Of a stretch of 64,000 nt of DNA, positions 1 through 64,000 are shown piece after piece. The DNA is taken from the NCBI RefSeq assembly GCF_017355785.1, contig NZ_JAFEWE010000004.1:434001-498000 (forward strand), written 5' to 3'. The stretch is from Desertivirga arenae (GTDB lineage: Bacteria > Bacteroidota > Bacteroidia > Sphingobacteriales > Sphingobacteriaceae). The notes under the pieces are model-generated. The model was not told where the DNA came from. It worked only from the letters and a program-made list of their open reading frames with translations, and did no database searches. How positions within the stretch are numbered: position 1 is the stretch's first letter; the number at the start of each line of letters is the position of its first letter. The translations under genes and the position numbers were made by a program.

Positions 1-2
1 AG

Positions 3-278
3 ATTAATATTGCTGTTGAGGGCCATACAGACAATCAGAAGGTAGCGAACCTGGGTCAGATAAAAGACAACTGGGATTTGAGTGTTCTCAGAGCTACTTC
101 AGTTGTGAGGTTTTTAACGGACGTGGAGAAAATTGACAGCAAAAGGTTAACGGCTACCGGAAAGGGTCAGTACCAGCCTCTGGCTTTAAGCAACTCGGCT
201 GAAGATAGGAGTAAGAACAGACGCATCGAAATCGTTCTCTCTCCAAAGCTTGATGAGTTATATGATTTAATCAAATAA
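3..278 (+). CDS. OmpA/MotB-family C-terminal domain protein (5' partial)
   Basis: The reading frame is open from base 3, so the start of the gene lies outside the window. The visible part is the end of an OmpA-like peptidoglycan-binding domain. It contains VEGHTDN, a later W-LS-RA segment, and the closing NRRIEIVLSP stretch, which in the family includes the Arg that contacts diaminopimelate. The tail LDELYDLIK is typical of Bacteroidetes OmpA/MotB-like proteins. The protein probably tethers an envelope component to the cell wall; what precedes the domain cannot be seen. A strong hairpin terminator follows within 15 bases. Confidence 0.85.
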   Translation: MNIAVEGHTDNQKVANLGQIKDNWDLSVLRATSVVRFLTDVEKIDSKRLTATGKGQYQPLALSNSAEDRSKNRRIEIVLSPKLDELYDLIK

Positions 279-290
279 ATGCAGCTATAA

Positions 291-333
291 TAGAAAAGGG
301 CTGTAGCTTCACAGAAGCTACAGCCCTTTTCTA
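291..333. terminator. Bidirectional terminator hairpin between convergent genes
   Basis: A perfect 20-bp inverted repeat (291-310 and 314-333) encloses a 3-base loop. The stem is A-rich on the left and T-rich on the right, so it works in both orientations. It separates the OmpA-like gene from the convergent rmlC gene. Confidence 0.85.
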
Positions 334-350
334 TTAATTAATCCTGTGAA

Positions 351-899
351 TTAAAAAGGACTTACAAAGTCTTTAAAAGCGGGTAATAATTTATCTTTTT
401 CTGATAAAATAGCCTCTTCAGGCTTGATGCCCCAGTCTATATCCAAGTCAGTGTCATTCCAAATCACACCTATTTCGGAAGCTTTATCGTAAAGGTTAGT
501 GACCTTATAAGTGAATATCGTATTGTCTTCAAGAGTAACAAAGCCGTGTAGAAATCCCGGGGGGACCCAGAACATCCTAAAATTTTCTGCACTTAGCTCA
601 ATACTTACATGCTGGCCATAGGTTGGTGAATTTCTTCTGATATCCACAGCTACATCAATTACTTTTCCCTGAATAACCCGTACCAGTTTTCCCTGTGCGA
701 AAGGATCTGCTTGCCCGTGTAAACCTCTTAATGTGCCTTTTTGAGAGAACGACTGGTTATCCTGAACAAATTCTGCATGGATACCCGCGTCAGCAAAGAT
801 CTTCTTGTTGTAACTCTCGTAGAAATAGCCTCGGTCATCTTTCCAAACTTTGGGCTCAATAATTACTAATCCCTCAATTGCTGTTGGTATAATATTCAT
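351..899 (-). CDS. rfbC: dTDP-4-dehydrorhamnose 3,5-epimerase (RmlC/RfbC)
   Basis: This 182-residue cupin has the RmlC length and layout. It should convert dTDP-4-keto-6-deoxyglucose to dTDP-4-keto-L-rhamnose for surface polysaccharide. Visible marks are the RGYFYE segment near residue 23, GTLRGLH with the catalytic His61, the QGKLVRV strand, the WVPPGFLHGF turn near 111-120, and the tyrosine-rich YKVTNLY segment at 131-137. The usual RGLHYQ or RGLHFQ reads RGLHGQ here, an uncommon Gly beside the catalytic His. No other rml genes are adjacent. It ends a minus-strand run, two bases after the DUF4286 gene, so it is probably co-transcribed with it. Confidence 0.9.
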   Translation of the reverse strand: MNIIPTAIEGLVIIEPKVWKDDRGYFYESYNKKIFADAGIHAEFVQDNQSFSQKGTLRGLHGQADPFAQGKLVRVIQGKVIDVAVDIRRNSPTYGQHVSIELSAENFRMFWVPPGFLHGFVTLEDNTIFTYKVTNLYDKASEIGVIWNDTDLDIDWGIKPEEAILSEKDKLLPAFKDFVSPF

Positions 900-901
900 T
901 A

Positions 902-1204
902 TTAGTCGATAAATTCCATTAAAGTGGAAAAGGAAACAAACTTGTTAGTGAAGTGCAGTGCCTGCTTATCCATGAGCAAAGCGAATTGATTCTGCTGAAA
1001 AGATTGGTAAGAACCGATATCATCAAGAATAAATTGCAGACAATAAGTAACACCTTCATTGGGTGAATCAAGAACTTTTAGAAGGCGATTGGAAGCAATC
1101 AGATTGCTTGACATTGCTTCGGGAATAAATATTTCTTTAATCCACGATATCCACTCATCGTTTATACTGTCATCGATGATGACAGTAATATTAAACAAAA
1201 CCAT
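902..1204 (-). CDS. DUF4286 family small protein
   Basis: This 100-residue protein matches the Bacteroidetes DUF4286 family: an N-terminal beta strand with the NITVIIDDSINDEW pattern, a W-I-x-x-IFIPE helix, and a closing KFVSFSTLMEF strand. It looks like a small ferredoxin-like alpha/beta fold with no catalytic signature. Its function is unknown. It sits between a secreted TPR protein (27-base gap upstream) and rfbC (2-base gap), so the three genes are probably one transcript. In related genomes TPR and DUF4286 genes are often paired, so the link to rfbC may be incidental. Confidence 0.8.
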   Translation of the reverse strand: MVLFNITVIIDDSINDEWISWIKEIFIPEAMSSNLIASNRLLKVLDSPNEGVTYCLQFILDDIGSYQSFQQNQFALLMDKQALHFTNKFVSFSTLMEFID

Positions 1205-1231
1205 GCTGCGAAGATAAAGCTAAGATCCCTG

Positions 1232-3088
1232 TTAACCAATAGCATCACCTCTTAAGTTTCGGAAGCGCTTACGAGCTTCCGAAGCTAATATACTTCCTGG
1301 GAAGTCGGTAATTATTTTCTGATAGCATTGTTTCGCCTTCTCCTTATCCTGTAACTGGTTTTCGTAAATATCCCCCATCATAAACCACGCGTCGTCGGCC
1401 CAAAGATCAAAGCTATGGTTAACGGTAATAAGCTGCAATTGCTTTAGGGCCTCTTGGACTTCTTGTTGTTTCAAAAATATCTTTGCTTTGGTCATCAAGA
1501 TATCATCCTCGAGTGAGTTTCCCGGATACAACTTTTGAATGCTGTCTAAAACCACTAATGCCTCTTGGCTATCATTCTTAAAAGCAAGCAGGTCTGCATA
1601 AGCGAATTTCTTTAATGCATTTGTATCTGCTCCCGTTGCCGTATTTTCCTGAATTAGAAGGCTGAGGTTCAGAGCATCATTAGCTGTGAGTTGAGAGGTA
1701 GAACTTTTTAACACATCTAGCTGGGCTTTTGCCCAATTAAACTCTCCCTGGTAATAGGATAGTCTGGCTCCTTTGAACTTAGCTTCCTGCCCATTTGGTT
1801 CGTTAGGAAACTCCTTTTCTACCTGTCCATAAATGAGTGCTGCCTCCCATGGTTCATTATTTAAAACATAGACATCTCCAAGATCTAGCTTTACTAAAGC
1901 AACTAAGGCAGGAGGAAGTGCTGGCATTTTCAATGCATTTTCAAGGAGTTTTTCAGCGTCAACAAGTTTATGGAGATAAAAGGCCTGTAGGTTTGCCAAC
2001 TGCCTGATTGCAAAAATAGTATTATGGGTTTTCCCAAATTCCTCGATGAGGTCCTTATAGTCTTTCTCTAACTGTAAAAGATCGTCCTGAGTAAACTTTC
2101 CACTCGTCAATAGTTGGTTCTTGCAATTAAGTAACTGGATTTTCGCGGGTATATAGTATTGCTGCTCTTTGCCTTTTGAGACAAGGTAATTTAAAGCTTC
2201 TACCGCAGGCTCATAAGCTTTGCTGGCAATAAGGTTACCTGCAAATTCGTAAACCCTTTCACCCTCCTCTTTCTGACGTTTGTCTAAAGAGATAAGCTGT
2301 TTGAGTGCCAAGCTGTACTCTTTTTGCTGATAAAATAGCCAGGCAAGAAGATCAGGGTAAATGACATTTTGAGGTTCTTTCTGCATTTTTCGCAAAAGCG
2401 CTATCCTGAGCTGATCGTAATCCTCGGAACTCTCAAGAACTGCTGAAAAAGCGTTTTTCGCCTGATTTGCCATATTTGATTCTATGTCTGGAGAACTTAA
2501 AAGGCTTAAGTATTCCTGAATAAGCATCGGCTTATTTTTCTGGTAACGGTAGAGGGAAATCAAATCATAAGAAAAGATATTCTCGTCCTTAAGCAGCTTT
2601 CGGCCTTGTAATAATGCTTTAGTAGCATAGTCGTATGCTGTAGCGCGGTAGAAGGCAATAGAGATTTCACGGATAGCATGTTCATTTGGAGGAAGATCTT
2701 TTATAATATTGTTATACCACTCGTTGGCTTTAGCTTGTTGCCCCTGTTCTTGCAACACCCGTCCCAGGTCGATTTTGAAAGAGGGATTTTCTGGCATTTC
2801 TTTCACCATCTTTTTTACCACCTTCTCGGCATCATCATACCTTTTGATCTTGATTAAAGAGTTTAAGTATTGATCGTAGTAGAGAGCCGGATTAGAGGAT
2901 CTCGTAAAAAGTTTTTCATAGATTATAGCGGCCCGGTCATATTCAGCGTTCTGATAATACTGCAGAGCTAAAGCATCGTCGGCAGTTCGTTGAGCAGAAG
3001 CATTGAAATAATTGAGAACCAGCAATATTATCATTACTGAAGGAGAAAAAAACAATGTTTTTATATTAAAGGATCTCAAAATTCTCAT
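1232..3088 (-). CDS. Secreted tetratricopeptide-repeat protein
   Basis: The 618-residue protein has an N-terminal signal peptide: a hydrophobic stretch around residues 16-30 ending ASAQ. After it, nearly the whole protein is built of degenerate TPR helices, from YYQNAEYDRAAIIYEKL near residue 44 to the last repeat at 575-610 (DKEKAKQCYQKIITDFPGS). TPR arrays are scaffolds. In Bacteroidetes such periplasmic TPR proteins often serve outer-membrane assembly or gliding, but nothing here fixes a specific partner. It is the first gene of a minus-strand run with the DUF4286 gene and rfbC. Confidence 0.8.
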   Translation of the reverse strand: MRILRSFNIKTLFFSPSVMIILLVLNYFNASAQRTADDALALQYYQNAEYDRAAIIYEKLFTRSSNPALYYDQYLNSLIKIKRYDDAEKVVKKMVKEMPENPSFKIDLGRVLQEQGQQAKANEWYNNIIKDLPPNEHAIREISIAFYRATAYDYATKALLQGRKLLKDENIFSYDLISLYRYQKNKPMLIQEYLSLLSSPDIESNMANQAKNAFSAVLESSEDYDQLRIALLRKMQKEPQNVIYPDLLAWLFYQQKEYSLALKQLISLDKRQKEEGERVYEFAGNLIASKAYEPAVEALNYLVSKGKEQQYYIPAKIQLLNCKNQLLTSGKFTQDDLLQLEKDYKDLIEEFGKTHNTIFAIRQLANLQAFYLHKLVDAEKLLENALKMPALPPALVALVKLDLGDVYVLNNEPWEAALIYGQVEKEFPNEPNGQEAKFKGARLSYYQGEFNWAKAQLDVLKSSTSQLTANDALNLSLLIQENTATGADTNALKKFAYADLLAFKNDSQEALVVLDSIQKLYPGNSLEDDILMTKAKIFLKQQEVQEALKQLQLITVNHSFDLWADDAWFMMGDIYENQLQDKEKAKQCYQKIITDFPGSILASEARKRFRNLRGDAIG

Positions 3089-3264
3089 ATATGTAATAAA
3101 AGTACTATTACTTTTATTGTGAACGTAGATTTAAAGATAACGACATAAATGATGATTTATGCTTGAAAACATTACATTACTTGTATTCTAAATGTTACGT
3201 GTGACTGGTTACAAAACGAATAATTTAGTAATTCCAAATTTGAAGAATGAGGGGAAATAATTTT

Positions 3265-5151
3265 ATGCTGCGACATTTTGGTATCTGTTTGTTGTTAATG
3301 GTGTTAGGTCTGTTCACTCATTGCAAGCAGGAGACGGTTGCTCGTAAAATTCCCCTTGAGGATTTTTTTAGAAATCCCGAAAAAACCAATTTTCAACTTT
3401 CTCCCGACGGTCAGCAGATAGCTTATTTAAAGCCCTACAAGAACAGATTGAATATATTTGTTCAGGACGTAAGGGGAAAAAATGTTAGGCAACTCACTAA
3501 TTTAACCGACAGAAATGTGGGCTTTTATTGCTGGGCCAACAATTCATCATTACTCTTTTCGCCCGATAGCCGGTCTGGCGCCTTTTTGTATTCTGTAGAC
3601 AAGGAAGGAAAGGCAGTAAAGGAATTATTTGCAGATGAAAAGTTAAATATTAAGCTTATTAACTGGAGGAATATTGTAAGTAATGAGTTAGTACTCGGCC
3701 TTAATAAACGGGACTCAACTGTTTTTGATGCTTATAAACTAAATTTGAGTTCTGGTGCACTCAAACTATTGGAAGTTAATCCAGGCAATATTTTCCAGTG
3801 GTTTACAGATGGAGAAGGAAATATCAGAATGGCTCTAGCCAGTGATGGAGTGAATGAAACCCTGCTTTTTCGCGAGTATTCTGATTCCCCATTTAAGCCA
3901 GTTGTTACTAATAATTTTAAGACGAAAATCAAGCCTGTTGCTTTTTGTGACAACGATCGAACCTGTATATATGCTATAACGAACATTAAAAGGGATAGAT
4001 CTGCACTAGTGCAATTTGATTGCTCGCTAGGGAAGGAAACCAAAGAATTATATAGTCATGCGGACGTGGATGTTAACGACGCTGAATATTCTTATAAAAA
4101 AAGAAAATTGATTTCTGTGGGTTATGAAACCTGGAAAAGGGAAAGGTATTATCTAGATAACGCTGCCAGCTCAATTTACAAAGAGCTTCAAAAGCTGCTA
4201 CCCAATACCGAAACTATTATTGCTGATCAGGATACGGCAGGGTCGAAGCTGGTGATAAGAACTTTTACAGACCGGACTCAAGGTGCATACTATTTATATG
4301 AGCCATCCGCCAAAAAATTAAATAAACTAACAGAGATCAATCCTTCGATTAAGGCCGAGGAGATGTGTCAAATGCAGGCCATATCATTCAGGAACCGTGA
4401 GGGAAATATAATAAGGGGATATCTTACTCTGCCTTTACGAAAGGACCCTGTAAACCTTCCTGTAATAGTTATTCCTCATGGTGGCCCCACTGATCGTAAT
4501 TCCTGGGGATATAGCTCTGAGATTCAATTTTTGGCTAATCGTGGTTTTGCAGTTTTTCAACTTAATTTCCGCGGATCAGGAGGGTATGGAAAGCAATTCT
4601 GGATCTCAGGTTTTAAGAAATGGGGAACTTTGGTGCAGGATGATATCACTGATGGTGTTCAGTGGCTTATTAAAGAAGGTATTGCAGACTCAAAAAGAGT
4701 GGGCATTTATGGGGCAGGGTTTGGGGGATTCAGTGCCTTGAACGGATTAGCACGGCATCCAGATCTTTATGCTTGCGGAGCCGCTCAGTCGGGCTATATC
4801 AACTTATTCACCTATCTTAAGGCTGTACCTCCATATTATAAACCGACTCTTCAAATGTACTATGAAATGATTGGTAATCCGGAGACTGATATTGATTATT
4901 TAAGAGAAGCTTCGCCAGTTTTTCATGCAGATAAAATCAAGGCTCCAGTATTTATAGCACAGGACTCGAAAGACCCGCGGGTAAAAGTGAATGAAACTAA
5001 TCAGTTTGTTAAAGAACTTCGCAAAAGGAATATTCCGGTAACCTATCTTGTAAAGGAAACCGAAAAGTATACGTTGCGTAACCCGGAAAACCGATATGAG
5101 TATTACACCAAGCTTGAGAGGTTTTTTGAGAAATACCTTTCTAATAAGTAA
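3265..5151 (+). CDS. S9 prolyl-oligopeptidase-like lipoprotein lacking catalytic Ser and His
   Basis: The protein has a lipoprotein signal (hydrophobic segment then THC, Cys20), a beta-propeller-like N-terminal half and an S9-type alpha/beta hydrolase half starting near residue 380. The oxyanion region HGGPTDRNSWG and the FRGSGGYG segment are intact. The nucleophile elbow, normally G-G-S-Y-G-G, reads G-A-G-F-G-G, so the Ser is Gly485 (codon GGG at 4717). The acid Asp570 is kept in KDPRV. The family's N-E-G-H is T-E-K-Y, so the catalytic His is Tyr602. It should therefore not hydrolyse peptides (inference). I chose the ATG at 3265 because GAGGGG lies 11 bases upstream; an in-frame ATG at 3247 lacks a spaced site. 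The histidine kinase starts 6 bases after the stop, suggesting a sensing or accessory role. Confidence 0.85.
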   Translation: MLRHFGICLLLMVLGLFTHCKQETVARKIPLEDFFRNPEKTNFQLSPDGQQIAYLKPYKNRLNIFVQDVRGKNVRQLTNLTDRNVGFYCWANNSSLLFSPDSRSGAFLYSVDKEGKAVKELFADEKLNIKLINWRNIVSNELVLGLNKRDSTVFDAYKLNLSSGALKLLEVNPGNIFQWFTDGEGNIRMALASDGVNETLLFREYSDSPFKPVVTNNFKTKIKPVAFCDNDRTCIYAITNIKRDRSALVQFDCSLGKETKELYSHADVDVNDAEYSYKKRKLISVGYETWKRERYYLDNAASSIYKELQKLLPNTETIIADQDTAGSKLVIRTFTDRTQGAYYLYEPSAKKLNKLTEINPSIKAEEMCQMQAISFRNREGNIIRGYLTLPLRKDPVNLPVIVIPHGGPTDRNSWGYSSEIQFLANRGFAVFQLNFRGSGGYGKQFWISGFKKWGTLVQDDITDGVQWLIKEGIADSKRVGIYGAGFGGFSALNGLARHPDLYACGAAQSGYINLFTYLKAVPPYYKPTLQMYYEMIGNPETDIDYLREASPVFHADKIKAPVFIAQDSKDPRVKVNETNQFVKELRKRNIPVTYLVKETEKYTLRNPENRYEYYTKLERFFEKYLSNK

Positions 5152-5157
5152 AAGGAT

Positions 5158-6831
5158 ATGATTATCAGGAAGTTCTCCGGGAAAAAGAACTTTGTTCTCA
5201 ATGTTGTATTTCTTGTACTTATTGCCGCCTCCCTGGTAGCTGCTCTAACTATTGCCTATAATTTTACTTCTAGATATGTGTACGACGAGTTTGAGAAAAA
5301 AAAGACGGAAGTTGTAGATGAAACGATAAGACCATATAACGATTTTTTCCAGAATAAAATTCCCGAGATCTCACTTTACCAGGGATATCTGGATCCTTCT
5401 TCTGCCCTGAAGTTTTCTAAAACTGTGCTCAAGCAATTTCCTTTCGTTAGTCGTGTTATTTTTTATGATACAGAGGTTAGTAATCATAAAACGGAGTATG
5501 CCTTTAGAGTCAACAATCTTACCATTGCACCGAAGTCAATTGCCCAATTCTATAGAAAGCAGCCTGATGACTCTGTCTTATTATATAATATTAATAGTGG
5601 TGGCAGACCCATTAAATATATAAATGAGTTCAATCGCGTATCAGTTAAGCTTGCTGCTTTCCTGCAGAGTTTTGAATTAAGTAAGAGTACCTTGTCTGAT
5701 GAGTCGCTTGGAACTTTCTATAATGTAACAAATAATCGTGTTACGTTTATGAATATCCCTAGGGAAGAAGAGATCAAGGCATTCAAACAGCTAATGGATG
5801 ATAACCTTAAAAAATCGCCTGTTTATCAGCAGGACGTTTTATCCTTTTTGCTTGATCCAGCTAAACTTCGGATTAAAAATATTCATCCGCATTTCTATCA
5901 GAAAATTGCCATTATCCCGCTGACAGCTGATATTATCGATATTGAACCGGAACAAGTTTCCACTGAGTTTCCTTTAACCGGAGCTTTCAGTAGCTATAAG
6001 CTTCATTTTACTTCTTCCTCCGATTTCCTTTCAGATGAGATACTTCGTCGCTTTTTTCCTCTTGCTGTAGCAATTTTGATGGTTTATGGCGTGATACTGA
6101 CTATTGGTTTTCTTATTTACAGGAATTTGAATATCAATAATAAGTTATTCAAGCTTCAATATGATTTTGTCAACAATTTAACTCATGAGTTTAAGACGCC
6201 CGTAAGTGTTATTAAAATCGCTGGAAATAATATCAGGAGAGCTACTCAGTTGACTGATAGAGAGCGCTTGCATTACGGGAAAATTTTGGACGAAGAGGCA
6301 GATAAATTGAACGATCTAATGAATAAGCTGTTATCGTTCACCCAGATAGAGAACCAGGCCATTAAGGTAAAGCGAGAGAATATTAATCTTGAGGTTTTTG
6401 TGCAAAATATGGTGGATACTTACAATATTAAGTATAAAGACTTTCAGATGGAGTATACTATCCGTAATGTGGAACATTTTTATACAGATCCGGTACTTCT
6501 AGGTAGTCTTTTCCAGAATTTGATGGATAATGCGTATAAGTACTCACTTCCGGGAAAAAAGGAGTTGGTTATTGATATAGCTCATGAAAAAACAGATATT
6601 GTTTTCAGATTTTCTGATAAGGGCATTGGAATTCCTAAGGATGAGATGAAGAACATCTTTAAGAAATTTTATCGTATCCAGAGTGAGTATAACCAACAGG
6701 GAAGTGTGGGTTTAGGACTTGCATTTTGTAAGGAGCTTGTGAACTTTATGGAAGGAGATATTGCAGTAAGAAGCAGATTAGGGCAGGGTTCTGAGTTCAC
6801 TATAACGCTCCCATATAATTATGCAGGGTAG
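5158..6831 (+). CDS. Membrane sensor histidine kinase
   Basis: The protein has 557 residues. TM1 spans about residues 13-37 and TM2 about 297-322, enclosing a periplasmic sensor region of roughly 260 residues that I do not recognise. A HisKA domain follows, with phospho-acceptor His343 in NLTHEFKTPVSV. The HATPase_c domain has the N box NLMDNAYKYS, the G1 box DKGIGIP, and the G2 segment GSVGLGL. No HAMP linker is evident. AAAAGGAT precedes the ATG. It lies between the catalytically dead S9 lipoprotein (6-base gap) and the response regulator (73-base gap), so it is probably an operon in which the lipoprotein may present a ligand to the sensor domain. Confidence 0.93.
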   Translation: MIIRKFSGKKNFVLNVVFLVLIAASLVAALTIAYNFTSRYVYDEFEKKKTEVVDETIRPYNDFFQNKIPEISLYQGYLDPSSALKFSKTVLKQFPFVSRVIFYDTEVSNHKTEYAFRVNNLTIAPKSIAQFYRKQPDDSVLLYNINSGGRPIKYINEFNRVSVKLAAFLQSFELSKSTLSDESLGTFYNVTNNRVTFMNIPREEEIKAFKQLMDDNLKKSPVYQQDVLSFLLDPAKLRIKNIHPHFYQKIAIIPLTADIIDIEPEQVSTEFPLTGAFSSYKLHFTSSSDFLSDEILRRFFPLAVAILMVYGVILTIGFLIYRNLNINNKLFKLQYDFVNNLTHEFKTPVSVIKIAGNNIRRATQLTDRERLHYGKILDEEADKLNDLMNKLLSFTQIENQAIKVKRENINLEVFVQNMVDTYNIKYKDFQMEYTIRNVEHFYTDPVLLGSLFQNLMDNAYKYSLPGKKELVIDIAHEKTDIVFRFSDKGIGIPKDEMKNIFKKFYRIQSEYNQQGSVGLGLAFCKELVNFMEGDIAVRSRLGQGSEFTITLPYNYAG

Positions 6832-6871
6832 GTTTATTATCAATTATAAAAGGATTTAGGACAAAAATCAG

Positions 6872-6889
6872 GTTAATAGTCTGATTAAC
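6872..6889 (+). promoter_or_regulatory. Inverted repeat upstream of the response regulator gene
   Basis: GTTAAT (6872-6877) and ATTAAC (6884-6889) flank six bases and lie 15 bases before the response-regulator ATG. The outer bases AATCAG/CTGATT form a second overlapping inverted repeat. This could be an autoregulatory site, but it is short and AT-rich and may be chance. Confidence 0.3.
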
Positions 6890-6904
6890 ATTAAATAGAC
6901 TCGA

Positions 6905-7591
6905 ATGAAAAAGGAAATTAAAATAGCAATAATAGAAGATGATGACAATTTACGCTTCTTAGTAGCTCATAGATTAGAATCGGAGGGTTTTACTGTAGTG
7001 GAAGCAACCAATGGAGACGAGGGCGAGCAATTGATCTTAAGTGAGAGGCCCGATATTGTGTTGTTAGACTGGATGCTGCCTGGAAAGCAGGGCAATCAGG
7101 TATGTAAGGATGTGAGAGCGAAGGGGTTTGAAAATGTTATCATTATGATGACAGCGAAGGCTCAGGATGTTGACAAGATCGATGCTTACAGTTCAGGTGT
7201 TACTGATTATGTAACAAAGCCTTTTAACATGGATGTGCTTATCGCTCTTATTGAAAACAAAGTAAAGTTTGTGATTTTGAATGAGAAAACTGAGGCTTAC
7301 AAGTTTGCCAATATGGAGCATTTTCCAAATACGCACTCCCTTGTTAAAGATGGTAAGAAAATAGAGCTGACAATTCTTGAAAACCGAATATTATTGTATT
7401 TCCTGAAGAACCAGAATAAGGTAATTCATAGGGATGAATTGATGATGGTAGTTTGGGGATATAATTCTGATGTAAATACCCGCACCTTAGATATGCATAT
7501 TGTGCGCTTACGGAAAAAGATAGAAGCTAATCCGGATATGCCGCAATTGCTGCAAACTGTGAGAGGTATTGGCTACAAGTTTGTAAGCTAG
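6905..7591 (+). CDS. OmpR/PhoB-type response regulator
   Basis: The 228-residue protein has a receiver domain (about 1-120) and a winged-helix DNA-binding domain (about 130-228). The acidic pocket EDDD is at 11-14, the phospho-acceptor is Asp55 in LLDWMLPG, the switch Thr is in MMTAKA, and the conserved Lys is in VTKPF. The C-terminal domain has the RTLDMHIVRLRKKI recognition helix and a final RGIGYKF hairpin, as in OmpR-like regulators. Together with the preceding histidine kinase it forms a two-component system; the regulon is unknown. It ends 12 bases from the convergent UbiA-like gene. Confidence 0.95.
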   Translation: MKKEIKIAIIEDDDNLRFLVAHRLESEGFTVVEATNGDEGEQLILSERPDIVLLDWMLPGKQGNQVCKDVRAKGFENVIIMMTAKAQDVDKIDAYSSGVTDYVTKPFNMDVLIALIENKVKFVILNEKTEAYKFANMEHFPNTHSLVKDGKKIELTILENRILLYFLKNQNKVIHRDELMMVVWGYNSDVNTRTLDMHIVRLRKKIEANPDMPQLLQTVRGIGYKFVS

Positions 7592-7603
7592 TCATCCAGC
7601 TTG

Positions 7604-8542
7604 CTAAGCTGAGTATAAGTTCAAGAGATAATTGCTTAAGACAACTGCGACTAGTTGAAGAATCATGGTTCCATCAAGATATAGAAAATAGTAGTATTCA
7701 TTTTTCTTAATATTTGATTTAAAAATTAGCCAGCCAGTAAGAATGATGGTTAAAGAGATCCCTATAAAATCAGCATCTACTGTTTTAGTGAATAAAAGCA
7801 AGAGGCTTATATAGATCAGTAATAAGAATTGACAGAACAAGTAAGCCTTTTTTTCACCTAACATTACCGGAATGGTCTTTAGGTCGTAACTTTTGTCCTG
7901 ATATAAATCTCGTATATCAAAGGGAACTGTAATTGCAGCGATAAAAAGAAAACGTTTTGCGATTAGCACAATAGTATCACTTGTGCGGACGGGCATGCCT
8001 GTTTCAATTATTGGAACTAATACACAACTAAGAGACCAGATCAGAGCAATAAGGAAAAGCTTTAGTCCTGGAATATTCCGCAATCCAAACTTCTTATCGT
8101 TCATGGTGAACAGTGGAAGATTATATGCTACTGCAATTACTCCCAGGAAGAACATAAGAACCTGTGAGGCTGGAGATAGAAAAAAAGCGAGGGGAATTAT
8201 AGAAATAACAGCGATAAGGGTAATCGTTGTCATGAAGCGGTAATTGGCAAATATCCATCTTACACGCCGAAACTTTGACTTCTCCGGGTGCTTAGGCTTA
8301 GACAGAAACATACTGAAATTGTATAAAGACAAGGTGGAACAGAACAGGAGTCCTAATACATACTTGTCACAAGTCGCTCGAAGTAGATGATAAGTTAAAG
8401 AAGCTTGAGCCACAGCACATAAGGCAATAAATATATTGCTGAAAAGAAGAAAATCCAGAATGTGCCTAATGTTAGTTTTGAGGTAAGATGATTGTTCGGG
8501 GTCGGGCATCTGCAAACTGTTGTTTACAAGCGGCTTAAGCAC
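7604..8542 (-). CDS. UbiA prenyltransferase-like integral membrane protein
   Basis: The 312-residue protein has about eight or nine hydrophobic helices and the overall UbiA pattern. The second Asp-rich motif of the superfamily is recognisable in DIRDLYQDKSYDLKTIP (near residues 200-218). The first motif, normally NDxxDxxxD, reads NFSMFLSK from Asn75 and has no Asp, so magnesium-diphosphate binding may be altered or lost. It may act on an isoprenoid or lipid-linked substrate, which is not identifiable from the sequence. The start overlaps the end of the metallophosphoesterase gene by 8 bases, which indicates translational coupling. Confidence 0.7.
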   Translation of the reverse strand: MLKPLVNNSLQMPDPEQSSYLKTNIRHILDFLLFSNIFIALCAVAQASLTYHLLRATCDKYVLGLLFCSTLSLYNFSMFLSKPKHPEKSKFRRVRWIFANYRFMTTITLIAVISIIPLAFFLSPASQVLMFFLGVIAVAYNLPLFTMNDKKFGLRNIPGLKLFLIALIWSLSCVLVPIIETGMPVRTSDTIVLIAKRFLFIAAITVPFDIRDLYQDKSYDLKTIPVMLGEKKAYLFCQFLLLIYISLLLLFTKTVDADFIGISLTIILTGWLIFKSNIKKNEYYYFLYLDGTMILQLVAVVLSNYLLNLYSA

Positions 8543-9800
8543 GCTTTAACTCAAATATCGTAATTTCTGGTAAAATTCCAACTCTGCCAGGATAACCAAG
8601 GAATCCATAACCCACGTTTACATAAAGTTGCTGGTTGCTTTCATGATAAAAGCCTGCCCACTCTTTATAGATATACTGCACTGGGCTCCATTGAAATTCT
8701 TCCGTCCGTACGCCGAACTGCATGCCATGAGTATGGCCGCTAAACATAGCATTGATATCAGGATAGTTAAGTACATGTGCTCGCCAATGAGTTGGATCAT
8801 GCGACAGCAGCAACTTTACTTCCTTATCCTCGGTACCAGTTAAGGCTTTATTCAGGTCTGCTTTTTTGGGGAAACGAGAACCCGCTCCCCAGTTTTCCAC
8901 CCCTACAATAGCTAATTCTTCTCCATCAACCTTCAAAGAAGTATTCTCGTTCATGAGAATATTCCAACCCATGTTTTTATGGGTTTGAATCAGATCGGAA
9001 AGATTTTTTTCTTTGGCAGGACTTGGGTAGGGGCCAAAATGATAGTCTCCGTAATCGTGGTTTCCCAAAACTGAATACACCCCCAATGGAGCTTTTACCT
9101 TCGCAAATATGTCCTGATAATTCCGCATTTCGGAAGCTTGTCCGTTCACCAGATCGCCGGTAAAAAAGATGAAGTCAGGTTTTTCCCCAAGCAGGGTTTC
9201 AACACCTCCAAGAACTGCTTTGTGATTGTAGAAGCTCCCTGAATGAACATCGGAGATCTGGGCTAATTTGATTCCATCAAATGCCTTTGGGAGGTTTTTA
9301 AGGTAAAGAGTCCTCCGTTTTACCTGATAATCATACGCCCCTGAAACAATACCCCAACTTAAAGTTGCAAAGGGAATAGTAGCAACAGCGAGTCCTGCTT
9401 TTAGAATAAATTCTGAACGAGAAATTTTATCGGTCGTGATCTCTGGTTCTACCGACTGTGCCTGCTCTTGCAACGCTTCATTCCGCTTTCTTTTTGAAAG
9501 GAAAAACCTTCTTATGTCATCGATGAATATAAAAGGCAGGTAACAAACTTTTGAAACAAAAGATAGGACAAAAGCAACCATAGTTACGGCCCTGAAGCTT
9601 AACCGAAGATTGAGGTAGATACTTGCAAAAACTCCTGAGATCAGGAGTAATGAATATCCCCAGTATATCCACTTAAATCGTCTGGTTTTTGTTGAGGTCT
9701 CATCTTTGCTTAATGTTAACAGAGCTTTATAGATATAGAGATCTATTAATAATAGTATTATAGTAATGAGTAGTAGAAGAGGAAGCCTGTTTGCCATCAA
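8535..9800 (-). CDS. Membrane-anchored metallophosphoesterase
   Basis: The protein has 421 residues. The N-terminal quarter has three hydrophobic helices (about 5-28, 45-67 and 70-95), then a charged stretch and a fourth hydrophobic helix around 135-155. The C-terminal two thirds is a calcineurin-like phosphoesterase with all metal motifs: DVHSGS, GDLVN, GNHDY, SHDP and GHTHGMQFG. The layout resembles YkuE/YaeI-type enzymes, some of which act on lipid-linked substrates. The true substrate is unknown. It overlaps the UbiA-like gene by 8 bases. Confidence 0.88.
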   Translation of the reverse strand: MMANRLPLLLLITIILLLIDLYIYKALLTLSKDETSTKTRRFKWIYWGYSLLLISGVFASIYLNLRLSFRAVTMVAFVLSFVSKVCYLPFIFIDDIRRFFLSKRKRNEALQEQAQSVEPEITTDKISRSEFILKAGLAVATIPFATLSWGIVSGAYDYQVKRRTLYLKNLPKAFDGIKLAQISDVHSGSFYNHKAVLGGVETLLGEKPDFIFFTGDLVNGQASEMRNYQDIFAKVKAPLGVYSVLGNHDYGDYHFGPYPSPAKEKNLSDLIQTHKNMGWNILMNENTSLKVDGEELAIVGVENWGAGSRFPKKADLNKALTGTEDKEVKLLLSHDPTHWRAHVLNYPDINAMFSGHTHGMQFGVRTEEFQWSPVQYIYKEWAGFYHESNQQLYVNVGYGFLGYPGRVGILPEITIFELKRA

Positions 9801-9848
9801 TGTTATCCGAAATTTTCCTTGTACGAAAGATTTAAGACTAAGGTTAAG

Positions 9849-11360
9849 TTAATATCGTCCTTTGTCATCGTAATCCTCGTCTTCGTCATCCTCGAAGCTG
9901 GCATTGAATAAGCTGCCCAACATATCTTTAAACTCGAATCCATTGTCCAGAAGCGATTTACCTATCTGTGAAAATTCAGCCAACCCATGCAGTAAAAATT
10001 CCATTAAAAGTAAGTTTTGTGCATCACTAAGACGTGGATGAAATTTCTTTACTACATTTTTAAGCCCCGGTACAGAATGAAGGATATCGTAATATTCTTC
10101 CTCAGATAGATCGTCTGGCATGTTCAGATTATTCCCCCCTCCGAACCAATTAACTATATCAGCATAAGGATTATCTGTTTTAGACCGCTTAATTTTTTCA
10201 GGATCAGGGAAGAAACGGATCATAAGAGTTTTTATCGCCTTACCCACCAGGATGTTAGCCACTTTGGCTGGGCCTTCCTGTTCTCCCTCGTATACTAATT
10301 CAATTTTACCCGTTATGGCCGGAATTACCCCCAGGAAGTCTGCGATCCTTACAGCAGTCTTAGCTTCGCCGTTAAGCAACATACGTCTTTCTGCATGACT
10401 AATGAGGTTTTCATAAGCAGAGATGGTTAGTCGAGCCGACACCCCCGACTTCTTGTCTATGTATTCTGAATTACGAGCTTCGAATGCAATTTGTTCAATC
10501 AAGTCCTTTACTAATCCGTCCGCCTCAACAGCCGACCGCTGAGCTTCTGTTAGCTGAGCTTCCTGCTGAGTGATTTTTCTTGAAATTTCTAAGCTTTTTG
10601 GGTAATGCGTTAAAATTTGACTTTCAATTCGGTCTTTTAGAGGAGTGACGATTGATCCACGGTTCGTATAATCTTCTGGATTGGCAGTAAACACAAACTG
10701 AACATCCAGTGGTAATCTAAGCTTGAAGCCCCTGATCTGAATATCCTTCTCCTGCAAAATGTTGAATAACGCTACTTGAATTCTCGCCTGAAGATCGGGA
10801 AGTTCGTTAATAACAAAAATACTTCTATGTGCCCTTGGAATAAGCCCGAAATGTAATACGCGTTCGTCAGAATAGGTAAGTTTCAGAGTTGCTGCTTTGA
10901 TGGGATCTACGTCTCCAATTAAATCTGCTACAGTAACATCAGGTGTCGCAAGCTTTTCTGTATACCTTTCAGAGCGATGCAACCAGGCAATTGGAGTGTC
11001 GTCTCCCTGTTCTTCCAATCGCTGGCGAGCAAACCAAGAGATTGGAGCAAATGGATCATCATAAAGTTCGGATCCTTGGACAAAGGGTATGTACTCATCC
11101 AATAAACTCACCATCAACCTTGCTATACGCGTTTTTGCCTGCCCCCTCAAGCCTAGTAAAAGAATATTATGTTGAGAAAGAATGGCAGTTTGTAAGTCGG
11201 GAATTACTGTATCCTCATAGCCTATGATTCCCTCAAAACCACTTTCTTTATTTTTGATCTGAGCAATAAGATTCTCTCTTAGTTCTTGCTTTATGGTTCT
11301 GGGTGTATAGCCCGATTGTTTTAATTCTCCAAAAGTTGTTATATCAAGTAAATTACTCAT
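9849..11360 (-). CDS. MoxR/ChlI-like AAA+ ATPase
   Basis: The 503-residue protein has a AAA+ core resembling magnesium-chelatase I subunits and MoxR proteins. Walker A is GLRGQAKT at 70-77. Walker B is FVINE at 182-186, with Asn in place of the usual Asp before the Glu. Sensor 1 lies in FVFTANPED, and an arginine-rich LKDRIES segment follows. The end is strongly acidic (SFEDDEDEDYDD). It lies just downstream of a VWA gene (55-base gap); MoxR-VWA pairs are known as chaperone-like complexes that insert metals or remodel partners. It is not a sigma-54 regulator despite frequent annotation: no DNA-binding helix is seen. Confidence 0.85.
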   Translation of the reverse strand: MSNLLDITTFGELKQSGYTPRTIKQELRENLIAQIKNKESGFEGIIGYEDTVIPDLQTAILSQHNILLLGLRGQAKTRIARLMVSLLDEYIPFVQGSELYDDPFAPISWFARQRLEEQGDDTPIAWLHRSERYTEKLATPDVTVADLIGDVDPIKAATLKLTYSDERVLHFGLIPRAHRSIFVINELPDLQARIQVALFNILQEKDIQIRGFKLRLPLDVQFVFTANPEDYTNRGSIVTPLKDRIESQILTHYPKSLEISRKITQQEAQLTEAQRSAVEADGLVKDLIEQIAFEARNSEYIDKKSGVSARLTISAYENLISHAERRMLLNGEAKTAVRIADFLGVIPAITGKIELVYEGEQEGPAKVANILVGKAIKTLMIRFFPDPEKIKRSKTDNPYADIVNWFGGGNNLNMPDDLSEEEYYDILHSVPGLKNVVKKFHPRLSDAQNLLLMEFLLHGLAEFSQIGKSLLDNGFEFKDMLGSLFNASFEDDEDEDYDDKGRY

Positions 11361-11415
11361 GCTTAATGTTGTTTATGTAGGCAATATTTAAGTTTAATAG
11401 CATTTTAGCTATTAT

Positions 11416-12516
11416 CTATCTTACTGTCCTACGTCTATTTTTTATATAGTCTTCAAAAATATATTCACCCAAGCCTTTAAGTGAGCTGTAGAAAGCTTTG
11501 CCTCCATTTATTTCGGTAAACTTCCTTACAAATTGCTGAAGGTAGGGATCTTTGGCAATCATGAAGGTGGTGATCGGAATTTTGAGCCTTTTACATTCTG
11601 CTGCCTTATTTAAAGTTTTGTTAACGACTTTTCGATCTAGCCCGATGCTGTTTTTATAGTAGCGGTTTCCCTCCTTTAAGCAGGTTGGCTTACCGTCTGT
11701 AATCATAAAGATCTGTTTATTGTGTGTTTTTCGGCGTCTCAGTATGTCTACGGCTAACTCTAGTCCCGCGTAAGTATTAGTATGGTATGGGCCTACTTGC
11801 AGGTAGGGAAGATCCTTTAAAAGGATGGGCCAGGCGTCATTACCAAAAACCACAATATCTAATGTATCCTTAGGGTACCTAGTCCGGATAAGTTCGGCCA
11901 AAGCCATGGCTACCTTTTTGGCAGGTGTAATTCGGTCTTCTCCGTAAAGAATCATGGAGTGAGAAATATCAATCATCAGGACGGTAGATGTGAGAGTTTT
12001 GAAGTCTTTCTCCTCAACCTCAAGGTCCTTCTCAGTCATTGTAAAGTCGCCGATACCATGATTGATCTGAGCATTATGAATAGATGCGGTCATGTCAATC
12101 TGATCAAGACTGTCCCCGAACTGAAATTCCCGTCTGTCTGCATTTTTTTCCTCACCCAAACCCGACAAGTTCGTATTATGACTTCCTTTGCCCGACTTTT
12201 TTAGTTTACCGAAAATTTCTTCTAATGCCGACTTTCTAATACTCTGTTCAGTCTTCCCTGTAATCTGAAAGCCGCCAGCATTATTATTATCGTCATCTAT
12301 ATAACCTTTTTGCTTCAACTCATCGATAAAGTCACCTATTCCATAATCATCTTGGGTAAGGTTATATTGCTTATCAAGCTCGTTCAGCCAGGCTAAAGCT
12401 TCATTAGCATCACCGGATGTATAGTTAAGTAATTCGAGGAATAGTTTTAATAATTCGTCAAATCCTCCTTTCGGGATATCACTCGGAAGGAACTGAGAAA
12501 ATGAATAACCCCGCAT
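11416..12516 (-). CDS. VWA-domain protein, partner of the AAA+ ATPase
   Basis: The 366-residue protein has a von Willebrand A domain from about residue 175 to 355. The MIDAS metal site is complete: D-I-S-H-S at 183-187, threonines in HTNTYAG near 246-248, and TDGKP at 273-277. The N-terminal half is charged, with Asp/Asn-rich linkers, and shows no signal peptide, so it is cytoplasmic. It is the first gene of the pair with the AAA+ ATPase. By analogy to ChlI/ChlD and MoxR/VWA systems the two likely act as one complex (inference); the client is unknown. Confidence 0.85.
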   Translation of the reverse strand: MRGYSFSQFLPSDIPKGGFDELLKLFLELLNYTSGDANEALAWLNELDKQYNLTQDDYGIGDFIDELKQKGYIDDDNNNAGGFQITGKTEQSIRKSALEEIFGKLKKSGKGSHNTNLSGLGEEKNADRREFQFGDSLDQIDMTASIHNAQINHGIGDFTMTEKDLEVEEKDFKTLTSTVLMIDISHSMILYGEDRITPAKKVAMALAELIRTRYPKDTLDIVVFGNDAWPILLKDLPYLQVGPYHTNTYAGLELAVDILRRRKTHNKQIFMITDGKPTCLKEGNRYYKNSIGLDRKVVNKTLNKAAECKRLKIPITTFMIAKDPYLQQFVRKFTEINGGKAFYSSLKGLGEYIFEDYIKNRRRTVR

Positions 12517-12767
12517 GTTGTGCCTTTCTATTTTGATAACTACAAACGAAATTAAAGCTTTGTTATTGGGAGGTTGTTAGGATGGTGTAAAAATAATATT
12601 ATTCGAAGGGAGGAAATGGGCTGGGGAACAACTGATAGAAATAAAAACTTCCGAAATGCGTATGCATTGTTAATATGTGGAAAAAAAACAGCTAACAACT
12701 GTTTATAAACACCTTTTAATGACAATTGAAGCCCTTGCTTAATTGTAATTTTAGCCATCCGATTTAG

Positions 12768-14390
12768 ATGCAAGCAACTACCAAAAAAAATTTGATCATT
12801 TCTGCCTGTTATGCTGGAACTGTGGTTCTGGGAATGCTTATTGGCCCCAAATTTCATAATGAAAGTTCCAATTCTAAGAACGGTACTTTTATTCCTTTTC
12901 TAGGCGGTCGTGCCGATAAGGTAGAGCATGTACTAAACATCATTCAGGAAAATTATGTCGATCCTGTTAGAGTAGATACCCTTAAAGATCTTGCTATTGC
13001 TCAAATTCTAAAAAGACTTGATCCTCATTCTTCTTATTTACCCCCTGATGAAGCGCAGCATTTTTCGGAGAATCTGGATGGTAATTACTATGGGATAGGT
13101 GTAGAATATCAGATTTTAAATGATACAGTGTTTGTAACTGCTGTCCATCCCGAGGGGCCAGCCTATAAGGCAGGAATCAGACCAGGGGATCAGGTAATCA
13201 AGGTAGCAGATAAAGTGATCGCTGGAACAGAAATAACAGCGGATCGAGTAGTTGGACTCATAAAAGGCCGAAGAGGTTCAGAGGTAAAGATCAGCTTGAA
13301 ACGTGGTGCAGAGCTAAAGACCGTTGGAGTATTAAGAGATAAGATAACAATTAGCAGTCTTGATGCGGGTTATATGATGTCGGATAAAGTTGGTTACATT
13401 AAAATTAGTCGATTTGGAGCACATACAGATGAAGACTTTATATTGAAGGGGCAGCAACTAAAGAAAGCTGGTATGCAGGGATTAATTCTTGACCTGCGGG
13501 GAAACGGTGGTGGATACTTAAATGCTGCTACTGGTCTTGCCGATGAGTTTTTGCCTGACAAGAAATTGATTGTTTATACAAGGGGAGAACATGAACCTCG
13601 TACAGATTATTTTGCTACCGAAAAAGGGATATTTGAGAAAGGCAAATTAGTTGTACTGATTGACGAGAATTCTGCTTCTGCAAGTGAGATTCTGGCCGGT
13701 GCTATCCAGGACCTTGACCGCGGGACCATTATTGGAAGACGTAGTTTTGGCAAGGGCTTGGTTCAAGAGCAATTTAATTTCGGAGATGGCTCGGCATTAA
13801 ACTTAACTGTTGCCAGATACTTCACCCCATCTGGAAGGTCTATCCAAAAACCATATGGAGAGGGTAGCGACAAATACTTCGAAGAAGTTACACAGCGTTT
13901 CAAAAATGGGGAGTTGGCGGGACGGCATGCGGATAGCATCACAGATAAGCATAAAACTTTTAAAACATCCGCAGGAAGGCCTATTTATGGCGGGGGAGGA
14001 ATCACACCAGATGTTTTCGTTCCCATCGATACTACGGCTTATAATGATCTGTTTTTTTCATTAAGCGCAAAGGGGATCATTACGGATTTCTCCTATAAGC
14101 ATTTCGGCCCCGAAAAGAGCTCTGGTTCATTAGGTGAATTTTTAAAAGAATTTGTTGTCTCAGAGAATGATCTCGGAAGGTTTCGGGCTTTTGCATTAGC
14201 AAGAAAGGTAGAGATTGATGCAAAAGAGTTTAGCCATGCAAAGCCAGCAATATCTCTGCAGATTAAAGCTTTGATGGCACGTTACTATTTTGGAGAGGAA
14301 GGGTTTTATAAGGTGAAGAACCTTAGTGACAAAACTGTAGCGAAAGCTTTGGAAGTTTTAAATAAAGCTCAAATAAATGATCGGCCATAA
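12768..14390 (+). CDS. C-terminal processing peptidase, S41 family
   Basis: The 540-residue protein has an N-terminal membrane anchor or signal (residues 8-26), a PDZ domain around 95-190 (GIGVEYQ...AGIRPGDQVIKV), and an S41 core. The catalytic Ser lies in ENSASASEI and the Lys in RRSFGKGLVQ. Family members are periplasmic and cleave proteins with hydrophobic C-termini, in tail processing or quality control. About 180 residues follow the core, as in Bacteroidetes Ctp proteins. It is divergent from the VWA gene, with 251 bases between them. Confidence 0.92.
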   Translation: MQATTKKNLIISACYAGTVVLGMLIGPKFHNESSNSKNGTFIPFLGGRADKVEHVLNIIQENYVDPVRVDTLKDLAIAQILKRLDPHSSYLPPDEAQHFSENLDGNYYGIGVEYQILNDTVFVTAVHPEGPAYKAGIRPGDQVIKVADKVIAGTEITADRVVGLIKGRRGSEVKISLKRGAELKTVGVLRDKITISSLDAGYMMSDKVGYIKISRFGAHTDEDFILKGQQLKKAGMQGLILDLRGNGGGYLNAATGLADEFLPDKKLIVYTRGEHEPRTDYFATEKGIFEKGKLVVLIDENSASASEILAGAIQDLDRGTIIGRRSFGKGLVQEQFNFGDGSALNLTVARYFTPSGRSIQKPYGEGSDKYFEEVTQRFKNGELAGRHADSITDKHKTFKTSAGRPIYGGGGITPDVFVPIDTTAYNDLFFSLSAKGIITDFSYKHFGPEKSSGSLGEFLKEFVVSENDLGRFRAFALARKVEIDAKEFSHAKPAISLQIKALMARYYFGEEGFYKVKNLSDKTVAKALEVLNKAQINDRP

Positions 14391-14416
14391 TGACAAATCA
14401 CTTATTTGAGCTTAGC

Positions 14417-14644
14417 CTATGGCTTATTTGTTATACCAGTATCTCTTCTGGTTGAAGCCGTATCCTGATCACCAGGGCTATTCGAAGATGTGTCTTTATT
14501 CAATTCGTTTTGAATAATATTCTCATGAGCTTTTCCGGCGTTAATGGTATCCTTGTCATCACTGTCCGGATCTGAATCCCCCCTCATATTACAAGCGGTA
14601 AATACAGTTGCTGTTAAAGCGAATGCAATAAGTGTTTTCTTCAT
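14417..14644 (-). CDS. Small lipoprotein
   Basis: The 75-residue protein has a lipoprotein signal (KKT, hydrophobic run, TAC with Cys18). The rest is hydrophilic and low-complexity, rich in Asp, Ser and Thr (DSDPDSDDKD, DTSSNSPGDQDTAS). No domain is recognised. It lies 18 bases after a hairpin that closes the der gene and converges on the S41 protease gene. Confidence 0.65.
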   Translation of the reverse strand: MKKTLIAFALTATVFTACNMRGDSDPDSDDKDTINAGKAHENIIQNELNKDTSSNSPGDQDTASTRRDTGITNKP

Positions 14645-14661
14645 AGTAGATTTAAGATATT

Positions 14662-14696
14662 CGAGCTGTTATTGCCCGTTCTGCAATAACAGCTCG
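14662..14696 (-). terminator. Hairpin after der
   Basis: A perfect 14-bp stem (14662-14675 and 14683-14696) with a 7-base loop lies 13 bases after the der stop codon. There is no long T run on the minus strand, so termination may be partial and allow readthrough to the small lipoprotein. Confidence 0.6.
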
Positions 14697-14709
14697 GATG
14701 GTTGCTATT

Positions 14710-16011
14710 CTATTTCTGTCTGAAATATATTTGAATAGGAACACCACTAAAATCAAAATGTTCTCTCAATTTATTTTCAAGGAAGCGCTTGTAGGGCTCT
14801 TTGATGTATTGAGGAAGATTACAGAAGAATGCAAACATGGGCGATGCACCATTGATCTGTGTAATATACTTGATCTTTACATATTTACCTTTTAAGGAAG
14901 GGGGAGGATAAGCTTCTATAATCGGAAGCATAACATCATTCAGTTTAGAAGTAGGTATCTTCTTTAGCTTATTTTCATAAACTTTTGATGCCGCTTCAAT
15001 TGCTTTAAAAATCCTTTGTTTTTCCTGAACGGATGTGAAAACAATTGGCACATCAGAAAAAGGTGCTATTTTATCCCTTATCTGATCTTCGAAGACTTTT
15101 GTAGTCTTGTGGTTCTTCTCGATCAAATCCCACTTATTTACAAGGATAACTGCTCCTTTTTTATTTTTCTCAGCTAAGTGAAAAATATTGATGTCCTGCG
15201 ATTCCAGACCTTCTACTGCATCAATCATCAGGATCACCACATCAGCTTCCTCCAAAGCTTTGATGGTCCTCATTACAGAGTAGAATTCAATGTTTTCTTT
15301 AACCTTGGTTTTTTTACGAAGGCCTGCGGTGTCAATTAACATGAATTCGTGTCCAAACTGGTTGTAGTGAATATGAATGGAGTCACGTGTTGTTCCCGCG
15401 ATAGGAGTAACGATGTTGCGTTCTTTCCCAACAAGAGCGTTGATTAATGAAGACTTTCCTACATTGGGACGGCCTACAATAGCATACTTTGGAAGTGTAG
15501 TCTCATCTGAATCAGCATCTTCAAAATGTTTTACAACTTCATCCAGCAGTTCTCCTGTACCTGAACCTGTCATGGATGATATTCCATATATTTCACCAAG
15601 TCCAAAGCTGTAGAATTCATGTAGATCATTAACCAACATGTTATTGTCTACTTTATTTGCAACAACAAAAACAGGCTTGTCGCTACGTCTAAGCATATCT
15701 GCTATGCTGTCATCCAGGTCAGTTATACCAGTTGTTACATCTGCCATAAACAGTATAACGCTAGCTTCTTCTATAGCGATCAATACTTGCTCGCGGATAG
15801 CAGCTTCAAAGACATCTTCAGAATTTGCTACGTAACCACCGGTATCTATAACTGTAAATTGCTTCCCTATCCATTCGGCCACCCCATAATGACGATCTCT
15901 TGTTACGCCACTGAAATCGTCCACAATCGCTTTGCGTGTTTCCGTTAAACGATTGAATAAGGTCGATTTACCTACATTTGGACGGCCTACTATTGCTACT
16001 ATGTTACTCAT
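14710..16011 (-). CDS. der: Ribosome-assembly GTPase Der (EngA)
   Basis: The 433-residue protein has two consecutive G domains, the hallmark of Der. The first P-loop GRPNVGKS is at residues 8-15 and the second near 180. The switch motifs DTGG and DTAG and the base-specificity motifs NKVD and NKWD are present. A KH-like C-terminal domain from about 350 ends at IYFRQK. Der matures the 50S subunit. era lies upstream on the same strand, with 164 bases between. Confidence 0.97.
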
Positions 16012-16081
16012 TTTAAATTTTTGGATCAGAGTATATTAATCTTCTGATTCTGCTTTTAATTTGGGCTTTACAAAAGCCTCT

Positions 16082-16115
16082 GTTTCAAATATGATCAATT
16101 CTTATTCCGATTTAC
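16082..16115 (-). promoter_or_regulatory. Candidate promoter for der
   Basis: Read on the minus strand, TTTTG is followed after about 21 bases by CATATTTG, one mismatch from the Bacteroidetes -7 box TAnnTTTG. It lies about 75-105 bases upstream of the der start. This is a weak call, based only on motif match and spacing. Confidence 0.35.
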
Positions 16116-16175
16116 AAAATTGATTCACATTTAAAAAAAACGTGAAACTGAAAAATGTAAATCGTAAGTTTATTA

Positions 16176-17054
16176 TTAATCGTCGTAACCGAATCTTTTA
16201 AGGTAATTCTTTTTACTTCTCCAGTCCGGAATAACTTTTACAAATAACTCCAGAAATACTTTCTTTTGAAGGAACTCTTCCATGTCTTTACGGGCATATG
16301 TTCCTACCCTTTTGAGCATTTCGCCTGCTTTACCAATTAGAATATTCTTTTGTGAGTCACGTTCTACTATAATCTCCGCGCTTATGCGGTTTATCGTTGC
16401 CTCTTCTTTAAATGAAGTAATGATTACCTCGGTACTATACGGAATCTCCTTTTCATAGATCTTGAAGATCTTCTCCCGTATCATCTCTGAAACGAAAAAG
16501 CGCTCATTCCTGTCTGTTAACGTGTCTTTTTCATAATAGGGCGGGTGTTCGGGAAGATGGTCGACGATAAAATCCATAACCGATTTTACATTGTATTCCT
16601 TTAAAGCGGAAACAGCAAACACTGCTTTGGGATTTAGGGTGCTTTGCCAAAATTCTACTTTAGCTGAAACTAATTCCTGGCTTGATTTATCGATTTTATT
16701 GATGATAACAGCGACCGGGGATAATGTGCTTTTTAATTTTTCAATTACGTCTGCTTCATCATGCCTTTCATTTATATCAGTAACAAGGAGGATGATATCA
16801 GCGTCAACTATGGAGTCATTCACCACTCCCATCATACTCTCCTGTAATGCATAGTGAGGTTTAATTACCCCTGGAGTGTCCGAAAAGACTATTTGATAGT
16901 CGTCTTCATTCACTATTCCTAATATCCTGTGGCGTGTGGTTTGTGCTTTCGGTGTAATTATAGACATCTTCTCACCCACCAATGCATTCATCAAAGTTGA
17001 TTTACCTGCATTGGGCTTTCCAACGATACTCACAAAACCGGCTTTATGCGACAT
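16176..17054 (-). CDS. era: Ribosome-assembly GTPase Era
   Basis: The 292-residue protein has one G domain followed by a KH domain, the Era layout. The P-loop GKPNAGKS is at 12-19, DTPG is near 59, and NKID near 120. The KH GXXG loop lies in ILIGKAGEMLKR near 245. Era binds the 3' end of 16S rRNA in 30S maturation. The gene begins about 110 bases from the divergent tRNA cluster. Confidence 0.97.
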   Translation of the reverse strand: MSHKAGFVSIVGKPNAGKSTLMNALVGEKMSIITPKAQTTRHRILGIVNEDDYQIVFSDTPGVIKPHYALQESMMGVVNDSIVDADIILLVTDINERHDEADVIEKLKSTLSPVAVIINKIDKSSQELVSAKVEFWQSTLNPKAVFAVSALKEYNVKSVMDFIVDHLPEHPPYYEKDTLTDRNERFFVSEMIREKIFKIYEKEIPYSTEVIITSFKEEATINRISAEIIVERDSQKNILIGKAGEMLKRVGTYARKDMEEFLQKKVFLELFVKVIPDWRSKKNYLKRFGYDD

Positions 17055-17073
17055 AAAAAATTTTTAAAAAAGA

Positions 17074-17105
17074 TTTGGAGTACAAAGAAACGAAATATAT
17101 CTTTG
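17074..17105 (+). promoter_or_regulatory. Bacteroidetes-type promoter of the tRNA cluster
   Basis: TTTG at 17074-17077 and TATCTTTG at 17098-17105 are separated by exactly 20 bases. Both boxes match the known Bacteroidetes primary-sigma consensus (TTTG / TAnnTTTG). The expected transcription start is near 17111, about 55 bases before the first tRNA. Confidence 0.75.
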
Positions 17106-17164
17106 CACTCCAATTCGGGGGGTGAGTATTTAAAAAGAAAGCTTAAAAAACGAATTGTAGAGAG

Positions 17165-17240
<76 letters not shown>

Positions 17241-17266
17241 AAGAGTTGAAATGACACTCTGAAAAT

Positions 17267-17338
17267 GGTCCATTCGTCTAGGGGTTAGGACGCAAGATTT
17301 TCATTCTTGAAACAGGGGTTCGATTCCCCTATGGACTA
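17267..17338 (+). tRNA. tRNA-Glu (UUC), copy 1
   Basis: A 72-base cloverleaf with anticodon loop TTTTCAT, which reads anticodon TTC. The acceptor stem pairs GGTCCAT with ATGGACT, with a G-U first pair. The T arm has GGTTCGATTC. CCA is not encoded (A73 is followed by CT), unlike the neighbouring fMet genes. Confidence 0.94.
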
Positions 17339-17381
17339 CTTGAAAAGACTTCAGCGATTGAAGTCATTATTGAAAAAACAG

Positions 17382-17457
<76 letters not shown>

Positions 17458-17483
17458 AAAGAGTTGAGAGACACTCTAAAAAT

Positions 17484-17555
17484 GGTCCATTCGTCTAGGG
17501 GTTAGGACGCAAGATTTTCATTCTTGAAACAGGGGTTCGATTCCCCTATGGACTA
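17484..17555 (+). tRNA. tRNA-Glu (UUC), copy 2
   Basis: Identical to tRNA-Glu copy 1, displaced by 217 bases; CCA is not encoded. The spacer to the preceding fMet differs by a few bases from the other copies. Confidence 0.94.
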
Positions 17556-17598
17556 CTTGAAAGGACTTCAGCGATCGAAGTCACCATTGAAAAAACAG

Positions 17599-17674
<76 letters not shown>

Positions 17675-17701
17675 AAAGAGTTGAAATGACACTCTGAAAA
17701 T

Positions 17702-17773
17702 GGTCCATTCGTCTAGGGGTTAGGACGCAAGATTTTCATTCTTGAAACAGGGGTTCGATTCCCCTATGGACTA
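17702..17773 (+). tRNA. tRNA-Glu (UUC), copy 3
   Basis: Identical to the other two tRNA-Glu genes. It is the last gene of the cluster and is followed after 8 bases by a terminator hairpin. Confidence 0.94.
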
Positions 17774-17781
17774 CAAAAATT

Positions 17782-17812
17782 AAAAAGCGAAACTTTAAGT
17801 TTCGCTTTTTTT
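17782..17812 (+). terminator. Terminator of the tRNA cluster
   Basis: The inverted repeat 17782-17795 / 17797-17810 has a GCGAAACTT core and ends in a run of T. It lies directly after the last tRNA-Glu. Confidence 0.85.
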
Positions 17813-17903
17813 ATGTCCTTATTTTTGTGCTTCGCTTTTTTATTTGAAAGATATAGCCGGACTCACCTTTATAACTTTCTTACGTTTCCATTGTTGATTC
17901 AGC

Positions 17904-18212
17904 ATGTATTTAGTGCAGATTCTTTTACCCCTTTATAATAATTCAGGTCAGGAGTTTTCCTCCAATTATTATTCTGTTGTCAGAAAGGAACTTGTTGACA
18001 AGTTTGGAGGTATAACTACCTATACCCGTTCTCCGGCTACAGGGTTATGGAAGGAAAAGGAGGATAAAACCGTTAAAGATGATATTGTAATTTTTGAACT
18101 TATGGTTCAATCGCTTGACCGGGAATGGTGGAGTTGTTACAAATTTAAATTAGCTAAGTTGTTTGAGCAGGAAGTTATATTAGTGAGGTCATGGGAGGTA
18201 TCCATTCTTTAA
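17904..18212 (+). CDS. Conserved hypothetical protein (about 100 residues)
   Basis: The 102-residue protein begins MYLVQILLPLY and continues with a FGGITTYTRSPATGLWKE segment, DDIVIFELM, and LDREWW. I believe this pattern recurs in small uncharacterised proteins of several phyla, but I know no function. It has no signal peptide or membrane helix. The alternation of strands and helices suggests a small ferredoxin-like or dimeric alpha/beta-barrel fold (inference). It follows the tRNA terminator by about 90 bases and converges on the next small gene. Confidence 0.7.
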   Translation: MYLVQILLPLYNNSGQEFSSNYYSVVRKELVDKFGGITTYTRSPATGLWKEKEDKTVKDDIVIFELMVQSLDREWWSCYKFKLAKLFEQEVILVRSWEVSIL

Positions 18213-18254
18213 TCAACCTTGCTTTTGCTATTAGAGAACCCCTGCTTGCAAAAT

Positions 18255-18509
18255 TTAGTCCATTTGCTCTTTTATTATAGCCTTCAGTCCTTCGAATAGG
18301 AAGGATGAGGCGCTACCACTATCAAGTCCCGCATTAATAAAATCTTCCTCCTTGGATTCCAGTATCCTATGAAGGTCTTCCTTAGACGCTGATAATATTA
18401 TTGTTTCTCCACCTGCATTGAATGAATTGGTAGTATGTGCTTCAAGGCTTAAATTTTGTATCAAATTGTTTAAACCGGGTCCGTATTTAGGTGATAATTC
18501 GATATGCAT
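18255..18509 (-). CDS. Small hypothetical protein
   Basis: The 84-residue protein is not recognised. It has no signal or membrane segment, and mixed helix-strand character (GGETIILSASKEDLHRILESKEEDF, shortened here to its helix-forming core SKEDLHRILESK). It is convergent with the preceding gene. It is kept as a gene because it is the only open frame here and its composition is protein-like; it could be spurious. Confidence 0.45.
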   Translation of the reverse strand: MHIELSPKYGPGLNNLIQNLSLEAHTTNSFNAGGETIILSASKEDLHRILESKEEDFINAGLDSGSASSFLFEGLKAIIKEQMD

Positions 18510-18753
18510 TTCTTAAAATTTTTGATGAAGAACTTCGAGTACAAGCATTTTCTAAAAAGTCTCTTATCTATTTAAGTAATAGATTTTGGAAAAAAATTAA
18601 CAATAGAGAAATAAATAGTCATATTTCGGATTATTTTTCCTATTAATCCCTTTTTCTTGCATAAAACACCTGTGCTAAAAAGGGTGATTTACCCAATTGT
18701 AGCATTTACTTCTTCAATGTAATTTCAACAACAATTCATCAGCACGAAAGTTT

Positions 18754-19476
18754 ATGGAATTTCCATCTGAAACAAGCCACGCTAAGAATGTAAGCAATTT
18801 CGGAAGTTTGCTTATAAGTATAGAGGTATTGGGGGAGTTTTATAATCCACAGAAAGAAGGGCTGAAACTTATGCATTTAAAAACTCTGCATAGGCAGGCG
18901 AAAAGTGTAATGCAAGGTGTAGCTTTATCGCTGGGAGTTTATGCTGCTGCTGTAGAATCAAGGAAAAAGGCTTGGGAGGGCATAGATGTTCTGGCTAAGC
19001 AAATATTAGATGTTTACGAAAAATCTGAAGAGGAATCCTCTCAAAAGCAGAATTTATCCTCTTTATTAAACGAAGTAAGAGGAGGTGGGGTGGCAGTCGC
19101 AGAACAGGTAGCAGTGTTACAAACTTTGAAGTTTAACGCTCTTTTATCGCGTCTTTCTTTCGAGAAACGTTTGGACAGTTTTGAGGAGCTAATTCTCCTT
19201 GTTTCAGAAAGTGCAGTAGGTGCTTCTGAAAGAGGAAAGCTTTTGATCTCATCTCTTAACGCGTTGCAGTCGAACTTCCGATCGAAAACTATAAATGTAA
19301 AGCTAGCAGAGGCTGCACTTAACACCGCAAGATATAATAGAGATGCTTTGCTTTACAGGCAGGAGAATAATCTTGTAGCAGTGGCCGAAGAAGTTAAAAA
19401 TTATATAAAGAATACGCTAGGTTCATCCTTTTCTCAGTACCTGCAGATAATGGATACTACTTTTATACCTGGTTAA
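18754..19476 (+). CDS. Hypothetical all-helical cytoplasmic protein
   Basis: The 240-residue protein has no signal peptide. From about residue 35 to the end it is predicted almost entirely helical, rich in Ala, Leu, Glu and Lys with heptad-like spacing (LHRQAKSVMQGVALSLGVYAAA shows the pattern in part). The end FSQYLQIMDTTFIPG is hydrophobic. No domain is recognised and no function is assigned. It stands alone between a divergent small gene and a strong terminator, so it is transcribed on its own. Confidence 0.65.
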   Translation: MEFPSETSHAKNVSNFGSLLISIEVLGEFYNPQKEGLKLMHLKTLHRQAKSVMQGVALSLGVYAAAVESRKKAWEGIDVLAKQILDVYEKSEEESSQKQNLSSLLNEVRGGGVAVAEQVAVLQTLKFNALLSRLSFEKRLDSFEELILLVSESAVGASERGKLLISSLNALQSNFRSKTINVKLAEAALNTARYNRDALLYRQENNLVAVAEEVKNYIKNTLGSSFSQYLQIMDTTFIPG

Positions 19477-19819
19477 AGACGTTTACCTAAACCGCTTCAC
19501 TAAAAAACCGCAGGTCCTTGCGGTTTTTTTATTTTTATTCCTTCAGAAAATACGCTTATTAGTCTTCTTTGATCAATTATATCGCTTGTGTTTGCGACTC
19601 CTGTGTTAGGTGAAGCGGACTGAATATAAAAATGCTCGGCCCTGATTTTTAGACGAATTTAAGTTGGATCCTATTTCTGATAGAGATTCAAGTGAAAAAA
19701 AGATTTTTCGCGTTTTTTTTTAAAAAATTAAAACAAATAACATAAATTCGTGCCGAAGATTATTGAATTTGTTATTTCAATACCAAAAGTTTAATAAAAT
19801 TATTCTCAAACACTAAAAA
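19477..19819 (+). other. Intergenic region before GSII glutamine synthetase
   Basis: 343 bases without a credible gene. It starts with the terminator of the preceding gene. The rest is AT-rich with long A and T runs (19695-19740) just before the GSII gene, where the promoter should lie. TAAATTCG near 19744 is one mismatch from a -7 box, but I see no clear -33 box. No riboswitch or RNA gene was recognised. Confidence 0.5.
19502..19530 (+). terminator. Rho-independent terminator
   Basis: An 11-bp stem (19502-19512 and 19519-19529) with loop GGTCCT and a T run. It ends the hypothetical helical-protein gene. Confidence 0.88.
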
Positions 19820-20830
19820 ATGGCGGCAAAATTAGAGTACATCTGGCTTGATGGTTACAAACCGACTCAAAGCCTTCGTAGCAAAACAAAAATTGAAAAA
19901 GATTTCAGCGGGAAGTTAGAGGATTGCCCAATGTGGAGCTTTGACGGTTCATCAACTGAGCAAGCACCAGGTGGTTCTTCTGACTGTCTTTTAAAACCAG
20001 TTTTTATTTGCCCGGATCCTCAGCGTAAAGAAGGGTATTTAGTAATGTGTGAAGTATTAGACGCAGATGGCAATCCTCACGAAAGCAATGGCCGTGCTCT
20101 TATCGAAGATGATGATAATGACTTCTGGTTTGGTTTTGAGCAGGAGTACTTCTTATGGGATGATGAAACTAATAAACCTTTAGGATTCCCTGCAGGTGGT
20201 TACCCAGCTCCACAAGGTCCATACTATTGTTCAGTAGGTGCAAAAAATGCTTTCGGAAGAGAAATCGTAGAAGAGCATTTAGATGCTTGTTTAGAAGCTG
20301 GTCTTAACGTTGAAGGAATCAATGCTGAGGTTGCTGCAGGACAGTGGGAATTCCAAATCTTCTCTAAAGGAGCTAAAGATTGTGGTGATCAGATTTGGAT
20401 CGGTCGCTATTTATTAGAAAGAATTGGTGAGAAATACGGAGTATCAATTAACTGGCATTGTAAACCTCTGGGGCAATTAGACTGGAATGGTTCTGGAATG
20501 CACGCTAACTTCTCTAATACTCTGTTAAGAACTGCGGGTAGCCAGGAAATTTTCACAAGGGTTTGTGAAGCCTTCCGTCCGGTAGTTAAAGAGCACATTG
20601 AAGTTTACGGTGCTGACAATGATCAACGTTTAACTGGTAAACACGAAACAGCTTCTATCCATGATTTTTCTTATGGAGTTTCTGACCGTGGTGCTTCTAT
20701 CCGCATCCCTGTTCAAGTTCCGAAGTGGGGTTGGAAAGGTTATTTAGAAGATCGTCGTCCAAATTCTGCGGCAGATCCATATAAAGTAGCTGCTCGTATT
20801 ATCAAAACTGTTAAATCTGTTCAGGCTTAG
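19820..20830 (+). CDS. glnII: Glutamine synthetase, type II (eukaryotic-type)
   Basis: The 336-residue length and sequence match GSII rather than the 470-residue GSI or 720-residue GSIII. It makes glutamine from glutamate, ammonia and ATP. Visible marks are the beta-grasp N-terminus with MWSFDGSSTEQAPG near 37-50, the metal-binding FGFEQEYFLWD near 108, NVEGINAEVAAGQWEFQ around 165-181, the GSGMHANFS ATP-site loop near 231, and SIRIPVQVPKWG toward the end. Lying alone between terminators, it is a single-gene transcript. A second GS-family gene lies 0.6 kb downstream. Confidence 0.95.
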   Translation: MAAKLEYIWLDGYKPTQSLRSKTKIEKDFSGKLEDCPMWSFDGSSTEQAPGGSSDCLLKPVFICPDPQRKEGYLVMCEVLDADGNPHESNGRALIEDDDNDFWFGFEQEYFLWDDETNKPLGFPAGGYPAPQGPYYCSVGAKNAFGREIVEEHLDACLEAGLNVEGINAEVAAGQWEFQIFSKGAKDCGDQIWIGRYLLERIGEKYGVSINWHCKPLGQLDWNGSGMHANFSNTLLRTAGSQEIFTRVCEAFRPVVKEHIEVYGADNDQRLTGKHETASIHDFSYGVSDRGASIRIPVQVPKWGWKGYLEDRRPNSAADPYKVAARIIKTVKSVQA

Positions 20831-20852
20831 TCTGGCAGACTTCAAATATTTG

Positions 20853-20884
20853 ATCCCCTGGAGTAATTCCAGGGGATTTTTTTT
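20853..20884 (+). terminator. Terminator of the GSII gene
   Basis: A 10-bp GC-rich stem (20853-20862 and 20868-20877) with a 5-base loop, followed by eight T. It also separates the gene from the convergent cyclotransferase gene. Confidence 0.9.
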
Positions 20885-20886
20885 GC

Positions 20887-21294
20887 TTAGCATTTTCGAT
20901 TCAAGTAATTGAGATAATTTCCTCCGAGGATTTTTCTTTTGCCATTAGTGGGTTGATTAAAGATATAACAGTAGCAAAGCCGCAAGCCTTCATCTGTATC
21001 TACTTCAATTATCCTTCGTTCATATTCACAATCTATCTCCCCAATTCCCTCGTAATAATCAAGGGTTGCAAGTACTTCATCTATATTATCCATTTTAAAG
21101 ATCCTTCCCTCAACAAATTCCTTTTTTTTAGAATTATAAATAGCTCCGGGATAAGTTCCGAGATCAAATAGCTCTCCTGGAAACTTCGCAATACACACCA
21201 TTTCAGCGTGTTGTAAAAGAAATTCACCGTATTTGTTGTCTGCCAATAACAGGGTCCCATATACGAATAGAAGTTGAGTTTGATAGTTCTCCAT
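20887..21294 (-). CDS. Gamma-glutamylcyclotransferase-like protein (AIG2/GGACT family)
   Basis: The 135-residue protein has the family's first strand and loop LLFVYGTLL, the GELFDLGTYPGA segment, and the likely catalytic Glu in DYYEG. These enzymes release 5-oxoproline and a free amine from gamma-glutamyl amines or isopeptides. I chose the ATG at 21294 because MENYQTQLLFVYGTLL puts the first strand at the usual distance; the longer frame would start at a TTG at 21348. It is divergent from the GS-like ligase gene (about 100 bases), which suggests opposite steps on gamma-glutamyl compounds (inference). Confidence 0.82.
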   Translation of the reverse strand: MENYQTQLLFVYGTLLLADNKYGEFLLQHAEMVCIAKFPGELFDLGTYPGAIYNSKKKEFVEGRIFKMDNIDEVLATLDYYEGIGEIDCEYERRIIEVDTDEGLRLCYCYIFNQPTNGKRKILGGNYLNYLNRKC

Positions 21295-21395
21295 CTTGAT
21301 GAAGATATCAAATAATTTGCAGAAAGCTATCTCCGATTTGCTCTTCAAATAGTTTATATTTAACGTGTTTTAGCTTCATTCAGCGTTAAAAGGAA

Positions 21396-22760
21396 ATGCC
21401 CATGGATAATAAGGAGATCATCAGCTATTTAAGAGAAAAAGGGGTGACTAAAGTGAAATTTGCTTTTGCAGATATCGACGGTGTATTACGCGGTAAGATA
21501 ATCAATAGCAAAAAATTTATAAGCGGCCTGGAGAATGGATATGGTTTCTGTGATGTTGTTTTTGGCTGGGATAGCAATGATGAGCTTTACGATAAGGTGA
21601 ATGTAACAGGATGGCATACTGGTTTTCCTGACAAGCTTTGCAGAATAGACCTAAATACCTTCCGCTCTATTCCCTGGGAAAACAACATGCCTTTTTTTAT
21701 TGCTGATTTTAGCGGTATAAAAGGATCTGATCACCCGGCTTGCCCCAGAAGTCTGCTTAAACAGATTATTGCAGATTGTGAAAGCCTTGGTTTTCATACC
21801 GAATTTGCACAGGAGTTTGAATGGTTCAATTTTAAAGAAACCCCTGACTCACTTAGTGAGAAGCAGTATGTTAATCCTGAGCCTTTAACTCCTGGTATGT
21901 TCGGCTATTCTATTTTGAGGCCTTCTTTAAACAGCAATTTTAATAATGATCTTTTTGATCTGCTTGGTGGTTTTGGAGTAGAATTGGAAGGATTACATAC
22001 AGAGACTGGACCAGGGGTGTATGAGGCTGCAATCATACATGATGAGGCTTTAAGAGCAGCAGATAAGGCTGTATTGTTAAAAACTGCCGTAAAGGAAATT
22101 GCGTATCGGCATGGCATAATGGCCTCTTTTATGGCTAAATGGAATGCTCAACTTCCAGGTTGCAGCGGGCACATCCATCAAAGCTTGTGGACTAAGGATA
22201 AACAGCAGAACCTTTTCTTTAATGAGGGTGACGAGAATAAGATGAGCGAACTGATGAAACAGTATCTGGCCGGTCTGCTCTACTGTTTGCCAGATATAAT
22301 GCCGATGTTTGCTCCAACAATCAACAGTTATAAAAGGCTTGTAGAGGGAGCATGGGCACCTACTACAGTGAGTTGGGGGATTGAAAATAGAACTGCAGCG
22401 GTAAGGGTAATTAATACAACAGAATCATATACAAGGTTAGAGATGAGAGTACCGGGTTCTGACTCTAATCCCTATTTGGCAATAGCTGCTTCTTTAGCTG
22501 CGGGCCTTTATGGCATTAGGAACAAGCTTAATCTTGAACAAGTTGGAACTATTGGAAGCGCCTATGCGAATAAGGATTATAAAAGGCTTTCGGCCAACCT
22601 TTACGAATCTTCCATTAAGATGCAAGGCTCTGATCTTGCAAAAGAATTGTTCGGAGCTGCATTTGTGGAGCACTTCACAAACTCCAGATTATGGGAATGG
22701 AAGCAATTCTCCAGTCAGGTAACAGATTGGGAATTAAAGCGCTATTTCGAGATCATTTAA
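21396..22760 (+). CDS. Glutamine synthetase-family gamma-glutamyl ligase (PuuA/GlnA-like)
   Basis: The 454-residue protein has the GSI-like fold. The start VKFAFADIDGVLRGK resembles gamma-glutamylpolyamine synthetases more than GlnA. All catalytic segments appear: EFAQEFEWF (metal Glu), ETGPGVYEAA, GCSGHIHQSLW (ATP/glutamate His), NSYKRLVEGAWAP and RLEMRVPGSDSNPY. It lacks the GlnA adenylylation segment. It probably joins glutamate to an amine through a gamma-amide bond; the amine is unknown. It leads a plus-strand run with a kinase-like gene (28-base gap) and a HAD gene. Confidence 0.88.
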   Translation: MPMDNKEIISYLREKGVTKVKFAFADIDGVLRGKIINSKKFISGLENGYGFCDVVFGWDSNDELYDKVNVTGWHTGFPDKLCRIDLNTFRSIPWENNMPFFIADFSGIKGSDHPACPRSLLKQIIADCESLGFHTEFAQEFEWFNFKETPDSLSEKQYVNPEPLTPGMFGYSILRPSLNSNFNNDLFDLLGGFGVELEGLHTETGPGVYEAAIIHDEALRAADKAVLLKTAVKEIAYRHGIMASFMAKWNAQLPGCSGHIHQSLWTKDKQQNLFFNEGDENKMSELMKQYLAGLLYCLPDIMPMFAPTINSYKRLVEGAWAPTTVSWGIENRTAAVRVINTTESYTRLEMRVPGSDSNPYLAIAASLAAGLYGIRNKLNLEQVGTIGSAYANKDYKRLSANLYESSIKMQGSDLAKELFGAAFVEHFTNSRLWEWKQFSSQVTDWELKRYFEII

Positions 22761-22788
22761 TAATAGGTAAACACACACATTTTTCTCA

Positions 22789-23826
22789 ATGGATTATTCT
22801 CTCATTATAAAGAAAGCATGGAAGGAGTTCAATCCTTTCAAAATTATTCATAAGATTGAAGATATCAGTGCAATGGTATCCACAAATCATGTTTTTAGAG
22901 TCACTTTTGAGGATGAGGACATTGTAATTGCTAAATTATCGTATTTTGGTAAGTATGATCATTTCAAGGAAGATCATAGAATAATTCATACGCTTGCTAA
23001 TAACCTTCTTTATCCGTTTGATAACGTCCTTGCTAAATCTCTTTTAAAAAATAATCGGGTATTTACCTACCGCTATAACAAAGCGAAAACAGATGCATGG
23101 GTAGTCTTTTATAATCCCGTCCGTGTTCAGGAGCGCTTACCACGTAGATTAGACGAATCGCAGATCCGAAAGCTGGGTGAGCAAATGGGCCGTTTCCATA
23201 AAGCTTGTTCCAGTGCAAAAAGCGTGTTGCCAAAATCTTCAAAAACCCTTCGAACTGATATCAATGTGTTACTTAAGCAATTGAGCAGGAAAACGCAGCG
23301 CCAGTTTGACGAACCACAAAAGGAGATATTGCGAAGCCACTGCGAGAAATTTCTGGTCAACAGGTTGAAGTGTAAGGCTGATGCATTCGAATCTATCCCA
23401 GTCTTTATCGATTGGAACATCGGTAACTTTTCTGTCACTTCAAACCAAAAGTTGTTTTCAAGATGGGATTACGACTGGTTTCGCATGAGTACCCGGATGA
23501 TGGACTTCTATTTCCTGAGCAGGGTAGTTTCTGATGTTGGAGATAGGACGGTATTTAGTTATGTAGTCACTACTTTAATGGAAGAACGCTTTCTGATATT
23601 TTTGGAAGAATATCATAACGTAAATCCTCTGACATCGAATGAAGTGCGTTTTCTGAAAGAAGTGTACCGGTTCTTCATACTCAACTATGTAATAAAGGAC
23701 GGGAAGTACTTCTTTAGTGAGCAGTATGCTGAGAAATTACAGAAAGAGGCTTTTGACATCTATCTGCCTTCTGTAGATACAGCCTTTGATGCCCGTAAAA
23801 TTTTGGACCGTCTTAAATTAAAGTAG
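22789..23826 (+). CDS. APH/choline-kinase-like phosphotransferase
   Basis: The 345-residue protein has the aminoglycoside/choline kinase fold. The N-lobe Lys lies in DIVIAKLSYFG near residue 46. The catalytic loop, usually HxDxxxxN, reads F206-I-D208-W-N-I-G-N213: Asp and Asn are kept but the His is Phe. The metal Asp lies in SRWDYDWFR about 20 residues later, then MMDFYFLSRV. Relatives phosphorylate small alcohols or amines such as choline, ethanolamine or aminoglycosides; none can be chosen here. Position between the GS-like ligase and the HAD gene suggests a shared substrate. Confidence 0.8.
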   Translation: MDYSLIIKKAWKEFNPFKIIHKIEDISAMVSTNHVFRVTFEDEDIVIAKLSYFGKYDHFKEDHRIIHTLANNLLYPFDNVLAKSLLKNNRVFTYRYNKAKTDAWVVFYNPVRVQERLPRRLDESQIRKLGEQMGRFHKACSSAKSVLPKSSKTLRTDINVLLKQLSRKTQRQFDEPQKEILRSHCEKFLVNRLKCKADAFESIPVFIDWNIGNFSVTSNQKLFSRWDYDWFRMSTRMMDFYFLSRVVSDVGDRTVFSYVVTTLMEERFLIFLEEYHNVNPLTSNEVRFLKEVYRFFILNYVIKDGKYFFSEQYAEKLQKEAFDIYLPSVDTAFDARKILDRLKLK

Positions 23827-23850
23827 GAAATCCTATATCTTTATAACTTA

Positions 23851-24705
23851 ATGATACAGTTATCTAATTTTAAATCTGTTATAGATCAATATCAGATCGT
23901 CTTCTTTGATGCATATGGGGTTTTGAAAAATTATAACGGACTTGTTCCCGGGATAGAAAGAACCTTTGAATATTTGAGGGAACAGAATAAAGAGTTTTAC
24001 ATTGTAACAAATGACGCTTCACGAAGCCCTCTTCAGTTGGCCGAATCATATCACCGTGTTGGACTCGATGCCGTTACTCAGGAATGTATCATATCATCTG
24101 GGATGCTTGCGAAAGAATACCTGGACCTTAAGGTTCATGAGGGAATTGTAGCTTATCTGGGAACCAGCAATTCAGCCCATTACATAGACAGTTCTGGTTT
24201 GCATACCTTGCCGGTAAGTGCTGTAAACGAAAATAACATTGATGAAGTAAGCGCTCTTGTATTTCTGGACGATGAGGGATATGACTGGTTTAGCGACCTG
24301 AATAAAACTGTCAATTTAATTAGAAAAAAGCCGATTCCTGTCATTGTAGCTAATACTGATTTTTCTTATCCGGTTACGCGCAACGAGGTTGCTATTGCTG
24401 CGGGAGGGGTGGCAAGTATGATTGAAACAATCGTAGGGCGCAAATTTATACGATTTGGTAAGCCCGATAGCCAGATGTTCATGTTTGCTTATGATCTGAT
24501 AAGAGAAAGGCTTCCAATTACTAAAAAAGATATTGTAATGGTAGGAGATACCTTACATACAGATATTTTAGGAGGAAATAAGTTTGGCTTTGATACGGTG
24601 CTTGTATTAAGCGGAAACACCCTGTCTGGTGAGGCTGAAACCAAAATTAATTCAACAGGAATTGTGCCTACTTATATCTGTGAATCCGCAGTAGTTAATA
24701 AGTAG
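23851..24705 (+). CDS. HAD-IIA (NagD-like) hydrolase
   Basis: The 284-residue protein has all four HAD motifs. Motif I is FFDAYGVL with nucleophile Asp20, but the second Asp, the usual general acid of phosphatases, is Tyr22. Motif II is YIVTNDASRS, motif III has the Lys in FGKPDSQM, and motif IV is VGDTLHTDILGG. The class IIA cap lies between motifs II and III. Without the second Asp it could be a weak phosphatase, another HAD activity, or a binding protein. It is the last gene of the GS-like/kinase/HAD run (24-base gap). Confidence 0.87.
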   Translation: MIQLSNFKSVIDQYQIVFFDAYGVLKNYNGLVPGIERTFEYLREQNKEFYIVTNDASRSPLQLAESYHRVGLDAVTQECIISSGMLAKEYLDLKVHEGIVAYLGTSNSAHYIDSSGLHTLPVSAVNENNIDEVSALVFLDDEGYDWFSDLNKTVNLIRKKPIPVIVANTDFSYPVTRNEVAIAAGGVASMIETIVGRKFIRFGKPDSQMFMFAYDLIRERLPITKKDIVMVGDTLHTDILGGNKFGFDTVLVLSGNTLSGEAETKINSTGIVPTYICESAVVNK

Positions 24706-24818
24706 TGTTGGAAATAACCGCCTTTAATCGTCGATTCACCGAGAACAATCAGCAGCCTGCCTAATTACAATTGAGTAATGGCCTTTATAGCTCTACATTT
24801 ACTGTAATTCTTAAAATT

Positions 24819-24962
24819 ATGAATACTGTAAATGTTATTATCACAGTTACGCTGTTAGTGCTTGCAGTGATATTGAATCAGGCATTTGAAGATAAGGAAT
24901 CAGGAAGGGATACATCTAACCCGGTTGAGGCTGTTGTAAAGTCTACCCTGGTGGCAAAATAA
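24819..24962 (+). CDS. Small single-span membrane protein
   Basis: From the ATG at 24819 the protein has 47 residues: a hydrophobic helix of about 18 residues (VNVIITVTLLVLAVILN) and a polar tail (EDKESGRDTSNPVEAV). An upstream ATG at 24771 would add 16 residues with no membrane character. The stop codon lies inside the A run of the following terminator, which supports a real transcript. Function unknown. Confidence 0.55.
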   Translation: MNTVNVIITVTLLVLAVILNQAFEDKESGRDTSNPVEAVVKSTLVAK

Positions 24963-24999
24963 AAAGGGCTTGCAGGAGATGATCCGGCAAGCCCTTTTT
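24961..24999. terminator. Bidirectional terminator
   Basis: A 13-bp stem (24961-24973 and 24987-24999) with A-rich and T-rich flanks separates the small membrane protein gene from the convergent LruC gene. It works in both directions. Confidence 0.88.
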
Positions 25000-25015
25000 A
25001 TTTTATTCAGAGAAT

Positions 25016-27211
25016 TTAAGGAACAAATAAGTTTTCCTTATTCCTGTAGTCATTAGTTGTATTTGAATACCAGTCTTTGTATTTAGTACCACCTGAAGTA
25101 ATCCACTCAGGAAGTTTTAGATAGGCTGTGATGATATCTTTTCCTTCTATGGGATATGTGAAGGATTTAATTGGCACGCTTATAGCCCATGGGTATCCTT
25201 CTGCTGTTACATAGTACTTTTTCTGGGAAGGAGAAGATTTATCATCGCCTGTTCCAAATAAGCTTGTGTTAGCTAAAGAGGTTGGTGTTTTACCCGGAAG
25301 ATGGACTTCTGCACCACGGCCTGCATCCTGACTCCAAATGAATGGATTATATTCATTTAAGCCGAAGTCAGACAGTTTTGTTCCATCAGTAACCTTGAAA
25401 CTGAAACTATAGGCTACTGATGGAGACTTAGGATCTTCCAATCTCGTATTCATATAGTACATTTCTTTATGCATATCGCTGAATAGAATGATCACTGCTT
25501 TCGTTTGGCCAGCCTCCAGCGTAGCGCCAGTTACGTCACTAACTGCAGATCTGGTTATCGGGAATTCAATTCCAAATCCGTTATGGAAAATTCCTCCCCT
25601 TGCTGTAAGGGTGTAATTGCCATCTACCTGCACTACTGTATTTGAGGCGTTGCTAATGATTTTCAATTGGTAAGACATTACTACGTCATTAAGGTCATAA
25701 TCACCCTTAATCGGCCACATATCTTCGAAAGTAACCGTAGCACCTGCGTCCGCACCACCAAGAATAGCATAATTAATAAATGCCTTTGTAGCGTCTGCAG
25801 GATAATCATCCAAATTATCTGGAACTCCATCTCCGTCTGTATCAATGATCGTTGGAGTTCCATTTCCTTCAGGATTACAGCTGGAAATTGGAACAAGTAA
25901 GCTGCAAGCTAATGTAGCCCCGCCGTTAATAGTGCCGAGGTTTTTTTCAAGACCATTAGCGTCACAATATTGAAGTGCCCCAGTGATTGTGCCTGCTCCT
26001 GTAAGCTCAGTTTCATTGGTTACTTTAACCAGGGATGTATTGTTGTACCCTTTTATTGTACCATTAATCTTTATGTCTTTTGTTGTTAGTTGAGCTCCAT
26101 TGTATTGTCCAAGTTCAGAGGTTCCATTGATAAATGTTTTAGAATCAACACGGATATAACCATAGTTTTTCATTATGGTGCTATGATCATATTCATTCGT
26201 CACCCAAAGCTTGCAATAGTTAAAGAAAGTGGCATGATTGAAAACCCTGAAATCTGTGGTTTTGATAGAACCGTTATTGTAGAAAAGGCTGTTGGAACCA
26301 ACATCCATTAATCCATTTACAGTAATACTTCCATTGTTGGTGTGGATAGTCTGAGGATCTGTTTGAGTTTCCGTACTGTACTCCCCAACAACGTTCATTA
26401 TTCCATTATTGGTTAAAATACCTGCAAGGTTAATTCCCCCATTAAAAGTAACTGTTCCGTAGTTCTCAAACGTATTATTGTTCTGGTTGAAGTTAGTCGC
26501 TTTATTGTTCTTATCGTCAAAGGTTATGGTAGCGCCTTCCGTAACAACAATTTTCATTGGATCATTGATCTTATTATCATCTAAATCCTGAATGGTAATA
26601 TTTGATCCGCAAAGTCTTAATGTTCCACCTCCATTTGTGAAAGACACATTAATCACTTTATTAGATCCACTTACACAAAATGTTTTTCCACCTGAAATAG
26701 TAATAGTTTGATAGTTGTTATTAATTGCAACCGTTTGATCGCATCCGGATGTACAATTAGGACTAGTAGCTAATACTTTATTGCCGGATTTTGTATTACT
26801 TACAGTTGTAGCACTCTTGGCAAAACTTACATTGATGTCCGTTTTATTAAGTGTGACTTTCTCTGAGGTATTTGAATTGTCAGGAGCTGTCCGGATTATA
26901 TAAGCTTCAGTAATTGTATTAGGAAGATAAGCAGTGGTTGTAAAAGGCTTTCCTACACCTGCGGATCCTTTTGCTATTAATTTACTGTCAGGGCCATAGA
27001 TAGCAACAACACTTAATAGGTTTCCAAAACTATTGTCTGTAATATCAATGTTGAAGGTTACATTTCTCGATGATTCCCAGGTAAACCCTTCCGGTACTTT
27101 CACATCAGATAATTTCTTCGCGTTCAACGATTTTTCTATATCCGATTCCTTGTTACAGGCATTAAAGACGAACGATGCGAGCACCGTCATGCATAGTAAA
27201 TATTTTCTCAT
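25016..27211 (-). CDS. LruC-domain (DUF4842) surface lipoprotein
   Basis: The 731-residue protein has a lipoprotein signal (NAC, Cys19). The middle, about 150-430, is a repetitive beta-rich Asn/Thr-rich region (ITISGG, NNNTFENYGTVTFNGG, MDVGSNSLFYNNGSI) resembling a parallel beta-helix. A calcium-binding thrombospondin type-3 motif DTDGDGVPDNLDDYP lies near 465. The C-terminal 250 residues carry the LruC domain (DLNDVVMSYQ, HNGFGIEFP). Such proteins are surface-exposed and sometimes lectin-like. The ligand is unknown. Confidence 0.85.
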   Translation of the reverse strand: MRKYLLCMTVLASFVFNACNKESDIEKSLNAKKLSDVKVPEGFTWESSRNVTFNIDITDNSFGNLLSVVAIYGPDSKLIAKGSAGVGKPFTTTAYLPNTITEAYIIRTAPDNSNTSEKVTLNKTDINVSFAKSATTVSNTKSGNKVLATSPNCTSGCDQTVAINNNYQTITISGGKTFCVSGSNKVINVSFTNGGGTLRLCGSNITIQDLDDNKINDPMKIVVTEGATITFDDKNNKATNFNQNNNTFENYGTVTFNGGINLAGILTNNGIMNVVGEYSTETQTDPQTIHTNNGSITVNGLMDVGSNSLFYNNGSIKTTDFRVFNHATFFNYCKLWVTNEYDHSTIMKNYGYIRVDSKTFINGTSELGQYNGAQLTTKDIKINGTIKGYNNTSLVKVTNETELTGAGTITGALQYCDANGLEKNLGTINGGATLACSLLVPISSCNPEGNGTPTIIDTDGDGVPDNLDDYPADATKAFINYAILGGADAGATVTFEDMWPIKGDYDLNDVVMSYQLKIISNASNTVVQVDGNYTLTARGGIFHNGFGIEFPITRSAVSDVTGATLEAGQTKAVIILFSDMHKEMYYMNTRLEDPKSPSVAYSFSFKVTDGTKLSDFGLNEYNPFIWSQDAGRGAEVHLPGKTPTSLANTSLFGTGDDKSSPSQKKYYVTAEGYPWAISVPIKSFTYPIEGKDIITAYLKLPEWITSGGTKYKDWYSNTTNDYRNKENLFVP

Positions 27212-27440
27212 ACTGTCCCTTTTCTTGAATGATAAGTCCTTTGTATTTTCAACATATGTGCCAATGTGTGAAAGACAGCGTTTTTATACGTAGAAGCGAC
27301 CTGTTAGGTTATGGTTTACTTTTTAGTTCGTGGCCATGCCGGGATTTATTTTAAAATCTGGGGTTGTATTTCTACATTCATACACACTGGAATTGCATAA
27401 TCGAGGTGTTAGTAGCTATTAAAGACAATATATTTGCACT

Positions 27441-28271
27441 ATGAGAAACTTCAAATTGTTCTTAGCTTTCTTCTTTTTTGGAAACTTACTCATTACCACG
27501 AGCCATGCGGCTGAAGTTGATACCGTAGATACTTATAGTGAGGCTATGAAAAAGAATATAAAGGCAGTAATCATTACTCCCGCAGATTATAAAGCATCAA
27601 CTGCCGCATACCCAGTTGTGTATCTGTTGCACGGTTACGGGGGCCGCTACTCTAGTTTTGTTAATGCCATTCCTGCTATTAAGAATTATTCTGACGTATT
27701 TAAAGTTATTCTGGTTTGTCCTGATAGTAATATTGGAAGCTGGTATTTTGACAGTCCAACCGATAATGCCTGGAAATATGAAACTTATACAGCCAAAGAG
27801 TTGGTCAGCTGGGTGGATGGTCGCTATAGAACAATAAAAGATAGAAAGGGTAGAGGGGTAACAGGGTTCAGTATGGGAGGGCATGGTGCAATGTACCTTT
27901 CATTTAAGCATCAGGACGTTTATGGAGTAGCGGGAAGTATGAGCGGTGGTGTTGATTTTAGACCATTCCCGAAAAACTGGGAGATTGCGAAGCGTTTGGG
28001 CAGCTATTCAGACGTTCCGCAAAGCTGGGATCGAAACACGGTGATTAATATGATCGATCTATTAAGACCAGGTAGTTTAGACCTGATTATTGATTGTGGC
28101 ACTGAAGATTTCTTTTTTGAGGTAAATAATAATTTTCATCAGAAGCTTCTTGAAAAGAAGATCCCTCATGATTATATAGTTAGACCCGGAGGACACAATT
28201 GGCCGTATTGGGATAATGCAATCCTTTACCAATTGCTATTTATGAGCAGGTATTTTAGCAAGTTTAAATAA
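27441..28271 (+). CDS. Secreted esterase (alpha/beta hydrolase, esterase D-like)
   Basis: The 276-residue protein has a signal peptide (MRNFKLFLAFFFFG, cleavage near SHA-A). Fold marks are VYLLHGYGGRYSSF, the nucleophile elbow GFSMGGHG, the acid Asp likely in DCGTEDFF, and the His in GGHNWPYW. The pattern matches the family of S-formylglutathione hydrolases, tributyrin esterases and antigen 85. The substrate is probably an acyl ester, exported or periplasmic. TATATTTG at 27429-27436, a perfect -7 box, lies only five bases before the ATG, so the transcript may be leaderless. Confidence 0.88.
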   Translation: MRNFKLFLAFFFFGNLLITTSHAAEVDTVDTYSEAMKKNIKAVIITPADYKASTAAYPVVYLLHGYGGRYSSFVNAIPAIKNYSDVFKVILVCPDSNIGSWYFDSPTDNAWKYETYTAKELVSWVDGRYRTIKDRKGRGVTGFSMGGHGAMYLSFKHQDVYGVAGSMSGGVDFRPFPKNWEIAKRLGSYSDVPQSWDRNTVINMIDLLRPGSLDLIIDCGTEDFFFEVNNNFHQKLLEKKIPHDYIVRPGGHNWPYWDNAILYQLLFMSRYFSKFK

Positions 28272-28273
28272 AA

Positions 28274-28308
28274 TACAAGGCAATATATTTTGATAATATT
28301 GCCTTGTA
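28274..28308. terminator. Terminator between convergent genes
   Basis: A perfect 13-bp stem (28274-28286 and 28296-28308). The minus strand continues into a T-rich run, so it best serves the DUF2892 gene, but it also stands after the esterase gene. Confidence 0.7.
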
Positions 28309-28319
28309 AGACCCCGATC

Positions 28320-28634
28320 TTAGTACGCCTCGGTTGGCATTGCTGATTGTGGTACTCGTACGGAGTTGTCAATCTCGTTCTCAAGTTTCTCTTTCACCGC
28401 GCAGTATCCAGTTACACCACGATATAGTAGTGATCCTCCAATACCTAGTTCAGCTATTGCAAGCCATGGATGTGAAAATACATTGGTTAAACCTTTTAAA
28501 GCGAGAAAAGCTCCGGCACCTAAAGAAACCAGGCGTTCTGACTTTTCTACATTAGCCTCAGGATTTTGCTGTAAAACATTTTTGTTTAAGGTTTCAGATA
28601 CCTTGGTGATCATTGAATTGTTCATGTTTTTCAA
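28320..28634 (-). CDS. DUF2892-type small membrane protein
   Basis: The 104-residue protein has a central SERLVSLGAGAFLALKGL segment and ELGIGGSLLYRGVTGYC, the two membrane helices of DUF2892 (YgaP-tail-like) proteins. Flanking parts are polar. Function unknown. It follows a 196-base AT-rich stretch in which I found no clear promoter. Confidence 0.75.
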   Translation of the reverse strand: MKNMNNSMITKVSETLNKNVLQQNPEANVEKSERLVSLGAGAFLALKGLTNVFSHPWLAIAELGIGGSLLYRGVTGYCAVKEKLENEIDNSVRVPQSAMPTEAY

Positions 28635-28830
28635 TTAGTTATTGTTTTCTTGATTTGGGTTTCTGCTTGTTTATAACTTGCTTTACCCTTGGTAGATTTA
28701 TATTTAACCATCTGACTTTTATAGTGTTTATTAGAATTCGATTTTATTGACAAATAAATATACCTCGGATAACCTCGCTAAAAGCTTGTATTTTAGTTGT
28801 TGTTAACTAAAGGCATTACTGATATTTTTT

Positions 28831-29841
28831 ATGCAGAACTTAGCAAAGAATTCATTTTCTTTTTTTATTGCAGTTGGTTTAACTGTACTTTCTCTTAATA
28901 GATCAAAAGGTCAAACCACTTCAGTTTCAAGAGATACGTCTTTCGCTTTATATAGCACTTATGTAAAAACTAAGAAGGCTTATCCCAATATTCAGATGGT
29001 TTCGGATGACTTGCCGAAAGGAGTTAAGGCAAAGAAGGATATTAATTATTGCAGGGTTTCAAGTGCAAGGAATTTAAACCTGGATGTATTTTATCCTGCT
29101 AAAAAATCCAAAAAGGCTTATCCTGCTGTTATCCTTATTCACGGTGGGGGATGGAGATCTGGAGAGCGTTCTCAAAATATTCCCCTCGCTCAGCAACTTG
29201 CAAAGAATGGTTATGTAGCTGTGAATGCGGAGTATCGGCTTTCAACTGAAGCTTTATATCCTGCTGCGGTGCAGGATTTGAAGGCGGCTATCCGCTGGGC
29301 TAAGGCAAATGCAGGTTCATTCAGGATAGATACTACCAAAATTGCAGTGCTCGGGTTTTCTGCTGGTGGGCAACTTGCCAGTTTGATTGGTACCACTACT
29401 GGGGTAAAGAAGTTTGATGAAGGAAATGCCTGTTATTCCAATTACTCCAGTAATGTACAGGCGATAGTGGACCTGGACGGAACCCTAGCCTTCATACATC
29501 CAGAATCAGGGGAAGGCGACGATAGCAAAGGCAAGTCGGCAGCAACCTTATGGTTTGGGGTGCCTAAAGCTGAGAATCCAGAATTGTGGCATGAAGCAGG
29601 TGCTTTGAACCATGTTAGTTCGCAGACCCCTCCCATACTTTTTATAAACAGTTCTGTTGCAAGAATGCATGCCGGAAGAAACGATATGATTTCAAAGTTG
29701 AACCAATATGGGATCTACACAGAGGTCAGAACCTTTCCTGAAGCTCCACATGTTTTTCCTTTATTTCATCCCTGGTTTAATGATACAGTTGAATTTACTG
29801 TTAATTTTTTAGATAAGGTTTTTAAGGGATCTTCAAATTAA
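28831..29841 (+). CDS. Secreted alpha/beta hydrolase (BD-FAE/acetyl-esterase-like)
   Basis: The 336-residue protein has a signal peptide (hydrophobic 9-22). The motifs are VILIHGGGWRSGER (HGGG oxyanion), GFSAGGQLASL (nucleophile Ser), and the His in PHVFPLFHPW. HGGGW and GFSAGG place it in the hormone-sensitive-lipase/BD-FAE group; relatives deacetylate polysaccharides. It is followed after 59 bases by the Anbu gene, probably by chance. Confidence 0.88.
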   Translation: MQNLAKNSFSFFIAVGLTVLSLNRSKGQTTSVSRDTSFALYSTYVKTKKAYPNIQMVSDDLPKGVKAKKDINYCRVSSARNLNLDVFYPAKKSKKAYPAVILIHGGGWRSGERSQNIPLAQQLAKNGYVAVNAEYRLSTEALYPAAVQDLKAAIRWAKANAGSFRIDTTKIAVLGFSAGGQLASLIGTTTGVKKFDEGNACYSNYSSNVQAIVDLDGTLAFIHPESGEGDDSKGKSAATLWFGVPKAENPELWHEAGALNHVSSQTPPILFINSSVARMHAGRNDMISKLNQYGIYTEVRTFPEAPHVFPLFHPWFNDTVEFTVNFLDKVFKGSSN

Positions 29842-29880
29842 AAAGGACTTGCGGCTTAATATCCTTATATTTCAACCTTG

Positions 29881-29888
29881 TATTTTTG
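29881..29888 (+). promoter_or_regulatory. Candidate -7 box for the Anbu operon
   Basis: TATTTTTG matches TAnnTTTG perfectly, 12 bases before the Anbu ATG. No convincing -33 box is found at 19-21 bases, so the call rests on the -7 match alone. Confidence 0.3.
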
Positions 29889-29900
29889 TGCTCTGTTTAT

Positions 29901-30650
29901 ATGACTTATTGTTTAGGAATTAAAGTTAAAGAAGGACTTGTTGCTATTGCCGATACCCGTATTACTTCGGGAACGGATACAACCTCCAAAAAAAAGGTTT
30001 ATGTGGATCAGCGGGAACAGCATTCCATTTTTATTATGACCAGCGGGCTTCGTTCCGTGAGGGATAAGGCGGTCATTTATTTCAAAGAGCTGATTGACGG
30101 AGGTACAGAGTTTAACAAGTTATATAAAGCTGTCAATGCCTTTGGAGAACAGGTACGAAGAGTAGCTAAAGAGGACAGGGCAGCTTTGGAGCAGTCGGGA
30201 TTTAAATTCAACTTAACCACGATCATTGGAGGACAATTACAGGATGATGATGAGCATAAGATGTTTTTATTGTATTCTGAAGGGAACTGGGTAGAGTTGG
30301 ATGAGGGATCTCCTTTTGTAATTATTGGGAATTCGGGGCACGGAAAGCCCATCCTTCAAAGAACCCTTCATAATGATTCGAGCATGGAACTGGCACTGAA
30401 AACCGGATTCTTGTCATTTGATTCCACCAGGGCCAGCGCTAATGATGTTGATTTTCCTATTGATGTGGTCCTATATAGAAAAAATAGCTTCCAACTGATT
30501 GAGCATCGTTACGAAAAGCATGATTTGGAGAACATCTCGGCGCAGTGGGCTACTGAATTAAAAAAGTCTTTGCAGAATATATCTAACGAATGGATGCATG
30601 CTGCTTTCGATAAGATGGACACCTGTAAAGCCGAGGAAAATGAAGTTTAA
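29901..30650 (+). CDS. Anbu, proteasome-like N-terminal-nucleophile protease
   Basis: The 249-residue protein matches the bacterial Anbu family. The ATG at 29901 is followed by TYCLG: Met removal exposes Thr as residue 1, the proteasome-type nucleophile. Asp17 (in VAIADTR) and a Lys cluster at 29-31 fit the active-site positions. This decides the start over a TTG 15 bases upstream. Anbu self-assembles into a ring or lock-washer; its substrate is unknown. Known Anbu neighbours include a transglutaminase-like protein, and one is here, overlapping by 11 bases. The other usual partners (circularly permuted ATP-grasp, alpha-E) are absent from this window. Confidence 0.9.
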   Translation: MTYCLGIKVKEGLVAIADTRITSGTDTTSKKKVYVDQREQHSIFIMTSGLRSVRDKAVIYFKELIDGGTEFNKLYKAVNAFGEQVRRVAKEDRAALEQSGFKFNLTTIIGGQLQDDDEHKMFLLYSEGNWVELDEGSPFVIIGNSGHGKPILQRTLHNDSSMELALKTGFLSFDSTRASANDVDFPIDVVLYRKNSFQLIEHRYEKHDLENISAQWATELKKSLQNISNEWMHAAFDKMDTCKAEENEV

Positions 30651-31485
30651 TGTCTCAAGTCGTCTTGAGTATCGCATTCAGGAGGATTCCACCATAATTT
30701 TAAACGTTCATGCTTTAAGAACACCCTCGCAGACTATCCTCGAAGAAGCCTTTAACATTGAACCTTATATAAAAAGCGAGGAAATTAACAGTGCCGGTTA
30801 TGAGAGCAGGCTTGTTAGATTTAAAGTAAATGGAGCAACGAATATCAAGATTGGATATCAGGCACTGGTTGATAATTCTTTTAAGTGTTTAAATATAAGT
30901 TCCTTAAATGAAGTTCCTGTGGATGAATTGCCCGCAGATATACTAACCTTCTTAAATCCCAGTCGATATTGTCAGTCGGATAAATTGTATCGTTTTGCAA
31001 ATAATAAGTTTGGCAGTATTGAACCTGCGTTTAATAAAGTGCTGGCGATTTCTGACTGGATCCACGACAATGTTGAATACTTAAGCGGTTCTACTAATTC
31101 TCAAACTTCCGCATATGATACGGTTACTGAGTTGGCTGGCGTTTGTCGTGATTTTGCTCATTTGGGTATAGCCTTATGTCGCGCTCTATCCATTCCTGCC
31201 CGGTACTTTACAGGCTATTCTTATCTCTTAAAACCGGCTGACTTTCACGCCTGCTTTGAAGCCTATCTTGGAGGAGAGTGGGTGATTTTTGATGCTACAA
31301 AATTAGCTCCGTTAAACGGCTTAGTGAAAATAGCAACCGGAAGGGATGCTGCAGATACAGCCATTGCTAATCTTTTCGGAAACGTGAACTGTAGTTGGAT
31401 AGAAGTGGCTTGCGATCTGGCAGAGGAGGGATTTAGCCCAATTTTCTATAATCCCGACTCAACTGTTGCTGTATCCTATTCATAA
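30640..31485 (+). CDS. Transglutaminase-like cysteine protein of the Anbu operon
   Basis: The 281-residue protein has an N-terminal beta-sandwich-type domain (about 1-130, bacterial transglutaminase N) and a transglutaminase-like core. The catalytic Cys is in AGVCRDFAH, the His in DFHACFEAY, and the Asp in VIFDATK. Such proteins cleave or form isopeptide or amide bonds. I chose the ATG at 30640, which overlaps the Anbu stop by 11 bases, implying coupling; a longer frame from 30598 would lie inside Anbu. It belongs to the Anbu-associated group described in amidoligase comparative genomics. Confidence 0.9.
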   Translation: MKFNVSSRLEYRIQEDSTIILNVHALRTPSQTILEEAFNIEPYIKSEEINSAGYESRLVRFKVNGATNIKIGYQALVDNSFKCLNISSLNEVPVDELPADILTFLNPSRYCQSDKLYRFANNKFGSIEPAFNKVLAISDWIHDNVEYLSGSTNSQTSAYDTVTELAGVCRDFAHLGIALCRALSIPARYFTGYSYLLKPADFHACFEAYLGGEWVIFDATKLAPLNGLVKIATGRDAADTAIANLFGNVNCSWIEVACDLAEEGFSPIFYNPDSTVAVSYS

Positions 31486-31487
31486 GA

Positions 31488-31515
31488 AATGCAGAGCACT
31501 TAATTACTCTGCATT
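31488..31515. terminator. Hairpin between convergent genes
   Basis: A perfect 9-bp stem (31488-31496 and 31507-31515) with a 10-base loop directly follows the transglutaminase stop. No T run is seen. Confidence 0.5.
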
Positions 31516-31527
31516 GGCACATTTCTA

Positions 31528-32406
31528 TTAGTGTAAAGAACTAGCTTTCTGTTTCCAGTGCTTCGAAAAATATCTGTAGGCAAGCCACCCTATTATTCCT
31601 AATAGAATAAAAGCCCAGAGATGAGTAATGCCGATAATGAGATCCATAGTGAAGTTCAGACCTGTGGCAAGAGCGTCACCGAACCTTTGAGTTGTCGGAG
31701 ATCGGTAAGTACTCAGATCATTATTAGGAATAGCTTCTTTCTTTATCAATGTATTTTGATTAAACCTCAGCTCCATGGTACTGTACCTCGTGTTCGCCTC
31801 GGTTCTCAAATTATTCATCTTCTGTTCAATTACCTGATCCTGCTCGTCGGCAATAGTTAATGCGTCTTTAGTTTTTAACTTCTCCTTCAGGTTCTGGGCA
31901 TCCAGGATTTTTTGTCTGCTTTGCTGTTTTAGGCTCGAAGAGAGAAAATCAATACTACGGTCGTCTACATCTAACCTCGCCTGTTTTATAAATGTGGCGT
32001 CATCTGCTATTGCCTGAACAAACTCTTCCAGGTGATTAGAAGGAATTCGTACTGTCATTTCTGCTTCAACATCATAAGATGAAACAATAAGGAGTGAGTC
32101 ATTGGATAGAGGGATAGTTTTACTTCCTTGAGGAGTGCTTTCAATATTATGGTGAGTAACCAGACCTCCCAGGCTTCTTACAGACAGAGAAATATGACGG
32201 CTGCTTCTATAAACATCATGTACTTTAAACTCTATATTAGCAGTCTTCACCAGTTTTGTCTCAGTAGCTGGGAGATCCGATACGGAAGTTTCAATAGAAG
32301 TGGAGTCGGCCGAAGCTGAATCTGACTCGTAGTTACCTTTGTTTGAACTACAGGCTGCAAAAGTTAGGGCAATAAGCATCCCTAATGAAAAATTAATAGT
32401 TCTCAT
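31528..32406 (-). CDS. DUF4349 lipoprotein
   Basis: The 292-residue protein has a lipoprotein signal (AAC, Cys19), then a Ser/Asp-rich linker. The core begins ETKLVKTANIEFKV near 51, includes a coiled-coil segment at about 155-210, and ends with one membrane helix near 258-280. This is the DUF4349 layout: a periplasmic domain with C-terminal anchor. Function unknown; in other bacteria such genes appear in envelope contexts. Transcribed alone. Confidence 0.82.
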   Translation of the reverse strand: MRTINFSLGMLIALTFAACSSNKGNYESDSASADSTSIETSVSDLPATETKLVKTANIEFKVHDVYRSSRHISLSVRSLGGLVTHHNIESTPQGSKTIPLSNDSLLIVSSYDVEAEMTVRIPSNHLEEFVQAIADDATFIKQARLDVDDRSIDFLSSSLKQQSRQKILDAQNLKEKLKTKDALTIADEQDQVIEQKMNNLRTEANTRYSTMELRFNQNTLIKKEAIPNNDLSTYRSPTTQRFGDALATGLNFTMDLIIGITHLWAFILLGIIGWLAYRYFSKHWKQKASSLH

Positions 32407-32760
32407 TTTAGCGTGGGTATAGGGTTAAATTGTTCTGTTATTTTAATTTGTAAGCGTTTCTGATCACACTTTTGCTTGAGCTCTTAATTAGGCAATAGCA
32501 TGTCATTACGAGTTCTTTTTTTCGTTTAATTAACTTTTAAGAAAAAATTAAGATTGCTTGAAAGTATACTGAAATAGAAATTTCAGCAATTGGTTTTTCG
32601 TGAAAAAATCGTGTTTTGTTAATTTTAGATGATATATAGCGATTGTTTTGCGCTAAGTGTTGTTGCTTGCTTAGGGGATATTCTTTGCTGTCATATACTT
32701 TTTGTTTCTTTTAAATTAATACGCGGTAGGTGGAAATGTAACCCAGCTTTTTAAGAATTA
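32407..32760. other. Intergenic region, no gene seen
   Basis: 354 AT-rich bases between two minus-strand genes. Stop codons are frequent in all frames. I found no convincing hairpin, RNA or promoter. It should contain the promoter of the DUF4349 gene. Confidence 0.5.
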
Positions 32761-33126
32761 TTATTCTTTCTTTTTGTTCGGATCAAATTCGGGTCCTTTA
32801 GGTGAGCCAGGAGGGACTGTTGGATTTTCCGGAGGGGTGGTAGAAGAGTTAGGGTTAATTACGCTTGGGCGTGGGTCATGAGGATTAGGGTTGTTAGGCG
32901 TAGGCGTAATAGGGGTTGGAGTGCCCGATTTGATAGCACCAGTATCAACTTTAGCCACCGGTGTATTAGCCCGCACCACACTTTTTGTTTTACCTGACTT
33001 TACTTGTTTGCCTTGACGGATGGCGTCAAGGTCGGCCCGCAGTTTCAAACTATCTTTTTTGCTTTGAGCAAAAGATGAAACCGATAAAATTAGCGAAGCA
33101 GTCAATGTTATTATTAAGGTTTTCAT
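32761..33126 (-). CDS. Secreted proline-rich low-complexity protein
   Basis: The 121-residue protein has a signal peptide (hydrophobic 3-20, SFAQ). The middle carries Lys/Ser residues (KQVKSGKTKS). The C-terminal half is rich in Pro, Asn and Thr (TPITPTPNNPNPHDPRP, NSSTTPPENP), probably disordered, ending in DPNKKKE. No domain is recognised. It is likely a periplasmic or surface protein of a lineage-specific kind. Confidence 0.6.
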   Translation of the reverse strand: MKTLIITLTASLILSVSSFAQSKKDSLKLRADLDAIRQGKQVKSGKTKSVVRANTPVAKVDTGAIKSGTPTPITPTPNNPNPHDPRPSVINPNSSTTPPENPTVPPGSPKGPEFDPNKKKE

Positions 33127-33216
33127 AGCATTTGAGGTAGATTCTATGAGAACAGAAATATCATGCCAAGAGGCGAAGATGTTATGATAATTCTTAATGA
33201 AAATGCATGTTCCGAA

Positions 33217-33879
33217 TTAAAGTTCTTCTTTCAGGACTTCCCATACATTTTCAGCTACGATCTTATATCCTTCTGCTGTAGGGTGTATGCCGTCTTTTAA
33301 ATTAAGCTTTACATTGCCAGCGACTCCCTCTAATAAAAATGGGACGAACGGAATCTTATTTGCTTCTGCCACTTGTCTAAATATCGACCGGAATTGTTGA
33401 ACGTAGGTGCCTCCCATATTAGGAGGTATTTCCATTCCCAATAGGATCAATTGAGCTTCTGGATATTTAGCTTTTACCTTGTCTAAAATAGCTTGAAGGT
33501 TTTTCTTCGTTTCGGTGACAGGGATGCCCCGAAGACCATCATTCGCGCCCAGCTCGAGCACAAATACATCCACTTTCTGTTTTAGTAACCAGTCTATACG
33601 GCTTTTGCCACCTGCTGTGGTTTCACCGCTTAAGCCTGCATTGATTACTTTATAAGGGAGTTTTAGAGAGTCGATTTTTCTCTGTATCACTGCAGGAAAT
33701 GCGTCTGACGGATCTTCCAGCCCATACCCAGCTGTTAAACTATTACCAAAAAATACAAGGTTTTTTATCTCTGTCATTTTTTCTTTTTTCTCACTTTGCT
33801 TCTCTTTCTCAGGCTTGTTACCAGAGCACGACGCTACTATCAGTAATAATGCCAGGAGGATAATGGGTAATCTTTGCAT
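33217..33879 (-). CDS. SGNH arylesterase/lysophospholipase (TesA-like)
   Basis: The 220-residue lipoprotein starts at the ATG at 33879, which gives a signal peptide ending VASC. A longer frame to 34017 would add a non-signal leader overlapping the promoter region. SGNH motifs: nucleophile in FFGNSLTAGYG, Gly in NAGLSGET, Asn in ELGANDGLRG, and Asp/His in DGIHPTAEGY. Family members cleave thioesters and lysophospholipids. It is divergent from an ABC transporter of the YbbA/YbbP type, matching the E. coli tesA-ybbA-ybbP arrangement. Confidence 0.9.
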   Translation of the reverse strand: MQRLPIILLALLLIVASCSGNKPEKEKQSEKKEKMTEIKNLVFFGNSLTAGYGLEDPSDAFPAVIQRKIDSLKLPYKVINAGLSGETTAGGKSRIDWLLKQKVDVFVLELGANDGLRGIPVTETKKNLQAILDKVKAKYPEAQLILLGMEIPPNMGGTYVQQFRSIFRQVAEANKIPFVPFLLEGVAGNVKLNLKDGIHPTAEGYKIVAENVWEVLKEEL

Positions 33880-34026
33880 AAACGGAATCAAAGTAATTTT
33901 AAAGCAACAAGTGCTAAATCTTTGTAAGAGTTTTAAACATGCCCCTCTTACAATAGTTTTACATACGATTTGTAATATTCTCCTAAGATAGGAATCAAAC
34001 AAATAAAACAAACACAAGCTAAACTA

Positions 34027-34716
34027 GTGGATAAAATATTAAAAGTTGAAAATCTAGGTAAAACCTATCAGAGTGCCGGGAAAAATTTAACGGTATTAAA
34101 TGAGGTAAATTTTTCAATAGAGGCAGGCTCCACCGTTTCTATTGTTGGCCCTTCCGGTAGTGGCAAAACTACTTTGCTAGGCTTGTGTGCCGGGCTCGAT
34201 AGAAGTTCTTCTGGCTCCATAGAATTAAACGGTTTACGAATTGATCAGTTGAGCGAGGATAAGAGAGCTCAGGTACGTAATGAACATGTGGGATTCATTT
34301 TCCAGAATTTTCAGCTCTTACCTACCCTTACAGCTCTTGAGAACGTGATGGTTCCCTTAGAATTGAGAGGCGAAAAGAATATAAAAGGCCGTGCGTTGGA
34401 TCTGCTTGATAAGGTAGGTCTGGCTTCAAGAGGTCATCATTACCCATCGCAACTATCCGGAGGAGAACAGCAGAGAGTGTCGCTTGCCAGGGCTTTTTCT
34501 AATAGTCCTAAGATCCTATTTGCTGATGAGCCAACCGGTAACCTCGATGCCGAGACAAGCGCCCGCATAGTAAAATTGCTTTTTGATTTGAATCATGAGC
34601 AAGGCACAACCCTGGTTTTGGTAACGCACGACATGGATCTCGCTCAAAAAACTCAGAGGATAATACGCATTAAGGGCGGTGCAATTATCAGTGATGAATT
34701 TGTAACAAGCGCTTAA
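34027..34716 (+). CDS. ABC transporter ATPase (YbbA/LolD-like)
   Basis: The 229-residue protein has Walker A GPSGSGKTT near 39-47, the Q loop FQNFQLLP, the signature LSGGEQQRVS, Walker B ILFADEPTGNLD, and the switch His in VTHD. The LolD/MacB subfamily carries the ENVMVPLEL segment after the Q loop, as here. It is followed two bases later by its permease. These transporters use ATP to act on envelope proteins or lipids; the substrate is not known. Confidence 0.93.
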   Translation: MDKILKVENLGKTYQSAGKNLTVLNEVNFSIEAGSTVSIVGPSGSGKTTLLGLCAGLDRSSSGSIELNGLRIDQLSEDKRAQVRNEHVGFIFQNFQLLPTLTALENVMVPLELRGEKNIKGRALDLLDKVGLASRGHHYPSQLSGGEQQRVSLARAFSNSPKILFADEPTGNLDAETSARIVKLLFDLNHEQGTTLVLVTHDMDLAQKTQRIIRIKGGAIISDEFVTSA

Positions 34717-34718
34717 AG

Positions 34719-37262
34719 ATGGAAAGTAAAAGACCTTTAAATCTTCCCTGGCTTTTTAAAATGGCATGGCGCGATAGTCGCCGTAACCGTTCCAGGCTTT
34801 TTCTTTTTATTTCATCTATTATCCTTGGTATAGCCGCCCTGGTAGCCATTTATTCTTTTGGAGATAATCTTGCTGAAGATATTGATGATCAGGCAGCAAC
34901 ACTACTGGGGGCAGATCTCGTTGTTTCCTCAAATAAAAAGCCATCTGACAAAATTGTTCCTCTATTGGATTCTATTGGAAACGATCGTTCAAAAGAACAA
35001 AGCTTTGCTTCTATGGTGCTTTTTCCTACAGCTGGCGGTACCAGACTTGTTCAAATCAGGGCATTAGAGGGCAATTACCCTTATTATGGGGAAATCGAGA
35101 CAGAGCCGGCCGCTGCAGGTAAAACTTTCAGGCAGGGAAGAGACGCATTAGTTGATAAAACTTTAATGCTTCAGTTTAACACGAAAGTTGGCGACTCGAT
35201 CAAAGTAGGCGAGCTTTCATTCGAGATAGCGGGCGTCTTAAACAAGGCACCCGGACAAACAGGTCTTTCATCCTCTATTGCTCCCATTGTATATATTCCC
35301 TTTAGGTATCTGCAAAAGACAGGATTAATGCAAAGGGGGAGCCGGGTAAATTATAAATATTTCTATAGGATCGGCAACGCTACCCAAGTCGAGAAAACGC
35401 TAAAAAATATAAGTGGCAAACTTGAGAAGGAAGGTCTGGATTACGACACCATCGCTTCGCAGAAAAAGGATACAGGAAGGTCATTTGAAGATCTCACCCA
35501 GTTTCTATCCCTTGTAGGATTTATCGCCTTACTTTTAGGTTGTATTGGTGTAGCAAGTTCAATTCATATCTATATCAGGGAAAAAATAAATTCTATTGCC
35601 GTTCTTCGCTGCCTGGGTCTGAAGGGATGGGAAGCTTTTCTGATCTATCTGATCCAAATAGCAGGCATCGGACTCATAGGCGGAATTATTGGAGCCGCAA
35701 TAGGAACATTAGTACAACAGTTGCTTCCCCTAGTACTGAAGGACATCCTACCGGTTGCGATAAGCTCTAATATCTCTTGGGCTGCGATAGGGCAGGGGAT
35801 TCTCCTTGGTTTAGTTATTTCAGTTCTGTTTGGGCTTCTTCCTTTAATTTCTATTCGCAAAATCTCGCCTCTAAATACCCTTCGCGTTGTACATGAAGGG
35901 GCCAGCAAAATAAACGATCCCTTAAAATGGCTTGTTTACGCTCTCGTGCTTTTGTTTATAGTTGCTTTTGGTTATTTCCAGCTTGACGGAATAAAACAGG
36001 CACTGATCTTTACGGCAGGTGTGATCGTTTCTTTCCTGGTGCTTACCGGTATAGCTTCCCTTCTTGTCTGGATGGTTCGCCGTTTCTTTCCCACTTCAGG
36101 TAGTTACCTGTTGCGGCAAGGTTTGGCCAATCTTTTTCGCCCCAATAATCAAACACTTATATTGATTGTCACTATCGGTCTTGGTACTGCTTTTATCAGC
36201 ACTCTTTTTCTTGTTCAAGACATTTTAATAAAACGGGTAAGCCTTTCCGCAAGCGGGAATCAGCCAAATATAGTCCTCTTTGATATTCAGCCGGAACAAA
36301 AGCAAGAAATTGCTCGTGTTACACAGGCGAATAGGCTGCCAATAATTCAACAGGTGCCGATAATTACAGTAAGGATTGAAGAAATAAATGGCAAAACCGC
36401 TGCGGAAGTTAAAAAAGACAGCAGCTCGAAAATTTCCCCAAAAGCATTCGGTTCAGAACTCCGTGTTACCTTTCGTGATACCTTAACTGCGGCCGAAAGA
36501 ATTAGCGAAGGCAAATGGCGTGGAAATACAGATAAAGACGGTACGATTTACGTCTCCCTTGAAGAACAGTATGCTAACCGGATACGTGTTAACGTTGGAG
36601 ACACCCTGACCTTTAACGTGCAGGGAGCCTTGGTCCCTACGATCGTTGGAAGCTTTAGAGAGGTAGATTGGAACCGTATTCAAACTAATTTCAGGGTGCT
36701 GTTTCCGAAAGGAGTTTTGGAAGATGCTCCTCAATTTCATGTGCTGATAACTAGAGTGCCTGATAGCAAAGCTTCAGTATCTTTTCAGCAACAGTTGGTT
36801 CAAAAATTTCCGAATATATCTGTTATTGATCTAACACTCGTGCTGAGTGTGCTCGACGAGATCCTGACTAAAATAGGCTTCGTGATAAAGTTCATGGCGG
36901 CTTTCAGTATCGTTACCGGTGTTGTAGTGCTAATAGCATCTGTTCTTATAAGTAAATACCAGCGGATACAAGAGAGTGTCCTGTTACGAACAATGGGCGC
37001 AAAAAGGCGGCAAATACTCATAATCACCGCTCTCGAATATTTCTTTCTAGGGGCCTTAGCTTCTTTTACCGGAATATTGCTCTCTATCCTTGCTAGCTGG
37101 GCATTAGCTAAGTTTAGTTTTAAGACCGCCTTTGCACCTGATCTTTCTCCTGCATTGGTCTTGTTTGTTGCTATTTCAATGCTAACGGTCATTATAGGGC
37201 TCTTTAATATCCGGGGCATTCTTAACCGGCCTCCCTTGGAAGTGTTGAGAAAAGATCTATAG
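34719..37262 (+). CDS. ABC transporter permease with two FtsX-like domains (YbbP-like)
   Basis: The 847-residue protein has an N-terminal helix (25-50), a large periplasmic domain, then three helices around 260-380 (first FtsX domain). Further helices follow around 395-450. A second periplasmic region covers about 490-700, and the last three helices form the second FtsX domain (RTMGAKRRQILIITALEYFFLG). The length and double FtsX layout match YbbP. It starts 2 bases after the ATPase stop, so the pair is one transporter. The neighbouring esterase supports the TesA-YbbA-YbbP grouping. Confidence 0.92.
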   Translation: MESKRPLNLPWLFKMAWRDSRRNRSRLFLFISSIILGIAALVAIYSFGDNLAEDIDDQAATLLGADLVVSSNKKPSDKIVPLLDSIGNDRSKEQSFASMVLFPTAGGTRLVQIRALEGNYPYYGEIETEPAAAGKTFRQGRDALVDKTLMLQFNTKVGDSIKVGELSFEIAGVLNKAPGQTGLSSSIAPIVYIPFRYLQKTGLMQRGSRVNYKYFYRIGNATQVEKTLKNISGKLEKEGLDYDTIASQKKDTGRSFEDLTQFLSLVGFIALLLGCIGVASSIHIYIREKINSIAVLRCLGLKGWEAFLIYLIQIAGIGLIGGIIGAAIGTLVQQLLPLVLKDILPVAISSNISWAAIGQGILLGLVISVLFGLLPLISIRKISPLNTLRVVHEGASKINDPLKWLVYALVLLFIVAFGYFQLDGIKQALIFTAGVIVSFLVLTGIASLLVWMVRRFFPTSGSYLLRQGLANLFRPNNQTLILIVTIGLGTAFISTLFLVQDILIKRVSLSASGNQPNIVLFDIQPEQKQEIARVTQANRLPIIQQVPIITVRIEEINGKTAAEVKKDSSSKISPKAFGSELRVTFRDTLTAAERISEGKWRGNTDKDGTIYVSLEEQYANRIRVNVGDTLTFNVQGALVPTIVGSFREVDWNRIQTNFRVLFPKGVLEDAPQFHVLITRVPDSKASVSFQQQLVQKFPNISVIDLTLVLSVLDEILTKIGFVIKFMAAFSIVTGVVVLIASVLISKYQRIQESVLLRTMGAKRRQILIITALEYFFLGALASFTGILLSILASWALAKFSFKTAFAPDLSPALVLFVAISMLTVIIGLFNIRGILNRPPLEVLRKDL

Positions 37263-37642
37263 TGCCGATTTCGAGATGTTTAGGTGAAAAATGGGGAAAA
37301 AATTTCTACACTTAAATGTTGAAGGCTTTGAAATACTAGTAGTTTGTAATAAGGCGAAAAAGTTTTTTTAATTAATGATTTCTCCTGATCCTAAATTTTT
37401 CATAATCCCTAGGATAATAAAGACGGTTATAAGTTCAGGAAGAACAGGAGGCTGAAATAGCAGAAAACAGCTGGCATAGATTTCGCAAATGCCGTGCTGT
37501 TAGATGAGTTTAGTTAATAGAATTTAGGGTTTACAATTTAGTTCTAATGAAGAAGGTAGTCATATTCCTCTTTGTTAGAACTAATTTTGTTTAGCTACCA
37601 CCTAACGCAATTAACTTCCCGGATGGCTCAATAGCCGCGGGA
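37263..37642 (+). other. Upstream region of the giant adhesin gene
   Basis: 380 bases without a credible gene. TAATTTTG at 37582-37589 is a perfect -7 box, about 54 bases before the adhesin start, but no good -33 box is spaced 19-21 bases upstream. A hairpin (37618-37641) stands directly before the start codon. The first 200 bases are AT-rich with nothing recognised. Confidence 0.5.
37618..37641 (+). promoter_or_regulatory. Hairpin abutting the adhesin start codon
   Basis: CCCG/CGGG and GGCT/AGCC pair around a small internal loop, with tetraloop CAAT. The 3' arm ends one base before the ATG at 37643. It would cover the ribosome-binding region, or, if the next in-frame ATG (37673) is used, lie in the leader. 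Confidence 0.35.
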
Positions 37643-40600
37643 ATGCAAAAAGCTTTCATAAGCAAACCACAGATGCAAAAACGTTTACTTTTTCTGCCTT
37701 TATTGATTGTTGCGCTATTTGTCTATAGAGACGTACCCGCGCAGGAATTCCCGTATTATAATTCTTTTAAAACTTCGAGTACTGCTGGAATTGTCTTAGG
37801 CGGGGATGCTAAGTTGACCAGTAACAACGGAGACCCATTAAATGCTGGAGTATTACGACTAACTGATAATACAATAAACCAAACTGGATACTGCTACATA
37901 GATCAAACTTTTCCTGTTGCAAAAGGCTTGAAAATCGAATTTGAGTTTTTTACCTGGGGAGGAAACCAAGCTGACGGAATCACATTCTTTCTATTTGCAC
38001 CCTCTGGCGATTTTGAAGCAGGACAGTTTGGTGGGGGGTTAGGATACTCTCAAAAGCTAGGGAAGCCGGGAATGAAGGGTGGCTTTCTTGCTATAGGAAT
38101 AGATGAGTATGGGAACTTTGGTGTTACAAATGAGAATAAGAGTGGCGGATTCAAAGATATAAATGGGAATGACTATTCTACCAGAAATTTGAACGGAGGA
38201 GGAAGCATTTCCGTTAGGGGGGCTGTCGGACCTAATGGGGAAAGAGTTGGTTCTAGTGCTTATCCTTTTATTGGTGGAAAAATAACAGGAGATGATTATA
38301 CGCAACCGACCCCGAACCCGACTTATCGATTACCTTCAGCAGATTTTTTTAATATTGCCACCAATAAAAGAACGACTAGTGAAAATGATCCTGAATATCG
38401 CAAAGTACGCTTAGATATTCAAAAGCTTTTAGGAACCAATACCGGGTTTAATGTTAATGCCGAAGTTTTTATAGGAGGAAGCAATGCTCGTTGGATCAAG
38501 GTTTTGGATAATGTTATTTATCAGATAGAAGATAGTCGGATACCTCTGGAGCTAAAAGGAGGTTTTTCCGGCTCCACGGGTGACCAACGAAATAATCATG
38601 AAATTCGCAACGTGCTAATTACTCCATCCGCAAGTAGCTTGAAAAATCCATTAGCCGTTCAGGATGAGATAAATACACTTATTAATACGACTAAATCACT
38701 TAATATAATTTCAAATAACGATAACCCGAAAGTAAATTCGACAAACGGTGACTTTTTAGTAGGGTCAGTGGACTTAGATCCTTCAACTAATATCATTGAC
38801 AGTAAATTTGAAGTGGTCAATAAAGGCACTTTTGCTGTTGACGCTAATGGCTTAGTTACTTTTACTCCAGCACTCGGGTACACTGGTGAGGTAACAGCCG
38901 AATATACATTTAAGGATAATTATGGGATGTTGTCAAATAAGGCACCAATCACAGCTAAAGTAATTGCTCCTAAACCAACAGTTGACCCGATTGCCAAATC
39001 TCCAGTTCAAAAAAACACTAAAATAACTTTCAGCCAAACTGACTTTGGTTCCAAATTTAAAGTTAACAATGTTCTAGCGACTCCTACTTCTGTACGCTTT
39101 AGTTCACTCCCTGCTCCTGCAGCAGGTGAGTTAAGATTAAATGGGGTGGCTATTACCAATCTTCAGGTTATTCCCTGGGCTAGTGTTGGAAGTATCGAGT
39201 TCGTCCCTGCCATAAATTACATTGGTCCTGTAAACTTCGAGTGGAACGGATATAACGGAACGGACTGGGCAGATAATGTAGCTGCTGTAAGCCTTACCTT
39301 TCTTAACACCAAACCTGTTGTTCAAAAGACTTCTGAGACAGTCGTTAAGAATAAGACCCTTTCTCCTCTTACCAATACGAAATTTAATATTTCACCTCAA
39401 TATAGCGACGCGAACAACGACCCTCTGGTCAAAATTAAGATAACTAAGTTGCCAGCAAAGGGAGTACTGAAAGGAGATAAGGGTGCAGGTATGGTAAATC
39501 TTGTCGTCGGTGATGAAATTCTTGCAGCAAACCTTGCTACAATAGCTTATGTGCCTAATACCAATTCTATCGATCCAGATAGCTTCAACTGGCAAGCTAC
39601 CGATGGGACTGAATATTCAACTGATGCCGTAGTTAGTTTAACCATTTCAAACACAGTTCCAACGGTTAATGATCTTCAGATAGAGATTCTTGAGGATAAC
39701 ACTTACACGTTCACTCTTGCTGATTTTCAAAATAAATACACAGACACCAATAATGACGCTTTAAACAAAATCCAGATCACTTCTCTTCCTTCAAATGGTA
39801 CTCTTAAGTATGATGGAGTTGCCATTACCGTAAACCAGGAAATAGCAGTGGCAGATATCGTAAAACTTACGTTTGAGCCTGCAAAAGATTTCTTTGGCGA
39901 CAATCAAATCTCCTTTAGCTGGAAAGCATCTGATGGGACTGCTTATTCTACAACAAACGCATTAGTAAAGATCAACGTTAAACCGGTAAATGATCCTCCT
40001 GCATTTACTAAAGGTCAGGACCAAGCTGTGGATATGAATACAGGAGTTAAGACTGTAGCTGGATGGGCAACAGGAATGAGCACAGGTCCGAACGAATCTA
40101 CTCAAAGTCTTATTGCGTTCAATCTAACAAATGATAATCCCGGCTTATTTAGCGCTCAGCCAGCGCTCACTTTAGCAGGTCAACTTACTTTCGAACCAGC
40201 ACCAGGCGCTGCAGGCAAGGCAGTGGTAACTGTAGTACTGGAGGACAATGGAGGAACCGCTGATGGGGGGAAAGATAAATCTTCTCCTGTAACCTTTACA
40301 CTCAATGTGAAACCGATAGGATCACCTGATGCTGATATTACAACTATAGGTAATCCTAAATCCACTCCGGTATTAGACAATGATGTGGCTAAAGGTGTTG
40401 CAGGAATTATTGTTCAAGCAGTTTCACCAACCACTAAACAAGGCACCACTAAATTCCAAGGGGGAAAAGTAATATACACTCCAGCTTCAACCTTCATAGG
40501 TAAAGACACTTACACCTACACTTTAGCTAAAGATGGTGTAGTTTCAGATCCGATAACCGTAACCATTAATGTTAAACCAGTTGGAACAGCAGACAATGAC

Positions 40601-43600
40601 TACGTACAAAAGAACTCTTCCGTAACCACAAATGTAAAAACGAACGATGGACCTAGTGGAACCGGAACTACAATTGTCATTACGAAAAACCCTTTAAATG
40701 GCACGCCTCGGATCATAAGTAATTCCACAGGTACAATTGAATATACTCCTAACGCCAACTATGCTGGTACTGATACCTACGGGTACAAACTGGTCACCAG
40801 CGATGGAGTCGAATCTGATGAAATAACTGTAACGATCAGTGTTGCTGACCTTCAAGTCGAAAAAACTGTTTCAAACTTAAGCGACGGTACAAAAGCTGGT
40901 TCTGTGATCAGTTACGAAATTAAGGTGAAAAACACCGGTACTGTAACGCTTGCTCCTATAGTAGTAAGAGATGACAAAGCGCCTATAACTTCTGGTGAAA
41001 CGATAGCGAGTCTAGCTCCGGGCGCAACTGCAAGTATAATCACTACCAGCTATGCCATAACCCAGACAGACGTAGACGCAGGGAAAGTAAGTAATGTGGC
41101 AGTGGCTAAAGGTACCCTTCCGGACTTGAAAACAATTGAACAGGTATCCGATGCGAACTTAAAAACGCCAGCATTTGAGCCGACCGAAACTACCATCACT
41201 GCCCAACCTAAGCTTGCTGTAGAAAAGAAAGTAAAAGGACAGACTAACGGAACACAATTAGGGTCTGTAATTACTTACGAGATTGCAGTAACGAATACTG
41301 GAAATGTTACTCTCGCTCCCGTTAAAGTAGAAGATCCTAAAGCTCCAATAACAACTGGCGGCACTATTGCAAAGCTGGAAGTAGGAAAAACTGAGATTGT
41401 TACAACTACTTATACCATCACGCAAGCAGATATCGATGCAGGAAAGATCAGCAATGTTGCTAAAGCCATTGGTACACCACCTGTTGGAACTCCGGTAGAA
41501 CAAGTATCAGATGCAGATCTTTCAAATGTTACTCCTGATGAGCCTACTGATATTATAATTGCTCCTGAGCCTAAATTAACTGTATTCAAAAAGGTAAAGA
41601 GCTATAGCGATGGCACAAAAGTAAACTCTGTCATCACTTACGATATTGAAGTAAAGAATACCGGTAATGTTACCCTTTCTCCTGTTACCGTAACAGACAG
41701 CAAGGCACCGATAGTGTCGGGAGGAACGATTGCAAGCCTTGAAGTAGGAGAAACCGTTGTTGTGTCAACTACTTATACTATTACCCAGGCAGATGTAGAT
41801 GCGGGAAAGATCACTAACGTAGCAAAAGCCGTAGGAAAGCCACCGGTAGGAGCGATTGTCGAACAATTCTCTGATGCAGATCTTAATACAGTTCCTCTCG
41901 AGCCGACAGACGTAACTATTACCCCTGAACCAAAGTTACAGGTATACAAAAGGGTAAAGAGTTTAAGTAACGGTGTATCACTAGGCTCAGTAATTACTTA
42001 TGAGATTGCCGTTAAGAACGTAGGCAATGTTACCCTTTCTTCAGTAAAGGTTACTGATGATAAAGCTCCGATAACATCAGGAGATGCAGTTGCCTCGCTG
42101 GCTGTAGGAGCGAGCATGCCACTCATTACAACCACTTATACCATAACGCAGTCTGATATAGATGCCGGTAAAGTAAGTAATGTGGCATTGGCAGTTGGTA
42201 CTCCTCCAAGCGGACCAGCAATTAGTCAGCCTTCAGATTCAGATCTTTCTACCCCTGCAACTGAACCTACCGAAACGGTAATTACTCCAGATCCCAGGTT
42301 ATCTGTCTTAAAGAGGGTAAAAGGCTTAAGTGATGGGTTAAAGGCTGGATCAGTAATAACCTATGAAATATTGGTTAAGAATACCGGTAATGTGGGTCTT
42401 ACACAAGTTCAGGTAACCGATGATAAAGCACCGATAACATCAGGAGGAACGCTAGCGAGCCTATCTGTTGGAGCAAGTATGCCGCTGATCACCACCACCT
42501 ATACCATAACACAAGCAGATATTGATGCTGGTAAAATAAGCAACGTTGCTGTTGCAGTTGGTACACCTCCAACAGGCCCTGCAATTCGTCAACTATCCGA
42601 CGCGGATCTTCTTACGTCCGTTCTCGAGCCGACCGAAACCATAATACCTTCTGATCCCCAGATTTCCCTGCATAAGACCGTGAAAAGTTTAAGTAATGGA
42701 ACAAAGGTTGGTTCTGTGATTAGCTACGAAATAGAAGTTAAGAATACTGGAAATGTTACACTTTCACAGGTTACCGTAACCGATTCGAAAGCTCCTATCG
42801 CTTCGGGAGGCACCATCGCAAAGCTGGACCCGGGTGCATCAGTCATACTTTCTACTACCTATACCATCAAGCAAGAGGATGTAGACGCTGGGAAGGTTAG
42901 TAATGTTGCCTTAGCTGTAGCAACACCTCCAACAGGCCCTGCTATTAATCAAGCATCAGATTCAGATCTTAGCACACCTGTGCTCGAACCAACTGAGACG
43001 ATCATTAGCGCCGATCCTAAACTATCGGTATTCAAGAAGGTTAAAAGCTCGACTAATGGAAATAAGCTTGGTTCCGTAATCACTTACGAGATTGAGATCA
43101 AGAATACCGGAAATGTTACGCTTTCTCCAGTAAAGGTAGAGGACCTAAAGGCACCGATCTCCTCAGGAGGAACGATAGCAAGTCTGGCAGTAGGAGCCAC
43201 GTCGGTGATTACAACAACTTATACTATTACTCAGGCGGATATCGACGCGGGTAAGATTAGTAATGTAGCCGTTGCAACAGGTACACCTCCGGTAGGCCCT
43301 CCTGTAGTTCAGCCTTCTGATTCAGATCTTTCTACGCCGGCAACGGAACCAACAGATATCACTATTGATCCAACTCCATCAATAAGTGTGACAAAAGAGA
43401 TCACAGGAAAAGGCCCTTATATCCTGGGATCCTCTATTAATTACCTTATTAAGGTTACCAATACCGGAAATGTTACTCTAACAAATGTGACCGTGACAGA
43501 TCCGAATGCAGCAATTTCATCCCCAGGCGTTATTGCCTCGCTAGCTCCGGGAGCTACTTCCACGGCTATCACTGCTGCTCATATTGTTACTCAGGCAGAT

Positions 43601-44275
43601 ATTGATGCAAGAAAGGTTTCTAATATAGCTTATGCTACAGGTACCCCTCCAACAGGTCCCTCGCTGGCACCTGTTCCTTCAGATAATCCGCTTACTCCGG
43701 TAATTGGTGATCCAACAGAGGTTAAAGTAGGAATCGATGATCCTGTTGCAGTAGCTGATCATGGAGAAGTAGAGAACTCGAGAGATCTTATAATTAAGAT
43801 CCTTGATAACGACACGAGCGACGAAAGTCTTAAGCTTGACCCTGCCTCAGTGGTAATTGTTGCAAACCCAACTCACGGAACCCTTAAGGTAAATCCTGAC
43901 GGTTCTGTTACCTATACGCCTGAAGGAGGGTACATTGGCAGGGATCAATTCACTTATCAGGTAAAGGATGACATGGGGAACATCACTAATGTTGCGCTAG
44001 TCAGCATCAAGGTAATTGGATATATTCTTCCAAATGTATTTACGCCGAATGGTGACGGTAAGAATGACACTTTTGTGATCGTAGGAGCAGAAGATTATGA
44101 CAGCGCTGATCTTACTATATACAATCGCTGGGGAAATGAAGTGTACAGGAACCCCAACTATCAAAGCACATGGACAGGTGAGGGACTAAACGCCGGTACG
44201 TACTATTTTGTGGTTAAGCTGAAAAAGGGTAGCAATACTGATGTTAAAAAAGGATGGGTTCTAATAAAACGTTAA
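37643..44275 (+). CDS. Giant T9SS-secreted surface protein with lectin-like and DUF11 repeats
   Basis: The 2,210-residue protein has a signal peptide (hydrophobic 17-30, ending PAQ). An L-type lectin-like domain covers about 33-330 (FPYYNSF, FEFFTWGGNQADGITFFLF). Cadherin/Ig-like repeats with VTFTPALGYTGEV patterns follow to about 1068. Eight DUF11 repeats of 120-121 residues span 1070-2030. Another Ig-like domain is at about 2035-2125. The last 85 residues form a type B T9SS sorting domain (NVFTPNGDGKND, YNRWGNEVY, GTYYFVVKL). It should be exported through GldKLMN/Sov and anchored on the cell surface. The start is either 37643 or the ATG at 37673. porP lies 16 bases downstream. Confidence 0.92.
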   Translation: MQKAFISKPQMQKRLLFLPLLIVALFVYRDVPAQEFPYYNSFKTSSTAGIVLGGDAKLTSNNGDPLNAGVLRLTDNTINQTGYCYIDQTFPVAKGLKIEFEFFTWGGNQADGITFFLFAPSGDFEAGQFGGGLGYSQKLGKPGMKGGFLAIGIDEYGNFGVTNENKSGGFKDINGNDYSTRNLNGGGSISVRGAVGPNGERVGSSAYPFIGGKITGDDYTQPTPNPTYRLPSADFFNIATNKRTTSENDPEYRKVRLDIQKLLGTNTGFNVNAEVFIGGSNARWIKVLDNVIYQIEDSRIPLELKGGFSGSTGDQRNNHEIRNVLITPSASSLKNPLAVQDEINTLINTTKSLNIISNNDNPKVNSTNGDFLVGSVDLDPSTNIIDSKFEVVNKGTFAVDANGLVTFTPALGYTGEVTAEYTFKDNYGMLSNKAPITAKVIAPKPTVDPIAKSPVQKNTKITFSQTDFGSKFKVNNVLATPTSVRFSSLPAPAAGELRLNGVAITNLQVIPWASVGSIEFVPAINYIGPVNFEWNGYNGTDWADNVAAVSLTFLNTKPVVQKTSETVVKNKTLSPLTNTKFNISPQYSDANNDPLVKIKITKLPAKGVLKGDKGAGMVNLVVGDEILAANLATIAYVPNTNSIDPDSFNWQATDGTEYSTDAVVSLTISNTVPTVNDLQIEILEDNTYTFTLADFQNKYTDTNNDALNKIQITSLPSNGTLKYDGVAITVNQEIAVADIVKLTFEPAKDFFGDNQISFSWKASDGTAYSTTNALVKINVKPVNDPPAFTKGQDQAVDMNTGVKTVAGWATGMSTGPNESTQSLIAFNLTNDNPGLFSAQPALTLAGQLTFEPAPGAAGKAVVTVVLEDNGGTADGGKDKSSPVTFTLNVKPIGSPDADITTIGNPKSTPVLDNDVAKGVAGIIVQAVSPTTKQGTTKFQGGKVIYTPASTFIGKDTYTYTLAKDGVVSDPITVTINVKPVGTADNDYVQKNSSVTTNVKTNDGPSGTGTTIVITKNPLNGTPRIISNSTGTIEYTPNANYAGTDTYGYKLVTSDGVESDEITVTISVADLQVEKTVSNLSDGTKAGSVISYEIKVKNTGTVTLAPIVVRDDKAPITSGETIASLAPGATASIITTSYAITQTDVDAGKVSNVAVAKGTLPDLKTIEQVSDANLKTPAFEPTETTITAQPKLAVEKKVKGQTNGTQLGSVITYEIAVTNTGNVTLAPVKVEDPKAPITTGGTIAKLEVGKTEIVTTTYTITQADIDAGKISNVAKAIGTPPVGTPVEQVSDADLSNVTPDEPTDIIIAPEPKLTVFKKVKSYSDGTKVNSVITYDIEVKNTGNVTLSPVTVTDSKAPIVSGGTIASLEVGETVVVSTTYTITQADVDAGKITNVAKAVGKPPVGAIVEQFSDADLNTVPLEPTDVTITPEPKLQVYKRVKSLSNGVSLGSVITYEIAVKNVGNVTLSSVKVTDDKAPITSGDAVASLAVGASMPLITTTYTITQSDIDAGKVSNVALAVGTPPSGPAISQPSDSDLSTPATEPTETVITPDPRLSVLKRVKGLSDGLKAGSVITYEILVKNTGNVGLTQVQVTDDKAPITSGGTLASLSVGASMPLITTTYTITQADIDAGKISNVAVAVGTPPTGPAIRQLSDADLLTSVLEPTETIIPSDPQISLHKTVKSLSNGTKVGSVISYEIEVKNTGNVTLSQVTVTDSKAPIASGGTIAKLDPGASVILSTTYTIKQEDVDAGKVSNVALAVATPPTGPAINQASDSDLSTPVLEPTETIISADPKLSVFKKVKSSTNGNKLGSVITYEIEIKNTGNVTLSPVKVEDLKAPISSGGTIASLAVGATSVITTTYTITQADIDAGKISNVAVATGTPPVGPPVVQPSDSDLSTPATEPTDITIDPTPSISVTKEITGKGPYILGSSINYLIKVTNTGNVTLTNVTVTDPNAAISSPGVIASLAPGATSTAITAAHIVTQADIDARKVSNIAYATGTPPTGPSLAPVPSDNPLTPVIGDPTEVKVGIDDPVAVADHGEVENSRDLIIKILDNDTSDESLKLDPASVVIVANPTHGTLKVNPDGSVTYTPEGGYIGRDQFTYQVKDDMGNITNVALVSIKVIGYILPNVFTPNGDGKNDTFVIVGAEDYDSADLTIYNRWGNEVYRNPNYQSTWTGEGLNAGTYYFVVKLKKGSNTDVKKGWVLIKR
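40850..43731 (+). repeat. Eight tandem DUF11 repeats (360-363 bp each)
   Basis: Repeats begin at 40850, 41210, 41573, 41933, 42296, 42659, 43019 and 43379. The protein pattern is (K/R)LxVxKxVK, GSVITYEIxVKNTGNVTL, (V/I)DAGKxSNVA, EPT. Protein similarity is high, but the DNA differs at many third positions, so the array is not a recent duplication. Confidence 0.9.
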
Positions 44276-44291
44276 TTGGGAGGAATTAGAG

Positions 44292-45311
44292 GTGATAAAT
44301 AAAACTATTGTCAGAATTGTTTTAACTGCAGCTGCAGTGCTGGTTTTTGCCATTGATAATGTAAAAGCACAGCAGAACATTCAGTTTACTCAATATATTT
44401 TTAATTCTTTAAGTGTAAATCCTGCTTATGCTGGTTACAAGGAGGAGTGGTTTGGGCAAATGGGACTGCGGGCTCAGTGGATGGGAATTGAAGATGCGCC
44501 TAAGACTGGCCAGGTATCCATCGATGGTTTGATTGACCCGGAAACAAAGAGGATGGGCATAGGTCTTCAACTTACGTCCGACAAGCTGGGACCCCAAAGT
44601 GCTAACTCTGCTTATGTCAATTACTCTTACCGTCTGCAATTAAATGATGAGGGATCAAGCCGTCTTGCTTTCGGTTTAGGAGTTGGTTTGTCTCAATACG
44701 GACTTGATTACAACAAGTTGAGTGCTATTGATGGTACCGATTCATACGTGTCGCAGGGAACTACTCATAGCTTTATACCTGATGCTCGCTTTGGAATTTA
44801 TTATTCCAGTAATAAAGCATATGTTGGAATATCTTTAATGGATATCTTCGCTGATTTTGACTTTGCATCCAAATTAATGGGTAACGAGACCGACAACGCG
44901 GCTGTAATAAAGCATGATAAACATCTCTATTTTATTGCAGGTACTGTTTTAGGGATAAATGAAGACATTAAGATCCGGCCTAGCGTTTTGATTAAGGAGG
45001 ACTTTAAAGGACCTACAAGTCTTGATATAAATTCTATGTTTATTTTCCGGGATAGGTTCTGGATCGGTGGCTCTTACCGCCAAGGTTTAAAACTTTGGGA
45101 AAAAGATTATGCTAAGAACCAGAGCCTAAGTGAGACGAACTCTGTTTCAGCGGTGGCTCAACTCTTTCTTATTGATAATCTGAGATTGGGATATTCTTAC
45201 GATTACAACTTAAATGAATTGAGTAAAATTCAAAACGGTTCGCATGAAATTACCCTGGGTATTACTTTCCCAAGAAGGATTTTCCGATCGCTAAGTCCCA
45301 GGTATTTTTAA
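44292..45311 (+). CDS. PorP/SprF-family type IX secretion outer-membrane protein
   Basis: The 339-residue protein has a signal peptide ending VKA, then the PorP/SprF core: FTQYIFNSLSVNPAYAGYKEEW, LRAQWMGIEDAP, and strand-rich beta-barrel segments ending FPRRIFRSLSPRYF. The start is a GTG at 44292 preceded by GGGAGG; no better ATG is nearby. The gene follows the adhesin by 16 bases, so both are co-transcribed. PorP-like proteins are known to hold specific type-B T9SS substrates at the cell surface, so the adhesin is the expected partner. Confidence 0.93.
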   Translation: MINKTIVRIVLTAAAVLVFAIDNVKAQQNIQFTQYIFNSLSVNPAYAGYKEEWFGQMGLRAQWMGIEDAPKTGQVSIDGLIDPETKRMGIGLQLTSDKLGPQSANSAYVNYSYRLQLNDEGSSRLAFGLGVGLSQYGLDYNKLSAIDGTDSYVSQGTTHSFIPDARFGIYYSSNKAYVGISLMDIFADFDFASKLMGNETDNAAVIKHDKHLYFIAGTVLGINEDIKIRPSVLIKEDFKGPTSLDINSMFIFRDRFWIGGSYRQGLKLWEKDYAKNQSLSETNSVSAVAQLFLIDNLRLGYSYDYNLNELSKIQNGSHEITLGITFPRRIFRSLSPRYF

Positions 45312-45843
45312 ACTCCTTCATATCGAGGTGAAAGCCTTATAATCTCAAAAGAGCCCATTGGATAAAGGCCGCCTTTACTGCCACTTTATTCAATAGGCTT
45401 TTCGCATATTCTAACTTTCCATCTCCATCTTTCCAGGAGAACTAGTAATTTTTCGATTGGGTCTCTCAATCAGGCGCGAAGCTCTCTCTAACCATCGTTG
45501 GATTGTCCGCCAGTAGAAAGGCCCAGTACATCATGGATAATATAAGGTCTTATTTAACCTGTACGAAATGTATGTGAAGGCTTCTTTGTTAGTATTTTGT
45601 ACCACTCGAGTCGAACGAGAGTCGGTCAAAATACGGTGAAGATATGGTTCAGATAGGGTTAAAACTTAGGCAAGCTATGAAGCGTTCTTATCTTTGGATG
45701 TTTCTTTAAAATTAAAAATGGAAGACCGCCGGCTTCCTATCCTTGTAGAAAGTCCCAGAAGATCATGCTCTGATAAGAATTCCATTGAAGCTTAGGAAGC
45801 CTGCCAGTATCTTGCAATTACGCTAGTTACGCTGCTTCGTGAG
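45312..45843. other. 532-bp intergenic region
   Basis: No open frame of useful length. It begins with the terminator above. Base composition is mixed, with a short hairpin-prone stretch near 45605-45625 (ACTCGAGT and CTCG/CGAG). I see no sign of a degraded gene, but a divergent pseudogene or small RNA cannot be excluded by eye. Confidence 0.45.
45352..45399 (+). terminator. Terminator of the adhesin-porP operon
   Basis: A 16-bp arm pair (45352-45367 and 45384-45399) with one mismatch and one G-U pair, 40 bases after the porP stop, followed by a short T run. The internal loop is 16 bases. Confidence 0.65.
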
Positions 45844-46071
45844 TTAATATCTTAAGCCGTTCAATTGATTAACGAGCCGATGCTCAAGATCTTCGTCAAT
45901 GTTTCCCGGATTTTCATTTAAATTCCAGCTTCCATCTCTGGATGCCGTAAAGCTTGCAACATGTTTCTCTTGTTCAAATACTTTAAATATATCAGAATCA
46001 CGCTCGTTTTGAACTTGATAAGGGGCCAGGCTCCCGTCCTTAAGCATTATTTGGATGTCGAATATTTCCAT
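45844..46071 (-). CDS. Small hypothetical protein
   Basis: The 75-residue protein starts MEIFDIQIMLKDGSLAPYQV and has a SFTASRDGSWNL segment. It looks like a compact beta-rich domain of a small Bacteroidetes family, but I cannot name it. No signal peptide. It is divergent from the PAS-protein gene by about 200 bases. Confidence 0.6.
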   Translation of the reverse strand: MEIFDIQIMLKDGSLAPYQVQNERDSDIFKVFEQEKHVASFTASRDGSWNLNENPGNIDEDLEHRLVNQLNGLRY

Positions 46072-46193
46072 ATGGCTAACAACACTTCAAAGAGTGCCCT
46101 TGTTTTATATAATCCACTGTGATGATTGAATATAAAGCCTGCCGTTCAAATATTTGTAACCTGAAATGGGTCGCTGCGTAAGCACGGGTTGCC

Positions 46194-46235
46194 AGAATTA
46201 GACTTTGTCCTAATTCTATACTTCAGATTAGGACA
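46194..46235 (+). promoter_or_regulatory. Two overlapping, mutually exclusive hairpins upstream of the PAS-protein gene
   Basis: Arm A AGAATTAG (46194-46201) pairs with CTAATTCT (46210-46217). The overlapping TGTCCTAAT (46206-46214) pairs with ATTAGGACA (46227-46235). The middle arm is shared, so only one hairpin can form. It lies 40 bases before the ATG and could be an attenuator or an operator with three half-sites. Confidence 0.4.
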
Positions 46236-46274
46236 GAAACGAAAAGGATAATACAACCAAGATACGCCCTAGCG

Positions 46275-48065
46275 ATGCAAGCAGACAAGTTTTTCCGTTT
46301 TTCGAATGATATGTTGTGTGTAGAAGGCCTGGACGGATACTTCAAACTTGTTAATCCTGCTTTTCAAAGGGCATTAGGATATTCAGAAGAAGAACTTTGT
46401 TCTCAGCCTATTATTTCGTTCCTTCATTCTGAAGATAGTCTACCTGCTGCTCTCCAATCAAATGTCAATACTATCTCTTCCAGAGTAGAAAATAGGTTTA
46501 GGTATGCCGATGGTAAATACAGATGGCTAGCATGGCACCGCAGTTTTAATCCTGAAGATAAATTCTTCTATACCTCCGTCCGCGATATTACAGAGGAAAA
46601 GCGATTAAATTCAGAAGTTCAAATTGCTGCTTTGTCCAGGATAAAGAACCTTAGCGAAAATTTTCTCGATGGCTTCATACTGGTAGACAGAGAGTATAAT
46701 ATTTTAGATTATAATGAAAGAGCAGTAGAGCTCCTTCAGCTGGAAGGTAAAGTAATTAAGGGTCATTCCCTACGGAAGCTCTTTTTCAGGCTGGAAGCAA
46801 GCATTTTTTTCAAAGCTTACGAGAAAGCTTTTTGTGAAAATACTCATGTTAAAGTTGCTGGTTTTACCAGGTCCATTAATCGTTGGTTCGAGGTTTCGGC
46901 TTATCCTTTCGAGAATAACCTGACTATTTTCTTCAAAGATATTAGCGACAGCAAATTACAGGAGCTCAATCTAAAACTGGAGAAGAGTGTACTAAAGATG
47001 AATACCATCTCTGATTTCAGTCTAAAGCACATCATCGACTTCTACCTTAGTGAATTAACGAAGGTTTACCCGGAAATGCGTTTATCAGTAAGCCTGGTGA
47101 ATAAGAAGCAAAGTTTGATTTTTCCTTTGTCTTCACCTAAAGTCCCCCGATTTATCGCCTTATTTCAGGAGGGGTTTCCCATAGCTCCGGATTTTGTGGG
47201 TACATGTTCGACAGCTGCTTATTATAAAAAAAGTTCTGGTATTCCCGATATAAACTATTCTAATGCTAACGAACTCTTTAAAGATTTTGCCAGAGAAAAT
47301 AGCATAGCTTCTTGCTGGTCGTATCCTATCGTTAATCAGAAGGATGACGTTTTGGCAACGGTTGCGGTATTTTATAATAATAAAAAAACGCCCTCAGAGG
47401 TAGAAGATGAGCTTATAAGACGTGTTGCTACATTTACTCAGATAATTATCGAAAGCCACCAGACCCGTGAGTATCTAGAGATGAATATACAGCGATATAA
47501 GCTCGTAACCCAAGCTTCAAAGGACGCTATCTATGATTGGGATATATTAAGCGATGAACTTTATTGGGGAGAAGGACTGGAAAAAATTTTTGGCTACCGG
47601 GATTCGGTAACAGGATTAGAATGGTGGGAAGAAAAGGTGCATCCTAAAGACTTGTCAGAAGTAGTTTCTTCATTAGAGACCTGCCTGAGCAACCCAACAA
47701 ATCGATTATGGAATGCGGAGTACCGTTTTTTGAAAGCGGATGGTTCTTATGCTCATATCAAGGAGGCTGGTTTTATTTTGCGCAACGCTTCGGGTAAGCC
47801 TATCAGAATGTGTGGAGCTATGCAAGACCATACGGAGATTAAAGAACATCAGCAGCAGATCCTTAAACAAAATAATGTTTTGAGGGAGATCGCCCGTATC
47901 AACTCACACTATATTCGGAAACCGCTGGCTAACATTCTGGCTTTAATAGAAACGATAAAAGCAGCAGAGCATGGTGATCTTAAAGAACTTATTCAACTTC
48001 TGGAGCTAAGCGGCTGCGAGCTCGATGAGATTACGCGTCAGATTGCGCGTAAAACCTATCATTGA
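46275..48065 (+). CDS. Multi-PAS sensor protein ending in a histidine phosphotransfer-type (DHp) domain
   Basis: The 596-residue cytoplasmic protein has PAS domains at about 1-110, 120-225 and 410-530, and a GAF-like domain at about 235-395. The first PAS has DGYFKLVNPAFQRALGYSEEEL; the third has DWDILSDELYWGEGLEKIFGYR. A coiled coil precedes NSHYIRKPLANILAL, with His545 in the phospho-acceptor position. The protein ends 51 residues later, so it has no HATPase_c domain. Such half-kinases are known in Bacteroidetes and may act as relay or decoy partners. No membrane helix is seen. Confidence 0.85.
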   Translation: MQADKFFRFSNDMLCVEGLDGYFKLVNPAFQRALGYSEEELCSQPIISFLHSEDSLPAALQSNVNTISSRVENRFRYADGKYRWLAWHRSFNPEDKFFYTSVRDITEEKRLNSEVQIAALSRIKNLSENFLDGFILVDREYNILDYNERAVELLQLEGKVIKGHSLRKLFFRLEASIFFKAYEKAFCENTHVKVAGFTRSINRWFEVSAYPFENNLTIFFKDISDSKLQELNLKLEKSVLKMNTISDFSLKHIIDFYLSELTKVYPEMRLSVSLVNKKQSLIFPLSSPKVPRFIALFQEGFPIAPDFVGTCSTAAYYKKSSGIPDINYSNANELFKDFARENSIASCWSYPIVNQKDDVLATVAVFYNNKKTPSEVEDELIRRVATFTQIIIESHQTREYLEMNIQRYKLVTQASKDAIYDWDILSDELYWGEGLEKIFGYRDSVTGLEWWEEKVHPKDLSEVVSSLETCLSNPTNRLWNAEYRFLKADGSYAHIKEAGFILRNASGKPIRMCGAMQDHTEIKEHQQQILKQNNVLREIARINSHYIRKPLANILALIETIKAAEHGDLKELIQLLELSGCELDEITRQIARKTYH

Positions 48066-48102
48066 TTTCTATTATTTATAGCAAAAATCTTTATTATTAG
48101 GC

Positions 48103-49860
48103 TTGAATTGGCAAGACTTGAAAATCTGCTTATTGTACACCATTAAAGGATCGAAGCGATTTATATGTTTGCTTCTTCTATTCTTCGTTTCTCAGCCTTT
48201 GCTGATGTCTCAAACCTATTCCCTCAGCTTTAAAAGCAATGATCCCGGGTTTCGGCTTTTAAGTAAAATTGGAGAGTTATCATTATCAGATAGTGCTTCA
48301 GTAGTAAGAAAGATCCAGGAGGTATTAGCTGAAGTGAGAGGAGAGGGATATTTAATGGCAGAGGTAAGTAAAGTTGAATGGAACAACAGGAAGGTGATTG
48401 CTGCGATTACTCCCAATAACATTTTTCAGATCACCAGGATTTCCAGAGGTAATATACCAGCAAATTATCTTACCCAGGCGGGTTATTCTGACAAGGACTT
48501 TCAGAAGGTTAATTTTATTCCTGATGATTTGGAAAAGTTGTTCCAAAAACTGGTAATGGTTTATTCTGAACGAGGATATCCTTTTGCTATACTAAGGCTA
48601 GACAGCGTACAATTGGGAGTGTCAACACTTGCAGGCGCTTTGCGGGTAGAGAGGGGTAACTTTGTTGTTTTCGATTCTTTGCAGATAGCGGGAGATTCAA
48701 AAGTGTCACGACGGTATCTTGAATCTTTTTTAGATGTGAAACAAGGGGAAGCTTTTCGTCAAAGCTCTATGGATAGAATGGAAGATCGCCTGAAGAACTT
48801 ACCATTTATAAGGTCTGTAAAGTCTCCTATGTTAAAGTTTTCAGGTAATAAAGCCCGGGTTACTTTATTTTTGGAGAAGCAATCAACCAATCAATTTGAT
48901 GGAGTGTTAGGTTTTTTACCCGATGATAATTCTGGCAGGCTTAAGTTTGTAGGAGACTTGAAGCTTTATTTGCAGAATCCTTTCGGAAGAGCAGAGCAAT
49001 TCGATTTCAACTATAAAGGATTGCCTCAGAAGAGTAAAGAGCTGAACCTGGGACTTCATCTCAGCGAGCTGTTTTCTACGCCTTTCGGGCTGGCTTTAGG
49101 TTTTGATTTGTATAAACAAGGAGTTGATTTTCAAAACATCCATTCACGGGCCTCTTTCAATTACAGACTACCGGGTGGCAGTATATCACTACTTCTCCAA
49201 AATCGGTCGGGTTCAACAATAGATGCAGATACGGTAAATAACTCTTCTTCTAGTTTTGGCAATACTGGTTCAACTACCTATGGCTTGGGTTTCTTACATC
49301 AAAGCCTGAACTCGACCATTTCACCTACCCGGGGAATGTCTTTCACTTTGAGTTTAGAGTCAGGTAAACGAAGAGTTACAGGCATGTCGACTGGTTTTGA
49401 TAATGTAAATAGGGTGAGCAGGCAGTATAGAATAAACTCAAGGACAGATACTTATTACCCTATTTCGGTGAGAAGCATTTTCAGGTTTAACAATGAAACC
49501 GGTATTCTGATAGGGAAGAATCTTTTTGATAACGAGCTCTACAGGATAGGAGGTTTTAGCAGCCTGAGGGGATTTAACGAGCAATCGTTACTGGCTAGCT
49601 CTTATTCCTATTTCAATGCCGAATATCGGTTACTGGTTGAAAATACTTCTTATCTGTTTGCGTTTATCAATCAGGGAATTTTAAGGAGGTCGACTGTTTC
49701 GTCTGCTACTAAAGATTATCCCCTTGGTTTTGGGGCGGGTATTAACCTACGGGTTAAAACAGGATTATTTTCCCTCAGTTACGCTTTAGGAAATCAAAAA
49801 GATAATCCACTAAATTTGCAAAGCGGAAAAATTCACTTCGGCCTGGTTACTTTGTTCTAA
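48103..49860 (+). CDS. Omp85/BamA-like outer-membrane protein
   Basis: The 585-residue protein has a signal peptide with LLLLFFVSQPLLMSQ, POTRA-like repeats around 70-270 and a C-terminal beta-barrel. FDSLQIAGDSKVSRRYLESFLDVKQGEAF shows a POTRA fold in outline, and GGFSSLRGF with the final strand VTLF matches the Omp85 barrel. No in-frame ATG is well placed before the signal; start codons are TTG at 48103 or 48118, so the N-terminus is uncertain. The gene overlaps the next start by one base. It may assemble or export outer-membrane proteins, with no proven client. Confidence 0.82.
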   Translation: MNWQDLKICLLYTIKGSKRFICLLLLFFVSQPLLMSQTYSLSFKSNDPGFRLLSKIGELSLSDSASVVRKIQEVLAEVRGEGYLMAEVSKVEWNNRKVIAAITPNNIFQITRISRGNIPANYLTQAGYSDKDFQKVNFIPDDLEKLFQKLVMVYSERGYPFAILRLDSVQLGVSTLAGALRVERGNFVVFDSLQIAGDSKVSRRYLESFLDVKQGEAFRQSSMDRMEDRLKNLPFIRSVKSPMLKFSGNKARVTLFLEKQSTNQFDGVLGFLPDDNSGRLKFVGDLKLYLQNPFGRAEQFDFNYKGLPQKSKELNLGLHLSELFSTPFGLALGFDLYKQGVDFQNIHSRASFNYRLPGGSISLLLQNRSGSTIDADTVNNSSSSFGNTGSTTYGLGFLHQSLNSTISPTRGMSFTLSLESGKRRVTGMSTGFDNVNRVSRQYRINSRTDTYYPISVRSIFRFNNETGILIGKNLFDNELYRIGGFSSLRGFNEQSLLASSYSYFNAEYRLLVENTSYLFAFINQGILRRSTVSSATKDYPLGFGAGINLRVKTGLFSLSYALGNQKDNPLNLQSGKIHFGLVTLF

Positions 49861-50876
49861 TGTTTAAAAAGGTTATTGTACTGTTTCTGTTGATTGTTCT
49901 TAGCGTCTTTAAGATCTCAGCTCAAACTGATTCTCTTCAACGTACCTCTGAGCAGGCTCCGCAAGCCCCCTCAGGTCGAAGGTTCGTTTTCAGGGATTCT
50001 GCCTATCTGGCGCGGTGGCTGGAACGTAAAGACTCGATCAGAAGGGTAGAAGACTCAATACGGGCAGTGGGCGATTCACTGGCAATGGTTAATATCAAAA
50101 GGCCTGACCCGGAGAGACCAAACAGGTTTGTTGACAGCCTGCTTAAGTTATATCTTGTTAAAGACTTTAACTTTAAGGAGTGGGCCTCAAGGTTTCCCAA
50201 AAAGATACAGAAATACGACGAAGGGAAGTTGAAGAAGAAGGGAGATCTCTGGGTGATTGGATTCTTATTTATCCTCCTGGTATTCTTTGCGATACTTAAA
50301 AGCCGGTTTACAAAAGAGTCGACATCCATTATACACGCATTCTACAGCAACAGGATCCTTGGTCAGATCAATAAGGAAGAGCAATTTTTCAGCTCATGGC
50401 CTTTTGTATTCCTGTATTTATTGTTTGGCTTTATCATAGGCATGTTCTTATACCAGTGCTGCCGGTATTACCAGTTGTCGTACGATTATGTAGGAGTAAA
50501 CTGGTTCTTGCGGCTATCAGTTATGGTGATCGCTTTTTACACCTTGAAAGTATTGCTGATTAAATGTCTGGGTTTTATATTCAAGGGTGAGAAAATCGCA
50601 AGTGAATATATTTCAATTTTGTTTCTGACTTATTTTAACGCTGGCCTGCTTTTTTTACCGGTGGTTATTGCTTTAAGTCTCACAGCAGGGCGATTCGGTA
50701 TTATTTATATCTACGTATCACTTATATTGCTGATACTTATTTACTTTTTTCAATTTCTCAGGGCTATCACAAATATTTTATCTAACTACAAGTTTCCTTT
50801 AATCTATTTATTTATCTATCTTTGTGCCCTCGAAATTTGCCCATTATTAGTACTAATTAAAGCTCTTAGATTCTAA
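49860..50876 (+). CDS. DUF4271 integral membrane protein
   Basis: The 338-residue protein has a signal or N-terminal helix (3-21), a charged linker (RRVEDSIRAVGDS repeated in style), and about seven hydrophobic helices from residue 130 onward. It matches the Bacteroidetes DUF4271 family. Function unknown. It starts on the last base of the Omp85-like stop codon (TAATG overlap), so the two are translationally coupled, and the HemD-like gene follows after 8 bases. Confidence 0.83.
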   Translation: MFKKVIVLFLLIVLSVFKISAQTDSLQRTSEQAPQAPSGRRFVFRDSAYLARWLERKDSIRRVEDSIRAVGDSLAMVNIKRPDPERPNRFVDSLLKLYLVKDFNFKEWASRFPKKIQKYDEGKLKKKGDLWVIGFLFILLVFFAILKSRFTKESTSIIHAFYSNRILGQINKEEQFFSSWPFVFLYLLFGFIIGMFLYQCCRYYQLSYDYVGVNWFLRLSVMVIAFYTLKVLLIKCLGFIFKGEKIASEYISILFLTYFNAGLLFLPVVIALSLTAGRFGIIYIYVSLILLILIYFFQFLRAITNILSNYKFPLIYLFIYLCALEICPLLVLIKALRF

Positions 50877-50884
50877 AGGACAGT

Positions 50885-51652
50885 ATGCAATCAATTGATG
50901 CAAGAAAAAAGAAAGTAAAAAGTATCCTAGTAACCCTTCCTAAACCGGATACTGAAAAATCTCCTTATTATGATCTTGCAAAGAAATATAATGTGAAGGT
51001 AGATTTCCGCTCTTTTATACACGTTGAGGGTGTGCCGGCAAAAGAGTTCAGGAAAGAGAAAATTAATCTTCCTGATTTTACCGCAGTGATTTTCACTAGC
51101 CGTAACGCAGCTGATCACTTTTTTCGCATTTGCGAAGAAATGAGATATGAGGTACCCTCGGAGCTAAAGTACTTTTGCTTGTCTGAAACAATTGCGCTGT
51201 ATCTTCAGAAGTATATCCAATATCGTAAGAGAAAGATATTTTTTGGAAAGCAAACGGCAGCTGATTTAGCTGAAGTTCTAAAGAAGCATGCTTCCGAGCG
51301 TTTCCTGTATCCTTGCTCAGATGTAGCAGCGGAGGAAACTCAAAAATTCCTTCAGGAAAACGGATACAATTTCACTCCGGCTGTATTATTTAGAACTGTT
51401 TGTAGTGACCTGTCTGACCTGAGAGAGGTCTTTTATGATGTCATCGCTTTTTTCAGTCCTTCCAGCATTCAGTCTCTGTATAAGAACTTTCCTGATTTTG
51501 AGCAGAATAATACTCGTATAGCTGCATTTGGGGCCAGCACTCAAAAGGCAATAGCAGAAAGAGAGCTTATTGTTGATATTCCGGCACCTACACCAAATGC
51601 TCCTAGCATGACTATGGCTATTGAGCAGTATATTAAGTTGGTTAATAAATAA
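50885..51652 (+). CDS. hemD: Uroporphyrinogen-III synthase-like protein (HemD family)
   Basis: The 255-residue protein has the HemD two-lobe fold in outline: an N-terminal KSILVTLP...F strand, TAVIFTSRNAADHFFRI, YPCSDVAAEET, and FFSPSSIQSLYKNF. HemD closes hydroxymethylbilane to uroporphyrinogen III in haem biosynthesis. The sequence is divergent, as is normal for this family, so substrate identity is a family-level call. It is the third gene of the Omp85-like/DUF4271 run. Confidence 0.8.
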   Translation: MQSIDARKKKVKSILVTLPKPDTEKSPYYDLAKKYNVKVDFRSFIHVEGVPAKEFRKEKINLPDFTAVIFTSRNAADHFFRICEEMRYEVPSELKYFCLSETIALYLQKYIQYRKRKIFFGKQTAADLAEVLKKHASERFLYPCSDVAAEETQKFLQENGYNFTPAVLFRTVCSDLSDLREVFYDVIAFFSPSSIQSLYKNFPDFEQNNTRIAAFGASTQKAIAERELIVDIPAPTPNAPSMTMAIEQYIKLVNK

Positions 51653-51985
51653 AATTTCTTTTAAGTAATACTTATTTCAAATAGCTCTACTTGTAGGGCT
51701 ATTTGCATTACAGGCTCATTCTCAACGTTTAATAGTCTTTTTTTTTCGGCTCTTATTTCAAGTTTTATATCTTTAACACTTAAGGATAAAGATGTTATTA
51801 ATAAAAAAAGTAAAATTCAAGAAACTTTGCATCGCACAACCTCGTAACAGGTGGTACTTGTGCATTACGGTGATAAGTATATTGAGAACAGTGTTTACTA
51901 GCGCTGAAGTTAAAAATTTAGGTTGTAGATAAGTTTTTTCAATATATTAGAAACGTTTTTTGCAAGGTATACTATCTAAGTGACA
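51653..51985 (+). other. Intergenic region before gldK
   Basis: 333 AT-rich bases. It holds the hairpin above, then an unrecognised stretch. The promoter of the gld operon should be near 51880-51975, but I could not find a perfect box pair there. Confidence 0.5.
51678..51705 (+). terminator. Hairpin after hemD
   Basis: CAAATAGC (51678-51685) and GCTATTTG (51698-51705) enclose CTAC/GTAG with one mismatch, making a long stem with a 2-base loop. It follows hemD by about 25 bases and has no strong T run. Confidence 0.55.
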
Positions 51986-53311
51986 ATGAGAAAAATTTAC
52001 TTTATAGCTCTTGCTGTGATAATGGCGGCAGTAAGTGGGTGCGGGAGAGCAAGTAATGGAGAATTGGTGGGAGTACGTCAAAAGCGGCTTCCTACAACAC
52101 AAATTCCTTTGGGTATGGTTTATGTACCAGCAGGAACTTTTGTGATGGGTCAAACCGATCAGGATATAACTTTTGCTCAGATAGCCCAAAATAAGCAGGT
52201 TACAATACCGGCATTCTTTATGGACGAAACTGAGATAACTAATAGTGAGTATCATCAGTTTGTTAACTGGGTAAGAGATTCTATAGCAATCACCGATTAC
52301 CTGAAAGATGATCAATTTTACATCAAATCAAAAGGTAAGGGTGCAACCGCTAACGCTGATGGTACTAAATACATTGATTGGAAAAAGGTTGGTAACGGTG
52401 CTACCATATGGGGTAGTAAAAAGAAGGGCAATACTAATGCTTCTAAGTTACAGAACATGTACTACCAGGGAGAAGACAAGATCTTCGGTAGAAATGAAGT
52501 TGATGTGCGTCTGCTAAAATATGACTTTGCAATAATGCTTCAAAGAGAAGCTGCTAATCATAGAGGAGATAAGAATAGAAAACGTTCAGATAATATTTAT
52601 AGAGATACTGTAGCCATCTATCCGGATACTCTGGTTTGGCTGGCAGATTTTTCTTATGCTCAGAACGAACCGTTGGTAGAAGGCTATTTCTCTCACCCTG
52701 CATTTGCAGAGTATCCTGTTGTAGGTGTTACCTGGCGACAAGCACGAGCGTTCACTGTATGGCGTACAAATCTCTATGCTAATTACGCTCAGAGTAAAGG
52801 TATGCCAAGATTGAGCCGATTACCTTTTTCACTGCCCTCAGAAGCAGAATTTGAATACGCAGCTCGCGGAGGAAGGATCGGAAATGATTATCCATGGGGA
52901 GGTCCTTATATCAGGAATGCAAAAGGCTGTTTGATGGCAAACTTTAAGCCAGGTAGGGGTAACTATATTGATGATGGTGGAGCTTACACGGTAAATGTTA
53001 AATCTTACTTTCCTAATGATTTCGGCTTGTACAATATGGCAGGTAACGTAGCAGAATGGACGTCTTCAGCATACGATGAATCATCATCAACCTTTACTCA
53101 CGATTTAAGTCCGACTTTTTACTACGAAGCTAAGGCAAATGATCCAGAGGTTTTAAAAAGGAAGGTTATTAAAGGCGGATCCTGGAAAGATATCGGATAC
53201 TTTCTGCAAAACTCTACTAAATCTTACGAATACCAAGATACTGCAAAATCTTACATCGGCTTCCGTTGTGTAACTGCGTTCACAGGAAGAGACATCAGAG
53301 ACAAGCATTAG
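51986..53311 (+). CDS. gldK: Type IX secretion lipoprotein GldK/PorK
   Basis: The 441-residue lipoprotein starts at the ATG at 51986 (a GTG lies 6 bases upstream); the lipobox is VSGC. The C-terminal part is a formylglycine-generating-enzyme (sulfatase-modifying) fold: MVYVPAGTFVMG, FMDETEITNSEYHQF, LPSEAEFEYAARGG, and NVAEWTSSAYD. GldK/PorK with GldN/PorN builds a periplasmic ring under the outer membrane. gldL, gldM and gldN follow on the same strand. Confidence 0.97.
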   Translation: MRKIYFIALAVIMAAVSGCGRASNGELVGVRQKRLPTTQIPLGMVYVPAGTFVMGQTDQDITFAQIAQNKQVTIPAFFMDETEITNSEYHQFVNWVRDSIAITDYLKDDQFYIKSKGKGATANADGTKYIDWKKVGNGATIWGSKKKGNTNASKLQNMYYQGEDKIFGRNEVDVRLLKYDFAIMLQREAANHRGDKNRKRSDNIYRDTVAIYPDTLVWLADFSYAQNEPLVEGYFSHPAFAEYPVVGVTWRQARAFTVWRTNLYANYAQSKGMPRLSRLPFSLPSEAEFEYAARGGRIGNDYPWGGPYIRNAKGCLMANFKPGRGNYIDDGGAYTVNVKSYFPNDFGLYNMAGNVAEWTSSAYDESSSTFTHDLSPTFYYEAKANDPEVLKRKVIKGGSWKDIGYFLQNSTKSYEYQDTAKSYIGFRCVTAFTGRDIRDKH

Positions 53312-53368
53312 CAAAATAGCATATAACAAATAACACTTATATTATCCTTAATTCTTTTAAAAAAAAAC

Positions 53369-54175
53369 ATGGCTGGAAAGAAAAAATTCGATTGGTTGCA
53401 CGTTGCAATTTCCTGGGGAGCTACCATTGTAATTATTGGTGCGTTATTTAAAATCCTTCACTTAGGTGGGGTTTGGGGTAACATTATGATTGGTGCAGGT
53501 CTTGGTGTAGAGGCATTTCTATTCTTCTTAACAGGATTTTTCCCTCCAAAACCAGATCCTGCTTGGCACAGAGTATATCCTGAATTAGCAGATGATTATG
53601 ATGGAGAATTGCCTAAGGCTTCAATTCGTCCAAAACAACAAGTTGAAACAGGAAACACTGCTGCTCTTGATAAAATGTTAGCTGATGCTAAAATTGGTCC
53701 TGAATTAATTAATAGCCTTGGTACTGGCTTACGTACTTTCAGTGATAAAGTAGCTGCAATTTCTAATACTGCTGACGCTGCTGCGGCAACAGTTGAGTTT
53801 TCTAACAAAATTAAAACTGCCGGTGCGGGCTTTGATAAATTAAGCTCTGCTTTTGATAAAGCAACAGCTAATCTGGCTGAAATGGCGAATACGAATGTTG
53901 ATTCTAAAGCATATCATGAGCAGGTAAACAATCTTGCTAAGAATTTATCAGCATTAAATGCAGTTTATGAACTTGAGTTACAAGATTCAAGTGCTCATTT
54001 GAAATCAATGAATAAATTCTATCAGAACTTGTCTTTGACCATGCAAAACTTCAATGAGTCATTAGACGATTCTAAACAATTCAAAGATGAAGTGAACCGT
54101 TTGGCTAAGAACCTTGCTTCATTGAACTCTGTTTACGGAAATATGCTTTCTGCAATGAATCAGCCTCGCGTTTAA
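53369..54175 (+). CDS. gldL: Type IX secretion motor protein GldL/PorL
   Basis: The 268-residue protein has two N-terminal membrane helices (about 12-33 and 36-58) and a cytoplasmic helical tail. Lys28 lies in the first helix (ALFKIL) and Glu49 in the second (GVEAFLFF); the latter position matches the glutamate known to be needed for proton-driven GldLM rotation. GldL forms the pentameric stator around GldM. The gene lies 57 bases after gldK. Confidence 0.96.
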   Translation: MAGKKKFDWLHVAISWGATIVIIGALFKILHLGGVWGNIMIGAGLGVEAFLFFLTGFFPPKPDPAWHRVYPELADDYDGELPKASIRPKQQVETGNTAALDKMLADAKIGPELINSLGTGLRTFSDKVAAISNTADAAAATVEFSNKIKTAGAGFDKLSSAFDKATANLAEMANTNVDSKAYHEQVNNLAKNLSALNAVYELELQDSSAHLKSMNKFYQNLSLTMQNFNESLDDSKQFKDEVNRLAKNLASLNSVYGNMLSAMNQPRV

Positions 54176-54236
54176 CGCGCATTTTAAATTGGTTTTATTA
54201 ATTTAAATTTTCAGAAAAACAAGCTTGAAATAAAAA

Positions 54237-55757
54237 ATGGCTGGAGGAAAAGAAACAGCAAGGCAGAAGATGATCAATATCATGTATTTGGTATTGCTCG
54301 CTATGCTCGCACTAAACGTTTCCGATACTATATTAAATGCATTTAAAAACATTAACGATAGTTTAGAAACATCGCGGAAGAACGTTGATGTAAGCGTTAC
54401 GCAATTATTTAGCTCTTTTGAAGCAACAAAGTTGAAGGAGGAGCCGGTTCGTGCAAAACCATTATACGAGAAGGCTAAGCAAGCTCAATCCATTGCTGCA
54501 GAACTTAATACTTACATTGAAGGACTAAAACAGGAGTTTACTACTGCTGGTCAGGGAATCGACCCTGAGACAGGAGACCTGGTTGAACGTTCTAACCTTG
54601 ATATCGCTCCTGGTATTATGGTAAATAAGAAAAAAGGTGAAGAGCTTCAGAAAAAAGTAAATGAGACAAGAGAAAAGCTTCTGGCGCTGTTAGACGCCAA
54701 AGAACGTCAGAGCGTTACTTTTTCATTGGAAGCTAAAAATCCTGAAAAAGGTAACAAAGATTGGGCGGAGGTTAATTTTGGTGAAGGTACACCTTTAACT
54801 GCAGCGATGACTATCCTTACTAAATTGCAATCTGACGTTAAGAACGCTGAGTCTGACGTTGTGAAGAAGATCTTTGGTAAGATGGATCAGGCTGTAGTTA
54901 ATCTTGACAAATTCGCAGCCGTAGCCGTTGCTCCTACTTCTTACTTGATCCAGGGACAGCCTTATACTGCAGAAGTTTTTTTAACTGCTTATGATTCAAA
55001 GGCAAATCCTTCAATCTCTGTAAATGGGTCATCTTTACAGGTGAAAGACGGAAGAGGCGTTTATTCAGTAAACACTGGTCGTGAAGGTATGTTTACCTGG
55101 AAAGGTAAGATTGCAGTGAAACAAACTGACGGATCGATCAAATATTACGAGACACCTGAGCAAAAATATCAGGTTGCAAGACCTTCAGCTGTTGTGTCTC
55201 CTGACAAAATGAACGTTTTCTATATTGGAGTTCCTAACCCGGTTTCTGTATCGGCTCCTGGTATTCCTAAAGAAAGCATTAATGTTTCGATGTCAGGTGG
55301 TAGTATCTCAGGATCTGGTGGCAGCTATACTGTAAAAGTAAGTTCTCCTGGAGAGGCTACAGTTAACGTTTCTGCTAACATTGGTGGAAAAACCCAGAAT
55401 ATCGGTAGTTCAAGGTTCCGTGTGAAACGTATTCCTGACCCGGTTGCAAAGTTTGGTGGTAAAACCGGTGGTAGCTTACCTACGGTTGCGATTAAAGCTC
55501 AAAATAAAGTTTTTGCAGTACTAGAAGGATTTGAGTTTGACGCTAACTTCTCTGTAACCAGATTTAATCTAATAATCGTGAAACCTAGGGCAGACGCTGT
55601 CGTATTACAGACATCTGGAAATACTTTGAGCGGAGCTATGCAGTCTGCTATCAACACTATCACCCCTGGATCTAAAGTTATCTTCGATGGTATTGTTGCA
55701 GTTGGTCCGGATGGTTCACAACGTCAATTAAATTCAATCGCATTAAGTGCAAACTAA
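54237..55757 (+). CDS. gldM: Type IX secretion motor protein GldM/PorM
   Basis: The 506-residue protein has one N-terminal membrane helix (MINIMYLVLLAMLALNVS, about 12-30) and a long periplasmic part of four beta-rich domains that spans to the GldK/GldN ring. The short N-terminus before the helix is the GldL partner. The end GSQRQLNSIALSAN is in the last Ig-like domain. The start of gldN follows the stop by 13 bases. Confidence 0.96.
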   Translation: MAGGKETARQKMINIMYLVLLAMLALNVSDTILNAFKNINDSLETSRKNVDVSVTQLFSSFEATKLKEEPVRAKPLYEKAKQAQSIAAELNTYIEGLKQEFTTAGQGIDPETGDLVERSNLDIAPGIMVNKKKGEELQKKVNETREKLLALLDAKERQSVTFSLEAKNPEKGNKDWAEVNFGEGTPLTAAMTILTKLQSDVKNAESDVVKKIFGKMDQAVVNLDKFAAVAVAPTSYLIQGQPYTAEVFLTAYDSKANPSISVNGSSLQVKDGRGVYSVNTGREGMFTWKGKIAVKQTDGSIKYYETPEQKYQVARPSAVVSPDKMNVFYIGVPNPVSVSAPGIPKESINVSMSGGSISGSGGSYTVKVSSPGEATVNVSANIGGKTQNIGSSRFRVKRIPDPVAKFGGKTGGSLPTVAIKAQNKVFAVLEGFEFDANFSVTRFNLIIVKPRADAVVLQTSGNTLSGAMQSAINTITPGSKVIFDGIVAVGPDGSQRQLNSIALSAN

Positions 55758-55770
55758 AAAAGGAAGTTTT

Positions 55771-56775
55771 ATGAAGAGGATAAGCTTGATTTTGCTCTCG
55801 GTAATGATAAGTGTTGGTGTTTTCGCACAACAAGCTAAACCTAGAACTGCTTCTAAAAAGAAGCCTGCCACTACTAAGACCCGTTCAACGGCGTCTAAAG
55901 CTAAGGCTTCTACACGTGCTGTTGCCTCGACAGAGAACAGTGTACTGGCAGCAGAGCCGGCACAACAGGGTGCAGCTCCTAAGGCAAGTTCTAAAGTTCA
56001 GATAGAAAGGCCGTTAGACGGATATTACAAAAAGGATAATATATTTAAAGCAAGCGTTACTCCTTACGCCAATCTCCGTGAATCAGACGTTATGTTTAAA
56101 AAACGTATCTGGAGGGAAATTGACTTAAGAGAGAAGATGAATGCAATTTATGCATCACCAAAAGCAAGGTTGATCGATGTGATTATGAATGCTGTAATGG
56201 CAGGAGAATTAACAGCTTACAGTGCAACTCCGACTAAAGAGGATCGCGGTGGTGATGAATTTAGTAATATCCTTAAGCCAGAAGAGGCAATGGCGAAGTT
56301 TGCTGATAGTGTTGTGATACCTGACCTGGATCCTAAGACTGGTGAACAAATTGGAAGTCACATGCAGGCTGGAGAATTTAATCCTGACAGCGTTACCAAA
56401 TTCCAGATTAAGGAAGACTGGGTTTTCGACAGACAGCGATCTATCTTTGAACCGCGTATCGTCGGTATTGCTCCGATGGTAAAGATTAAAGCGGCAGGAC
56501 AGGATCTTGGTGAACAACCTGCTTTTTGGATCTATTTTCCTGAAGCTCGCCAGATCTTTGTTACTAAGGAAGTTGTAAGCCGAATGAACGATGCAACTGG
56601 ACTAAGCTTTGACGATGTGTTTATGAAACGTTTATTCTCTAGCTACATTGTTAAAGAATCTAACGTAGACGATTTAAGGATTAAAGATTATGCGCAAGGC
56701 ATAGATCGACTGTACGAATCAGACAGAGTTAAAAAGGAACTTATGGATTATGAACACGATTTGTGGTCGTACTAA
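55771..56775 (+). CDS. gldN: Type IX secretion protein GldN/PorN
   Basis: The 334-residue protein has a signal peptide (MKRISLILLSVMISVGVFAQQ), then a Lys/Ala-rich linker and the conserved PorN domain (DVMFKKRIWREIDLREKMN, FDRQRSIFEPRIVGIAPM, FDDVFMKRLFSSYIVKE). The ATG at 55771 has AAAGGAAG at the right distance, which decides the start over an upstream in-frame ATG inside gldM. GldN partners GldK in the ring. Confidence 0.96.
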   Translation: MKRISLILLSVMISVGVFAQQAKPRTASKKKPATTKTRSTASKAKASTRAVASTENSVLAAEPAQQGAAPKASSKVQIERPLDGYYKKDNIFKASVTPYANLRESDVMFKKRIWREIDLREKMNAIYASPKARLIDVIMNAVMAGELTAYSATPTKEDRGGDEFSNILKPEEAMAKFADSVVIPDLDPKTGEQIGSHMQAGEFNPDSVTKFQIKEDWVFDRQRSIFEPRIVGIAPMVKIKAAGQDLGEQPAFWIYFPEARQIFVTKEVVSRMNDATGLSFDDVFMKRLFSSYIVKESNVDDLRIKDYAQGIDRLYESDRVKKELMDYEHDLWSY

Positions 56776-56793
56776 GTAAGTGCTGATAAGAAT

Positions 56794-56832
56794 AAGCCCT
56801 GGTAGATTAAGATTCTGCCGGGGCTTTTTTAT
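56794..56832. terminator. Bidirectional terminator between gldN and uvrC
   Basis: A 12-bp stem with two G-U pairs (56794-56805 and 56815-56826) and a 9-base loop, followed by a T run. The loop overlaps the uvrC stop codon on the minus strand. Confidence 0.82.
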
Positions 56833-58630
56833 TTAGCTCAAAATAGTTTCTTAAAGCTTCTGCTTGTTTTTTATTTACAACCGTTAGTAATTCTTCTTCG
56901 GTGGCTTCTCTTACTCTTTTTACTGATTTAAATTGTTTAAGAAGCTTCTCTGAAGTAGTTTTTCCGATACCAGGTATCCTGTCCAGTTCTGTCACTAACG
57001 TTCCTTTATTTCGTTTGGCTCTATGGAAAGTAATTCCAAAGCGGTGCGCCTCATCGCGTAACTGCTGAATGATCTTCAGGGTTTCCGACTTTTTGTCCAG
57101 GTAAAGTGGGTACTGATCACCTGGGTAAAAGAGCTCTTCCAGGCGCTTCGCTATACCAATAACTGTTAGCTGATTCTCTATACCCAATAATTTCAAGCTT
57201 TTCATGGCAGCTGAAAGCTGTCCTTTGCCTCCATCAATAACAACTAACTGAGGCAAAGTATCCCCCTCCTCAAGCATTCGCTTATAACGTCGATATACAG
57301 CCTCTTCCATCGTTGCAAAGTCATTCGGGCCTTCTACTGTCTTTACATTAAAATGCCTGTAATCTTTTTTCGAGGGTTTTGCGTCTTTAAAGACAACTAT
57401 TGCTGACACTGGATATTTACCCTGGAAATTAGAGTTATCGAAGCATTCAATATGCTTAGGCAACTGATTTAAACGCAGATCTTTCATCATAAGATTAAGA
57501 AGACGGTCTGTTCTATGTTCAGGATTCAGCTTCTCGTACTGTTCCAGTTTCTCGCGCTTGAAAAAAGTCACGTTCTTCTGAGACAACTCAAGGAGTTTCT
57601 TCTTCTCACCCAGTTTGGGTACTGTAAATTTAATACCTGGATCATCAATTTCGATTTCAAAGGGAACTACAATTTCCTTCGAGTGACTGTTGAACCTGCT
57701 TCTAAATTCAGAGATAGCGAAAGTAAGCAATTCTTCATCCGTTTCATCGAGGCGCTTTTTCATTTCCAGCGTTTGCGTTTGAATAACGGTTCCATTCATG
57801 ATCTTCAAGAAGTTGACAAAGGCGTGTTTTTCGTCAGACGCTATGCTGAATACATCCAGGTCAGATATAGATGAGTTAACAATGGTAGACTTGCTTTGAT
57901 ACTTTTCCAGAAGATCGTACTGGCGCTTCAGCCGGTGAGCAAGTTCAAAATCCAGGCTAGCAACAGCTGCTTCCAGAGCAGATTTTACCTTCCTTATTAC
58001 GAGTCCTGTTTTTCCATTCAGGATATCCTTTATATCCTCTATCCCCTGATCGTAGTCTTCGGGCGACTGTAAAGCCTGGCACGGACCTTTGCAATTTCCG
58101 ATCTGATACTCAAGGCATACTTTATATTTCCCAGCAGCGACGTTTGCTGGTGAAAGATCAAGGTTACAGGTGCGTAAGGGATAAATTTCCTTAACCAGGT
58201 CAAGTATGGTATGCATCATGCTAACTGAGGCATACGGACCAAGGTATTTTGAGCCGTCCTTAACAATTCTCCGTGTCCAGTAGATCCTTGGAAACCGCTC
58301 GTTCTTTATGACAATCCATGGATAAGTCTTGTCATCTTTAAGCATAATATTATACCTTGGCTGATGCTTTTTAATTAGGCTATTTTCTAATAGCCATGCA
58401 TCAATTTCGGTATCAACGATAGTGAAGGTAATGTTCGCAATCTTACTTACCAGAACTTTCGTTTTCGCATTGATCTTATAATTGTCTTTGTTGAAATAGG
58501 AAGAAACCCTGTTTTTTAGGTTCTTAGCTTTTCCAATATAAATAAGTTCGCCAGCAGCATCCCAATATTGGTAGACGCCCGGGCGAGGCGGAATTTGTTT
58601 TAAAGCTTCGCGGTGATTAAATTTTTCCAT
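56807..58630 (-). CDS. uvrC: Excinuclease ABC subunit UvrC
   Basis: The 607-residue protein has a GIY-YIG nuclease domain (GVYQYWDAAGELIYIGKAKNLKNR, 18-41), a Cys-containing region around 155-185, a UVR helix pair near 210-240, the RNase H-like C-terminal nuclease (FDNSNFQGKYPV, VIDGGKGQL) and a helix-hairpin-helix end (RIPGIGKTTSEKLL). It makes both cuts in nucleotide excision repair. The gene stands alone. Confidence 0.98.
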   Translation of the reverse strand: MEKFNHREALKQIPPRPGVYQYWDAAGELIYIGKAKNLKNRVSSYFNKDNYKINAKTKVLVSKIANITFTIVDTEIDAWLLENSLIKKHQPRYNIMLKDDKTYPWIVIKNERFPRIYWTRRIVKDGSKYLGPYASVSMMHTILDLVKEIYPLRTCNLDLSPANVAAGKYKVCLEYQIGNCKGPCQALQSPEDYDQGIEDIKDILNGKTGLVIRKVKSALEAAVASLDFELAHRLKRQYDLLEKYQSKSTIVNSSISDLDVFSIASDEKHAFVNFLKIMNGTVIQTQTLEMKKRLDETDEELLTFAISEFRSRFNSHSKEIVVPFEIEIDDPGIKFTVPKLGEKKKLLELSQKNVTFFKREKLEQYEKLNPEHRTDRLLNLMMKDLRLNQLPKHIECFDNSNFQGKYPVSAIVVFKDAKPSKKDYRHFNVKTVEGPNDFATMEEAVYRRYKRMLEEGDTLPQLVVIDGGKGQLSAAMKSLKLLGIENQLTVIGIAKRLEELFYPGDQYPLYLDKKSETLKIIQQLRDEAHRFGITFHRAKRNKGTLVTELDRIPGIGKTTSEKLLKQFKSVKRVREATEEELLTVVNKKQAEALRNYFELNKKAPAES

Positions 58631-58652
58631 TCACGTTATCATTCACACAAGT

Positions 58653-58682
58653 AAAGGGACAGCTTTGTTCGGCTGTCCCTTT
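58653..58682 (-). terminator. Hairpin between the PBP gene and uvrC
   Basis: An 11-bp stem (58653-58663 and 58672-58682) with an 8-base loop lies 4 bases after the penicillin-binding-protein stop. The T run on the minus strand is short, so termination may be partial. Confidence 0.6.
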
Positions 58683-58686
58683 AAAT

Positions 58687-60948
58687 TTATGGTTTTGGAT
58701 CTTCAGCTGGTGGTGCAGCGGTTGCTGTTGAGTCTGCAGCTGGCTTCGGAGCATAAGCGTCGCAATTTATAGTGATGTTTAAACCTCCCGGAGGTGGTTC
58801 AAAGTCACCCTTCGAATAATGAAGTGAAGGATCTGCATATACTTTTTTCATATACAAAGCGAAAACAGGAAGAGCTGAGTTTGCTCCTTCTCCCTGATTC
58901 ATAGAAAGGAAGTGAATTGCCCTATCTTCTGCTCCTGTCCAAACTCCGGTAACAAGCTGAGGGGTAATACCAATAAACCAACCATCCGAGTTATTCTGTG
59001 TTGTTCCTGTTTTTCCTCCCACTGGATTTAGAATTCTGTATCTGGGTCCTCTTAATCTCAATCCGGTTCCTTGTTGAACAACTGCTTTTAGCATATCTGT
59101 CATTACATATGCCGTTTGCGGATTCAAAGCTTCAACAACTTTTCTGCTTTGTTCATATATCAGAGTTCCGTTCTTATCTTCTATGCGGAGAAGATAAGTA
59201 GGTTCATTCCATATTCCATGATTTACAAAAACGCTGTAAGCTCCTACCATGTCGTATAGGGTGGCATCAAAGGAGCCAAGGCATATAGATTCAAAATTGG
59301 GAACATCAGTGGTTATTCCCATCTTTTTTGTTAGGGTAGAAACTGCTGTTGGCCCTACATGGTTCATTACTCGTGCCGTTACCCAATTTTCTGAATGTGC
59401 CAAGGCTGTTTTAAGCGTGATATAGCCAGGAATTGGCTTATGTGCCCTTGGAGTCCAACCGTTAATAGTAATGGGCTCATTAGGCTCCTTATAGCATGGA
59501 GAATAACCAGCATTAATAGCTGCCGCATAAGTGAATGGTTTGGCGGTTGAACCTACCTGTCTCGCTCCCATCTTCACCTGGTCATATTTAAAGTATTCGT
59601 AATTAATACCACCTACCCATGCCCGGATGTAGCCGGCGTTCTGGCCACTTGATTCCATAGACATCACAGCGTTACGCAGGATGAGCTTATAGTACTTTAT
59701 GGAATCTAAAGGACTTATTGTTGTATCTTTCGATCCTTTTTTATTCCAGCTGAATACCGTCATTTTTACTGGTTTTCTAAAGTTCTCCCAAATCTCGCCC
59801 TCTGTCAGGTTTTCTTCTTTTAGTACCCTGTACCGGTCTGAGCGCTTCACAGCTTGTTCAATCACCATGTCCGCCTCCTCGAACTTAAAAGGATTTCTGC
59901 CTTTAAATTGCTTAACAAACTGTACCTGTAACTCTTTTATGTATTGACGTTGTGCTTCTTCTGCATAACGCTGCATTTTCGAATTGATGGTAGTATAGAT
60001 TTTTAGACCGTCCCTGTCCAGGTCATAAGGAGTTCCATCTGCTTTGGTGATCTTTTGATCTCTAAATATCCTTTGGATGTCTTTTTTTAAAAAACCGCGG
60101 AAATAAGCAGCTAAGCCCTCGTTATGCGAAGTTGGATTCAATTTAAGGATCAAGGGTTTGGCCTGAAGCTCTGCAGTTTCAGCATCACTTAAGAAATTCG
60201 CTTTATGCATGTTCGCCAAGACGGTATTTCTTCTTTTCAGAGCGTTCTCAGGGTTTCTTATAGGAGAGTAGATGTATGTTCCTTTCAGCATACCTACTAA
60301 TACAGCAGCCTGGTCGGCGCTAAGCTTATCCTGAGTTGTATCAAAATATGTTCTGGCTGCCGCCTTGATTCCAAAACTGTTGTAAGAACCAAAATCCACT
60401 GTGTTCAAATACATAGTGATGATCTCTTCCTTCGTATAGTTTCGTTCCAGCTTGATGGCAATGATCCATTCCTGTAACTTTTGAATGAAGCGTTTAAAAG
60501 GATTTCGCGCCCGGCCTTCTTCCTGAAACATATTCAAGGCAAGCTGTTGTGTAATAGTACTGCCACCTTGCTTTTTACCAATAAGGTTATAAAAGAGAAT
60601 GCTGAAGGTTCTTCTAAAGTCGATACCAGAATGACTGTAAAAGCGGATATCTTCTGTTGCTATCAGGGCATTGATAACGTGAGGTGAGATTTGGTCGTAA
60701 CGAACGTTTGATCTGTTCTGCACGAAATAAGTTCCAAGAACCACACCATCATCAGAAATTACTTCCGATGCCAGATTGCTCTTGGGATTTTCAAGATCGC
60801 GAAATGAAGGAAGTTCTCCGAATAAGCCCAAACCAACGCTGAAAAGTAGAATGATACCAAAAGCTATACAACCAATAACTATCTTCCAAAAAGTGATAGT
60901 ATACCGCGTTATATCTTCTTTGGCTAAAGTGTTTGTCTTTTTTTGCAT
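58687..60948 (-). CDS. mrcA: Class A penicillin-binding protein (PBP1A-like)
   Basis: The 753-residue protein has a membrane helix (22-43), a GT51 glycosyltransferase domain with catalytic Glu99 (ATEDIRFYSHSGID) and GGSTITQQ at 128-135, and a transpeptidase domain. The active Ser467 lies in GSTAKPF, SEN in the second motif, and KTG in GGKTGTTQN. The tail is rich in Pro/Ala. It polymerises and cross-links peptidoglycan. It starts one base after the SprE stop, so both are co-transcribed. Confidence 0.95.
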   Translation of the reverse strand: MQKKTNTLAKEDITRYTITFWKIVIGCIAFGIILLFSVGLGLFGELPSFRDLENPKSNLASEVISDDGVVLGTYFVQNRSNVRYDQISPHVINALIATEDIRFYSHSGIDFRRTFSILFYNLIGKKQGGSTITQQLALNMFQEEGRARNPFKRFIQKLQEWIIAIKLERNYTKEEIITMYLNTVDFGSYNSFGIKAAARTYFDTTQDKLSADQAAVLVGMLKGTYIYSPIRNPENALKRRNTVLANMHKANFLSDAETAELQAKPLILKLNPTSHNEGLAAYFRGFLKKDIQRIFRDQKITKADGTPYDLDRDGLKIYTTINSKMQRYAEEAQRQYIKELQVQFVKQFKGRNPFKFEEADMVIEQAVKRSDRYRVLKEENLTEGEIWENFRKPVKMTVFSWNKKGSKDTTISPLDSIKYYKLILRNAVMSMESSGQNAGYIRAWVGGINYEYFKYDQVKMGARQVGSTAKPFTYAAAINAGYSPCYKEPNEPITINGWTPRAHKPIPGYITLKTALAHSENWVTARVMNHVGPTAVSTLTKKMGITTDVPNFESICLGSFDATLYDMVGAYSVFVNHGIWNEPTYLLRIEDKNGTLIYEQSRKVVEALNPQTAYVMTDMLKAVVQQGTGLRLRGPRYRILNPVGGKTGTTQNNSDGWFIGITPQLVTGVWTGAEDRAIHFLSMNQGEGANSALPVFALYMKKVYADPSLHYSKGDFEPPPGGLNITINCDAYAPKPAADSTATAAPPAEDPKP

Positions 60949-60949
60949 T

Positions 60950-63781
60950 TTATCTGCTGCTGTTCTTATAAAAGTCTAAATATGCATTAATCTTAGAGTT
61001 GTCGGTAAGTCTTTCCAACTCGGTTTTTGTGATCACAAAAGTATTGTATTTTTCAGCAGGTACCTTCATTATATCTTTAATCAGCGGCAGAATACCTCTT
61101 TCATAAGCTTTTACCGCGTCTCGATTGTCAAAAGGGCCAACGAAGATCAACTGAACTTCGTTGTTCACTAGCTTCAACTGATGCTTTATGAGCTGATCTG
61201 AGAAGTTAGACCTGTTGAATTGGCCAATCCCAAATCGAGAGGAGCTAAGATTTGCTGCAGGGTCTGTAACGTGAATGGTAAAATAATATTCTGCAACGAG
61301 GGGTAAGTCATATAAAGGTTTTGCATTTAGAACTTTTACCGGAGGTGTCGTTACAACAGGTTTAGCTGATGGTTGAGCTGTTGAATTTTCTTTTACCGCA
61401 GGCGCTGGCTCTGTCATCGGTTTCGCTTCAATTACTTTTACAGGGGCCGACTTTATTGTTGTAGCTGCCGGAGCATTAACAGGTGCTGGGTTATTTGAAA
61501 CAACTGCTGCTTGTTGCGTAGATGGTTCAATTACTACCGGCTCAAATGGATTAAAATCTGTTAGGGCGGTTGGCCGCTTAGCAAACAAAATCCTGTTGTT
61601 ATCTATATAGGATAAGTGTTGCTTAACTAAAGGAGTTATTAGTTTATCGTCAGGATAAGCGTTAACAAGGCTTTTTAGAGCTTGCTCAAACTCTGGTAAC
61701 CTTTGTTGATGGCCAATAGTTAAAGCATTCAAATATGAAAGCTGAGGCGAAAGAACACTTTTGCCGAACTCAGCTTCAGTTTTTGCAATATTTAACTGCG
61801 TTTCCTGATATTTCTTCTCTAAATATAAAGCATATACCTTATTATAGGCTTCATTCAATGCAAACTCTTTTTCTGAAGTTTTTCTACTATAGTCAGGATC
61901 AGCAATAACTTTTGCAAATGGAGATTCTGGGTATTTGGTAAGAAGCAGATTCTTGTATTCCTCCGATTTCTGTTGATTGTTATCGGAATAGAGACGATAC
62001 AAATTGTAGTAGATAGATAGTTTATAATTGCTTTCAGGCACCCTTTTAAGAAGCTCTTCGAAGGTTTTTATGGCTTCTGCATTGTCCTTAAGTTCATCTC
62101 GATAGAAACTCGCAATGTCGTAGTATGCATCAGCAATACGTTGATTAGACAGCTGCAAGGCCGGTTCTGTTAAAGGCAAACTGCCGACATATGAATTTCT
62201 TATTGCTTCAGGTGTTGCAGGAGTAACAGAGGCTGGGTTGGCAGCACTTGAAGAGTTGGATGGGCTTGCGTCGGGATCACCCATAACGCTTGTAATTTGT
62301 TCAGCAGCTGTTTTACTGCTACGCCTCCAATTGTCTTCTAATGAACGGTTCCCCCAACGCCTTTTAAAATCAGTTAAACCTTGACTTATCGCCGAGGTAT
62401 TATTAAAGTAAAACTTTCCTTCCTGAGCAGTTCCTGCTATTTCCGGACGATCCAACGCGGCAACCATGGTTTCAGGAGCAGAATTATTATTACTTAGGAA
62501 CTGGGTCTTTTCAGTCTGCTCCCTGACAAGTGCGCCAATCCGCGCCTCTCTTTCACCTTCTGGTAATCTGGCCAGGATCTGCAGCGTATCCTCTCTCCCG
62601 ATAATCCGGAAGCGACTGGCAAGGAGTTGCAGATTATTTGCCTTCCTACGGATCAGATCATAACCTTTAAAAGAGGGAGAAAGTGCCGTAAGTGTACTAT
62701 CGTAATAACTCTTAGCGCTTACATAGTCTCCATTCTTAAAGTAAATATCAGCAATACGGAGGTAGGATAGGCCTTTTTGATTTTGATTAGCAGCACTTAA
62801 CCGAATGGCGGTATTATAGTTTTTTATCGCTTCGTTAGTTTGATTTCTGCTTAAATAAACATCGCCAATCCTATAGTAGATCTGATCAATGAAATTTCTG
62901 TTTTTTTCGTCTTTAAGAAGCGATTTCAATCTGGCCACTTTATCTACTTGCTCACCACTCCTGGCGTCCTCTATAGCGATGCGATTTAAGCCCGCGTTGA
63001 ATGCCATATTAAAAGGAGCATTGCTTTTTACAATTGAAGTATAGTTCTTGTAAGCTTCAGCGTATTGCTGATTACGGTCCTGCAATTGTGCCAATACATA
63101 GGTCCAACGTAATTTGTTTCGTTTAACACCTTTAGCATCCAACGCTTTTTGCAGCATACCGATTGCTTCTGCTTCTTTACCTGTTTTTATCAGGTATTGA
63201 GCTCTTGTTGCGTAAACGTCAGCCCCATGTTTCATTGTTTTCTTTGAATCGTCAATGTGTTTCAGGGCTGAATCTAACGATTCTCTCGCTTCCTGCAGTT
63301 TATCCAGTTGAATAAGGGACCTTGCCTGATAGGTAAGGGCCTGTAACCTCAGCTCAGCTTCATCAGGGTAGCTATTGTAAACATAGGTGAAGAATTCAGC
63401 TGCGGAGAAAAAACGGGCCTTATAATAATTGGCCTTTGCAATCAGAAAATAAGCATCATCTACATAATGACTGTACAATTTATCTTCAACAATATTTTTA
63501 CCCTTCCCTATCACCGAATCAAGATCTGAAGATATAGCCTGAGCTGCTGCTTCGTCAGGTTCTTTATAGACCGATATAAGCTGACTGTAGTCGTCTTGGT
63601 TAGCAGCCTCCATATTCCGGACACTCTCCTCAAGCAAAATATTGGCATTATGGAGGATATTATATCTTGAAGTAAGATTTTGCATACCCCGGCTTGCAGT
63701 TGTGTCTCTGGAAGAGCTGCATCCGCTCAGCGTAAGCAGCCAAGAAAGAATTACGGCTACAGATAAATAGACAGATTTCAA
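60950..63781 (-). CDS. sprE: SprE/PorW-type TPR lipoprotein of the type IX secretion system
   Basis: The 943-residue lipoprotein has a lipobox LSGC, then a conserved N-terminal segment (NLTSRYNILHNANILLEE, near 36-53) typical of SprE/PorW. TPR repeats fill 90-400 and 560-700. A Pro/Ala/Val-rich linker at about 735-820 leads to a C-terminal beta-rich domain (YYFTIHVTDPAANLSSSRFGIGQFN). SprE/PorW is known to be required for T9SS secretion and to interact with PorN/GldN. Its operon partner here is the class A PBP gene. Confidence 0.85.
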   Translation of the reverse strand: MKSVYLSVAVILSWLLTLSGCSSSRDTTASRGMQNLTSRYNILHNANILLEESVRNMEAANQDDYSQLISVYKEPDEAAAQAISSDLDSVIGKGKNIVEDKLYSHYVDDAYFLIAKANYYKARFFSAAEFFTYVYNSYPDEAELRLQALTYQARSLIQLDKLQEARESLDSALKHIDDSKKTMKHGADVYATRAQYLIKTGKEAEAIGMLQKALDAKGVKRNKLRWTYVLAQLQDRNQQYAEAYKNYTSIVKSNAPFNMAFNAGLNRIAIEDARSGEQVDKVARLKSLLKDEKNRNFIDQIYYRIGDVYLSRNQTNEAIKNYNTAIRLSAANQNQKGLSYLRIADIYFKNGDYVSAKSYYDSTLTALSPSFKGYDLIRRKANNLQLLASRFRIIGREDTLQILARLPEGEREARIGALVREQTEKTQFLSNNNSAPETMVAALDRPEIAGTAQEGKFYFNNTSAISQGLTDFKRRWGNRSLEDNWRRSSKTAAEQITSVMGDPDASPSNSSSAANPASVTPATPEAIRNSYVGSLPLTEPALQLSNQRIADAYYDIASFYRDELKDNAEAIKTFEELLKRVPESNYKLSIYYNLYRLYSDNNQQKSEEYKNLLLTKYPESPFAKVIADPDYSRKTSEKEFALNEAYNKVYALYLEKKYQETQLNIAKTEAEFGKSVLSPQLSYLNALTIGHQQRLPEFEQALKSLVNAYPDDKLITPLVKQHLSYIDNNRILFAKRPTALTDFNPFEPVVIEPSTQQAAVVSNNPAPVNAPAATTIKSAPVKVIEAKPMTEPAPAVKENSTAQPSAKPVVTTPPVKVLNAKPLYDLPLVAEYYFTIHVTDPAANLSSSRFGIGQFNRSNFSDQLIKHQLKLVNNEVQLIFVGPFDNRDAVKAYERGILPLIKDIMKVPAEKYNTFVITKTELERLTDNSKINAYLDFYKNSSR

Positions 63782-63979
63782 AATTATTCAGGTTTGACTA
63801 AACTAATACAATAACAAAGCTTTGTGAAAAATATTATCCCTAAGCAGATGTGGTTAAAGATACTATTTACGCAAATACTCTTATTACTGAAAAATAATAA
63901 AAAGGGTACGTTTAAGGATAGTTTTAAGTATGAATGGAAATTAAATGACAACTAAATGTACGTTAAATTGTTATTTTTG

Positions 63980-64000
63980 ATGAAGACATTTCAGCGGGCT
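63980..64000 (+). CDS. Possible start of a divergent gene (3' partial)
   Basis: An ATG at 63980 opens a frame of seven codons to the window edge. TATTTTTG, a perfect -7 box, ends one base before it, which argues that transcription begins after this ATG or that the match is chance. The call is weak. Confidence 0.2.

Follow-up and report, generated by a model that had tools for sequence, protein, structure and literature searches.

The window (the whole stretch of 64,000 nucleotides of DNA that was analysed) encodes a lipoprotein of the S9 peptidase family that is, judged by its residues, a pseudoenzyme, and its gene stands directly in front of those for a histidine kinase and a response regulator. 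We lean, by a modest measure, towards reading this protein as a lipid-anchored accessory subunit or co-receptor that serves the downstream kinase without catalysis; it is probably maintained as a sensor partner rather than as an enzyme. The wider proposal, which we put forward tentatively and at somewhat less than an even chance, is that the three genes form a family-wide module in which the S9 scaffold serves as the co-receptor of a kinase whose sensor domain is undescribed, the propeller provides the contact, and a dispensable catalytic site has been discarded in at least 10 lineages.

The S9 gene lies at 3265..5151 on the forward strand and encodes 628 aa; an in-frame ATG at 3247 is a second possible start. 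Its annotation as an S9C/acylaminoacyl-peptidase-like pseudopeptidase lipoprotein draws on the ORF, Pfam, the PDB match, the lipobox, and Foldseek. The signal peptide carries a lipobox, LFTHC, after an N-terminal hydrophobic stretch, and its Cys20 is invariant across 56 orthologues; a beta-propeller (residues ~30-372) and an alpha/beta-hydrolase domain (~373-628) follow. The protein matches the Pfam family Peptidase_S9 (PF00326) with an E value of 2e-41, its best sequence match is the acylaminoacyl peptidase PDB 5l8s (residues 30-624, E 2e-41), and a model including the S9 protein retrieved S9 structures as its top matches, with 5l8s the best (Foldseek E 4e-28). By fold and descent the protein belongs to the S9 prolyl oligopeptidase family, having the PF00326 domain together with an N-terminal beta-propeller. 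When it is aligned with S9 enzymes, the Ser, Asp, and His columns hold Gly485 (in YGAGFGG; codon at 4717..4719, forward strand), Asp570 (in KDPRV; 4972..4974, forward strand), and Tyr602 (in ETEKYTLR; 5068..5070, forward strand), i.e., the catalytic triad is incomplete. The ORFs, Pfam, and the alignment confirm the initial annotation's description of an S9 lipoprotein with these three residues that ends 6 nt before a kinase. Although 5l8s is the closest protein in both sequence and structure, it is an enzyme and retains Ser and His; in the window protein, a lipoprotein encoded in a signalling operon, Gly and Tyr take their places. The genome contains about 20 PF00326 matches, the S9 protein of the operon being one of several, and the triad is retained in the S9 paralogues that do not adjoin the kinase.

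The kinase gene (5158..6831, forward strand) begins 6 nt after the S9 stop and encodes 557 aa with HisKA and HATPase_c domains (Pfam) and TM helices at residues 12-30 and 302-320. It is followed by an OmpR/PhoB-type response regulator (6905..7591, forward strand; Response_reg and Trans_reg_C by Pfam) with an invariant phospho-acceptor, Asp55. The H343, N458, D487/G489, and G518/G520 boxes of the kinase and D55 of the regulator are essentially invariant across the family, as is canonical for a two-component system. Residues 32-300 of the kinase (5251..6057, forward strand) make up a periplasmic sensor domain, for which searches against Pfam families and PDB sequences returned no match. The model of this domain is weakly double-Cache/PDC-like: its top Foldseek matches were double-Cache ectodomains at a non-significant E of 0.05, and the model was made from four sequences with a pLDDT of 66.6. 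All structure models came from shallow alignments of the window and three related loci. An S9-kinase fusion, modelled by reading through the stop, gave a poor pTM of 0.34 and, being forced, is uninformative on a complex. With a length of about 270 residues and no Pfam model, the sensor domain is apparently confined to the window's family.

In this family, 387 of 401 genomes have a match to the S9 protein at E<=1e-100, a few of the matches possibly being paralogues. In a 119-genome sample of the class that was searched with the kinase, matches outside the family covered the catalytic half only, while full-length matches that include the sensor domain occurred in the family only. The kinase lies directly 3' of the S9 gene, on the same strand, in 150 of the 150 orthologous loci read, with a median gap of 6 nt and -4 (ATGA-type) overlaps in 8 loci, and the regulator comes next in 148. 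Since every one of these 150 loci shows this gene order, it is not due to chance, and the proposed tie of the S9 protein to the kinase holds family-wide. The outer neighbours (a TPR protein, UbiA-like, phosphoesterase, and MoxR/VWA genes) vary, while the S9-kinase-regulator triplet remains intact. In the genus g10 (L155-L159, reduced genomes of 1.7-2.0 Mb), the S9 gene has been cleanly deleted from its place between the kinase and TPR genes, and the kinase and regulator are in place. Since the g10 kinase nests beside S9-bearing lineages, this absence is a secondary loss, and the kinase can thus survive without the S9 protein.

Rates of evolution were compared on a fixed tree of 54 taxa and 105 branches. 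The propeller and the kinase sensor domain covary (rho 0.55, partial 0.33, p=9e-4), at values near those of the positive control, in which the catalytic part of the kinase was set against the regulator (rho 0.48, partial 0.38), and the partial correlation of the hydrolase domain with the sensor is 0.04. The propeller rate also correlates positively with that of the unrelated neighbour DUF4286 (0.37, partial 0.28), and the propeller-sensor covariation is weak (0.31) in a 26-taxon set with more controls. We regard the covariation as supportive of a partnership without being proof of it. Relaxation of the sensor in the S9-less g10 (6/24 conserved sensor sites broken vs 8/100 in the kinase, p=0.03) was considered as further evidence for partnership and rejected, because the S9-bearing clades L079, L166/167, and L241 equal or exceed g10.

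As a co-receptor, the lipoprotein would engage the periplasmic sensor domain of the kinase through its propeller and would either carry a ligand or gate the kinase. The phosphorylated regulator would then bind an 11-bp direct repeat upstream and so control all three genes. An active peptidase that already belonged to this operon is the probable ancestor. On this reading the role at the kinase required no catalysis, and Ser was lost at least 10 times, with drift of His following later. Judged by residues, roughly one in five of the orthologues read still appears competent.

A conserved putative operator, GTATTCTAAATGTTAC, was found by de novo motif search at 3183..3198 (forward strand), 82 nt upstream of the S9 ATG. 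It has the form of a direct repeat, GTA-N8-GTKRC, with half-sites 11 bp apart. The motif scores above the 99.9th percentile of shuffles in 71 of 79 thinned operon upstream regions; GTA-N8-GTKRC itself is present in 74 of the 79, and G0, T1, A2, G11, T12, and C15 are nearly invariant among these 74 aligned sites. A palindromic reading of the motif was tried and rejected when single-strand alignment yielded a direct repeat. Two direct half-sites at 11-bp spacing are the layout of an OmpR/PhoB-type regulator site, and members of this class, ArcA among them, bind direct repeats with that spacing (PMC3798270). A weak candidate for a Bacteroidota -7 element, TAATTTAG, was picked out by inspection at 3221..3228 (forward strand), and -7-like elements lie 3' of the operator at variable spacing in many relatives. 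The exact operator has one match per genome in the window genome and two congeners (G000, G001, and G002). When it was used to seek a wider regulon, the exact site occurred at the operon only, and one-mismatch matches stayed near the level of a reversed-pattern control. Five S9-less loci that retain the divergent TPR gene have no such operator in front of the kinase; it therefore belongs to the S9-led operon. We infer that the operon is autoregulated through this site by its own regulator.

The operator also bears on the main rival explanation, which we judge unlikely, though the least so of the alternatives: that the S9 protein is an output, i.e., an envelope protein under two-component control (a scaffold, chaperone-like or, where intact, a peptidase), perhaps with CpxP-like feedback on the kinase. 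CpxP is a two-component-controlled periplasmic modulator of CpxA with a small helical fold. The S9 protein would resemble it as an extracytoplasmic protein controlled by the two-component system that it may modulate, but the CpxP fold is unrelated to S9. A putative regulator site that precedes the S9 gene, occurs once in each of three genomes, and vanishes together with the S9 gene in g10 is what such an output would have, and the kinase and regulator do persist without the S9 protein. However, the S9 gene is never without the kinase among the 150 orthologous loci, and the only exact operator fronts the operon itself, which makes autoregulation likelier than an output regulon. The covariation of propeller and sensor rates likewise speaks for a partner rather than an output.

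It is less probable still that the S9 gene is co-transcribed with the kinase by history and serves an unrelated non-catalytic function. The case for it is that the S9 gene alone was lost in g10 and that the S9-kinase interaction is putative. Against it stand the tight gaps and ATGA overlaps (30 nt or less in 145/150 loci), the co-retention of the genes in nearly the whole family, and, once more, the propeller-sensor covariation.

Returning to the co-receptor reading, the catalytic site varies among the orthologues. The Ser-Asp-His triad is intact in 33 of the 150, all beside the same kinase, which indicates that the association of S9 protein and kinase is older than the catalytic loss. The other 117 comprise 115 without Ser, one with Ser and without His (L195), and one broken copy (L163). 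In the 115, residue 485 is mostly Gly, otherwise Arg, Glu, or Asn. Every Ser codon is AGY (AGT/AGC), from which Gly, Arg, and Asn could each have arisen in a single step. His is kept in 33/34 orthologues with Ser vs 11/115 without it, which argues that loss of Ser came before a later drift of His. The initial annotation had read the two replacements as independent losses; they are better read as sequential. Parsimony on the tree gives 13-14 losses of the intact triad, or 10 with branches of <95 support collapsed, which makes at least 10 losses. Parsimony by itself cannot separate loss from gain; the intact outgroup and the implausibility of regaining a full triad favour loss. Intact and dead sisters occur side by side, as in L092 (SDH) and L093 (NDR), L049 (SDH) and L248 (GDH), or L175 (SDH) and L177 (RDH). 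L195, with Ser at 485 and Ala at the His position, is nested within a Gly/Ala clade, and its Ser appears to have arisen from Gly by back-mutation within a lineage that was already dead.

These 33 orthologues correct the earlier view in two respects. Catalytic loss is not a hallmark of the kinase-linked system, and orthologues that keep Ser and His beside the kinase, which had been named as counting against a dead binding protein, do exist; the pseudoenzyme status of the window protein stands, with the operon being older than the loss. The proposal is thus partly supported and corrected: the kinase-linked S9 lipoprotein is a family-wide protein that repeatedly turned pseudoenzyme, rather than a sensor of proline peptides fixed in a dead state.

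Selection on the dead copies bears on the suggestion that the protein senses peptides or proline-containing ligands for the kinase. A peptide-binding sensor that keeps the S1/active-site pocket for proline-containing ligands would agree with the retained fold and Asp570, but a pocket selected for binding should remain conserved, and 602 takes almost any residue in dead orthologues. The entropy at the His602 position is 0 in the intact set and 3.56 bits in the dead set, the largest shift among the 628 sites, and 508, 509, 545, 572, and 601 are also relaxed. Positions 508/509 are presumably at the active-site pocket, judging from their proximity in the sequence and from what is generally known of the fold. 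The drift of 602 and of active-site-side positions (508, 509, 572) argues against a retained peptide pocket, and we consider this explanation very improbable; the ligand part of the suggestion is weakened by the same drift, while a sensing role may still apply. Propeller positions 275, 305, and 323 are tighter in the dead than in the intact set.

Ordinary gene decay, for which the frameshifts that split the S9 gene beside an intact kinase in three genomes (L160, L163, and L164; true pseudogenes or assembly errors) could be cited, is barely credible given full-length ORFs in nearly all 150 loci and Nei-Gojobori dN/dS values for close pairs that are as low in dead copies (0.016-0.065, or ~0.02-0.07) as in intact ones (0.017-0.061) and similar in the kinase, as purifying selection predicts and as the initial annotation had supposed.

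Known systems offer partial parallels. DPP10 and DPP6 are inactive S9B peptidases that serve as ancillary subunits of Kv4 channels, with the catalytic Ser replaced by Gly in DPP10 and Asp in DPP6 (PMC4350108, PMC4873792). They share with the window protein an S9 propeller-hydrolase architecture, a replaced Ser, and, on the co-receptor reading, service to a membrane signalling partner. They differ in being eukaryotic type II membrane proteins of S9B with ion-channel partners, whereas the window protein is a bacterial, S9C-like lipoprotein with at least 10 losses among its orthologues and a putative kinase partner. Fly DPP10 is both a channel-binding ancillary subunit and an active peptidase, while human DPP10, with Gly in the Ser position, is inactive (PMC4873792, PMC4350108), a duality that parallels the mix of intact and dead S9 orthologues. 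In LuxP-LuxQ and HptA-HptS, a tandem-PDC kinase perceives its signal via a separate extracytoplasmic protein (PMC8534201). On the co-receptor reading, the window operon would likewise pair an extracytoplasmic candidate partner with a kinase, whose sensor is weakly predicted to have a PDC fold, but LuxP and HptA bind ligands and have folds other than the S9 peptidase scaffold. A literature search with most subscription journals outside its coverage found no case of a pseudoenzyme of peptidase origin encoded next to a histidine kinase.

Studies of how pseudoenzymes evolve usually have one or two losses to draw on, and one conserved operon here gives at least 10 independent ones. Since these stand next to intact sisters, the role of catalysis in the partner's job is directly testable. 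If the co-receptor reading is true, the orthologues would show a single receptor subunit in a series provided by nature, from the enzyme through half-lost forms to fully dead ones. The results also point to an uncharacterised, near-universal two-component system of the family, with a sensor domain that is named in no domain library.

The surroundings of the operon are also conserved across the family (window positions 351-3088 and 7604-12516). Divergent genes for rmlC, DUF4286, and a TPR protein lie upstream, and UbiA-like, metallophosphoesterase, MoxR, and VWA genes lie downstream. Of the triplet's neighbours, the DUF4286 gene (902-1204) is the most constant, being present in 58 of 62 loci.
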